In this document: one piece after another, positions 1-64,000 of the stretch
Position numbering within the stretch: the stretch's first letter is position 1
Layout: every line of letters begins with the position of its first letter
Assembly: GCF_000524195.1 (NCBI RefSeq)
Contig: NW_020170385.1
Coordinates: 1,988,803 to 2,052,802, forward strand
Direction: 5' to 3'
Source of the DNA: Echinococcus granulosus
Lineage: Eukaryota > Platyhelminthes > Cestoda > Cyclophyllidea > Taeniidae
Length of the DNA: 64,000 nucleotides
Translations under genes and position numbers: made by a program
The notes under the pieces: generated by a model
What the model saw: only the letters and a program-made list of their open reading frames with translations
Database searches by the model: none
Told to the model about the DNA's origin: nothing

Positions 1-21
1 CCACAGAGATTACTGAGACAC

Positions 22-3000
22 CCATGAGAATCGCACTTGCTTGGGCGGCGGAACGCGTCGCACGAGACAGTAGGCGGCGACACCGAAGGCAAGGGTCGGA
101 ACCTGGCTGAAACGCTCAGTGCCGATGGCCCCTCTGATCAGCGCTGCGGGAGTCAAGGGCACCAGATAGAGAGGCAGACGGCCCAGACGACGGCGCCTGG
201 GTTCCTGTAATCCTTCCCTGCAATCAAGAGGACCACTGTGGTCTCTGGCGCCCGATAGAAGTAATGAATTTCACTTTGGCAGTAAAAAGCCAGTCACGGC
301 GTGTGCCATCCAAACAAGCCTGTTATTACTGGCCGTTTTAAAAACTCCTTATTAAAAGAAAATGTATAGCACTAACGAAAGAGACCTAATGGAGCTACAC
401 AAAGCCGACCTTATGGTCATGGGAAAGAAATGGTGATGGCGAAATATCTATGACATGAGAATGGTTACAGGTATAGGAAAGATTGAAATGATCGCATTAG
501 ATAAATAATACCCCATTCAATATGCATGTTATAGGAACTGTGATTCGGTTAATTTCAAATATTTGCATTTCAGCTAAACTTTTGGCACTATAGGGAGCGT
601 ACAAGCAATATTTACAGTGCAGGAAAGTGATTTCGCATTTCGTATTATTAGGAGTTTAACGCCTAAGTCGGTAGTCAATCGTACCCTACACAATGTTCAA
701 ACGATATTTTTAAAGTAATTATGTCTTCTCTCCATTGGTTAAATTCTGGTAAGAATTCGAATATCGGGATGTTATCACATTAATTATCAGTGAGATAATG
801 ATATACCAACTACCGGAGTTGTATGATTGCATTTTAAAGGATGCATACTCCCCTTGTGGCACCTTTGTTATGTTCGGTAGTCGTGGTAAGGATAAATCTA
901 GACAACCCCAATAGCACATTGATCTCATTCCAGCATAAAGCATTGCTTGAATACGTCCATAAAAACGAAGTGCTACTTCCGAAGTAGAGATTACTGCTGC
1001 GTCATAAATGGGTTCTGGTATATTCCGCTCATAATTTGGCTCAGTTTAGAACATCCAAAAGGCTCAATATTTCACTCACCAAGGTCGGGATTCAAAGGTA
1101 AATTAGCACTAACCAATTTAACAGCTTGTCTAGACGACTACTTGATTCAATAAGAAGTAAATCAATCTCGGTCTCCGAGGGAAGAAGGTGCTAAAACAGT
1201 TTAAAATAACTTAAATGGAGCGATGAAAGGTGAAAGTATTGGATAAGGCGGATTTCTAGACGTGAAATGACTATGGGTAGAAAAGCCATTTTACCTTATA
1301 GAAAGTGTCCTTTTTAAAATCGATGCCATCTTGTTGAATGGGTATAAGTACTATTTCTATCCCACTTTGCCGTAAGTCATTTGCCTTCAAAATGGCCTGA
1401 CGCTACAGATACAAAGTAATACGAAAGGATCAGGGAAAGAGAATGAATTGGAATAAGAAACCGCGATTTATCAGCCGAACCTTGAGTTGGATCCCGCTTC
1501 CAACTGGATCAGGGTCGTCCGTCAACAAAAATATGCGCTTGTATCCCAGAGACTTCCTCCTAAAAAAACAATAACAAACGTAATGCTACAGAGCAAACAT
1601 GAATGGCGGTTCCCGAAAAAACTCAAGATAATGCTTCTCAAGCTAATCCGAAACCGCGCACTAGAGAAGGATTGCATCAACAAAGGTGTAAGGACAGCAT
1701 AACCCAATGCAGACAACCCAAACCTTTTGGGAAATAAAACGACCCCATTTTAATTGATAGTAGCTCGTAAAGTGACTAGTCTGGATAGATTATAATTCAA
1801 GATTAGAAGTTGAAGACCTACCGCCAGAGACAGATGACAAAATCACATTTATTATAGTGAACACGAAATTTTGAATGAAAACATCGATGGAACATTAATA
1901 TAGAAATTCACGAAGCACAAAGTAAGGTGGGAAAAGTGGACGAAATTATCTCAAATAAATTTCGATGATGGAAGCCGCAGCAGTTGACTTCTAGTAAATA
2001 GAATTACAAACATAAAGATGAAGCAGGAAGATTACAAGTATGCTACAAGTGTGAAAATTGGGGAAAATTACACGTTGTTAAAAATGCTTTGGCAAACCCA
2101 AAGCGCTTCGTGAATAGGATAGCTTTCCCCTGTGAGGAGAGGCCCATAACATTCGAGAAACTTCTTCGAGGACATCTCACGAATTTTTTCAATTGCAAGG
2201 ACACGTGATGCGTCAGTCAAATCCAGATTCTATTGCAATAAAAATATGGGAATTGAGTGAAAACGAATGCTTCCACAAATTCCATTAAAATAGTTGACTC
2301 GATTAAATAGTGATCTTTATACAAATATTTCTAAATTGGTGGTTTTTTACTAAGTACCTGAAAAATATTCACACCCCTAGATTCCGCAGAGGTCGAAGTA
2401 CCCTACAAGATAAAAGGCATAAACGAGCAGTTGTTTTTCTCATCATAAGAGTGATAATGATAACAAATCGGAGTTCAAGGCTCACAGCGGTAACCCCTTG
2501 AATTGGCATGACTTTACAAACACCAAAACATTGCGAAGACACGTCAACGAAATACAAATAAGCACGAAAAATGAATATCATGTATTGGCAACAACGCTTA
2601 TTCGCATGAAATCGTTTAAAGTTCTAGTTACTGATCAAAAAAAAACAAAGAAAATTTGCGTCCAACTTAATCTCTCAACACCAGCAGGGCGTCAACGGGA
2701 GGAGGAAAGCCCTACTACATGTCGCGAGTGTAAAAGAGAAAATGCTCCCACCATCCTCATGAGCACCAGACCGACCATATCATCGGGACTGCTGAGGGCC
2801 TTTTTATGCATGAAGTTCTGGCAGAGTAGGAGCGCCAACTTCAGACCAGTGTCAGTTCCCGCCCTGCCAAGAGCCTCGGGCAGCTTCTCGCTGACCATGG
2901 TGGCTGTGCAGTCAACCAGAAATATTACACCATCTCGTGCCACTGGAAACTGTGAGAAGGAAGTTTAGAAAGTGCGGCTATAAGGAATACTTTAGTAGCT

Positions 3001-3697
3001 GGCAAATGAGAGAGGTGGAAGTGCTATTTTGACAAAACTGAAACAGTCAAAAGTAGTCAATGAGGAGCTGAGAAAAGTGCTGTAGTGGGGATATGAACTT
3101 TCCCGTTACCAATTAATGCAGCGATGAGCTATGAGATTTGGCAACCGATTTCAATTTTAAGCTTACATTTGAACGAAAAATATTTTCGCTCAAAAACTAC
3201 TTACGACGTTAAAATATAGTTACCTTACGAGTCAATATAACTATACTAAAGGATCGAACATAAATATTGCGAATAAAGTAATGTATCATCATATTACGGA
3301 AATGGTGAAAACTACGAGGCTGAACGAAATGGAAGGCGGTGTACACTTACTAAATAGAAAATCGGTTTCGTTCCGAAGCAGGACATTTGCTTCCACAAAA
3401 GTGGAAATAATCACACGCATGGAAAATTAACGAAAAACCATTCATTGTCTTTATTAAATCTATTCATCGACGATAGATAAAATCATGTAATTTCACCGGT
3501 CAGCTAGCCTTGGTTGAAGAAAACAACTGTTGGAAATAAAATGAATCGAAATCCAAACGCAAATATTTTGTGATGCATGCCCATTAAAATTTTGAAATCC
3601 GGTGAAAAAAAGTGAAAACTTTCATGCCTACCCATTCAGGATCGTCCGAATCATAGTCGTCATTCTGAAGAAAATCTGAAAAGGCACTGTCGTCCAT
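22..3697 (-). CDS. XRCC6: Ku70-like DNA-end-binding protein (XRCC6), 3' part outside window
   Basis: Ku70 forms a heterodimer with Ku80 that rings broken DNA ends and starts non-homologous end joining in the nucleus. Exons on the minus strand: 3697-3632, 2949-2752, 2402-2358, 2229-2072, 1559-1481, 1402-1295, 1190-1114, 217-22; phases fit and sum to 309 codons. Exon 1 encodes an acidic start (MDDSAFSDF, NDDYDSDDPEW), as in other Ku70 proteins. Exon 2 carries the vWA core (RDGVIFLVDCTATM, then SPDDMVGLVLM). Exon 4 has HEALWVCQSIFNNV, matching Ku70 SEVLWVCANLF; exon 5 has YKRIFLLTDDPDP. Exon 8 has GVAAYCLVRRVPPPKQVRF, aligning with the start of the Ku beta-barrel. The remaining beta-barrel, C-terminal arm and any SAP domain lie left of base 1. 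Ku80 is less likely because exons 4-6 follow Ku70 order and spacing. Exon 3 is only 45 nt. Confidence 0.8.
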
Positions 3698-4352
3698 CGG
3701 GGTGGAAAGAGGGAGAACTAAATAAGAAAACGATAGTTGTACAACTAAACTTTTATCAAGAGACTCTTGAGGTATCAATAATTGTAACGAACTTTCGCGT
3801 TTCTGAAAATGTGCACACATTTGAGCCATGGAAATGCTTTGATTTAACGTTCTTGTTAGGGTCACGATATTATTTTAAGGAGTCAAAAGCCTTGCCTTGT
3901 ACTGTTAGATTGCAAAATAATAAAGTACCTTGGCTTCGAAAACACCAGCGACTAAATTAATAGTAAGACAGCAGAAGATCCCGCCCGATTCAGCTGCGAA
4001 TTACAGGACCACCTCTGCACACGCACTTAACCTCTCGTTTAACAGTGAACCAGAGCACGTACCTAGCCCCATCGCCCCAAAATTGAGTATCAACTCTACT
4101 AGAAATCAACACAAAGATCCTGCGGCTATTTTAACAGACGGGCCAAGTTTGGATTTCATCCCAAAACCCATAAACATAGTTACGATGATGTATGATAATC
4201 AGAAATATGGCATCCAAAAGGGTGTTGGCATAGCGTGCAATAAATAAGAGATCGTATGGTAAAGACAATGTATATTCAAACCAGAAAAGAGCGCAATAAG
4301 ACAGGGGGGCACATTGGAGAGAAGGGTGAGGAGGTGCTGGAAAGAGCCATGA
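3698..4352. other. Spacer between Ku70-like gene and APEH, no supported gene
   Basis: The two minus-strand genes are separated here. A plus-strand frame open from 3930 to 4247 has no ATG near its start (it begins at TTG), no recognisable domain and no convincing splice context, so it is not called as a gene. The Ku70 promoter should lie within the first few hundred bases upstream of 3697; no clear core element was recognised. Confidence 0.5.
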
Positions 4353-7300
4353 TTACGCTTTGAGAAGCCCGAGAGCTTGATAGTACCACTCGACGGCTCT
4401 CACAAAATTATCCTTAGAGGCTGCGGGACTCTGAATGGGATGCCCCTCGGTGGGGAAACACAGAGTTTGACACATTGTCTCTCCCGCCCTTTCACCTAAG
4501 TGGGCTCGCAGCGCACGCATGAAGGAGGTCCCCTGTAGCAATATTCGAAGTGGATTATGCCTAAGTATTGTGCAAAAAACCTAGACATGGGAATGCTGAA
4601 ATAAGAAGTGGAGGAATTGCAAGACGCACCTGTTCATTCGGTACTCGTTGGTCTTTTGCACCAATACACATAAGAATTGGAACGGACCATTCAGACGAGA
4701 TATGGGTGATTGGGGAGCAGGTGACAAGACGAGTCAGGTGGTTGGGATCAGTGGGACAGAAATTAGAGGCGAAGGTGCAATCACGACAGAGGTGGTCAGG
4801 ATGCTGGGGATCGGCAACCGCGTTGTCAAGCCCAATGCCCGCCTCAGTCCAACACCAGTCGGGGATGTCGGTGGTACTGAGCATGCTCACCAGATTTGTC
4901 ACTGGGTTACGAGCCACTACGGCACGGTAGAGCGACGCGTAGCGACCCGCCAAATGTAGTACCAAAAAGCCGCCGTGGGAGCCTCCAAGCAAAACACACG
5001 GCAGATCAGGCTTGCCCAAATCACAGAGGGCCTCTTCAGTCGCCTAAAAAACAGTGCATTGGTGATACGAAGGAAATGCCTTCGCACATTTATATTGAAA
5101 GCTAACTTGAACACAGTCGGCCACATCGATGACGCCACATTTACCGGGAAGTGAATAGATACTGGAGTTGCCATACCCGACAGAACCACGGTAGTTGACA
5201 AGAAGACAGGCAAAGCCTGCAGCGATATAAGAGGTTAATAGTGGCAACCATTCGGCCGTAAAAGCGGAATGGGGACCGCCATGAGGAAGAACGATTAAGC
5301 CGCGAGTGTTCTCCCAAGTAACCTCCCGATTCGTGAAATCTTAAAAGTGAAGGGAACGAAAGCACATTCCCCAGGGTGATAAATTGAGCAAAAGCAGTTT
5401 CCTTGAATATGAACATACGGGAACCTCTGCAAAATTGCAACGAAGAAGAGTCTAGTAGAGGATAAACGAGAATAGACTCAAAGCGCGTGACACCGAAACG
5501 TGTGTCCTCTGTTTTAGCTGTATGTTCGAGCACTTTCCACTCGAGCCCCTTCAAACAAGGCACTATGGGCTGATCATCGCCAGTTAGACTAAGGCTGAGC
5601 CAGCTAAATGCAATGAAAACAATTTAAAACTGCATCTTACTTTGTTTTAGCAACGCTTCCATTTGAAACTTTTGCAAAGGCGAGGAAATTGGGGACAGCC
5701 GGCGAACTAACATCCACAACTAGTACATCATCATTTACGTCCATTAGTGTGACAGTTCCGTACCCACCACCCTTTTCCAAATTAGCTAGAGGCGATGAAA
5801 AACGAGAAATTCGATCCGACGGGCCTGAATCCAAATCTACATGGATGAGAGCCTTTTCCGCGCCCCAGATGGTTGACAAAACGACTCCTTTGCTATCAGC
5901 TGTCCAGCATCTTTCAGGAACCCCAGCGCAAAGATAAAGACCTTGTTCGGAAAGAAATGCCGACGATGAAATGCAAGCAAAATAGTGTGGAGTGCGATAC
6001 TAGGTGGGGACCGCATACCTGGGAATTCAGACCGATCTTTCACCATAGCAACAAGAGGAATAATTACCTCGGGTTCAGACTGGTCTGGAGGCCAATTTTG
6101 AGCTATCATCGCAAAACACTGCCCATGCGGTCCACCAGCCGGTATTTCAAACCAAATCAGTTTCAACCCATCAGGAGAAAAACGCGGCCACCGTACAGCA
6201 TGATTGTCATGGCTGAGACATTGCAGTGTTGATGTCTCTGAAGGGTAAAACATACCATGAAACAGTCCTTAAATGCCATTCGGAAGTACAAATTATTGGT
6301 CTAACTCACCAAAATCCCAATACATTAATCGAGCTACTCGTTGATAACAGTATTTCAATCCAAGTCGATATGGATTGTTATCGTAGGCAACGAAAACGAT
6401 TCCATTACCATTGGGAGTGTAATGAGGGTCGTCAATGGACCAGTGCTTTGCTTCTGGAACGAGTTGTTCTAAGCAGGACTGAGTGCAAACAACTTCCTCT
6501 GTCTCCAGGTCAAGAAGACAAACAACTGGACGTAAGGTATTACTCAAACCCTCACCCCAGTTTTCCTCAAATATGAAAGGAGATCTTTCGGGAATACTTT
6601 TGGTAACCTAAACGAAATTATGAACACATTAAAGTCATTTAGGCATTTAGATTTAAGGATTCGCTTATCGATACTATAGAACAAATTGTAACAGAAAACC
6701 TAATTTACCAACACTAGTCGTTCATGTATAAGTAGCGCCACCGACCTTAACGAAGATATCACAGAAGCGAGCCAAAACATTTCCAGTACATACTGACATT
6801 AGCTTTAAAGACAACTAGTGTATCGGAACACACCGATTCAGAAGGATCTTTGTCGCCAACGATGCGGGAATATTCTGCTAAATATATTATTTTATTGGGA
6901 TTTGTAGGACAAAATCGGCAAGACGCAAATGGTACTGACGAATCGCCCGACCTATACACCTTCCCATGAGCTGCGGGTAAACTTTTAGCATTTTCAGTTG
7001 GCAATTTGATTGTTTTTAATTTTTTTCCACTCTTTGAACAAAACACATAAACAAATGTCCCAGAAATAGCCGACGAAGCCTTTATTGCCTCTGAATCACC
7101 TGACACACTGCTTGAAGGAGTATATTCAACAAAAACGACACGCAGCGGATCCTGCTCAATGTCCCACAAAAGAGTTTCAGACTTCCCTGTGTACGGGAAA
7201 CAAGAGCTAAAAGATGTCACTGTTCCGAAAGAGGAATACAAAAGCTGTGGTGCTTCAAATCTGTTCCGAAAGAAAATCGAGTATTCCTGATTCATGACCA

Positions 7301-7520
7301 AGAAATCGTTCCGACAGCTGTCAACCTGTTTCCATTTAGAGCAAATGCTATACGTCGTCTTAGTTTCCGAAGAACTTTGCTTTATACGAATTCGAGCCGA
7401 TAGAGGCGTTGGCAAGCAGAAAAAATGGGAAAAAATACGACCAGCCCAGTTTCTGAGATGAGCCCTCTCAACAGCCATGACTAAACAAACCAAAAGCGGG
7501 GAAGTAAGCCTGTCAGGCAT
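4353..7520 (-). CDS. APEH: Acylaminoacyl-peptidase (acylamino-acid-releasing enzyme, S9C)
   Basis: Cytosolic serine peptidase of the prolyl-oligopeptidase family that removes N-acylated residues from short peptides. Exons (minus): 7520-6798, 6607-6310, 6237-6019, 5941-5641, 5603-5425, 5339-5107, 5043-4630, 4532-4353. They join in phase to 849 codons including the stop. N-terminal beta-propeller half: [12 protein letters not shown], then [11 protein letters not shown], then [15 protein letters not shown], matching the human order. The hydrolase half has [11 protein letters not shown] (oxyanion region), [10 protein letters not shown], the nucleophile motif GGSHGG near 5000-4980, [18 protein letters not shown], the Asp in GAKDQRVP and the His in PTEGHPIQ, so the catalytic triad is complete. 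The start is uncertain: ATG at 7520 gives 848 aa and the in-frame ATG at 7478 gives 834, both longer than the human 732. The extra N-terminal residues could be an unrecognised intron or UTR. It lies head-to-head with XBP1. Confidence 0.88.
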
Positions 7521-8097
7521 TATTCGCCTTTGAGGTGACCGACCAATTAAATCGTAACCACTACCATCCTAATTTTGAAGCCAAGATTTAAGAGTACGAT
7601 TAAAGTTGGTAGCAAAAGGGACATAAATGTCACTGGTAAAATGATGAGTATCCCACATAAAATCAGTGTTTAAAACATCTGTGCACAAAAATTCTTTTTA
7701 GGTGATGCTTATAGGGTGACAAAACTAGTATAAGGTGCTACATATAAGTTTTTTAAGTTCATAAAATGCTGATAATATGGATATTGGAGGCTTTTCTAGG
7801 GATACTTGACAGAGAGTCAATGGTTTGCACACTGTTTTGGTTTTTTAGGTTGAATGCAACGTATCTAAGTCGAATGTTTACACGTTTAAATATTTACTTG
7901 CCACTTTGAATAAAAAAGCAAATACATATTTGGTAGTTTCTGGACATTTCCTCAAGGTGGCCACAAAGAATAGTTATCATCTCATTGTTGCTATTCGTGA
8001 GCCAATTTGTACTTCGTCTTTTATAAACTTCTTCATTTATAATTTTGTTTCATGCTTGTTGAAATTGTCAAGGTGGCGGCTATAGTCTAATGACGTA
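7521..8097. promoter_or_regulatory. Divergent APEH / XBP1 intergenic spacer
   Basis: About 580 bases separate the APEH start (minus) from the XBP1 start (plus), so the two promoters are close and may be shared. The only recognisable element is TGACGTAA at 8091-8098, an ACGT-core bZIP/CRE-like sequence touching the XBP1 ATG. Its position inside the presumed 5' UTR makes a promoter role doubtful. No TATA box was identified with confidence. Confidence 0.35.
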
Positions 8098-8905
8098 ATG
8101 GTTGGGAAGCGGACTGCTGTTGTTCTTGCTTCTTATGGTCATGTACCTCCCCTTCCACACAGTGATGCCAGTCGCAAGAGAACTAGGCTAGACTTTTTAA
8201 CTGAAGAGGAGAAGGTACTTAGGAGGTTTGTTGCAACTCTTTTATCTTCATTATTAGGAAACTTTTGAATCGTGAAGCTGCTCAGAAAGCCAGAGATAGG
8301 AAGAAGAATTCCATCCTTCTGATGGAGCAGAGTATTCGTAGTCTTCAGTCGGAGAATCAGTCTCTGCGCCAAGCAATTAGTCTTTTGAAGCACAAGTGTC
8401 AAGAGCAGGAAATGCGACTTAATTCAATCCATTACCAGTTAGGCTTGTCGACAAGTGGCGATCAAACGTTAAAAATTGAGCAGATTGAGCCATCGGAGCC
8501 AGCAGTGCTCTTCCCTCTGCAGCAGGGTGTGGTTCTCTGCGTTCTACTTCTGATCTGCCTCTCTTTTGTCAGCCTAGCTCTGGCTTCGTTCAGTCGGCCT
8601 ATGCTAATGATTTTGGTGTCATTTTTCAAGATGACGTCGTTGCCGATATCTCCTCAGAGGTTACGATTCCATCGCAGTCCACGGAAGACTCTGCCTATGA
8701 GGTAGATATCGCCCCAATTGTGTCTGCTCCTTCATTGTACGCTGAAATTTACAAGTCTTTTGTGGATGAAACTATCGACGTTCCTCTAACACCCTCAAGT
8801 TCCGCTGATAGTATTGATGAAATCCTCAAGTATCTGAGTGATGAAGATTTATCTGGTGTGTTAGATAATGATCTCCCGCCCTCTCTACCAGTGCGCCGCC
8901 ACTGA
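8098..8905 (+). CDS. XBP1: XBP1-like bZIP transcription factor of the unfolded protein response
   Basis: XBP1 is the IRE1 target that activates ER chaperone, lipid and ERAD genes. Exon 1 is 8098-8225; a 32-nt GT-AG intron (8226-8257) splits the basic region at exactly LRR|KLLNR. The bZIP reads RKRTRLDFLTEEEKVLRR, then KLLNREAAQKARDRKK, then a leucine zipper beginning MEQSIRSLQSENQSLRQAI. It matches animal XBP1 (EEKALRRKLKNRVAAQTARDRKK) far better than ATF4 or CREB. The unspliced form ends at 8705 (191 aa) after a hydrophobic stretch, VVLCVLLLICLSFVSLALAS, comparable with the membrane-targeting region of XBP1u. If 8503-8519 is excised, translation enters the +2 frame without a stop up to 8905 (252 aa). 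The new tail is acidic and serine-rich (SIDEILKYLSDEDLSGVLDND), like an activation domain. A possible poly(A) signal AATAAA lies at 9660-9665. Confidence 0.9.
8495..8527 (+). promoter_or_regulatory. IRE1-type unconventional splice element (twin hairpins, 17-nt intron)
   Basis: Two adjacent hairpins with 7-nt loops can be drawn. Hairpin 1: stem 8495-8499/8507-8511 (GGAGC with GCTCT, one G-U pair), loop 8500-8506 CAGCAGT. Hairpin 2: stem 8513-8516/8524-8527 (CCCT with AGGG), loop 8517-8523 CTGCAGC. Both loops fit the IRE1 consensus CNG|CAGN, predicting cuts after 8502 and after 8519 and removal of 17 nt (8503-8519). Since 17 leaves remainder 2 on division by 3, as does the 26-nt animal XBP1 intron, the frame shift is the same type. 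The shifted frame is open to 8905. A weak basal stem is possible between GAGCCA (8487-8492) and TGGTTCTC (8530-8537). The structure is inferred by eye and splicing was not observed. Confidence 0.8.
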
Positions 8906-11225
8906 TTGTCTTTTTGTTTCCCATGTACATATACTCACTCCAGAATCATACCTCTGTCTTCGAAATTGAATTGTACCATAACCTGCAGTGTGGACTTGTT
9001 CATTCTTATCAATGCCAATGATTTGGGTTCCAGAGTAGGTCAATTGTGCCAGTGTGCTTGCAAGTTTGGCCTTTAAGACAAGGCAGCAGGAGGCAGGTTG
9101 GGGCTCTGAATGACTGTAAGCGAGGCGGGTAGGCTGCTGTCTGTGGAGTGGTTGTTTGGCGCCGTGGCACCTGACGACTTGGGGGTTGCTGCTTGGTGGT
9201 GTTCTTCAGTATGGTTTTACAAGGAGCCTAGTAGATGTTGGGTGGTGGTATCTCTGGGATACCGCAATTCAGTCGGCTTAATCTGAGGTGGGGGGTCCGG
9301 TGGGGTGTGCGTTTGAATGCTGTTCATCTTTGATGCCTACAAACTCAAGGGCCTTGCTTCTGTCACCATCACTCGTCTATTGGTGCTTCTTGAAGTTATT
9401 GCACTGGAGTAGGGTCTGCTTGCGTATTTCGCCCCGTCGGCAAGTGGCTGCCGCTAAGGTGTGGTAGCATGTCCTTCCGGATGTGTATTTGTTCAAATGC
9501 CGAAACATCCTATAGTAAGGTAGATAACACGCATGATCTTACGCCTACGCACAGGTTTCCAGAGGTTTAATGGGAAGACTATTAGTGGTGCATTGTTTGG
9601 TTGCTAGTATCTTTTAATATTGGGATGGAAATTACATCATAAGGAGACTGTCATTAGTAAATAAACGCTTATGAAATAGAACACCAACTGATCAAGTAAT
9701 AAGTGTGTTTGCTTTGACAGTGAGAGGATGAGAGACGAAAAGACATAACTGTTGGCTCGAATGAGCGTTGTATTAAGTGTCACTAGGGTTTAACTTTGTG
9801 AAATAGTAACGCGTAATATTGCACACTCAAAGAGGGGTCACTTCTCAGAAGCGTTGGCAAAAAACCCAAGAAGTTTTCCTTTGGGGGTGCTGGCTTTAAA
9901 GGTACAGATGCGCCGGTTGGATGTGCACATGCGCAGCCGTACCCACACATCGGCGACCACAGCGACCTTTGTGTAAACAGGAAGCGCGCCGTTCAAATAC
10001 ATTTCACCAATTATTTCTCAGTTTGCACATTTAAATGCATAGCCCGCCTACTTCCAGGTGGTATGAAGAGAAGTTTTTCCCAAGTTTTTTTTATGTTCAC
10101 AACGCACTTCGCTCATCACCAAACGCTGATGCATGCAAGCACTACTACTGCTACTTGGCATCTGTCAATGGTGTCTAGAGTGACGCGTGACAGTGGAGGG
10201 CACGCCACTTACTACTGCCTGTAATGCTGCCACGGAATCATCCAGTTACGTAAAGGGGAATTTATAATTCTCGATTTGATCCGAACATCCTCTCCATATA
10301 GTACATGTGATGAACATCATCTCCTTGATGTTGAACAATGCTTTTTACAGTCTTAAGTAATCGATGGTATTCGCCACATTTAAACTAAAGCTTACCCGTA
10401 AATAAAAATAATTTTGAGCTAGCCCTACTTGCCTGGAGTTGAGGTTCTAGCAACACTGGTGTTAGCTAACTCTGTATGGAAACCACCACAAATCGGTCAT
10501 AACATACAATTAGTGGACACGAAATTTACTTGCTTTTTCATCGTACGTACCGAAAATGGTCAGCGACCCCTTATTACATTCCGGTTTCGAGACTTGATAT
10601 TCATACATTCCAGCTTGAATAATTGATTCCCGACGATAAAGCCTAAGTATAGCCAACGTTAGAAGCTTACTAACCATCGTTTCGAATCGTATTTTGAGGC
10701 ACTAATGCTCAACAAAACTGATCCATAATGAACAACTAAATCTACGTGATACAACATTACCGATCACAGCCAACTGACTAGTACAAATTAATGCTCAGCA
10801 ATAAAATTGATGGAAATATCCCGACCCCCCTTCAAAAGTAACAAGTCTGTCATTCAAGTACACATGTTGCTGCCACAAGACGGAGGCATTTAGCCCGAAA
10901 GCTTTACCTTAGCGTTTCGTGATTCTGCATTGTTTCGGAAACATCGACCCTCGTAAAGTAGCGCCTGACACAACCTTTAAAAAACGCGTTAAAATACGCA
11001 CTATTTTATCTACATGTTTGCAAAGGTCCACGACGCATGCATTAAAATGTGACATAATTAAACATGCAAAAAGTGAAGAAGGTGCAGAAGATTAATCAAC
11101 ATGATTATTGGTGGATAGTGTGGAAAAGGAAAAAGAGTGGACAAGATAGTGATCAAGGAGTAATCGCATCACAGGCTAAAGCGAAGCAAATTGTAAAATG
11201 CGCCAGGAAATGATAGTTGGTATTT
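8906..11225. other. XBP1 3' region and spacer before UGP2
   Basis: The part just after the XBP1 stop (to about 9500) is G/T-rich and probably 3' UTR; AATAAA occurs at 9660-9665. Around 9885-10010 lies one copy of a GC-rich interspersed repeat also found at about 11790-11930. Short open frames here, for example 10429-10626, have no recognisable product. From about 10030 to 11225 I see nothing supportable; this side also holds the UGP2 3' UTR. Confidence 0.5.
9885..10010. repeat. GC-rich interspersed repeat, copy 1
   Basis: This stretch resembles 11790-11930 in the same orientation. Shared blocks include GATGCGCC/GGTGCGCC followed by GGTTGG-like and TGTGCA segments, then CACAGCGACC, and the nearly identical TGTAAACAGGAAGCGCGCCG (9973-9992 versus about 11881-11900). 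It is richer in GC than its surroundings. The family is unknown; no coding capacity or terminal inverted repeats were seen. Confidence 0.55.
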
Positions 11226-15913
<4,688 letters not shown>

Positions 15914-17726
15914 AAAGCTGTAAAGTAAACCACAAGTGTCAAAAACCACCAAATTTAAAAAGATCCAATGATAGCAACATTAAAAAAACAATATAGAATG
16001 CGGATTACGAGGACTGCATCGATTATTTTTTATTACAACAAAGCAGGAGTTACTTTCACTGCCAGAAAAGAATCAAAGATACATTTATTGAGAATGAAAG
16101 TTTTTATACAAAAGCTAATGATATTTGCACCTGGACCTTCACTAACGGTAGATAAGAAATTTGGCGAGTTTATAAATAATGTAATGTGGCTATGTTCAGA
16201 GAGCATGCTGTAGCGCACAAAAAAGAGTGTTATGATCGCAAGGGCCTGAACTCAACTAAAACGAAATAAGAGGACAGCAATGCTTAGAATATTCAAGAAA
16301 TGGTACTTCCCACGGATGCGACTCGTAGAGCACGCATAAACCACGTGTACCCACAATCTACAGTAATCGAAGTAAGCGCAGTAGGACGGATGACGTGCAC
16401 TATTGAGAGTGCATTAAACTAAACAAATTATGAAAATTAAGGATATTTGATTAAAATAGAACAGTTAAGTACGTAGCCAAAGTTGCAACTTTTTGCAGCC
16501 ATGCAACGCAACTTAAATTTTGTGTTTGAGCCTAAATAAGCCTCAACCTGGCAGCTTATTGAAAGAATATGATACAAATATGTCTCCTGAGTCTTCTTTG
16601 AAGCCGCAGTCGTCCGTAGTAAAATAAAAACATGAGGAACTAAAATATGTGAGGACTGGAGAGATATTGGTCCCGCCCTGAATGCAATGCTGCAAAGCGA
16701 GGTTAGAGCCTACCGCGACTGCGGTGATCATGCACTTAGGTAATACATCTAATCACTAGTGTGGCCTCCNNNNNNNNNNNNNNNNNNNNNNNNNNNNNNN
16801 NNNNNNNNNNNNNNNNNNNNNNNNNNNNNNNNNNNNNNNNNNNNNNNNNNNNNNNNNNNNNNNNNNNNNCACCACAGACAGGTTTACAACAGGCCTTGCC
16901 AGATGGTTCAAGTCTGATGTCACCTTAGTTGTTATTAGCCTTCTTAGATAACACGTATCTGGAGTAGTTGTCAAATGCTGACGCCGCTTTTGACCACTCT
17001 GATAGGAATCTTCACAGACCCGCTTCTTTTGTGACGCCAAGGTATGGCATCTAGCCACGAAAATCGGGACGCGTCCTTTCATAACGGGTTTGCTTACCGC
17101 TACCACAAACGTAGCTCCTTCATTTTTAGCTTAAGCCGTAATACACTGGTCAACTAAGGAATGTATATATCCTAAAGTACAGAAGACCTGGAAGGTCATT
17201 ACCATGTCTCGCGATTCACGCGATGGAGAGCAGAGCCTGCGAGAATTGGTGTGGCACAGGGCCAAGCACGAAGTCAAATCGCTACATAAACCTTCACACA
17301 ACCATACCAAAGCCCCTTTGCGCATCTTTGCACTTCGACACCATTGCTCATGGTTGCTCAATTTAACTTGGAAAGCTATTCACAAAAGTTGTATTCGTTA
17401 GTAAGCCAACGCTAAAGACAACCCACAGTTCCAAGTCGTTTCAGCATTTCTATGGCCTCATTTCGGGAAGAAAATAACGATTCCACTCGGCCCTACCTAC
17501 TCCAGCATGAACCTCGCCACCTGGCCAGACAACCTAACCCGCCAAAAAAATATCGAATCCATCACAACACCACCTTCGCAACCCGACAATTTGATGTTGT
17601 TAGCGCCAATATCACTTCCACCAAGAGCAGTAGCAATCGATAGAATACAGCCAACGTAACAAAACGAGCCTCATAAGCTATTGTAAATTTATGAACTTAA
17701 GCTTGAAGATTACAAATAGCGAAAAG
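15914..17726. other. Spacer between UGP2 and DPM1, with assembly gap
   Basis: Contains a 100-N gap (16770-16869). Open frames on both sides, including one running through the gap on the minus strand (17106-16756) and a plus-strand frame at 17452-17643, show no recognisable domain or splice pattern. The region should hold the UGP2 5' region and DPM1 3' UTR; nothing else is supported. Confidence 0.5.
16770..16869. other. Assembly gap of 100 N
   Basis: A run of exactly 100 unknown bases, probably a nominal scaffold gap. The other two gaps in the window have the same length, so true sizes are unknown. Confidence 0.99.
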
Positions 17727-18930
<1,204 letters not shown>

Positions 18931-19384
18931 TATCTAACGGTCGTCTGAACAATAGGGTTAAAGCAATGCGTGAGGGGGCTAATCAGCCACATTGCAGATT
19001 TTGTTTGATAAAGAAAATCAGAAAATCCCTCAATCTTACTGCAAATGCAAAAGTGCCTTTTAAATAAACATTCATTTGTAATGTAGCAAGAGTCCCTTTG
19101 CTTGCTTTTACACTTGTGTAAGAAGTGGCTTTCTGTAGATTCAGTCACTGATTCAAGTTGGATCTTACATTTTTGCTTACCGAAGCGCATTGAGGTACTT
19201 CCTGATTATCAAAAGAAACTGCGCCGCGATTCTCTTATTAGTCTGGCACAGTTTTATTGCAAGCTTATTTATAGATACTTCAACACACTTTAAGTGATTT
19301 AAAGAAGGTAACCATTGTGTTTACGCTTGAAGTCGCCATTAATGCATAATAATTGTCCAACGCAAAAGTTCTTTGTAAAGCGAT

Positions 19385-19572
19385 GGTGGTTTATCCCTCG
19401 GTATTGGTGAGGTCCCACTTTTGTACTTTGAAGTAGCCTCCTGGTACCTCGCTGGGTGGGCTGGTCTTCGGGCCATACCAATAGCCCAAATCCCTTCTCT
19501 ATGCTGAACATATATATTCCGCCCGAGTATTGCGTCTTCTTTCGTCTTCAGGGAAGTTCCGGGAGGCTACAT
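19385..19572 (+). repeat. Dispersed repeat family A, copy 1
   Basis: Begins near GGTGGTTTATCCCTCGG and ends near CTTCAGGGAAGTTCCGGGAGG. The core GGCTGGTCTTCGGGCCAT, then a segment ending ATATATATTCCGCC, then GTCTTCTTTCGTCTTCAGGG is shared with the copy at 54390-54560 in the same orientation and with 19664-19880 in reverse. No open frame or target duplication was identified. Confidence 0.7.
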
Positions 19573-19663
19573 CTTAATTTCCATATGAACTACTCATTGA
19601 TTGCCAAACCACACCAACTACTTCTTATTCATCCGCGTTGCAGCCCTGATTGAAGTTCCTGTG

Positions 19664-19880
19664 TTTCCTCGAGACTTCCCTGAAGGCAAAGTACAACAAT
19701 CTATAGCGTTCTAAGATTTCTCTAAAGTGAAAAAAGATAAAATACTCAGGCAGAGTATATATCCGATATACAGAAGGTATTTTGGCGATCGGCATGGCCC
19801 GAAGACCAGCTCACCCGACACGGTACAATGGCCAAGTCAAAAGTGGCTCTTCTCCAAAACTGAGAGTAAAACAACCATCG
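19664..19880 (-). repeat. Dispersed repeat family A, copy 2 (inverted relative to copy 1)
   Basis: The reverse complement reads GGTCTTCGGGCCATGCC, then ATACCTTCTGTATATCGG, then CTTCAGGGAAGTCTCGAGG, matching copies 1 and 4. It carries about 30-50 extra bases between the TATCTT-like block and the CTTCAGGG end compared with copy 1. With copy 1 it forms an inverted pair separated by about 90 bases. Confidence 0.7.
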
Positions 19881-20729
19881 TATTGCAATAACACTCATAT
19901 AGAGTAGGTATTAGAGGCATTGAGATGGTTGGGGCTACTGGCATGGTTCGCAGGGCAGATCGCTTGTTAAGAGCCCGTTACCAAAACTAAGATTTATGCC
20001 TACAACCATCCTGATTTCACATTTCATTTACGCTATTTCCCAGAACCTAAGGTTTTCTTTTCCGCCCTCTTGTCATTTTGATGGCTGAAGTTGTCAAATC
20101 GCCCATGAAGTATTAATAACTAATGCTGTTGTACGGACTGGTTTTGGGGCATGGATAGATACCCAAATAATCACCTTTTAAATGACAAACTTTTAGTTCA
20201 TGCTAATCATGTTTCTGAGAGGGCCTAATCGATTTATGAGAAGGGAAATAATCCCAGTCCCCCTTTAAACATTGATAACCTGAAAACATCCACCATACTT
20301 CTCGAATTCAAGATGCCATTGCTTAGTTATTCTAATCTCTTTAAGGGTATGATACCAGATGTGGGAGAGGAAAACATGAGCTCCGCTTCATGGCGAAATG
20401 ATAGCTCAAAATATCATAGAAGAGACAGTGATATCACTGTTGGACACTGAGTTCCTCACTATTTTAGAATAGTCCTAGCACAACAGAGTAGTCCAATTGT
20501 TGCTTTATTTGATGTGTGATCATCTTGTCTTTCATGTTATTATTTGATTAATAAACAAATTTAGGGCGGATGTTTTCCCATGGTATAGAAAACAAGGAAC
20601 CAAAATTAACTCAAATGACCATTATAAATACCTGATGTAGCCAAGAACTCATAGCATTATTAACTTATAATTTCTGTGCCACACCGAGTTTCCCTTGAAA
20701 ATGTAACGAGCCAAAGGACTGTGAAGGAA

Positions 20730-20892
20730 CATATGTTACTGTAGGGTCCCGAGACCTTCACTCAACATATAGAAGGTATTAGGGCTACTGCCATGGCCCG
20801 AAGGCCGGCCCATTCGCAGTGATACGAAGGCCAAGTCGAAAAGTAGCTCCTCAAAAAACCGAAACATAAACAACCATCATATTACATTGCTA
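20730..20892 (-). repeat. Dispersed repeat family A, copy 3
   Basis: Contains GTCCCGAGACCTTCACTCAA, ATATAGAAGGTATTAGGGC, CATGGCCCGAAGGCCGGCCC and AAACAACCATCATATTAC, aligned block for block with copy 2. A weaker partial relative (GGTATTAGAGGC, GGGGCTACTGGCATGG) lies at about 19905-19960. Confidence 0.65.
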
Positions 20893-21912
20893 ATATGCTT
20901 AACCCGAAGTCTATGTCGCAGACTCAAGTGCCGGCGCAGTTAGACATACAGTTATGCTAAATACCGAATTACTTATTGCTACGCCATATGAGAAGCAGTG
21001 CAGCAAACCAAGTTGATTGACAAAATGCCCATTTACGAGTTATTTAATTCATATTACTAAGGGTATATCTTTTGCATATTTTGTCCATTCTCACAAGTAC
21101 CTAAACACGTTAAGCAAATTCCCGTAAGGTTAAGTTGGACTCGCGTCAATTAAGGTAAGAATTTCGCCCTTGACTATAGTCTTCTGGAAGAAGTAAGTAC
21201 AAATAAAGTGATTTTTTTAAAGCCTGAACGGCGCCATAATCACATAAAGCTTTGCTTTCAGCGTTAACAGGCAGTATGGATTAATTAGAGCACAATGTGG
21301 CGCCAGTACCATCTGCCTTGGGCATGTTTGCTCTTAAACTTCAGTTTCAACGATTCATTATGGTAAATTTGAGGAAATGAAGGCCAAAACTGTACTCAGA
21401 TCTGCGCTTTTGCAATGACTACTTTTTCCACAACACAACTACTCACATATCCCTTAAAATATGCCTCGCTATCTTTATTTATCTCACAGGCTTTCATGTA
21501 TGTACGAGTTGGTTTACAATGGAGACTAATCACTAAAGTTTGACTCAATGTAGTAGCAAAGTCAAAAGTTGATGGTTATTTTGCAATGCATCACTAGACC
21601 GTGTAGCAACCCACTACTGGCAGGATAAACGCTGTTCATGATACTGATTGTGCAGGAAATTAAATACGGGGACTTAGGGTGTATTAGTAACATAGCTTCC
21701 TCATATAATAACAAATCTAGTAAATTTTACCTTTAACACAATATCATTTGGTGTTACTTTGAGTAATTTTACCGTTTTCGGCTCAATAGAGTCTGCATGC
21801 AGCCCTCCACCAGTAAAAACAACTGAATTCCATTAATTGGGCATGTCAGCGCACCAATGGACGTGGTTTGAATGGAGACAGTCCATGGCAGAGTAGTTTT
21901 GAGAGAAGAGAA

Positions 21913-24900
21913 ATGTCATCATTTAAGAAGTCTCCAAAACGTTTCTTTGTCCTCGTCGGAGGAATATTAAACTTTGTTGGCCTTGGATATTACTATACCA
22001 TTGGTTTGTAAATCATTGAAAAATACCAAGTTCCTAATCAGGCTCATTCCTCCCCAGCATCACGATCTACTTAATGAAGCAAAATTTAGGTGTTGACCCC
22101 ATCAACACAAGCTGGTTCCCAACTCTCACTTTGGTGACCTCAGCCATTACCATGCCCGTTTCAGGAGCACTCGATCGACGAAATATTTTCAAAGTACCTC
22201 TTCTTTTTTCGGCCATGTTTTGTTCGTGAGTATATCTTTAACTAGTTATCCAAGTTTATTTTGCTTGCCATGGTGCAGATGTGGAACGCTATAAGATTAA
22301 AACATTAAAGAAAATACTAGAACGAAATTTTACTAGAATAAGGGCTTCGAGTTGGTCAACTTAGTCCTCTGTAGAAAAGTGCATATAAGAGAGGTTGTCC
22401 ATCAAATCAGATCAAAGTTAAAATATTTTCCTGGCAAACAAATAGTACCTTGATTTGTCTACTTGTAATCACGTCTTAATAGCAAACCACTTGCAGTACG
22501 GGCAAACATTAATCGCTAGTGATATTCTTTTTATTTATGGTGAAAAATACGAACACATCGAAAGACTTTTGGAAAATTTTTTGACTCTTAATCAAATGGT
22601 CTCACCGTTCTTTTGCCTCATTTTTTCTTTAGACTTGGAATACTATTGTCTCATCTAAGTGTTAAATCCGGCTATGCATGTTTCATGCTCACCTACTGCG
22701 TGATGTACGGCATAGGATTCGGTCTAAATTACTCCATTACACCGTATGTCATTCTCGAGGTAATATGACGTTTTATCAGCTTTGGAATAATTTGTAAACA
22801 AGGATGATCTCACCTTATTAGATTTCCTATTTGCGTAAATATTTTTATAAAACAAAACCAAACTATAAGTTGGTATCACGTTCATTTTAATTTCCGCCCT
22901 CCTAACCTCAAGTTTCTAATTCAGCTTAAAATAAAAATTGCACGAACAAGGTAAATTACCCTCGTATTTGTCACAGCATCATGCAAATCCCAAAATACAC
23001 CAAATTGACATCTTTCTAATTTAATAACTCCAAGAGCAGGACCGTATGCAGCAATTAATTTATGGCTTAAAATGACAAAATGCAACGAGGTAAGGTGTAT
23101 AACGATGTAGTGTTAATGAACAAATGTTCTCGATTATTTGCAACCCTGATGCACTGTTGTTTTCATATATAAGCATTGGTAGGTAGCTGCATCTCATTGC
23201 GCTTCCTCTTTCCAAAAATAATCAGGCTTCTAACTGTTTGGTAAGGTAGAATAATTGCCTTTTGAATAAACGTATTCTAAAATACATGAAAAGGAAGTTG
23301 CTTTCTACGACGCATCAATTATGGTAGCAAAAGTTAAACGCTACTTGCCATCTTAACTTTAGTGGTATCCCAATAACCAATGCCTGGCCTGTGGCTCCGT
23401 ATTTTTTGGACTCGGAGTTGGCTCGATATTATTTTCCCAAATCCAAGCATATCTTGTCAAACCACAAAAGTGCGATTTCTACTTCCTGTAAGTCGTTTGT
23501 ACGCAGTCTGAGCACTTTCCCCCTTTAACACTCATTATAAATTGTAAATATTTACTGTGTTAATTTGTCTTCCAAATTAAATCAAGGATTCCTAGCGTTG
23601 GAAGGAGATGATCCGGTACGTCGTTTGCACTCTCGAGGCATGACAATCAGTTCAAATGTTGGTGTCAATGCAAAGTCATTCTCAAAATGTACTACAACAG
23701 AAGCCATAATTGGGCTATAGCATCAACGCTCTCTACACGATTTTGCTGTCAAAGTATTTTAGCTTCGTTCAACGCGATGACATTTATTTGCTCTTGATGC
23801 AATTATGGAAGCACTAAACAATCGTTTTGTCCATAAGAAAAGCACTTCTGATGTAATATTAGGGATTTCATCTGTTGTATCCGTGTTTCTTCAATTCTGT
23901 GAGGAATTAGGTAAACCCTTATCAAGATTGGCATCCACATAGGAGCTCTCGCATATTCTCAACCGTATTTTCAGCATCGCAGCAGTTTCTGCAGTTGCAT
24001 TTATGAGAAGCCTCAAATAGCGGTGATTTGGGAGTTGACACGCTTCACCAGATGGGAAAAAGTCGAAAAGTCGATGCATAAATATCACAGTAACGCATTA
24101 TTTTAGCAATGGCACGAACTGTGAGGTGCCGGATAAAGTCCCTTCAGTTTTCATGATCAACGGATCCATCATATTTGCTGTACAAACGTTGGGAACTGTT
24201 CTCATGAAGAAGAAAGAAGTAAGTGAACCGATAGCGGAGCGCAAAATAGGTGTATACGCTCAAATTTGTTGTAAAGTGAATAAATGAGAAATTTTTTACT
24301 ACAGGTGAATGAATTTTATCATGAAGAGGATTATCCAAATGAAGTATCTTTGTGAGTGGTTTTCCATTTAAATTCGTTCCTTTGATAAGTGTGAGGTATC
24401 CTACTGAAATTATATCAATTTAATTAACTGGTATATGTGCAGTTAAACAAAACATGCATTCCGTTGAACCATAAATACTGACATGCTTCGCACTTGTTAC
24501 CCACCCACCAGCTTGCGACATCATGTATTTGTGGCATTTGTTCTGTGTGTACACCGGTTCTTAACAAAAATTCGTAATTATGAGTTTACGGAAATCGGTG
24601 TTGTTTCCTCCTAGGAAAACCGACAATTTGGCCTGTCCAGACGTCAACCCAAGAGACCTTATACACTATCGAGGATTTTACATTCTTTGGTTGTTACAAT
24701 TAATTGAGTGCTTCCCGGCAATGACATTTCTCTCCGTTTATAAAGTGGGCACCTCGAGAGTGTATTAGTTGTTTTGAGAAAATGGAATGTTGTGAAAGTG
24801 GATAATAGTTACAGCCTTGTTCTATTAGGAATGCCACATATTCTACTAATTCATGACTCTTTTTTCATCAGGCATATATATTTATTTATCCACTAACCCA

Positions 24901-25898
24901 TGAATTGATTCAAAAATTTGCTTCTCATGCAGTTCATGTCTACCTTACAGTCCATTGGTTTCGCCGCAATTAAAGAACGCCTTTTCGTGCGCATCGTGGG
25001 CGAATCATCGGCGGCATTCCTTTTGGTTGGTTTCATTCTGTGGAGCTTCTTAGCAGATAAAGTCTCTTACAAAGTAAAGCGATTCTAACTTTTGCTTGAA
25101 TGTTATAATAAAGATCAAAATAGTCTAATTTAAACTGGGCAATGCAAAATCTCTAAGGTGCATAATTGTGTAGTCGAGGCCAGAGATTATTTATGCAGTT
25201 TTCGAATGCTTCACCAGATACAGAGGTTTGCAATGCCAATTATTTCGAAGTCCAAATAAATTCGAGTCGGTTGATTAAAAATGTCACATTTTCCTTTCAT
25301 GACTAACAAGGTTTCTCAGAAAAGACCGTTTTTAATTAAGACTCCCCTTCTGAGTGTGGCGTTGTGCTGGACGATTGGACTTGCGATATTTCCGCAGTGT
25401 TTGAAGCTCCAACTGATCAAATTCTTCTACGCAATGCTAGTTTTTGTATCTGTTCTTTGCATTGCTGGATACAGAATACTGGTCTTCGTGACGGTAGCCA
25501 AAGCGTTCGGTGTTAAATACTTGAATTACAATTTCGCGTGTGTTAATACAGCTTCTGTGGGTAAAGTTATTCAAAGCTTAAATTTGTGGCAATAATGGTT
25601 CATCACACTACGTTTTTGCCTTTAGATCTTCGGAGGAGTTTCATACACACTATTTGCCATATACTTCCCCATCCTTGAGAAAATTGACGCTGTCTTATAC
25701 ATTTGCGCAGCGCTAAATGCTTTAGGTAGATAAATTTAAGTATATTTTCAGTGTATCCCTTTTAAAATGCTAGTGAGCAAACAACCATTAGGAATTTTGT
25801 TCATTCCAGCTCTGCTTCTCCTTGTGTTTCTACCAGACACAAAACATGTCTGCACTTGCTTCAAATCTGTGACGCATGTGAAGGATGAGGAAGCATAA
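21913..25898 (+). CDS. MFS transporter, oxalate:formate antiporter / monocarboxylate-like
   Basis: Membrane carrier of the major facilitator superfamily; the substrate is not known from sequence. Exons: 21913-22007, 22058-22225, 22633-22759, 23363-23487, 24107-24218, 24305-24351, 24615-24744, 24933-25073, 25320-25553, 25626-25725, 25810-25898. They join in phase to 456 codons (455 aa). The N-terminal half has FFVLVGGILNFVGLGYYYT, SWFPTLTLVTSAITMPVSGA, the inter-helix LDRR (motif A-like), GYACFMLTYCVMYGIGFGLN and FFGLGVGSILFSQ. A soluble stretch with NGTNCEVPDK and charged KKKEVNEFYHEED precedes the second half (FYILWLLQLIECFPAM, FLLVGFILWSFLADK, SVALCWTIG, FGGVSYTLFAIYFPIL). Helix arrangement and SWF...P signature resemble the OFA group, but a distant SLC16 relative is possible. 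Exon 9 limits are the least certain (acceptor 25311 or 25320; donor 25554 or 25561). AATAAA follows at 25990-25995. Confidence 0.75.
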
Positions 25899-27870
25899 CC
25901 GGTCGAGGTCGCCTCTCATGAATGCTGTCGCTCCCAATCCACACTTTGCATACCTGTGTTGCAACCCGTAATTGCACAAGTAGCATTAAAATAAATTTCT
26001 TGTAGTCGCACGTATTTCATTATTCCACTGGAGATTGACATATAATGTCGGAATCGCATTGCCTTGTAATTTCCTAGTTTTCTGGACGCAGTCTCACCTA
26101 TTGCTAAAGGAAACCAAAGTCACAGAGGATTCAAATTAGCCATCAGGCCCTCAGCTATCTCAATAATAAAAAAACTGGAGGTAGTCATAGCTTCACCTAA
26201 AATGCGCGAATAGGTTTTGCAAGGCCTCTGCGGGTGTTTTTTGGCAATGCGCCTTCATTTTCCCGCTTAGATAAACTCGCCAGCTTTTAATCAAACGCTT
26301 TGCAGTGCTTGAAATTTCTTTTCCCATTTCACACAGAATTAACGGAAATATCGAAAAAGCCCTCTGTTACGGCTATATAGGCCTACAATAACACGATACT
26401 CAGCTACCATTCAAACGAACATGAAAGACTACAAATTACGGTTGTTCGAAGAAGTGAAGTTGTGCAGAACAAATGGTCTAGTATCTGGAAATGCGGATCT
26501 TACCACATTTCCCTTATTAGCTGCCTGAAATCCAAAATCATGTTGCGGCTCAGCTGAAAGTGCTAGTCATGGCTAATGTCCATCAAATTGGCCCCGTTTT
26601 GACTTGCAGTCACTAATAGCTACAAAGGTGAGTGGGTGATTGAAAGTAAATTATTGCTTTAAATTGAAGTCAATTTGCACGACTGGATTTTGTGACAATT
26701 ATTTGGAAAGATGGAGCCATACGATTTCGCGAAAGGTAATAATGCGACGCGATTCATTGAGAAAACAGAAAAAACGATTTTATTTGGAAAACGCTCAACC
26801 ATGGTCCCTAAGACAATCCTTTCGCAAAGTGTTCGTGAATTCAATATTTTAGCATGGTAGCCACTTCTTCCTTATCATTCTACGTAGATAGCTCGTGCGA
26901 TTAAGTGAATATGCTCGTAAATAATCTTAAGCATTACCATCAACTTCTTTGGTGTGGATAAAAGGGTAATTTGGTTCTGTAAATTATTTACAAGAATGGT
27001 ACAGTGGTTTGTTAATGTCTTCTGGAGGGACATGGGATGACAAATGGAAAAGCTATCCCATTGGAATTCTACGGCTATTTGGAGATACTAAAGCAGCAAG
27101 CGGTTTGTTCGCCTCACATACTGTATGAGGAAAGAAGACATTCACGAGCTCATTGATTTATACTTACACAATAATGTAGGGAATGTCAGAATCCTATTCA
27201 TTATCAAATAATAATATTAATGTGCTCATCATACCAACATAAATATTAACTTAGTTGAGTATTATTTGGCAATAAACACGTCCCTTGCCATGAAGGGAAA
27301 TTTTGCTGAATTGCCTGCCTTTTGTATCCAGTGGATAAAAATAGCACACAATAAAGTCGGTTATGGAGCGCATTGACCTAAATCATTCACAAATTGGTGG
27401 ATCTGCAAGAATGATGCATTGCAATAAGGTACTGTCACTGTCTACTAAGACCACAATTCTTTCAAGGATTTGAAATTTTATGCTTTGTCAAGTATGGTTA
27501 AGGCTCATCGTTTTACCAGATTGGAGGCATGAAATGGATCATACCTCAAATAGTAAAAATATCATTATTATCGCTGTGCAGGAACAAGACAATAAATGCT
27601 AGTTTTTTTGGAGATGTGTATAACGAATTGCGTATGAAAACAAAGTGTATAATTTAAAAGGGATATTATATATGTGTAAGAGACATCGTATAAGCACCGT
27701 ATAAAATGTTGAGGGGGAGCAATGAATAATTTATTGATTCAAACTTTAATCTGATGGTGACAGATGAGAAAAATAAAACAGTTACCCTAGTACACGAAGA
27801 TCAAAGACGGGTACACTTGGTTAGGACACGCAAGTGTACCAGGCTACATGACCACTTCAAGTTAGTTGTG
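25899..27870. other. Tail-to-tail spacer between the two MFS genes
   Basis: The plus-strand MFS gene ends at 25898 with AATAAA at 25990-25995. The minus-strand MFSD8-like gene ends at 27871 with AATAAA on the minus strand at 27735-27730. Between these AT-rich ends I see no gene, repeat copy or RNA gene; the open frames at 26640-26852 on both strands are unsupported. Confidence 0.5.
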
Positions 27871-29328
27871 TCATTTAACAGACTCGTAGGTCTCACGGTC
27901 CAATTTTGTATGTCCCAGCTGTGGCTGAAACAGGCGATACCCTCCCGCCAGGAGACCCAGTCCGAGAGCGCAGATGAGGAAATTTCCGAGAAAGACAATG
28001 TAGGCGTATTCCACGAAGATGCCGCCTTCAAGAGGACCAAGAAGAAAGGCGAAGTTGCTGACACAGCGCAGGTAGGAAAGGGCGCAATCGAGGTCATTGG
28101 CAGGAACCATCTTCGTGTAGAGGGACTCCGTGACAGCCAGCGCTAGCGGCATCCCGATAACATGGGTCGCCACCCCAACAATAAGGAGAGGAGCGCCCAA
28201 CTCCACTGTCAGTCCGTTAATGAAGGCCGTCGTAAATGTGAGCCAAATGTAGGCGCACACCAGACAAACGAACCCCATCAAGGCTAGTTTACGATCTTCA
28301 ACGCACTTCGAGAGACCGTGCAGGATTATGCACATGATGATCAGCATCCCACTGGCACCGAGGTACACGTAGCTCACCCTCACCTCATCCCAATTAAAAT
28401 AAACGGCTACCACGGGTGGTAGAACCGTTTCTAAGCTCATTACGCAAAAGTACGTGGCAAATACCATAAGATACATAGAAAGTACCGTGTAAGTTGTGTA
28501 GGGTTTCCATTCTTTGCAGTCACATTCGCAGCAACTCCGCTTTTTCAATGTCGGCTGAAGTAGCTTATCCTTTTCCGAGCTTTCATTGGTAGACTTCATG
28601 TAACTGCCATCTCTGGGAGGCTTTTCAACTATGGGATAGAAGAAAATTACCAAGAGGGTGTGAACAACCCAAAGTGCAGCCATAAGTAAACCTGGTCCAT
28701 TGTAGACACTCAGTTTGAATCGACCCACGGTCCAATGCAGTTTGTGCATCAGAAGTGTGCAAACAGGACCGAAGACAATGCCAATTTGTTTGGCAACATA
28801 GGTGACAGCCATGTAAGGTGTCCGCTCCTCCATTGTGGTGGTCCTCGCCATGTCGGCATACATGGGGGTGTCACAACTACCGCCGATTCCCGAGATGAAT
28901 CGACCGGCCAGCACCACCCACGGCTGTTGCGCTACAAGATATGCTAGGTTCCCCAGAAGTTCAATCATGTTAGCAAAAATTAACAAATACTTGGTTTGAA
29001 TTCCACTGTGGGCAGCATAACCATAGACTGGGGTGAAGAGAAGCACAGAAAGGCTGAATGAAGCCATGGTCCATCCATACCACGTCCTGGCTACCTGATC
29101 ATTCCAGTAGGTTTTGAAATAGAGCCACATTGTGGGCAAAATAATTGCACGTTCCACATTTGTGAGGAAACCCCAAAAGGCCGTAAGAAATGCAATGGGC
29201 ACCTTCATGGGGATGGTTTTACTGCAGCCACATCCATTGCACACGGTACAGCACTTGGTCCTCTGTTCGGTGGACTGTGGAGCCGATTCGATTGGAGGAG
29301 GAGGGGGTTCTTTTGCATCTTCACTCAT
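27871..29328 (-). CDS. MFSD8-like (CLN7-like) MFS transporter, intronless
   Basis: A single uninterrupted frame of 485 codons, unlike all neighbouring complete genes, which have introns. The N terminus is cytosolic, with a Pro run (PPPPP) and a Cys cluster (CCTVCNGCGC). About 12 hydrophobic helices follow. Family marks: WYGWTMASFSLSVLLFTPVYG (compare GWVIASYSLGQ..SPIFG in MFSD8), YLLIFANMIELLGNLAYLV, LAGRFISGIGGSCDTPMYADMA, TMEERTPYMA, VTYVAKQIGIVFGP. In animals MFSD8 proteins are lysosomal chloride/organelle-homeostasis transporters; localisation here is unproven, and it could be a divergent paralogue. The ATG at 29328 is chosen because the hydrophobic core begins about 45 residues later and CCAAT boxes lie just upstream. 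Lack of introns could mean retroposition. AATAAA on the minus strand lies at 27735-27730. Confidence 0.85.
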   Translation of the reverse strand: MSEDAKEPPPPPIESAPQSTEQRTKCCTVCNGCGCSKTIPMKVPIAFLTAFWGFLTNVERAIILPTMWLYFKTYWNDQVARTWYGWTMASFSLSVLLFTPVYGYAAHSGIQTKYLLIFANMIELLGNLAYLVAQQPWVVLAGRFISGIGGSCDTPMYADMARTTTMEERTPYMAVTYVAKQIGIVFGPVCTLLMHKLHWTVGRFKLSVYNGPGLLMAALWVVHTLLVIFFYPIVEKPPRDGSYMKSTNESSEKDKLLQPTLKKRSCCECDCKEWKPYTTYTVLSMYLMVFATYFCVMSLETVLPPVVAVYFNWDEVRVSYVYLGASGMLIIMCIILHGLSKCVEDRKLALMGFVCLVCAYIWLTFTTAFINGLTVELGAPLLIVGVATHVIGMPLALAVTESLYTKMVPANDLDCALSYLRCVSNFAFLLGPLEGGIFVEYAYIVFLGNFLICALGLGLLAGGYRLFQPQLGHTKLDRETYESVK

Positions 29329-29419
29329 TTTGCTCTAGTGAAGTAATAGCTACCGATTGCGCAGTGCTCTTGCCACCACAGCGACCGCATAGCACACAAC
29401 CGCCTCCTGCGAAAGCCAG

Positions 29420-29454
29420 CCAATCAATAGGCACACGCGGGCCGAGCCCATTGG
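29420..29454 (-). promoter_or_regulatory. Two CCAAT boxes upstream of the MFSD8-like gene
   Basis: CCAAT occurs at 29420-29424 and its reverse complement ATTGG at 29450-29454 (in CCCATTGGCGG), about 90-130 bases upstream of the ATG in a locally GC-rich, CpG-containing stretch. This spacing and paired arrangement are typical of NF-Y-bound promoters. The functional reading is inference. Confidence 0.45.
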
Positions 29455-30541
29455 CGGAACACGACAACAACGTGTGCGCGTGCGGAGGAACGCATCTACC
29501 CCGCCCTGACACGAGTACCTGCTGAAAAATCCGGGTCCCGGAGTAATAGTTAACTATTTCATTGCGAATAAACGAAATCCGACTTGTATCACCGAATCAC
29601 TGTCCTTGCCTTCTTGAAGTTAGACAACTTTGCTTTAAATGAACCTGGACTCCAAAGAGAGTTAGGGCAAGCAATCCAATTGGAGCCGTTACAAAACCGA
29701 CTAACCGAAAGAAACCCCCACCATAGGTGCACATGAGAACGAGTGATGTGCCCACAACCGCTTAAGACTGCTGTATTCGTGTTGAGTAGGCCATGCCATT
29801 CAGCAACCACTTCAGTGCCAACATATTAGTGGGCTTTTATCTCCCAGAAAATGACTAAACACCACCCCAAAACACGTGCGGTCACCAGAAGAGGGTGGAA
29901 TTATTTGTTGTCGTAACCGCATAATTTTCTGAAACCAACTTCATTCAAGCAGAGAAGAGCTAACCCACCCGTCGGTAAATAGCATTCTAACTATCATGAG
30001 TGCGGCAGAATAGGAGACGATTTAAAAAATAAGCTTGACTTTACAGATTAGGACGATCACGAGACGAACCAAAATTGCACCAAGCAATACTACTCTACAG
30101 GGATTGAATACCATCTGGGTTAACCATTTCAAGTAGTTTAAACACTGTTATTTAATCGCTCCAGTAACCACGGTTTGATTGGTTGTGTATGTCCGCATTT
30201 TGTTTAGAGATGCCAGGATCTTCAATGGGTTACAAACTTCGGTAATTACATGCAAAAGTTGGAAGACATCGTCGATTGGATATAAATTACTTCATTTAAC
30301 AAGTGCCAGCGATCGAGCAACAGATGCCCGAACACCAATGCTTGCAATTGAGGGTGAAGGGGACCTTATAAAACCGATGAGAATTAAATAAATTTAAGCA
30401 ATAGATAAACGTGTAAAACCCTTCACAAGGGGTGGTATGTTAATTACTGATTGTAGGTATGACGTGGAACATGAGGGGGAGGCAGTAGTGGAAGGGGAAA
30501 CGTCAAGAATTCGGCACTCCGAGTGACGCACCATGTTTTTG
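29455..30541. other. Spacer between MFSD8-like gene and CLC 3' end
   Basis: The MFSD8-like promoter side lies at the left and the CLC 3' UTR at the right. No other coding exon, RNA gene or repeat was recognised. The open frames at 29589-29810 (minus) and 30179-30391 (plus) have no splice or domain support. Confidence 0.45.
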
Positions 30542-33500
30542 CTAGGAATGATGCATTTGCCGAAGAACGTCCTTCTTTGTTATGATCCCCAAAAGGCGCC
30601 TGAATGGTAGGAAAAGTTCGGGAAAAAAGATGAAAGGAAGGCAACAAGACCATAGAAAGCCTACAATGAATCCTCTGATATGCAAAAATACGCTTCAACC
30701 ATATGAAGTCATGAACTGGTAGTGAATTATGGGGGCACAGGGTAAATGCACGTTTTAATGCATGCTGCAATGAGCCACTAATAACGCAGCCTTAGTGCAA
30801 AACACGAATGTAGGAAATGGAATGTAAAATTTAACATAAATTTGGTTTCATTTGCACAAGGAATTGGTTGAATGCTTTGGTGACTAAATACTGGTTATTA
30901 TTAAATGCTATTTATTGTCGTGAAAGTATATTCGGCAATGCGTAAATTGATTCCATTAGAAGAACACATCAGTAGCATTTTTGAATTTAGATATCAACAG
31001 ATATGTGCAATATGCCTTACTAAACAAGCAGTACAGATGGCAATTTCTCACAATTGCTTATCATTTAAAGGTAAGAGGTAGATAATAACTTAATGCCAAC
31101 ATATATTGTAGCTTTGTTTGATTGAAAACCACCGAATTCTGTCTTTCCGTTCCGCTACCAGTTTAACACTGCCCTCATTTCATTGCTTCCAATGTATTTT
31201 GTTAATAAATGGAGAATAATTTGTGAAAATCTTTAGGCGTGAGCAGTCAGAATAAATCCAGTTACACCAAAGCTTGAGTGGTTACTTGACGAATGAATGT
31301 ATGAGAAAAGTATGAGTGTGCATGGTTACTAATGCCATCCAGTACCATCCACCACTTCATGATACCATTGCGCAAGGCTTGCTCTCCTGCAAGTCTCAAA
31401 AATGAGACAGACGCTCTGGGGGGATGATCGCGTGGGCATTCGAACCATTTACATACAAAAACAGCACAAAGCACAGTGCAAACATCAACTTTGAAGGGCT
31501 TTGTCGTTTAACGAAGCATTAAAAAATGCGTAGTGGAGATGTCAAAACGACTGAAATAAGCTCCCTTGATTAGGTGTTTTCATTCAATTGAGAAGGCTTC
31601 ACGTGGAACTCACTACCAGCCCCTTGTAGTCAAAAGCGTTTGTTCATAAATGCAAAGTACGGTCAAACCATGACCCAAGACCATCAACCTAGCTTGTATA
31701 AATGTTGTTCAACGTAAGTAGTACCATGTTTAGACAAATACGCAAGAGCCTGGCGTTACCAGTTTTGATTGGCACCAAAATTAAACAAGGATGTCCAAGT
31801 CGACTCAAAGTGCACAAACCTTCTAAGAAGAAAATGCTTTAAGGGTAGAGCGAAGTCCATTCACCAGTAGCGAAGGTGATATTGGGTGTAAGCTCTTTGC
31901 ATAGTGTCAAAGAATACCATCAAATTATTTCTGTGCGATTTTTGACTATAAAGTCTGGTCTAAAAATGCCGCAATATTACACTCCGATTTCGAGATCTGA
32001 AAATGCATAGCACAGGAAATAACCAAATGAAAGGGTAACCGAGCCTCTTCACTATGCGCTTGCATTCTAAGCATTTGACGAGATCTCGTCTTACACAGGA
32101 GAGCTAGTGCAATTTATATTCAAAGCGACAGTAAATTCACAAATTAGGTTAATAAAACGCAAAACGGGGCTAAATAGGTTTCCATAACGAAAAGCAATTA
32201 TAAGAAATTGGTGGCGATCCTATCAATGCTGAAGCCTCAGGTGCGTTTAAAGGAATTACCACAACCTACCCATTCTTGGTTACCAGAACCTGTCGGAGTC
32301 CTAATTTTCGGAAGAAATCGAGAACAGTTTCCATTGGCGTTTGGTCAGTGACAGTGATTGGAGACTGAAAAATAAGTGAGAGGAGAATGATGAAAAAACT
32401 CTGCACACTAACAATCATCAAAAAATACAACTTACGCAAATTAAATTCACAGAACAAAAGAAACGAAAAACAAACTGTTTGGCATTCCATTTGTTAGATT
32501 TAAATTGTCCAGCATTGTAAAGCGCTAGTGGGTTTAAATAGGAAATGACGAAAGCTGAGCTCACAAGATCGACAATCGCCGAAAGGTTTGCGACATTTGC
32601 AGGTAGGCCGAAGTCACCAGCACTGTTGCTATCCGTGAAATAGACCATTGATTCCGTAGCAACATCTGGATTGTAAAGTTTCTCTTGCTCTGAAACAAAG
32701 TTCAAAAGCGTCAACATACGGCTAGATTTTAAATTGCACCTAAGGTTAGTCATATAAAAGAATTGGAATTGTAAAAAAACGGGCTACAAGGGACTTAAAA
32801 TATCGTATACCATTACCACTCTGTCTTGTCAAAAGCAGAACAATAAATAGGTACAAGAAACCAAACCACTTTTCCTGGTATTCATGCATATTTAGCGATG
32901 AAACATCTAAAGTAATGCTTGATAACCCAGGGAATGTTAAAGTAGCCTCAACATTAGATGGTGAAGCGACGGAAAGGAAGTTGGAAAAATACATCCGAAG
33001 CACACTACTCACCGAGTGCACGCGTGAGGTCTCGTCTCGTGATCCAGCCAACCAAATACTGGGACTCCTCCGACACCACAACGGGGAAGCCTTTGAAAGT
33101 TGAAGAGGAAAGGAGATACTCTATGTCTCCAACAGTCATAGAGTTTTGCGTCACCACCAGCAGAGGAGAAGTTTGTGATCTTAATTGAAAATAAAGGCCC
33201 ATTATTTTCACATTTTCTGTGGTGTAATATGGCCGTAGTTTCGAACAAATGATCCATCAGGCACTTATTTACTCGTGAAGACAGCTTCATTTAGAAAAGT
33301 ATCTAGCCTACAACTACAAGCCACACCACAGAGTGCTTAAAAGATCAAGGGTGGAGCTAACTTGGGTTGCATGACGTCAGCGGCGATGGAGGTATGGGTG
33401 AGCTCCTCCCGACTGCTCAAGTAAGGGTACTTATTGAGGCGAATGTGCTCCTCGTAGATACTTCCGTTGGTCAGACGGTCTCCTGTCCACTTGCTCACCA

Positions 33501-36500
33501 TCGCAGCAACCATCAACGGCAAAATATAGGTCAAACTAGTACGGGAAAACTTCACAGTCAGCGAAAATAATTTAGGAGCAAAACTAAAAAAATCAACTTC
33601 AAGAAGTCATTTTTGTTCAAATCAAACGGAAATGTTTGAGGTCTTAACTGAAATTTCATTTTAGGATTTTACTTGTCGTATAAATAGAAGGGCAATCTGA
33701 TTGTACACTAACAACAACGAGTTGCATTGCAGATTTGCAACAATTTTTGATAATTGCGCCAACATAATAAATTGTAATTAGAAATCTTTAAGGAAAGATA
33801 CGTGCGCCTTTTACAAGTTAAAAAACTGCAGACTTTGCAAGAACCGATGTAAACGTTAACATTCCCCTACAATCACCGCTTCAATACAAACTACGTTGAA
33901 AACTTCACAACTATACCCAAAACTTATGGATGTTGCACCGAAAGTAATTTGATAGCATGATTTAATGAGAGCGACGGGATTTTGGTTTACCCTCCAGTGA
34001 GCTCGAGCATGACAACGACTAGGGAGATGGTCATACGCGTCACGCCGCCCAAGGTGGAGGCGGCGCCCACGAGGGCGTAGAGACCGGGGTTGATGCAGGG
34101 TTGGGCTGATTTGCACATCCGCTGCACCAGGGGGTGATCCGCGTGATACACCACCAACTGCTCAATCCCAACGCCCAACATGCGGCCCATCATGGCGCCC
34201 ACCTTGAAAGAGCGCACATTGGAATGGTCTGAGCAAGTGCACTACTTACAGTGCTTAGGTAAACGTATTTTTTCAACTGCCGAAAGCGGACTCACCGCAA
34301 GTGAAGGTATAAACAAACCAGTAGGAACTTTGATGCCAAATGTGAAGACAGTAATGATCGACTTCAGAACGAGCGTAACAGCAAGCATCCACATGGCGCG
34401 GGAGACGCCAGGTCCTGCCGCATAGCTACCCATCATGGTGGCTTGTGTATCGCTCAGATTCACCTTGTAATCGCTAAGGTTGAGGGCGGTTGAAAAAGCA
34501 AAAAATGATGCCCAAAGGCTGTTTTGGCATAGATAACGGAATTCCACCGTAACTGGTTTTAATCTGTGCAGTAATTGTTTGAGCGATAGCAACCTGTCTT
34601 CATGTATGAAATACGCTACATTATAAAATGTGGGCTAATGCATGTACACTTCATTCGTTACAAAAATGAAAAGGAGCCACAAGGGGCTAACGGTTGAGGA
34701 AAACGTTTCTGTTTAAACACAGCGTTCACCTACCAAAATAAACGCAATGGTGGGTGTCACATAGCTTATTCTTCTGAATAAACACGGTGCTAAGGTGGAG
34801 TTCATTAAATGTTTAGAAGGCAAATAAGTGGTCGACGCTGCGTCCGGAAGTTGATACCACATTATGCCGTCAGTTAATAACCTACCATCGAATCTCAAAC
34901 TAAGCTTTTATCCAACTTAGCTGAAAATAAATTATTATAGTGCAATTTGATTTGATAATTGAAAACTATAGATAACTCTTTAATCAAGAGCGTTACAACT
35001 TGAAGATGTTGCTGCAGCCAGAAATAGGAAAGGGACGAAATTAGCAATGATATACAAAAGGGATAATTAGGTCGAGCATGTAAACTGGAAATACGAATTT
35101 ATCACAATTTCGTTTTCATATACATGGGACTTCTTTGAGCAGCGTTTCACAGTGTACATTTCTAGGAACAGCGCTCCTAATGTAGGTTGTATAGCTAAGG
35201 ATTAAATTATATGGCTAAACTTCTGATAAAAACAAAAAGGAACGACTCACCAGAGGGCGCCAAGGTCGCCAGGTCCGCACTTGCTCACCATGAGGCGGAT
35301 GAGATCGCCCATATTCATACGCATGTAGGGCAGTGGGTAGGAGAGGACTGCTGTGACCAGAGTGATCGACAACACCTCGCGTACCGGATACTTGCCCAAC
35401 CAGGTGGTCTTACGCAGACGGCATATGAAGAGGTTCGACCGGTTAAAGAGCGTTCCAAAAATTCCCTATAGTGCAGTCCAATAAAGCGACCGTAAGGCCG
35501 ACTGGCTCAATTGTAGGTGATTCCAAACACAAAGTTTACCCCCATTATGCCTAGCATAGCGAAAGGAATGAGTTCGGCAATGTGCCATTGTGCCTTGTAG
35601 TCGATTTGAAACATAACCAGATGCTCGTCGCCGTAGGGATTAATCATGCGCACGAGGTTAGCGGAGACCATGGCACAAAAGAAGGAGCGGAACATGGTCT
35701 TCATCGGAAAGTAGTAGGAAGCCTCCTCGAGAGAGAAGAGAACCCCTCCGATGGGCGCGCCAAAGGCCACTGCGACGCCAGCCGCTGCGGCAGCCGACAG
35801 AATCTAACCAAAAAAGCACACATTAACCTACATAACTCTAAAGCCTATCAACTTCACGATAGACACACGGACGGTAACTGTATCATTAGCTAATGTTTCG
35901 CAAAGGTACCGAGCATATCCAAGCATACAGGACATGAAAGACAATAAGTTTAATTGAGTTCTAACAGCCTAAAAATATATCCAACTTCTGCTCAAACATT
36001 TCTTGAGCTAAAATGCACTAATTATGAATTGGTGCTAATTGCTGGAATGAACGTCTAATGTCATGCCTCTGTAAACAGCTCTTCACTACCTTTTCAGTTT
36101 GGAAACAGGTAGAAAATAAAGACGAGAAGTACTAAATTTGTGGCGCATCAACACGAAACATTACTTGATTGATATTGCATTGTTACGTGTGGTTATGCAA
36201 GGTCTGCCAAGGTGAATTCAGTAGTTGTGTGAGTGTATGTGTAAGTATGGGTACCTCTCTCTTCTTGGCCTCGTTTTTAGAGTACTTAGGGAAGAGGTAG
36301 GAGAGGATATTGCCACAGCAGGAGGCCATGTGGACCATGGGACCTTCTTTGCCCAGACTGAGGCCAGCAGAAACACCGAGAACCATGCCCATCGATTTCA
36401 CCAGAAGCGTCCACTTGCCCAGGTAGCCTCGAATGATGAAGCCACTGAGGATCGTCTTGATCTCCGGAATCCCAGAGCCTACAAACATAATTTCATTTCA

Positions 36501-39056
36501 ATTTCACCGTGCAAGCCTGATCAAAGGGGGTGATACGCCTAGAGTCGCCTGTACGACTGAAGGGTGTGCTGCTAGGTAGACACATGGTTTCCTCCGGATA
36601 ATGGTAAATTGACTTAGTTTATTAAAAGTAGCAGCATCAAAATGGTCAGTGACCTCTAATTAGAGCATTATCGTTTTGTGCAGAGCTGCACTCGATATAC
36701 ATCAGCTACAAGCAGGTTGACGAAGCACTGGAATTTTGAAATGCCAACATGCGAAACAAATTATATGTTCGCTTGTTTAGAAATGCATCAAGTGCTCAGA
36801 GCAAAGGGCTTACCGCACGCGTAGGGGGCAAACATCCGAACAAAAGCGACACACAACGCGGAGAAGGCGAGGGCCCACAGAACAAACATGACGTAGGCTA
36901 CGAAATAGGCGTCTGGGTGGTCACCTGTTGGATCTTTGTCCATCACCAATCGCGACCATGAATACCACTAGCAATAGAGGGCGATGCGGAAAAATACATG
37001 CCTACAACACTGCTGATTTCGTAGCCCCTAGATTAATTAGCTAATTGTAAGTAGAAATCACCAAAAAGACAAAACGACAACTATTATGTTTCCGCATAAA
37101 TTGGCCTTAAAATTAAGTATATTTGCACCTCAGAGTAAACAGATAGCGAACAAGAGCATTAAACAAAACTGCAGGAGAGAAATTTGCTCATGTAAAAAAA
37201 TATGACTGGTTTTGTGAAATAGGATGCTGCCCGTGGCTGTCGCCAGCACCTTCGGAACCACTAAACAAAAATAGGCCGCACAAAACCCTTACAGAACATT
37301 TACACTGAGACGACACAGTTCAACGATGGAGCAGCTAGAATGAATCCAACTAGCTGATTGAACAATGAAATAGTTAAGGGAATATGCGCTTTAGTTAGCA
37401 TTGTTTGGAGAAAGAAGGACTCATTGATCAATAAGAGGATTACCTGACCAGGTGGCTTATCAAAAATAGAAATAAGAGATGTCAAATAAATTTACTTAAG
37501 ATTGACTTAACAATGAGTGCTATTTAAAACAAGAATTGGTGTGGTCTCAGGGTAGCTTGTAAACATTCTTACCTAAAAACCTAAACTCAGAGTTTGGATT
37601 TTACCATCAACTTAAGTATTAAAAATGAGCGATTTTTCTTTAATGCACAAGACTTGTTTAAATTCGTTATAAATGCTTACTGTTCGATACGAAGGGCATA
37701 CTGGTCGAGAAACAAGGACTATACAGGCACGTTGAATTAGGGGAAATGATATCGTATAGACCCAAATATTGATAACCAATGTAAGAAAGATCCCCTTTAG
37801 CGAACTTGTCACAAGCCCAGTGCTTTGGTTTTAAGCTAATGATATGGAAAAAAGTAAAAATTTGGTCAAAGAACCTCAGGGCAATCTTCTCCAGGAACAG
37901 CAGAAGACCAGCAACATTGAGCGCGATTGAACCAAAGAGCGTCGAGACAAATACCCTCTTTGAGGTCAGTGAGCCAGGGCGTACCGATGTCTATCAAAGC
38001 AGCGATCAAACCTGCGGCTATCCCTACAAGACTCACGCAGACCCAGCCTGAGGCCGAATTCCAGTATATCCGAAGGCATCCAAGAAATGTATTCTGGAGG
38101 GTAGTAATGATAAAAACCTCTCATAAAGTTTATAAAAATGAATCGTTTGAGCTCGTTTTCTGCCCCAATAATAAGCAAAATTAGTTTAGCTTTACACATA
38201 CGATCAGTAGCCTGATGATTTTGCGTAATATCATATTGCTGCGAATGATGGCAATGAACCAAGTACCAAAACTGGATATGATAGATTTCAGTAGCAGCCG
38301 GTCGAAATACGGCTATTTGTAATTAAAACCATCATTAGTTAAGAAGAATTACAAGAAATACATACTCACTAACACCTACAGAAGGCCCTAAGGTACTCAG
38401 CAAAAACTACTGAGGCCACAATTCACACGGCCAGAAACAAAGACAAACAGGTGCCGAAGATCGTACTCTGTCCGAATGAATCCGCCTATGGCGATCGCGA
38501 TCGCAAGCAATATCCTTCACCCAATCAATCGTCTCAAAGTCGTCATACTGCTGCCCCTCAGGTTTGTGCAGCGCAGGATGCTGTTCAGATTTCCGGACAG
38601 TTGATTTCGCTTGAGATGTGTAGAAATCATTAAACCCCGAGGTTCGAATAATTTTTGTCGGTGGATCTCAAAGAAGGACAAATAAGCTTGCCCTTAACGA
38701 TAGGAATTGCAATCGTACTAAGTAACATTTCGGTAAAAGATGTCGACAGGTATACAGAAATGCTATATTCACAAACCATTATAAAGACGAGCATGCTAAA
38801 TAATACTGCGATTTCAACATGGATGATAATGAGAAAGTCGAATAAAATTCATTGATGATGTCATGCTTGACCCATAGTAGAGAATGTAATCAATTTACAT
38901 AGAGGGAGTATAAGACTAACTTTGAGCAAAACTAGTTGATACTGTGGATCCGTCGTTAGAATCCGGAACACTAAAGGTTGTGAAGCGAGAAGTTTTCTTC
39001 GAAGGGATCGAGGCAACTGCATCTGAATCTGCAAACGGATTCACGGATTCATCCAT
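30542..39056 (-). CDS. CLC-3/4/5-type chloride/proton exchanger
   Basis: Endosomal/lysosomal 2Cl-/H+ exchanger family. Exons (minus): 39056-38921, 38609-38467, 38093-37875, 36967-36814, 36478-36255, 35803-35540, 35465-35251, 34473-34296, 34202-33991, 33535-33362, 33179-33013, 32689-32565, 32364-32270, 30599-30542. They sum to 788 codons (787 aa; human CLC-3 about 818, CLC-5 746). N terminus has [10 protein letters not shown] as in CLC-3/5. Pore motifs: [19 protein letters not shown] (gating Glu), [19 protein letters not shown] (EE includes the proton Glu of CLC-5), [15 protein letters not shown] with the helix-N residues, GLYALVGAA. Two CBS domains follow: [13 protein letters not shown]...[16 protein letters not shown] and [25 protein letters not shown]...[12 protein letters not shown]. 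It ends soon after CBS2 (RQMHHS), about 11 residues shorter than human. The gene sits 273 bases downstream of the PCGF3-like stop. Confidence 0.95.
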
Positions 39057-39328
39057 ATCTTTCTAGCTAGAAGCGTGCAATTCGTCCAAGCAGAGGCAGT
39101 AAACCTAAAAAGCAGTCGAACATTCCCAACTAATTAAAGCCCAAATTAACACTATTAGAGATTACAAATCAAGAGACGACAACCAAAAAACACCGGATTT
39201 TTTTGGAAAAAGCGCTGTACAACGGTTGGAAATGAAATAAACATTCGTTCATGCGGGGAAATATGAACATGTCACAAAAATTTTGTGCTTAAACGATATT
39301 CCAGAGGCATTGGACGATCCTACAAAAG

Positions 39329-40338
39329 TTAGTGAAAATCTAAACGGCGCTTAAACAAAATGAGCCCAATTACATACATTTGATAAGCAAGAATGGAGGA
39401 ACTTAAATATACCCTCCTCTCAAAAAACAACAAAGAAAATAAAAAATTAGAACCTGAACAACAAACGCTTACATCATTCCAATATACAACTTGCACGAAC
39501 TTGAGGACATGATCTCGACCTAAAAAGGTTCCTTTTTCACAATTACTTATGAAGATATCGATCTAAACGAATAAAACCCCAAATAAAACCACAAGAATGC
39601 TTTACCTCATTAAACTTGGACATATCATTAAGAACTTGCTGCGCGATGTACTTTCTAAGATGTGTAACGGTGGCTTTTGAAGAAATACGAAGATATTTTA
39701 AGCTCAGTGGTTTGAGGGTTGCGGAGCCTGGTTCTAGTCTTACATGAACCTGCTCATCGTTACGATGGAAATTAGGATCCGCTGGAGACTCGCTGTTTGG
39801 GATAGATTTGGCTGACCCGTCCGTCACATGATTGACACTAAGAGTTTTGTGCTCATAAATAAGGTCTACATACCGCAAAATTCACAAATGCTTAAAAATA
39901 GGAATATTACCTTCAGAAGGAGGAGGAGATTGACCGATAAATCGATAGAAGTCTGACCGACTTTTTCTTTCAGCTAAACGAAATATTGTTAAATACAACT
40001 ACCTTCTTTAAGATTTGGCACAATTTTGTAAACAATGTCTTGCAAGGTTCGATCAGCGCTGCATAATGACTAATTACGTCAGAATAACATACCTGATATA
40101 GTTAAGCGGATGACTTTGGTGAATAGTTATATCACACACTGGACACGTATTGTTGGTAGACAAATACTTTACAATACAAGACTTACAAACTACAAGTAAA
40201 GAGATGAATACGCCTACATGGATGAAGACATTCAGTTATTGAGACCGCGTCAATCAAGTAACCATGGCATATGTTACAAATAAGATGGGGGTTAAGGTAA
40301 GCTAAGTCAATATGTTCGTTTATGGACATTTCCTGCAT
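39329..40338 (-). CDS. PCGF3-like Polycomb group RING-finger protein
   Basis: PCGF proteins pair with RING1 to form PRC1 ubiquitin ligases acting on histone H2A. Exons (minus): 40338-40218, 40189-40093, 40058-40003, 39973-39911, 39865-39606, 39562-39473, 39418-39329; total 259 codons (258 aa; human PCGF3 242). The C3HC4 RING reads CNIC, TECLHPFCKSC, then NNTCPVC followed by [25 protein letters not shown] follows. [20 protein letters not shown] and HQSHPL match PCGF3 better than PCGF1, 2 or 4. The second half gives FHRNDEQV and a RAWUL-like domain ([24 protein letters not shown], then [16 protein letters not shown]). The first intron is 28 nt and splits the RING. The last exon (39418-39329, ending [11 protein letters not shown]) is the weakest call; it resembles the PCGF3 end (LLLHYRPKMD) only loosely. 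The start MQEMS is the first ATG before the RING; an upstream exon could sit in or beyond the gap at 40444. Confidence 0.85.
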
Positions 40339-40443
40339 CAAATCACACGGACAACCTGCTGAACACAAAGACCAGACGAACAAACACCGGATTCAACACG
40401 CGCGCACGAAAACATAAATATCAAAACAAAACCAAAAATTTAC

Positions 40444-40543
40444 NNNNNNNNNNNNNNNNNNNNNNNNNNNNNNNNNNNNNNNNNNNNNNNNNNNNNNNNN
40501 NNNNNNNNNNNNNNNNNNNNNNNNNNNNNNNNNNNNNNNNNNN
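40444..40543. other. Assembly gap of 100 N
   Basis: Unknown bases between the PCGF3-like gene's 5' side and the 3' side of the ribosomal protein gene. A 5' exon or promoter of the PCGF gene could be hidden here. Confidence 0.99.
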
Positions 40544-41044
40544 CGAACATAGTAACGTAAATACAAAACTTTGAAGGAACTGGCAGTTTGCTATTATTAC
40601 TTTTCAACCCTTCTGCGAATCATGCTGTCAAGATCATAAATCAGGTATGTCGAAACGACACAAAAGCAAGCTGTCAGGCAGTCCAAAGGTGACAACCGGC
40701 CCAGCACCGCTAGAACCTAAACGAATCCCCTAAACTTTTAGGGACCCCCACAAGGAACTACCGTCCGCGACCTGACAAGGGGACATGCGGAACCACCGCG
40801 AACTACCACCCCGAGACGACATGAAACCAAAAGAGGCGGCAAGTTGCAGCCCCCGGCGAGGGCAACCCAGCACCAAAGTAGTCCACCCAACCTCTAACGG
40901 AAACGGCGACCTCGACAGAGCGTCTGCCGGACACAAGGACGAACGAAGCTAAGGGAACCCCGACCCACAGGAACCGCCCAGGGGAAAGGAATACACAAGA
41001 ACGCCAACAACACCAGAAAAAACGCGTCCTTGCAAATTGTCATT

Positions 41045-41686
41045 TTACAGTACCCAATCTGGGAATTCAATGGCCACATCTTTCCCAGACAGTTTCTTGT
41101 ACAATCCAGTTATCGTCTTTAGCTAAAAGGAAATCAACCCTGAATATCAATTACCTTATGTTCAACGTAGTTCCTCTGAGCAATATCAAGGTGGCACTTA
41201 ATCAGCGAACTCCCGTCAATTTTAACCTGAGTACGCTGACCAACAATTTCAGCAGGATAAACAATGTCTTTTAAGATGGCTTGATGAACCGCGGTAAGAG
41301 TGCGACTTCTTGGACGCTTCTGTTTGGGATTGCTCTTACATTTCCTACGTGGCTTAGGCAAGATCCGCCTAAAAGCAACGATAAAGACCTGCGGACCCCG
41401 TAGTTTTTTCTCCAATTCTCCAACCAAACGATTGTGCAGCAGGTGGTAAGTGCGCAATTGAGGGACAGGAACGTAGATGACAATAGCCTTTTCGTGGCCG
41501 ATGGAGAACTCCTATAGTCCAAATCAATTCCACGGCCTAATTTACCTTAGCACCACAAAAGTAAATCATCTTAACCAACTCCGACATATCCTCATGTGAT
41601 TGCAGGTCCACCAAGGTACCAGCGATTTCCTCCTCCAATGGGGTGGGAGCCGTTTTGTCGGGTTTTAACAGTTTCGCAAGTGTCAT
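41045..41686 (-). CDS. RPS7: 40S ribosomal protein S7 (eS7)
   Basis: Small-subunit ribosomal protein. Exons (minus): 41686-41546, 41511-41155, 41122-41045, giving 192 codons (191 aa; human 194). Motifs align along the whole length: [90 protein letters not shown], then [19 protein letters not shown]. Both introns are tiny (34 and 32 nt). The ATG at 41686 is the first in frame and gives [11 protein letters not shown]. It is head-to-head with the Spinster gene about 600 bases away, so the promoters may be shared. The small size and short introns fit a strongly expressed housekeeping gene. Confidence 0.97.
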
Positions 41687-42287
41687 TGCTAAAATGCACG
41701 AAGAGATAAGCAAAAACCCAGATTACGCACCATGAGCTGGTCGCACAAAAAACCGCACGCTTTCAAGTAGCCCGGACTTAGTGCAGGGAATAGGCTAAAA
41801 CGAACCAAGTTAAAATGTCTAGTCAATTATAAACTTATTTTAGTTATTGTGTTTATATTCTAGTCAATAAGTTAAAACAAAATCTTTATGTAATTTGCAA
41901 GAATAAAGGAGCTTGCATTTTATGCTATTCTTACGTATTTAACATGTTTAAACTTTGTTAAAGTTATTTTTTTTTCGTGACATATTGTTGCTTTTTATGT
42001 TTAAATTGCTTTTATTTTTTTAACTAGTAATACCTCTACATCTTTGTTTTTAAAAGTGTTAGCTTTTTTGCAAATTCTTTGATCCCAAAAGTTTTGCTTA
42101 CTTCCATACTAGCTGGTGTATACAGTCTTCACCAACCAAATAAATATAAATTATTACAATTTGGCAGTTTTCATTTTTTTCCTGTGTTTACAAATGATAG
42201 CTAATAATTTGGTTTTCATTCGCTTGTTTAATCATCCCACAATGCGCTACAATCTCGTTCACATACTGATTATGTGCCTCTGAGGTG
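41687..42287. promoter_or_regulatory. Divergent RPS7 / Spinster intergenic spacer
   Basis: About 600 bases hold the 5' ends of the minus-strand RPS7 gene and the plus-strand SPNS gene. The middle (41820-42060) is markedly T/A-rich with long T runs on the plus strand. No TATA box, CCAAT pair or other core element was assigned with confidence. Confidence 0.4.
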
Positions 42288-45200
42288 ATGTCTCTTAGCG
42301 GTTCGGATTTTGCTGCTAGTAATGCTCATGATGGTGTCTTCCGCAATGCTCCATTTTCCATCTTAAGGCTTAACAGCTCACATTTGACTTCTGTGCTCTT
42401 GCTATTTTGCGTCAACTTCCTTAATTACATGGATAGATTTACAATCGCTGGTTTGTATTCCCTTTTTTTATTTTTCCAAAGGTATTCCTGATATGATAAG
42501 GAGCTATTACCGCATTGATAGCAAGCGGCTTGGTCTTTTGCAAACGTCTTTTATAATGTCTTACATGTTCCTGAGCCCTGTGTTTGGCTACTTGGGCGAT
42601 AGATGGAAACGCAAATATCTACTGGTTATTGGGCTCTTTATTTGGTCTATGGTGTCTCTTGCCAGTTCTTTCGTACCTTCCAGCGTAATTTTATTGTATT
42701 CCAAATTGTACTTTAGAATTTCGGACTATTTCTCATACTAAGATGCATAGTTGGCGTTGGTGAAGCTAGTTACTCCACTTTGGCACCTACTATTCTAACT
42801 GATCTTTTCACTGGAAACTCTCGTACCTCTGTTCTCGGTTTTTTCTACTTTGCGGTCCCCGTGGGAAGGTAAGTATTCCTGCAAATAAACTCTATTTCAC
42901 TATTCTAGTGGTCTTGGCTTCGTTTTGGGCTCTGCTGTCGCGCATGCTACCAGCAATTGGGCATGGGCACTTCGCATTACCCCTCCACTTGGACTTTTTT
43001 GCCTACTTGCCCTCGTTTTTTTCCACATGGATCCACCACGTGGACTGGCTGATGGTGCAGTTCATCTCCATGCAACTTCTTGGTGGTCAGATCTTCGAAG
43101 TCTCTCATCCAATCGCTGTTTTTTGCTCCTCTCTGTCGGATTCACTGGCAATTGTTTTGTCCTTGGTGCCCTTTCTTGGTTCTCTGTGGACTATATTCAA
43201 GATGCCATAAATGCGAGATGTCATGGAAACGCCTCTGACTACCCGTGAGCACCCATTTACCAGGACCTAATAATCCAACTCCGATGTATGTTAAAGACTT
43301 ATGGTTTTTTATAGCGTAGCACTTCTTTTCGGCCTGAGCACTTGCCTTGCGGGTCTTCTGGGTGTTGTTGTGGGTACTTCCTTGGCACAGAGATTAAGAG
43401 CCTATTCTATTCTTGTTGATGCCTACGTCAGCGGGATGGGTCTACTTCTGAGTGCTCCTTTTGTGTTTGCAGGCCTTGTCGCACCAATTTACAATTTTTA
43501 TTTATGCTTGGTATGTTCGGCACCGTTTATTGATGTATGGCTTTCTATTTAGATAAACAGAACGCAGATATATATCCATTCAATCATTTCTCTTGGTCGA
43601 ACCTTTTCATTTATGTTGTTAAGATTTCTTTTTACTAAAAAGATGCCTTTTAGGTAAGTATTTCTGTTATAGCTTTGAATATGGCAGCCACGTATAAAGC
43701 GTTCTGATTCATCTGCACGTTACGAACACCCCTTTTGTTTGTCCTGTTTTTAATTTGATGCTTTACATCCTTGACATTTTAGGGATTTGTTTTTGCTGGA
43801 CAATTTCTAATTTGTCTGAATTGGCCTCTCATATCAGATATGACAATGGTAGGTAAATGGTTTTACTTAAAGATTTTTAAGCATATTCAAACGTTCTTCT
43901 TCCTAGAATCAAATAGTAATGTATTGCCCATTGATGCTCCTTCTTACGTATTGCAAGGGTTGAGATGGCTATCATTATCGCGTATTATTTATTACTTGCT
44001 CCTTTTCTCACGGTTTGACACCCGTCATCTACTATCTCAAAATTAATTCATTTACTAGTGTTACAACTACATTTTTTCCCAAAAGACTTGTCCACTTCTT
44101 AGATAAAGAGTTGCCCTGTATATCAGTTACGTTTTCTCGACTCAAATAATCAAATCAAATCGTAACAGATTGTTATTTAAACTAGTATGCTAATGGAAGT
44201 CGTCATTCATTGGAACGTACCTAGGTGATTTTTCGCGTCTACAAAATCACGAAAACCCCAACAATCTTCTCGCTGTTCCGTGTTTAAGCTCCAAATATTT
44301 GCTTTGAAGTTAACTGTCTCAATATCAGATACATTTTCAAATATGCTTGTACTTTGTAGAACTGTAATTGAAAATCGCCCGCAAAATTAACGACAACTAA
44401 GAAATCAAATGAAATGGTGTGCGCTTCTATTTCTTTCAGTCGATTGTAATTCCCACTCGTCGGGCGACTGCCAATGCGTTCCAGATGCTCATGACGCATG
44501 CCTTTGGTGATGCTATCAGTCCCTTCATTATCGGCATCGTAAGCCCATCTATTGGCTTCTACTTGCTCTTACTGACTGCATCCCACGGAAAGGAGTAGTG
44601 CAGTGAAAGTAGATCTCCAGTGTTAAAATAATTTCTTGCATGATGCGAATTCGAATTGCACCCCGAAGGATGCTGTTTTGGGATTTGTTTGTTCGTAACA
44701 AATGTTCCAACCGAGTGTGTTGCGTTGCAGGTCTTGGCCCCAATCGCAGTCATCCACAGAGCATTCAAAGCGTAATGTAGACCAGAAAACAACCAATTCA
44801 GTTTATCAATTGCAGGTCACAAAGCTTGATTCTGCCTCAAGCAAATGTTATGGATGGTTCGTAGCATAAAGGGAATAGTTGGTTGCCACAACTAAAGACA
44901 TATCAGATACACCAAGCCGTTTGGTGCCTTACCTAATCCGATTTTCAGATCGCTGATGCTCAGCAAACGCCTGAGTCGGTGATGTCGCGCTACCTGGGCA
45001 TGCAACGGGCCCTTTTTATTAATGTATTCATTTGCATCCTATCCGGATTCCTACTCCTTTGCGCTTCCTGGTACTTAGAGCCAGCAAAGGCGCGTGTCCA
45101 ATTTATTGTTGATGGTGAGGCTGACTAGTGGATTTCTCTGCCGGAACTACATAAGTTTATATTAAGTCTGTCTACTTAATTTTCCTAGCCTCAAGGGTGG

Positions 45201-45331
45201 AGCACCTCGACGTTCACGAGGCGGAGATGGAGGCAGAAAGACGGCCGCTTTTACCTGGTGACGATTACGGCACATTAGCGCAACCCGCTTCCTGGCTGTC
45301 CTTTGCACAATCGAACGTCGTGGTTTCATGA
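42288..45331 (+). CDS. Spinster-family (SPNS) lysolipid/sphingolipid transporter
   Basis: MFS carrier related to SPNS1, which exports lysophospholipids from lysosomes; the SPNS2 relative exports sphingosine-1-phosphate. Exons: 42288-42450, 42482-42684, 42717-42868, 42909-43244, 43315-43510, 43783-43848, 44440-44538, 44949-45114, 45189-45331; total 508 codons (507 aa). Signature blocks in order: [43 protein letters not shown] (MFS motif A), [110 protein letters not shown]. The cytosolic tail has [13 protein letters not shown], where PLL after RR could serve as a dileucine-type lysosomal signal (inference). The first two introns are 31 and 32 nt. ATG 42288 is preceded in frame by GTG; the ATG is preferred. 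Confidence 0.95.
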
Positions 45332-46239
45332 CTGCACCATTTAATCACCTGATGTATTCGTCACATGAAGTGTTTTATTTACTAATCTTATATCTCCTAC
45401 TATTGAGTTCGTATTTCTCTCTGTTTCGCACTCAAAGTGGTTCAGAAATCCGCAATAGCTCAGAATCCGACACCATACTTATTCCCTACTGACATGAATT
45501 ACTCGCTTTAATGAATACCACACTTCCATAATCCAGCGTTACTCAAACAAAGAAGACCGTTTGGACCTAACATCTCTTCAGAGTCCTTATTGCAGCCTTA
45601 TACTTGCCCTCCCTACGGAGTAATTAAGGGTTGGGTCGTTGTGATTATTTGGTCCTTTTATTCAAAAACTATCACTGGTAGTGTGTCTCTAGGTGGATTG
45701 ACATTGTGGGCGCACATATTGCTAAATTTTCACTGTAATGCGGTCTTATGATTTGAATTTTTACCACTACTGAATCACCAGATCAGGCAGTCCATTCTAT
45801 AAAGATGTGAACGAAAAGCGTTAGCACGCGACCTGCAGTCGTTAGTTCGTTCACTTGAACTAAATGCCACTCAAAAGTTGAGGGTCCTGCTAACAAATCT
45901 ATAAAAGTTGCCTTCACAACTGGACCTTTTCCGCCAGCGATGGTGTACGAATGAGCAGAATTTGAGGGAGAGACAAACAGGACGGGCGGTAAGATTAAAT
46001 TGAAGACTTGATATTCTGGTAAACAAGTACCAAAAATACACGGAGTCAACTGTTCCCAGGGGAGGCCGTTACAAAGGCAGGTTGTAAAGAGTTGGATTGC
46101 ATACTTGGAAATTAAGGGAATGATTCAATTGACAAAAGTATAAAACCCGCGTATCAATGAATCTACATACACATAAGTTGCGTTAAATAATCAAAAAAGT
46201 GATTTAGACCGGTTCAAATGACCTCATTGGTGGCCTCAG
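45332..46239. other. Tail-to-tail spacer between SPNS and TMEM120
   Basis: Holds the 3' ends of two converging genes. No canonical AATAAA was assigned with confidence for either and no further gene is seen. The minus-strand open frame 46049-45783 has no domain or splice support. Confidence 0.45.
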
Positions 46240-49200
46240 CTACTTCTCCTTCTGAGAGTCTGGCACTACTCCTTTTGACTCCAAATGAAAACTGGTGCTG
46301 TACTTTTTACTCAGATAGCCGCGCTTGCGAGGATTCAGAAGGGCCAACTTCTGTTTCACAACCATGAGGGTGGTGAGAAGGTTGCCAGTGGCAACAAAGG
46401 CGTAGATTAGTCCAACGACTGCTGGCTGGGAGAAATAAAAGTATTTTCTGTCACCGTAGCAAAGCGAGAGGGAGCGTCTTCTCTAGAGTGAAGGTTTGTT
46501 GTAATAGTAAGAAAGCAGACACGGGGGAATAATGCCGCAACCGATAAGAGAAGTGTATAAAACCTGAATACGATACAATGGAAAGGCTTGTTTAATTCTA
46601 GACAGTGTAAGGCTGAGGCAGCGAAGGGGATGAAATCGATGTGCACCGAGTGGACAACACCATGATAAAACTCATAGACGGTTACGCTTCATGTAGGTGA
46701 ATTGCGTGCACACATGGTGAGGGCAGGTTTTGTGAGTGTGAATTCATTGCAAGCATCTCTATGATGCATACAGCCATTTAGGCCATTCAAAACATTAAAA
46801 TGCATACAATTTCGAAAAAATGTATAACCTTGGTGTAAAAGTGATTATAGCAGGGATATACTGACACAATACCAATTCGTGACAGTAAAAAGATCGCGCT
46901 CGTGAATACTAGTTAGGTGACGGCCATAGTTACAAGGGAGTGCTTAAATATGGGGTTAGAAAACTGATGCACTGCTTGACGTGACTGTCGTACCTATTCG
47001 GGTAATCACGAAGGTTTATTATTGAACGGCACGCGGCGATGAATAGGCGGCTCCGAGACCGCGTGTCGGAGCTCACGCGTTTGAACAGAAAAACATCGTT
47101 ACCACAGTCTTTACCAAACTAGATCGGTCACAGGAATAAATCCGCACAGTGGTACTCAAAAACTGATAATATTCAAATAGTGTGACATAGACAAACTTCC
47201 AGCAATTAATCGTAGTCATTTGAGCCGATAACTAAAGGTGCTTCCCGAAATTCATGCATAAACAGGCGTAGAAAAGTGCAAGCACAATTCGTTTACTTCC
47301 AACTTAAAGCCTATCAACTAGCAAGTTTTTGCAATCAACGCTGAATGGAGTAACAGCGATAAACAAATTTTGAATTGATGCCGCGTTTCAGTACCTCATG
47401 CACCTTACAAGAACTTGGATGACAAATACTCTACCGCTTACAGGAATGCAGATAAAATGTGCGAATTCGCGTGTGCTTCACTCTACACAAGCAACAGATG
47501 CAACCCGTGGGTCGCCACATTACCACGTCCCTGATTTCCCAGTCCTGGTCATTTTTATTTTAATCTTACCTCCGTGCGAATCTAATGCACCCCAAAAACT
47601 AGCTTCATTGATCTGTTCCAAACTGAATGGTTTTCCAGTAAGGCAAATTATAGGATCGAATTCAATTGAAAAACGGCAAAAATACACTATACATTTACCG
47701 TTGCAGAAACTACGAGACAACATAAATAGATGCTGCCTTTTCCCGCAAGTGGCAAGAGGGAGGCTTTGCCGCATACTGGGCCATTACACAGGAAAAAAGG
47801 GTAAACTGACCTGCCACTCTTGACAATAAGGTGCCCGTGAGATGCGATAGAGAACATAGGCATTGTGGATCTGGAAAGCGTACGCACTGAGCAAGAAGAC
47901 GAGTACGAATGACAACCTGCTCGACATCCATGACATATAGCCATCTAATACCGACAAAAAGGCACGTGCTCAATGATTTTTGCAATATAAAGCAACAGAA
48001 CATAATATGCTTTCGTGAAAACTATGTACATCATAAAAATACGACACGAAAGAACAATGATTGCAGCTGGCTTTTCATGACTAGAAATCAAGATATAGCT
48101 CCAGTGGATAGAAAAAGCAAACCCACCGACTGTTATATCCATGGAGGGTCTTTCACCAAGAGCTCTCAACTTGTATAGACAGCCTACTTGATAATAATAT
48201 TGCATACACTGAACAATGACTAAAAATAGGGGAAAATAAAACTTTGAAGTGGATAAGGCAAAGTGTAAATCTATTGGAGAGCGAGCCAAACAGACCTAGA
48301 TGACTCCAGTAAAGCAATGTTGACTTTAAAGTGACTTTCACCAGCATTAAACTATTCTATCCACACTTGGTTATCCATTTACCGATTACTCGTTAAAATT
48401 ACTCTCATAAGTGAATATAAAACAGTGACCGTGGGCAGTTGAAATTCCACAGTTAACGCCACTATCCAGACGCTATCACAGAGCAGCTAAAGCTTAATAG
48501 AATATTATCAGATGGGTGCCATCTTAAAAAAATAAGATGTAAGCACAAAAACAATAGACCCTGCTAGATTAGCGGAATATTATCACTCAGACCAAATATC
48601 ATGACCTTGAAAATATAACCTTCGATGCCATTCAGTTGATTAGCAACATAGCGCTCCTGCGGATCCCTTCCATCATTATGTTTATTATCAACACTCTGAC
48701 TCCTGTTGTCTACACCCAAACCACCTGTTAGTTGCAGCATCAGCAAGATCTGGTGCTGCAGTATCAAAGCATGAAGTAATGCTTACGTATATAAAAGACG
48801 TATAGCATGAACTGGTCGCGGAACTCCGAGTAGGAGCGTGACGATGGCCTAAAAAGGTAGATCAGAAGAATCACTAGAAAGTGGCCAGATGGCTCAAAAA
48901 GGCAATAAAATTGCAAAAAAATACTTTAATTGATTTAAAATAGCTCAAGCAGCAACTATGTACAATACGATCAAAACAACCCCCAAGCGACCAATGTAGA
49001 CGCAACGAGTGGGCAAGGCCACCACTTCCGGGATGAGCGTGACGGCACCTCAACAAACGCTTGCGTTCTCGGATTTGAAACAGGCGGACAGTATTTAGAA
49101 AAAAGCAACTATCAGAATAAATATGGGAGAACTGCAGTATGAAACTTATCGAGAAGTCGCATTTCCGTTTCTAGCTGCTGTCTGCAGTCGAAAAGCAGTG

Positions 49201-51389
49201 CTGTTTGGTCATTTAAACATCATCGAGGCAATCAATGCATTTACTACCAATGCAAGAAATCCAACTACTTTACAAAATTGCTGCATTCAATTAACTTATG
49301 CAATAAAATCAATCAGTTATGCCTGAAAAACTGCTGGGGATGCCTACAACCCCAGAAATAGCGGTCCTGTTTTCCAGTTCTAGAATTTGCTACAGGTTCC
49401 CCTTCTCAAACGGTCTGAAACACCCCACGGATAGCGCTATCGCTGATGCCTTCCTTTGTTGGTCGATAATGGCGTAGTTGCACTTTGAGTGTGCCAATAT
49501 TCGCAATAAGGCCGTATCCAATACAAATACTATAAATAAGCGAGAATGGGACCAACCCACGCCCCAGCACCCTAGCAGACTGACGTGAACGCAAGGATTG
49601 TACTTTGGCTGCACCTACGTTACCGGTACGAGGGCCCTCTCTCAATTACTCCGATTGAGATCGCAGTAGCGTCCGTGCTCACACAAACACCAGCACATAA
49701 CAAAAACCGTACTGAAAGTGCGATATGCTAGAAGATTCTAGACGAGGCCGATACCAATTGTATGAATTCTGTAGAAAATACAGAGGTCCGAGAATCTTGG
49801 TTTATCGTTCATGGTATTTTACAGAGGTGACACACGAATAGACTAGTCGATACTGTAACTTTAAACGAGGACGAATATTAGCCTCACCTTTAAATAGCAT
49901 CGCTGACCTCGGTAATCCCTAACCCGCTGCCATCAAACAATTTAAGGGCAGGTTATTTATGTTAAAAAAGAAATATTGTACAAAAACAGTACTCTGATGA
50001 GACACAATCAAAATATAGTGTCAATAAAATGATATACCAAAAGGCATTGCAACATACCAGATAAGCATGACAGCCGCCTCAGCAGTGAGGATAAAGTGAT
50101 ACATGGCCCACCAACCCTTAATACGAGACCCATTTTGCATAAGGATCCGTTCACGGATAGTCAAAGTGCAGTAATACCAAACAATGAGAAGGTGGATTAT
50201 TGAATCCAATAAACTAGGAAGCAAATGAAAACTCCTTTTAGAAGAGAACTAGAAAGTTAGTAGTGAAAGGCTAATAAGGCTACTTCTGGCGAATGAACAT
50301 TGACATGGCAAATCGAGTTGATAAACGCATAAGAGCAGCATGGATGTCTTCAGCCAAGTCATGAATGCCATTTATCTTTCCACCTTAAATTCACGTACCT
50401 TAAAACTTCTTTTATCTTACTCAGGGCTTCACTATTAAAGAAAGAGTCAGTAACGATATTACGTCAAAAGCAAAAAGAGGGTGTATAGGTCCCTATGACT
50501 GCTGGAAAAGAACAGTACTCGAACAACAACAAAAACGAGCTTCAAAACTACTGTTACTAGATTTGATTACAAATTCACTTCCTTCAAAGATTGAATAGTT
50601 GACATAAGAATAGGTCCTTGAGTTTGTCAAAAGCTTACCTGTATTGATTGAAGAAGTAAAGGAAGAGAGCGTAGATGCTAATGATGGCAGAGACGGTGAT
50701 CTTGAAATTCTCGTAGTTGTTTTTATACTCAAATTTATCCTGTTTACTAGTGAAGGAAACGTCCACTGTTCCAAGAATGATTCTCAAATACAGTCTATCA
50801 ACAATGTCATCATAAACATTTACAATGACACCCATACCCATTTTGTTTGGGAAGGCAGTCTTCCATATCTCGGAGAATGTGAGCCTTGTCTTCGAAACTG
50901 TTCTTCATCACGGCTAACTCCACTTGATCATGTATATTAGGGGATGACTCAAGTCTACAAAATAAGAGATTAAGGAAGTTATAACTAAGAGTCATTATGA
51001 CTGGCGTAAGCTATTAATGCTTTTATTTGCATAAGCTAAGGCTTATTAATCAATTTTAGCGGAAACACTTAAGATCCACGAAACGAAGTTCGATAATGGT
51101 GAAAATGCCTGTAGGGAGAGGGCGCACAAAGGGTCTACATCTCAGATTGCGCATAAAACTTGACCAAACCTACAAACGCGCAAAGGTATAAACACACGCA
51201 CGCACGTCCTTACCGAGACAACTTAGATCGAAGCATCTTGATGTACATCTTGTAGTGCTTGATGTCGCGTTTGCAAGCGTTTTGGTCCGCCTTTATCTTT
51301 TCAGAGAGTTCAATGTATTGCTCATAGCGTTTTACAAAGGCATCGAACTCACTCTCAAATTTCTCAGCCATTTGCTTCATATCCTCCAT
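46240..51389 (-). CDS. TMEM120 family membrane protein
   Basis: TMEM120 proteins are multi-pass proteins of the inner nuclear membrane/ER with a fold like fatty-acid elongases and a coenzyme-A pocket; vertebrate A and B copies act in adipocyte biology. Exons (minus): 51389-51214, 50954-50838, 50794-50639, 50213-50058, 48848-48787, 48219-48127, 47944-47811, 46425-46240; 360 codons (359 aa; human TMEM120A 343). Order: coiled coil ([20 protein letters not shown], then [15 protein letters not shown]), [89 protein letters not shown], then [13 protein letters not shown]. Family signatures [19 protein letters not shown] and [12 protein letters not shown] are diagnostic. The C-terminal tail extends about 30 residues further ([15 protein letters not shown]), basic and Ser-rich. 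Exon 5 (62 nt) is short. Confidence 0.95.
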
Positions 51390-54389
51390 GAATAGGAGAA
51401 ATCTGACGATTAAAGAACCACACTGGTGCGTCATTTCAATATGGGTGACTGGGGTTAGTATTAATGGCCAAGAAAATTACATTCTCAATAAACTCCACCA
51501 TAAAAAATAACACATATATTCGCAGAAAAAATATTCACAATAATTACGAGCAACACGTAAACTAAGATAAATTTTGAAATAGCATTTGCGAAAAATGAGC
51601 CAAAAATACCCTTATTTTCTTCTAAGACTTGGCTAGACCATAGGCTAAATTAGTGATTTAACGCAGAAACAAATAAAAATTGCGGACGAAAAATTCCAAA
51701 GGTTCTTATGGTTTACCTGTCCCTCGTCCTTCTCTCTTTGATTCTAATTGAAATTGTGGCTGAAATTTGTTTGATTTCCTCTGTAGTCCTCTTCAATAAA
51801 TCAGGAAATTGAATATGGATGGTGGGACTGTGCATAATAGTGAATGTGGTTTTGCTCGACAAGTGGTGTTAAATTATTATTTTGTGGGAAACATAAGAAG
51901 GCAATAGGTTCCCCATTGATAGAGCAGATAACACTCACAATTCTTAAAATGCACGTTGTTTGGTGGAAAAAAAGATCAGATACATTTTACATGGCAAAGT
52001 AGCTAAAGCTGCGACACACTGCACGAGAATTTAAATACAAACGCACAGATAACATCACTTTACACACTTGCACAAAAAAAGACAATAATTATGAAAAAAA
52101 AAAACAATCTGTATCTGAGAGATCTCCACACGCAGTGGACAAAACGGATACTAACGACACGGGTCGACAGCTTTTTAGCAGTTATCTGAAAATTCTACTA
52201 AACCAGTCCCCAGATCACTTTCATTAGCGTATCCAAAAAGTGGAACAGGAACATCATATCTTAAATTCCTGCTAATTACCTCCCGGAATCGACTAAAAGC
52301 AGTGGAACAGTATGGTACAGATTGGGTTTACGAAAAGGGAGTCACTCAATACATACACTCTAGATATTACCAAAAGCTATCACACTAAGGAGAAACACAC
52401 AATCAAGCACTAATAAGTGGATTTTAAACGCCCGACAGTCGCTTTAAGATAAACATATTCAATGGGAACAATCCCAGGATAAAGCGACGTATTCTCGGCG
52501 TTGAACGTAGTGACAGCTCATATTGCAGACCAGACAGATTACACATAAAGTTATTAAAAGCAGAATTCAAATAATAAAACCACCCACAAGCTTGTAAAGT
52601 GGGCATCATTACTTTTCTTATAATTAGATCTACATTTACGCACTGTCTAAGTTACTAGTAAAAGCTCTGTACCGCTGATATATCCAGCAATGCTTTTCAA
52701 AATACAAATTATTCCATGAAAGCCACTCACAGCGCCAAAACTTCATCGTAGGTGCGAAAAAATAATTAGGGTGACTATCTGGTAAAGGCTACGGATTCAT
52801 ACCTTAATAACTGCACGCTGCGACAAAGAGCAATTAACACCACGGTAAGTTTGGATTGTTAATCAAGGTAACAGAAAAAATTCCTTCTTTGGATGTTTGC
52901 ATGTTCGTACATAAACGGAGGCAAAATCATTTGTTTGCACCTCGAGGTTCAGAAGCCTATTAAAATTTGCGAATGTTGTGAGTTCGCCCTTTAAAAACAA
53001 ACAAGTGATGAAAAACCTCATTTCAGACTGAAGATTCGCATGACTGCCCCGATGTAAAATGGAGTATTCTAAATCCGTTTTACACCCTGAACGACAAGCA
53101 GACTGCTCAACATAGGAAATTATAGAATGTAGCCTAACTCATGTCATTCAACTAAAAACTATGCATAAGTAGAATCGCAATGAGCAAACAAGCTTTTGCT
53201 AGCATACAGAACGTGCCTGAATAAAATGTGGAACTAATTCGATGAGGTATATCATTGAACCAGACACGCAGAATGCAGGTATTTTTCAACAAATCAGGTG
53301 CCAGTTACTCGAGTTAGCACCTCGTGTGCAGTATAACATGGAAACGCGATAAAACTCACCTACGGTAAGCTGGCAAGCCTCTGGACCTCTTAAACTACCC
53401 GCTTTCTGAACAGCGCACCATTACACCAGAATCGTTAGGAGCTGTAACATTAATTAACCTATTGGAAATACTCGGAGTTATATTTCTTTAGGGGAATTTC
53501 GAGCTGATCTGTGCTGGCATTTTTCCTTACAGGAGAAGTAGATTTCTAAATTTATCTTACATTTGACGAGGATGACTATTTACCTTTTGAGTGCATTTGA
53601 AAAACAATTCTGACATATAATGTTCACAGAAAACATCATCAAGTGACAAAGTGTGGTAAACTTTTATAATTCACTCATATTTAATATCCCAAGCTATGGG
53701 CACTCGGTTTTTTCGAGACATTGCCTCCAATAAATGGCTTTAGTAAAATTAGCCCGAAATAAGGGATCGAACAAACAAATTCTGCTTACTTTTAGGAGTT
53801 GCGCCCTTATAATCCCCCAATACACCTTTAGACTCTCCACTGCATACAAAACCTTTTCACCCAAATACATCAATAAAAGTTGCTCCTCTAGGCATCCACA
53901 CTGATGCCCACCGAGATGATATACGTGTCGAAAGGCATTTGCTGCTTGAAAGGCATAGGTGGACAAACCCCCAAGATGCGAACACTCGATCCTCAATCGG
54001 CGTTTTCGCTATTGAATCTGGTATCCTACATACAAATTCGGATTATGCGACCAAATAATTCTTTTTCAAGATATCCATGTGTGCTTTTTAGTGCCTTAGT
54101 CATCCGGTAGAAATGAGCGCTTTACCATTAGCGTACAGAAGAACTGTAAGGCTACAAGTAAATGGGAAAGCTACGCCTCCTAAATAGTGATGAATTGTGC
54201 TCTCTAAGTCTTTCCTGAGGACGAAAGTAGACATACTACCAAGGCAGAATATGCATTACTGGTGAACACAGGGGCTGAGACCTATTGACATGACCCCTAG
54301 GCCTTGTCACTTAGTGGAAATTCGAGTGCGGAGCCTGTAGTTCCAGAAAAACCAAAACAAAGCGTTAAACTGATTGTAGCACGTTGGTT

Positions 54390-54560
54390 GTTTAACCCTC
54401 GGTTCTAATGAAGGGCCTCTTTGTCTTGACTATTGCACCTCGCCGGGTAGGCTGGCCTTTGGGCCATGCCACTAGCCCTAATACCTTCTGTATGTCGGAT
54501 ATACATATTCCGCCTGAGTACTATGTCTTCTTTCGTCTTCAGGGAAGTCTCGGGGCTCTA
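54390..54560 (+). repeat. Dispersed repeat family A, copy 4
   Basis: Starts near TTGTTTAACCCTCGGTT and ends near CTTCAGGGAAGTCTCGGGG. The middle has GGCTGGCCTTTGGGCCATGC, TAGCCCTAATACCTTCTG, TATACATATTCCGCCTGAG and GTCTTCTTTCGTCTTCAGGG, the clearest match to copy 1, 35 kb away, in the same orientation. Confidence 0.7.
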
Positions 54561-55587
54561 CACAGGTTGTCGTAATCATTATATGAAACTATTTGTTCTT
54601 GTAAGTGAATACAAACACTAAATATTTGCTATTTTGGATTGCTGATCCTTCAAAGATTAATTTTTTGGTTTCAACTGAACCTGAAATTTGTATCGTTTCT
54701 GATGCTTGTGTAATCTGTATGCATATTTATCAATCAGTGGAATGATTAGTCTACTGATTTTTAGCCTTTCCCAAGTACAAAGCAGATATTTTTTTGCTGA
54801 CCGATTAAAGCGAAGCAAGATCTTCGCCTCAATTTACAGTTGCCATTTTGGTAATCTCGAAATTTTCCCTGTATTAAAATGTGAGCTTGATGCAGCAGCA
54901 GTTAAATTCTAGGAATATAAAAGTTCATGCAAGCCATATGATGTTTCGGGTATGTAAATTTAGTAATGATGTTGACATCAAATTAAAATAAATTACCTTA
55001 TGCGAAAAGTTAAAACCACTTTCTTTTCAACGAAATGGCTAAGCCTCAAAGTTAGCTGTAGAACATTGATGCTCATCATATCTCACTGAATCAATTTGTA
55101 TTCTATATGGCATTTTATTTACCTAAACATTAAATATTCATGGATCATAGTGAGTTGCGACTCATTGCAGCATTAATTGCATTTCCAATGTATGGCGTCA
55201 TAGCTGATTTTCTTACAGAGAAAAATTTAAGCCCGCTGCTTATTCTACACCACAAACTAAAAGCGTATTAGCTAGCGCTGTTGCAAATATAGGAAATGCC
55301 TTGATGGTGCCAAATCGCACAAATTATCGTGCTACCTGAGAAATAGCCGTAGAAGGCAACGAGGTGCTTGCTAAGGGACTGGACCTAAGCGTTTGCACGA
55401 TCTCTCTGCACAATGGGTGGAGTGACGAAGGACGTACTTATTGTAGGGCGAGACTCACCGGTCTCCTCTACCCCGTTCCTAGTGTTCCTAGAACAGCCCG
55501 GTTGATTTGATTTTGACATCTTTATTAAGGGGGAAAGATCAGGAGGAAAAGTACAATGTTTAGGGAGGGGAAGAACCGCAATCTCAA

Positions 55588-55645
55588 CTAGGCACGGAAG
55601 GCGATGACCCTCTCACCAGATTCGAATTTCCAGGTTGCCTCCTCC
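55588..55645 (-). CDS. Orphan 3'-terminal coding exon of an unidentified gene
   Basis: After a good acceptor (CTTTCAG, exon from 55645) the minus strand encodes EEATWKFESGERVIAFRA and a TAG stop at 55590-55588. A canonical AATAAA follows at 55526-55521, 62 bases beyond the stop. The acceptor, codons, stop and poly(A) signal together look like a genuine gene end. The preceding exons, which should end with two bases of a split codon, were not found on the minus strand to the right; the frame at 55979-55794 does not connect convincingly. The product is not recognised. Confidence 0.4.
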
Positions 55646-57981
55646 CTGAAAGGTACATTAAAACAACATAAGTATTACGTTATATTCTTGCTGAACAAAC
55701 CAACTCTATGTAGCTACTTTAACATGACTCGATGATAATGTTCAAATACCATACTTTTTGCGCAGATTAATGTTGTTTCAAATTCTACTGCTCCTACTCA
55801 AAGCTTCCCAAAATTATCCATAAGGAGCATAAGGTTCTTAGTGTTGCCCTTTTTTTAACACCACTATTGTCTTGTGCAAAGGGCATTTCTGGCGTCGGTA
55901 CAAGGCTCCACTGAGGTGCGAACTGCTTAATTGGGCCACATTCATCTAATTCAAACCTATTTCCATGTCGTAGCACCAAGTCACATTACATGGTAAAATA
56001 ATTGTTTATTTGTCAGTGCTGCAGTCTTTCCAGCGAAACGCGTCATTCTGGGGGCCAAACAACAGTTTTTATAGGGCTATTTTTTAATACGCTGAATGTG
56101 GCAAAGGTGATAGCATGCCTCCAGACCCGAGACGGGACTCGTGGTGCTCAAAATTAGGAAGTGAACCCTTTAAAATGTTTAAGTGGCAAATCAATCTGGC
56201 GGTCAATGTTTAACCAGGTACCCCTTTGTTAAGTAAACCTAGCTCGTACATGTTCAGTATTTGATTTTGACATCAAAATGCAGCCTATGTCATCTTGCTT
56301 ATTCGTCATTTTAATTATTTGTTCGTGCAAGTATTTACTTTTAGATTTATTTTTTGCTTTATACACCTTACACATTGAGAATGAATGGAAGCGCCACCAT
56401 ATAAAAATAAACGAAAGCTAAAGTAAGCACGTATTTTTCGACTCCGGAGAAGTTAATGTGAGAATAATCAGAAAAAATTGCTCTATTCAACCTTATTTAC
56501 ATAATTAGGATACTGCGATTGTTTGGCGAAATTAAGAGAATTTGGCTTTTACGTCTGGCCGCGTATTGGTTTCAAACTGGGAGGCGACGCATTACAGTCA
56601 TCATAGCATAAATAGATCCTTAGTCGTGTTTTTATAAATAAAACGCTGCTAGTCTCTGTGGAATGAAATTCCCTACTTTTTGCTTATTAAACGGTGGGCG
56701 CACATATTTAGAGTGAAAGTCTGTACTGTATAGCCAAAAGCACATTTTAGCAAATGCAACCTTCCTTTTAGGCAGCTGTAATTCAGCGAGAGTTTCACCG
56801 CACAATTGCCCTTAAGTTTTTAGCAAATAGCTTAGCACAATTTCTCCAGCCGAGACAAACTCCAATCACTTAACTAAAATGGCACTTGAAATCGCCTTTT
56901 TCAATTGTAGCAAGAATTCATGAATTCCTGCGAATTTTAGGACCACTAAAAGGTAAGGTAATCTGCAAATAATACGGCTTTGCAGGTAGTTAGTTAACAC
57001 CTGGAATAAAATAGTGCCAATTTTATAGGAATGCCAATAGTTTAATCTATAAAATATACATTTCGAATATAAATTTAATCAGTTTCGGTTTTCTCTAGAA
57101 CGACAGCCCCACTTTAAACATAAAGACCTTTTTTATCTCCACCACAGTGTCACAACTAAGTGTGAAGTTACCCCGCTCCCATTTGTGTTAACGTCATATG
57201 CATTCCAATTTCAATAAAACATTGGTTTTTTGTAAACAATAGTAAGTAAGCAACGACAACTATGAGTGTTGTCATTTTTTAATGCGATGAAACATTTCAC
57301 CAAATGATGCATTTAATCAACTGGACATCGGTATATCCTACTGAGGCGTCACCAATTCATCAACTCCGACTCTTTAAAATAGGCCTTCAAGCGCACTTAA
57401 TCGACCCCATTTACTATCCGCTGACGAAGGACGGCAAATTAATTTTTATTTTCTATAGAGATGTCAGTAACAACAGAAAAAAACCAATGAATAAGCTTAA
57501 TTCGATAGTCTTTGAATTTTAGTGTTTTGGATTTTGGTAAATGGAGCCGGATGGTTTGTGCGCTCAAGGAAAGTAAAGCGAAGTGGAAGCGGTCTCAAAA
57601 ATGTCGCAATCAAAATAGCAGGACTTACTAAAACATAACGTCACCCTAGGGCTAAGTACCTCAATCCCCCTGTAGGAAACTGTAAAAGCAGGTGTCTTGA
57701 GCAGTGGCCCAAACATCAAATTTATTAGCTGTCGGTGATCGGTCAGTTTCCAGTCAAATCTAATTCATATTTTACGTGGACAGACCTCTATTAGAATTAC
57801 GTATTTGTTATCAAGCACCGTTGCGAGGGAAAGCAGATAATGAAAGAAGAGGGCTTTGGTGGAGTGAAGTACTTGAAACATTCACACATTTACATTTGTG
57901 CATTACAGTGCGCACTGCATTACTTGGCTTAACCTTAGTGAACTCATTATATTGCCAATGGGAAAATGAGAAATCAGAGGC

Positions 57982-58329
57982 TTAATCACTTCTCAATAGC
58001 TCACTTCCGTCATTATTGCCATGACTGGCCTCGCTATCGCTCAACTTTTGGATGGCACCAAGAAGTACTTTTGCCAAAGTGAAAACATTTGCCTTCACCA
58101 CATTAGCCCTATATCGCAGAATAATCTGCAAGGCAGTGCGTGGGTACTCTGAAGTATTTTAGGCCAATACAGGGAAGTGAGGCAGCAGAATTTCCAGACC
58201 ACCATCCTCACCCTTCTCTTGCTGATTTGTCAGAGGAGAGTTGAGAAGTAAAATCGCACTCCCCTTCGTTTTGTGTACAATCAAAGGTGGATATTTCACA
58301 TGGACCAATCCAAAGGATACGATACTCAG
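57982..58329 (-). pseudogene. Open frame broken by one stop; pseudogene fragment or 24-nt intron
   Basis: On the minus strand one frame stays open from 58329 to 57982 (115 codons plus stop) except for a single TAA at 58161-58159. Before it the frame reads VKYPPLIVHKTKGSAILLLN and EDGGLEILLPHFPVLA. After it comes NTSEYPRTALQIILRYRANV, then VFTLAKVLLGAIQKLSD, ending LLRSD at 57985. The composition is protein-like and suggests helical repeats (HEAT/ARM-like), but I do not recognise the family. A GT...AG interval at 58170-58147 is 24 nt, in frame, and would remove the stop. Either this is a decayed fragment or an unusually short intron. No upstream exon was assembled. Confidence 0.35.
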
Positions 58330-61300
58330 TCATGACACAATGTTCGAATTACGACTGAAGAATCTAAAATAACTAATTGTGGCATTCAAATTTAATAAAT
58401 CGATGGCTACGACGTTTTTTGGTACGGTGATGGCAAAAGGTCTTGGTTTATTTGTCGGAATCCCAAACTGGCTTCGAAATCAAAAGGTGGAAAGGAAATT
58501 AACCGAAGTCTAGTAGTGCAGATTCGGTTATGTGGACGTAATGACATTCAAAGAACCATTACCTGTTCAAATTCAATATTTTTGCAAAGGAATTACTGTT
58601 TTTCAAGATCTTTGTTTCCGTAATTTTGTTTCTCTAATTCACTTTGTTAAAGCTAACTGCGCAATTCCTCAAAACGAAGTGATGCAACACCTCAAAATGC
58701 AAAATGCTTCTCCCGACTGCGTCCGTCATTTGCTTGAGATCCTAAAAACTATGCCCACAATCGGGTGTTTATTTATTATTAGGCTAAAATAGGCTGCAAG
58801 GTCAACAACGAGGTGCCGCCTTCCTACTCTCACATCAAAGAACCTAATTGAATTTCAGAAGTATTTTGTAGAATGGCCTCCCAAAATGGAAGTTACGAAA
58901 ATGAAGTGAAAACTCCTGTGGGTTACAAATTAACAGGAAATCCATTTAATAACAATTTATGGTGACAGTGAGATAGTTAAATCCACTGATGTTTGAGCAT
59001 AAACGTGAGTTTCTTTCTTGGTCTATGCTATTCCGATACTCATCTATTCCACTACTGTCTTACGGTGTCTTTTATGAGAGGACCTTTTAATTCTACGCAT
59101 AAATTGTCAAACGGCAGTTTGAATGCTAAAATGAGTCAACACAGAGCATTTACCTTTGATTTAAGGGTCATTGTGCAGAATTTGAAAACTGGCACTCTCC
59201 ACTACCGATACAAAATCGCTACTTTGCTACTTCTGCACGGGCTATTTTGGCCATCGTGATAAAATTTTGAGATTGGAAGGCTTTAATGGCTGTTTCGTAG
59301 GTAAGCAAATTGTCTCACCACAATGGGTGCACAAATCCAAAAGAGCCATATAAAACCTCACTTGATGACCGGAGGAGATAAATTGCCTACTTGATGTCAT
59401 AGTAACTTCGGCAGTGTATAAAGGTCAGTGCACGAACGTTTAGTCATGGTTTTGTGGCAAAATATGTGTTTGTTTCTCTAATCTAGTTGACTTGGGAAGG
59501 TTCAAGAGGATTTTCGTATTCATATGTAGTTTTCGTTTTAAATGGAAAAAATAGTCAGTGATACATTGGTAATATACTGTACTAGAACAACTGTCGGGTG
59601 TGTAGTGTAGCAAATATCCCAGAGGGACGCTTATGTTTCTACGACACCGAGCCATGTATAAGACGAATACCCTGAAATGGCTGCATACGGGCATGTCATT
59701 GAGATGCAATGGTTAGGTGCTTGAATGACGAATCATCTTTAAACGTTCCCATTTCTTTGTTGATTCTCCTAATTTTTCTGCGTAAAATGCTTCAAACGCC
59801 CTAAAATCGTTTCTCATTTGCATGAATGCTACAAAACTGTAAAGTAGTTATTCTGGAAGTTGTGCCACCTTTAAAACTTGCAGTTGGTACGCATGTTTCA
59901 AGTGTAAAAGATGTAATGTTCTACTTAACACGCAATCTTTTTGCAATTTCGACATAAGCCGCCATGGAAGAATAATTGCGTCCCATTTTTTCCCCGTAAA
60001 ATTTTAGAGGTCTGTTAGTTGATCGTTTTGTAGGATCCGAGTTTGATGCTGGATTTTTGGGGATTCGTCCGAAAAATTCAGATGTATTTTATTTTTCAAG
60101 TGCGCTATATCACTTTTCACTGCATAGCAAAATGGGCATCCAGCCGCATTCTATAAAGCAAACATTAATAAGAAGTCCGTGCGCCTGCTATGCTTTCTGG
60201 CGTAGAACTGTAGCCCCAGACTACTTGGAGGTAATAAGAATTAAAACGGTTCGTGCAAGATGGTAACGCACTTCAACTTAATGAATAGCAAAAAAGAGGC
60301 TAAAAAAATCACCAATCTTTTTCATCAATTACTTGATTTTGCTAAGATTTACATCTCCTTCATTCCTATCACAAATTGCAAACAAGGCAATTATTAGCCC
60401 GAAAGTGGACTCAAAATTAAGTTGATCGACAAATGAGATATGACAGGAAACCAATGAACTCGATGATTTCGCTATTATAGCCCAGGTTCTTTTTCATTTT
60501 TAAAGTATAAAAGATGCTTGCATTTTTGCTGGAAAGTTATTGTTCAATCTGTTCCATCCCATTGTTCAGAGGACAAATAAATGAAGCATTAAAGGCTTGC
60601 ATGTCTGAATACAAGGCGTTCCATTCCAAGTCATTAGGAACTCTATTCAGATTGATGGCTTTTTTTGGGTAAGTACCGTGTTTCTTTGGACAAATAGCGA
60701 TTTTAATGCCGGAAATGATTCGCTTTTTGTGACATCCGATTGCATAGATCTTCTCCGCATTCAGGTGATTTTTTATACTTTCACATTCTGGAACCTAGGT
60801 GTAGGAAAGAAATATAGCGAGAAGAGCCTGGAACTATTTTTGTCCCATGGCACGAAGACATGCAAATAGCAGTCGGAACATTCACATGCAACAATTCCAG
60901 TTTCAATAGAAATTTGCGATTCTAACATTCTCTTCGGGTAAAAATGACATCAGCCAATTAGATAAACTTTTTGAAGAAGGTGCGTGCAAATGCAGCCACA
61001 CTTAACTGCCATTTGCACGAATTGGGACGTGTAAAACTTAGTGGAGCAAGCCAGACTCGAACGTGCTTTTGCGCGTTTTAAGAAAGCACCACTGTTTGGG
61101 TGTGAAAACCATTAATAAATCTGATGAAATGTAGATTTTGGGGTAATTATTTTTTTTTGCTTATCAGACGCCTTTGAATGGAATATTGAAAGCGCGAGTG
61201 TGCCGGGTCCGCCAATTTGAAAATACAATGTATTGGGTTACGGCAAAATTTACTTTAATATGGTGAAAAAGATGCTGAATATGTACAATCAAATTATCTC

Positions 61301-62400
61301 GAAGTTTCTAAATTTTAAATATTCAAGTGCTTTATGAGTTTAAATGCGGAATCATTTTAGTATATCCTTAACTATAAATGTTGAGACACTTTCGTTCTAT
61401 TTACTAAATACTTTATTTATTTCTTAATGCATCAAGCAAGTCGCTTGGCTTTTTGCAAGAGAGCAGGTTGAACTTACGTTCCAGGCGATTTTCCCCATAG
61501 ATACCACTTTGAGTACTAAACTTGATTAATCTATCTAACCATGAAGTAGCACCTTCCAGCGCGGTAATTCGGTCTGTAATGGTCGCCTTCCTGAAACACC
61601 ATCTAGTTGTATGGCCATTTCAAGTTGCTTTTGTCATAGCAGATTACTGGGGCGTTACGTGAGTAGTCGGTGTTGGTAGTTTCATGAAATTTGGTATAAA
61701 AGAGTAGATTTACACTAAGCAGTACAAAAATTAGGATGCGACATATCCTGCCAAATCCCGTTTCCATGCGCAATGCCGTCACACACAGTTTGCATGCAGT
61801 ATCATTACCACCAATGGTGCTGCTAAGACACGCATACGTAATTCCAGGTAAAGCATTAAAATTTCGTGCATTAACTAGAGTTCCATTTTACGTGCGTTCT
61901 TTTGAAACGGGATTATGAGGATAAAGCTAAAAAGTTTTGATTACACTCCCAGTTTTGCACTGTCGTTCCTGGCCTCATTCGCACAGCATCAGTGCTTTAA
62001 ACGCAGCGTCCTAGCATGCATTCTCAATTTCTACAATTACACATTCTTCTTTACAAAAATTCTGAAAGAGACAAACTGTATTTCCGATTACTAACCTGGA
62101 ATAAGCTTACCACCGTTACAAATATGCATTTTTTGCAGCATCATGCCTTATAGTTTTGGTTCATATTTACCATTGAATTTGCGGAATTGCAGTTTCTCTA
62201 CGGTATACGACTGGTCTATGTATTAGTCTCATTTAACACATTCACTACATTTGGCCATTTTATTGCCATTACTTAACTCCATCTGGCTTTATTCTTCTTA
62301 TTCTGCATGTTTCCGAAACCTGAGACTAACCTTTTCCAGTTTTCCTAGACCGAATAGTGGGCAATGCCTTGCTTAAGTCGGACGTGTGCGAACGCCTACT
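58330..62400. other. Gene-poor AT-rich region
   Basis: Read on both strands without finding an exon series with domain support. Open frames such as 58532-58792, 58993-59259 and 60057-60266 (plus) and 59709-59440 (minus) are not supported by recognisable motifs. No tRNA, rRNA or repeat copy was recognised here. Confidence 0.45.
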
Positions 62401-62404
62401 TTTT

Positions 62405-62482
62405 CCAATCAATTCACCAATAGCCCTCGCATCCCATTGGTCCGCGCAGTCTGTCATGAGCACGAAAGAGTAAAATGATTGG
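62405..62482 (+). promoter_or_regulatory. Cluster of four CCAAT boxes upstream of the acidic ORF
   Basis: CCAAT occurs at 62405-62409 and 62417-62421, and in reverse (ATTGG) at 62436-62440 and 62478-62482: four within 78 bases, in a CpG-containing stretch (GTCCGCGCAG, GGCTCGCGCGGCTCG) that is unusually GC-rich for the region. It lies about 190-265 bases before the ATG at 62670. This is the expected architecture of an NF-Y-type promoter for the downstream gene; function is inferred. Confidence 0.6.
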
Positions 62483-62669
62483 CTCGCGCGGCTCGTGTAC
62501 ACGCTGCAGTGAGAATGGCTTCTAGCCGAGAAATCCCGCGTTATGAAAGTTCAACTTGGCGCAAAATTGGGTATTGATCGCGTCTCCTCTCCGGAGCCCA
62601 TATTAACACCTCCTTTTATACATTTATTCACCCAGTCAATACCCTTTTGATTACCTAGGACTGAAGATA

Positions 62670-64000
62670 ATGGATGATATTGATCAATCCTCTCGAGAGG
62701 GCTCCGCGAACATGTCTTCTTTGGGCGAAGAGGTGCCAGGTGATTTAGCTAATGATGATTGGCCTATCAACTCCATTCACCTTATTTCACAAATGGATGA
62801 AAAAGAGAGCGATAGTTACAGGCCCTCAGACAATGGGATGACGCTGTGCGAAGCAGAAACCTCCCTAGTGGATGAGGCCCCAGAATCAACTATTAATTCT
62901 AGCGCAACTGAAAGATGCCTAGAAAATTCAGAGAATTCTGAAGTTGGAAAAACGTTTACCCCGAGTCATCCAACGGAATCTGAGATTACTCATTCCCTTA
63001 TTGAATCACAAGTCATAAAAGAGGACACTCTATCATCCATTGTGGATAGTCATCCATCTAAAGATTTAATGAGTTCAGAAACAGAAAGTGGACCAGCATT
63101 AATCACCGTTTTGGAATCAACAGAAGGGTCACATCGACTGGCGGAAGCCCAACCAATTGATGTGGCAAGTAAGTCTTCAGACCGCGGATCTCTTGACTCG
63201 AGGCCTGTAACTAAAAACAGTGAATCACGTGAATCTCAAGAAAGTGATTTTAATGTCACAGATCAGGAGGAGGACACCCTTTTGCCGAAGGGTAATGCAT
63301 ATAGAGGAGATTTACCGGTTATAACAATAGATGAGACAGATCCTCCAAACAACCAAAAGGTAGGAAACAATAATAATAATAACAATAATAATAATATTGA
63401 GTGCAATCACACACAGTCTTGTGAACCTGGAAATACTGAGGAGGTTAAGAGTGCACGGATGGGAATAGAAAGAGAATTGAACCTAGAGGAGTTTGCTGAT
63501 CCAATGGAAGCAGCATCACACGATGAAGATGGGGGGTTAGCAGAGGAGCTGCCAAGTGTTATTGTGGAAGAAAGATTACCCGCTGAGACAAGCACTCACA
63601 AAGNNNNNNNNNNNNNNNNNNNNNNNNNNNNNNNNNNNNNNNNNNNNNNNNNNNNNNNNNNNNNNNNNNNNNNNNNNNNNNNNNNNNNNNNNNNNNNNNN
63701 NNNGGAAACTGTGTCCCTAATTTCAATTGATGGCTTTAAAAGCGAGACCTTAGATCCGGCCCGAGCTAAAGCAGTGCATTACACAACTGAACTTCAAACA
63801 GCTACAGTCTACACTGCGCCTGTGGAGTTCCCAACTTTCCAAACCGGTAATAGTGAATTCAAGATCAACAAAGGTGATGAAGAATTGGAGCTGGCTATGG
63901 TCCAATCCACCGAAATGACTGACCCAATTCCATGGTTGGAATTTAAAAATGGAGAACTTGTTAAATTGTCCGCAGAGCCAGCTGCCACCAACTATGAACT
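62670..64000 (+). CDS. Long acidic Ser/Glu-rich protein, 5' part (runs off window)
   Basis: The frame from ATG 62670 is open for 311 codons to the gap at 63604, and the same frame is open from 63705 to the window end, so at least 400 codons are uninterrupted apart from 100 N. It starts MDDIDQSSREGSANMSSLGE and is rich in E, D, S, T and N with few hydrophobic runs, suggesting an intrinsically disordered N-terminal region. A tract of ten Asn codons (AAT/AAC) lies at about 63367-63396. Acidic patches include QEEDTLL, NLEEFADPM, SHDEDGG and EELPSVIVEE. No domain is recognised. A strong CCAAT promoter lies upstream and no convincing splice site interrupts the frame. It could be the first large exon of a scaffold or cytoskeletal protein, but the sequence does not say which. 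Gap size is nominal, so frame agreement across it may be chance. Confidence 0.75.
   Translation, partial: MDDIDQSSREGSANMSSLGEEVPGDLANDDWPINSIHLISQMDEKESDSYRPSDNGMTLCEAETSLVDEAPESTINSSATERCLENSENSEVGKTFTPSHPTESEITHSLIESQVIKEDTLSSIVDSHPSKDLMSSETESGPALITVLESTEGSHRLAEAQPIDVASKSSDRGSLDSRPVTKNSESRESQESDFNVTDQEEDTLLPKGNAYRGDLPVITIDETDPPNNQKVGNNNNNNNNNNIECNHTQSCEPGNTEEVKSARMGIERELNLEEFADPMEAASHDEDGGLAEELPSVIVEERLPAETSTHKXXXXXXXXXXXXXXXXXXXXXXXXXXXXXXXXXXETVSLISIDGFKSETLDPARAKAVHYTTELQTATVYTAPVEFPTFQTGNSEFKINKGDEELELAMVQSTEMTDPIPWLEFKNGELVKLSAEPAATNYE
63604..63703. other. Assembly gap of 100 N inside the acidic ORF
   Basis: Exactly 100 unknown bases interrupt the reading frame. With this nominal size the frame is kept on the far side, but the real length is unknown. 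Confidence 0.99.

What the first reader, a model, noticed from the sequence alone, without database searches (positions are those of the whole stretch)
8495..8527. XBP1 homologue with a predicted 17-nt IRE1 intron
Seen: two adjacent hairpins with 7-nt loops CAGCAGT and CTGCAGC, both fitting CNG|CAGN, with perfect or near-perfect stems, placed just after the leucine zipper where animal XBP1 has its IRE1 intron. Cutting removes 8503-8519, only 17 nt. Known: the mammalian intron is 26 nt. Because 17 and 26 give the same remainder on division by three, the same frame switch results, and the new frame runs stop-free for 128 codons. The excised piece consists of just the 3' half of loop 1, one stem strand from each hairpin, and the 5' half of loop 2, leaving a single unpaired base between the stems. 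This may be near the lower limit for this kind of RNA splicing.
Basis: partly seen in the sequence, partly recalled or inferred. Interest (0 to 1): 0.85.

Follow-up and report, generated by a model that had tools for sequence, protein, structure and literature searches.

The report
Tapeworm stress-gene RNA with 17-base intron
This is a tapeworm's version of the XBP1 stress gene, whose messenger RNA very probably loses a tiny 17-base piece when the cell is under protein-folding stress; it is real, but the same 17-base splicing was shown in a related tapeworm in 2025.

Summary
Window 8098-8905 (+) is XBP1 of an Echinococcus tapeworm: the E. granulosus protein P0003 shares 190 of 191 XBP1u residues, and published E. 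granulosus xbp1 primers match exactly. Twin 7-nt-loop hairpins (CAGCAGT 8500-8506, CTGCAGC 8517-8523) fit the Ire1 rule CNG|(C/A)NGN. Cutting removes 8503-8519 (17 nt) and turns 191-aa XBP1u into 252-aa XBP1s with 128 new codons. It is the only such pair in the window; 200 shuffles give none with this loop. A codon test supports the length: 21 of 22 flatworm-set proteins that align across the site allow 17 nt, while fish and amphioxus proteins allow 26. In Schistocephalus, two annotated frames fix the DNA and show a compensatory C-G to U-A change in stem 1. IRE1 RNase, RtcB and archease matches are in the genome. It is not new: PMC12162102 (June 2025) showed DTT-induced removal of 17 bases from Mesocestoides corti XBP1 and aligned E. 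multilocularis and S. mansoni. Additions here: one named monogenean also fits 17; so do two unnamed proteins that resemble other invertebrates; flatworm XBP1u keeps a hydrophobic segment but shows no arrest-like C-terminus in 11 tested. No Echinococcus RNA was examined.

The parts
8098..8225 (+). XBP1 coding exon 1 (ATG at 8098)
   Evidence: P0003, named XBP1 of Echinococcus granulosus, is identical over the first 190 of 191 XBP1u residues
8226..8257 (+). ordinary spliceosomal intron, 32 nt, GT...AG
   Evidence: the only GT-AG pair in the stretch scanned that joins the bZIP frame; genomic amplicon of the published Eg-xbp1 primers 380 nt minus 32 = 348, the size printed in PMC5560652
8206..8390 (+). 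bZIP domain (residues 37-87), interrupted by the 32-nt intron
   Evidence: PF07716 E 2.4e-8, PF00170 E 6.2e-8, both over cut-off; residue-to-base conversion by hand
8258..8705 (+). exon 2 in the unspliced (XBP1u) frame, stop TAG 8703-8705
8495..8511 (+). hairpin 1 (5' IRE1 site), loop CAGCAGT 8500-8506, predicted cut after 8502
8513..8527 (+). hairpin 2 (3' IRE1 site), loop CTGCAGC 8517-8523, predicted cut after 8519
8503..8519 (+). predicted IRE1-excised intron, 17 nt
   Evidence: same length shown by RT-PCR in Mesocestoides corti
8520..8905 (+). frame opened by the excision (XBP1s C-terminal part), stop TGA 8903-8905
   Evidence: by reading, similar in this frame to other cestode proteins such as P0006 and P0009 (sequences)
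8529..8591 (+). hydrophobic segment of XBP1u (VVLCVLLLICLSFVSLALASF), directly after the cut site
   Evidence: read from the translation, coordinates by hand; a hydrophobic region in Eg-XBP1 is also described in PMC5560652
8480..8540 (+). sub-threshold match to Rfam RF04247, Hac1/Xbp1 intron
   Evidence: 28.8 bits, gathering score 41, E 0.0053

Best explanation
The gene is the Echinococcus orthologue of XBP1. Its mRNA carries two adjacent hairpins just after the leucine zipper. Inferred for this species by homology: under ER stress IRE1 cuts each 7-nt loop after its third base, the 17-nt piece 8503-8519 falls out, and the two exons are joined, most likely by RtcB with archease. The removal shifts the frame and replaces the XBP1u tail, which begins with a hydrophobic segment, by a 128-codon tail giving XBP1s, the active transcription factor. 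Shown here: gene identity, hairpins, frames, the 17-nt register in related proteins, and matches to the enzymes. Shown by others in Mesocestoides corti: removal of 17 bases induced by DTT. Not shown: cutting, ligation or activity in Echinococcus.
For: Coordinates, frames and hairpins. XBP1 identity. The zipper exon has one match in its own genome, itself. Experiment in a relative: PMC12162102, passages. Codon test: allowing loops CNGCNGN, stems of at least 4 and at least 8 nt between the loops, 21 of 34 proteins of the flatworm set allow 17 nt (P0001 and P0003 also 20). An alignment without that pattern finds the site in 22 of 34; the one misfit is P0014, an M. corti entry lacking 7 residues. 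Four of the 21 (P0019, P0024, P0025, P0027) need the looser second loop. Of 120 other proteins, tested with the stricter second loop CNGCAGN, 56 allow only 26 and 16 only 20. In the 21 rows, of 19 columns with three or more residues only three share a two-base codon pattern, and they are loop columns: V/A/E (GN.), L/P/Q/R and Q/P/R/L (both CN.) (row choice is qualified in the full report). Schistocephalus solidus: P0010 (unspliced frame) and P0006 (other frame) together fix the DNA of both hairpins, GAGT-CAGCAGT-ACTC-AT-CCCT-CAGCAGC-AGGG, with C-G replaced by U-A in stem 1. The IRE1 RNase exon keeps RNK and the second His of the human RNKKHH stretch; RtcB in 6 exon matches; archease, last 41 of 136 model positions.
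Against: No RNA data for Echinococcus were examined. The minimum-energy fold of 65 nt is not the twin hairpin and stem 1 falls to probability 0.006 in the 105-nt window. The Rfam match is below its curated cut-off. PMC5560652 amplified this region in E. granulosus and, in the passages read, prints only the unspliced size of 348 bp. At protein level P0001 and P0003 also allow 20 nt, and a first version of the test without a minimum distance between loops also allowed 14 nt in P0002, P0008, P0019 and P0027; in the window's DNA only the 17-nt pair has stems of at least 4.
Confidence: 0.95

Rival explanations
1. The downstream frame is joined by ordinary spliceosomal splicing, as several database gene models have it, and the hairpins are incidental.
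For: By reading, the entries P0001 (E. canadensis) and P0003 (E. granulosus) pass from the unspliced frame into the other frame further downstream, as a predicted intron would do.
Against: The entries differ on where they jump; PMC12162102 says its RT-PCR rejected a canonical intron predicted in this region of M. corti XBP1; the residues at the loop columns are explained by RNA loops.
Confidence: 0.03
2. A different register, e.g. 20 nt as the same test suggests for several other invertebrates, is used in Echinococcus.
For: P0001 and P0003 pass the protein-level test for 20 as well as 17.
Against: In the actual DNA only the 17-nt pair of hairpins has stems of at least 4; M. corti removes 17.
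Confidence: 0.01
3. The second frame is reached by programmed ribosomal frameshifting rather than RNA splicing.
For: The two frames overlap for about 60 codons and both are open.
Against: No slippery site was looked for; the twin IRE1 hairpin and the RT-PCR result in a relative make it unnecessary.
Confidence: 0.01

Closest known systems
Mesocestoides corti XBP1 17-base non-canonical intron (PMC12162102, 2025)
   Same: Tapeworm, XBP1 homologue, 17 bases removed, double stem-loop, frame shift to a longer protein; E. multilocularis and S. mansoni aligned there as conserved (passages and legends read)
   Different: The experiment was in M. corti; the Echinococcus sequence was only compared. Its figures were not visible to me.
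Mammalian XBP1 26-nt IRE1 intron
   Same: Twin 7-nt loops (stated in PMC4891664, passages), position after the zipper (recalled), same remainder on division by three, XBP1u with a hydrophobic region
   Different: 9 nt longer; human XBP1u has an arrest peptide (PMC6624018, abstract start in the listing), while none of 11 flatworm-set unspliced proteins tested shows an arrest-like ending
Candida albicans HAC1 19-nt intron
   Same: Very short IRE1 intron between two hairpins (PMC6222058, passages)
   Different: Fungal HAC1, 19 nt; a different remainder modulo three
Rfam RF04247, bZIP Hac1/Xbp1 intron
   Same: Both loops align to the model loops
   Different: Score 28.8 below the gathering score of 41; several model positions deleted, as one would expect for a shorter intron

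Membership tests
XBP1 (metazoan bZIP, UPR) | bZIP domain related to XBP1 | tested here: met
   PF07716 and PF00170 over cut-off; best homologues named XBP1
XBP1 (metazoan bZIP, UPR) | second overlapping frame that gives a longer protein after a frame switch downstream of the zipper | tested here: met
   191 aa versus 252 aa, 128 new codons
XBP1 (metazoan bZIP, UPR) | activates UPR target genes as XBP1s | not testable with these tools
   needs an expression assay
IRE1 non-conventional intron (Hac1/Xbp1 type) | two stem-loops with 7-nt loops CNG|(C/A)NGN (rule read in PMC8104961, passages, for yeast Ire1) | tested here: met
   CAGCAGT and CTGCAGC on stems of 4-5 bp
IRE1 non-conventional intron (Hac1/Xbp1 type) | stems conserved through compensatory change | tested here: met
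   one base pair only, C-G to U-A, in S. solidus deduced from two frames of the same species, and the same in a deduction that mixes Opisthorchis with Clonorchis
IRE1 non-conventional intron (Hac1/Xbp1 type) | twin hairpins form in the full RNA | tested here: inconclusive
   depends on the flanks used
IRE1 non-conventional intron (Hac1/Xbp1 type) | covariance model of the family at gathering score | tested here: not met
   28.8 against 41 bits; that the cut-off does not suit 17-nt members is inference
IRE1 non-conventional intron (Hac1/Xbp1 type) | stress-induced excision in vivo | not testable with these tools
   shown in M. corti, not looked at in Echinococcus
IRE1 non-conventional intron (Hac1/Xbp1 type) | IRE1 RNase and a ligase in the same genome | tested here: met
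   PF06479 positions 59-126 of 127, RtcB PF01139 in 6 matches, archease PF01951 positions 96-136 of 136

The most novel reading that the evidence does not exclude
In parasitic flatworms the whole XBP1u apparatus has been pared down: the intron sits at a 17-nt floor with at most one or two bases between the stems, and XBP1u keeps a hydrophobic segment directly behind the cut site but has lost the C-terminal ribosome-arrest peptide, so its mRNA must reach IRE1 without the pausing used in mammals. The same 17-nt register may have arisen separately in other invertebrates (P0089, P0099).
Probability: 0.35. Interest if true: 0.45.

Novelty: already known. Interest (0 to 1): 0.27.

Why it matters
[quoted passage not shown] The 17-nt register, seen across the flatworm proteins that keep the site, gives a natural test of how close two IRE1 hairpins may stand. 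The absence of a pausing peptide, noted for E. granulosus in 2017 and extended here to other flatworm proteins, raises a testable question about how the mRNA is brought to IRE1.

Tried and rejected
Spliceosomal origin of the frame switch, a 20-nt register and ribosomal frameshifting were considered and rejected as told under rivals. Unconstrained folding was tried as support and did not help. The Hooks and Griffiths-Jones survey of Hac1/Xbp1 introns (PMC3225973) is not held; I know it only as cited in other papers. A protein search meant to reach free-living flatworm XBP1, which would date the shortening, named none among the 120 best of 1,124 hits that it lists; the rest were not seen. Paper searches bearing on an earlier report of a 17-nt intron in flatworm XBP1 brought up only PMC12162102 in their listings; two searches listed only 20 of 34 and 15 of 1,337 papers. 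The human protein among the hits (P0150) lacks the region and could not serve as the 26-nt control; the catfish entries P0043 and P0044 and amphioxus P0039 allow 26, though under the looser first test they also allowed 23 (all three) and 11 (the two catfish entries).

Of the 34 flatworm-set proteins, 13 lack the motif: P0014 with a 7-residue gap, and 12 with no alignable unspliced-frame stretch. By reading, most of the 12 look like gene models that skip the site or read the other frame; P0023 and P0032 are unclear. For the arrest-peptide count I used 11 of the 21 motif-bearing proteins, leaving out ten chosen by eye, mostly entries that run into the other frame.

Full report
What is there. It lies in a gene at 8098-8905 (+) with a 32-nt ordinary intron at 8226-8257. 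The protein has a bZIP domain, and its closest homologues are named XBP1 of Echinococcus canadensis, Taenia solium and E. granulosus. P0003 (E. granulosus) equals the first 190 of 191 residues of the predicted XBP1u. The Eg-xbp1 primers printed in PMC5560652 (E. granulosus; passages read) match the window exactly, and the genomic distance of 380 minus the 32-nt intron gives their 348-bp product. I take the genome (103.6 Mb, 272 contigs) to be Echinococcus, most likely E. granulosus in the wide sense; the close E. multilocularis is not excluded.

More than chance. In 64 kb on both strands there are 3 hairpins with loop CNGCAGN and a stem of at least 4 pairs (G-U allowed), and only one pair of them with loops starting 15 to 60 nt apart, the one reported; 200 dinucleotide shuffles gave no such pair. 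With the looser loop CNGCNGN, 200 further shuffles gave 0.015 pairs each. Removal of 8503-8519 turns a 191-aa reading frame into one of 252 aa, with 128 codons in the new frame. The Rfam model of Hac1/Xbp1 introns (RF04247) is the best RNA match there but stays below its gathering score, and no family reaches gathering score in the window.

Already published. PMC12162102 (PLoS Pathog, 4 June 2025; passages and legends read) reports that DTT induced removal of 17 bases from XBP1 mRNA in larvae of the tapeworm Mesocestoides corti, seen by RT-PCR, with an amplicon from each condition Sanger-sequenced; that positions essential in humans are conserved; that the intron sequence is highly conserved in E. 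multilocularis and Schistosoma mansoni; and that the aligned region is predicted to form a double stem-loop. [quoted passage not shown] This is the finding, in a related tapeworm, with an Echinococcus sequence in a supplement figure that I could not see.

Independent test of the length. No other flatworm DNA was available, so I asked of each XBP1-like protein whether its residues can be coded by an RNA with a proper loop at each end and stems of at least 4, and at what intron length. For the flatworm set (P0001-P0034) I allowed loops CNGCNGN and asked for at least 8 nt between loops: 21 of 34 fit, all at 17 nt, two of them (P0001, P0003) also at 20. Without the 8-nt minimum, P0002, P0008, P0019 and P0027 also allowed 14, which leaves no room for two stem strands of 4. 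Four of the 21 (P0019, P0024, P0025, P0027) need the looser second loop. An alignment not using the pattern found the site in 22 of 34; the one misfit, P0014, is an M. corti entry lacking 7 residues, in the species where the 17-base excision was shown. Many rows are close relatives, so 21 is not 21 independent cases. The set holds tapeworms, flukes and one named monogenean with the motif, Protopolystoma (names; classes recalled); five of the 21 have no named organism, and of these P0011 is closest to the monogenean Cichlidogyrus (66 percent), whose own entry P0023 lacks the site.

Other animals. Of 120 other proteins, tested with the stricter second loop CNGCAGN, 56 fit 26 only, 16 fit 20 only, 5 fit 29, 4 fit 23, 1 fits 20 or 23, 2 fit 17 and 36 fit none. 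They were not counted by taxon; amphioxus (P0039) is among those at 26, and a clam, a nemertean, a brachiopod and a brittle star among those at 20. The two at 17 (P0089, P0099) have no named organism and are closest to unnamed and non-flatworm entries of the set, so 17 nt may not be confined to flatworms.

RNA constraint seen through protein. In the 21 rows, 19 columns of the block have three or more residues; only three of these share a two-base codon pattern, and they are loop columns: V/A/E after the first cut, L/P/Q/R and Q/P/R/L at the second. Residues as unlike as Gln, Leu, Pro and Arg have CNG (or CNA) in common. The variants R-L-K, Q-P-K and Q-R-K still allow CNG|CNGN, which agrees with the rule CNG|(C/A)NGN measured for yeast Ire1 (PMC8104961, passages). 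The rows were picked with a pattern that itself permits only V/A/E and L/P/Q/R at these columns; the pattern-free alignment shows that it excluded no protein that aligns across the site, other than P0014. Beyond the second loop some rows are entries that have left the unspliced frame, which makes those columns look more variable.

Compensatory change. For Schistocephalus solidus one database protein reads the unspliced frame (P0010) and another reads the other frame across the hairpins (P0006). Together they leave one codon at each position of the hairpins: GAGT-CAGCAGT-ACTC, AT, CCCT-CAGCAGC-AGGG. Against Echinococcus GAGC/GCTC this is C-G replaced by U-A at the loop-closing pair of stem 1, and the excised length is again 17. 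Mixing Opisthorchis (P0021) with Clonorchis (P0031) gives GAGT/ACTC and CCCT/AGGG with loops CTGC(A/C)GA and CGGCAGA; this mixes two genera and is weaker, and the free minimum-energy fold of one such sequence is not the twin hairpin.

Enzymes. One IRE1 RNase match lies at C241:794539, covering positions 59-126 of 127; the exon aligns to human IRE1 with RNK and the second His of RNKKHH kept and the first His replaced by Asn (that these include catalytic residues is recalled). RtcB is found in 6 exon matches on C270 and the end of archease on C92. The zipper exon matches one place in the genome, itself.

Results against. Folding of the single strand does not favour the twin hairpin in 65 nt, and stem probabilities depend on how much flank is folded. 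The Rfam score is below its cut-off. No Echinococcus RNA was examined.

Additions beyond the passages of the paper that I read. XBP1u carries a strongly hydrophobic run directly after the cut (8529-8591 here). None of 11 flatworm-set unspliced proteins has an arrest-like ending (pattern W, 2-6 residues, W, any, P in the last 45), against 82 of 120 other proteins, some of which are spliced forms; the 11 were chosen by eye from 21. The window's XBP1u has no tryptophan at all. PMC5560652 already noted the lack of a pausing domain in Eg-XBP1. How the mRNA then reaches IRE1 is open.

Verdict. A correct and well-read observation; an instance, in a related species, of a splicing event published in 2025. 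I score novelty as already known.

Noticed in passing
P0089 and P0099 (sequences), residues about 143 and 135: Two XBP1-like proteins without a named organism, most like other invertebrate-type entries and not flatworms, also fit a 17-nt intron; if real, the short form is not confined to flatworms.
   Followed up: partly
P0042, P0062, P0067, P0078; also unnamed P0036, P0040, P0045: The codon test gives 20 nt for clam, brittle-star, nemertean and brachiopod XBP1 (groups recalled) and three unnamed proteins; one paper search on such lengths listed nothing that settles it.
   Followed up: partly
window 8592-8705 and P0004, P0008, P0010, P0011, P0015-P0018, P0020-P0022: None of these 11 flatworm-set XBP1u proteins has the W...W.P arrest-like ending that 82 of 120 other XBP1-like proteins have.
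   Followed up: partly
P0001, P0003, P0005, P0006, P0009, P0014, P0026, P0028, P0031: By reading, public entries of flatworm XBP1 skip or misread the IRE1 site, as predicted ordinary introns would do, so several are chimeras of the two frames.
   Followed up: partly
window 6293-6607 (-) and 6759-7568 (-): Upstream on the other strand lies a frame matching the N-terminal domain of acylamino-acid-releasing enzyme (PF19283); the 269-aa frame next to it has no Pfam match and may be its neighbour exon.
   Followed up: no
P0032, Anoplocephala perfoliata: A tapeworm XBP1-like protein with a divergent zipper and no alignable trace of the hairpin-coded residues; a model error or a paralogue.
   Followed up: no
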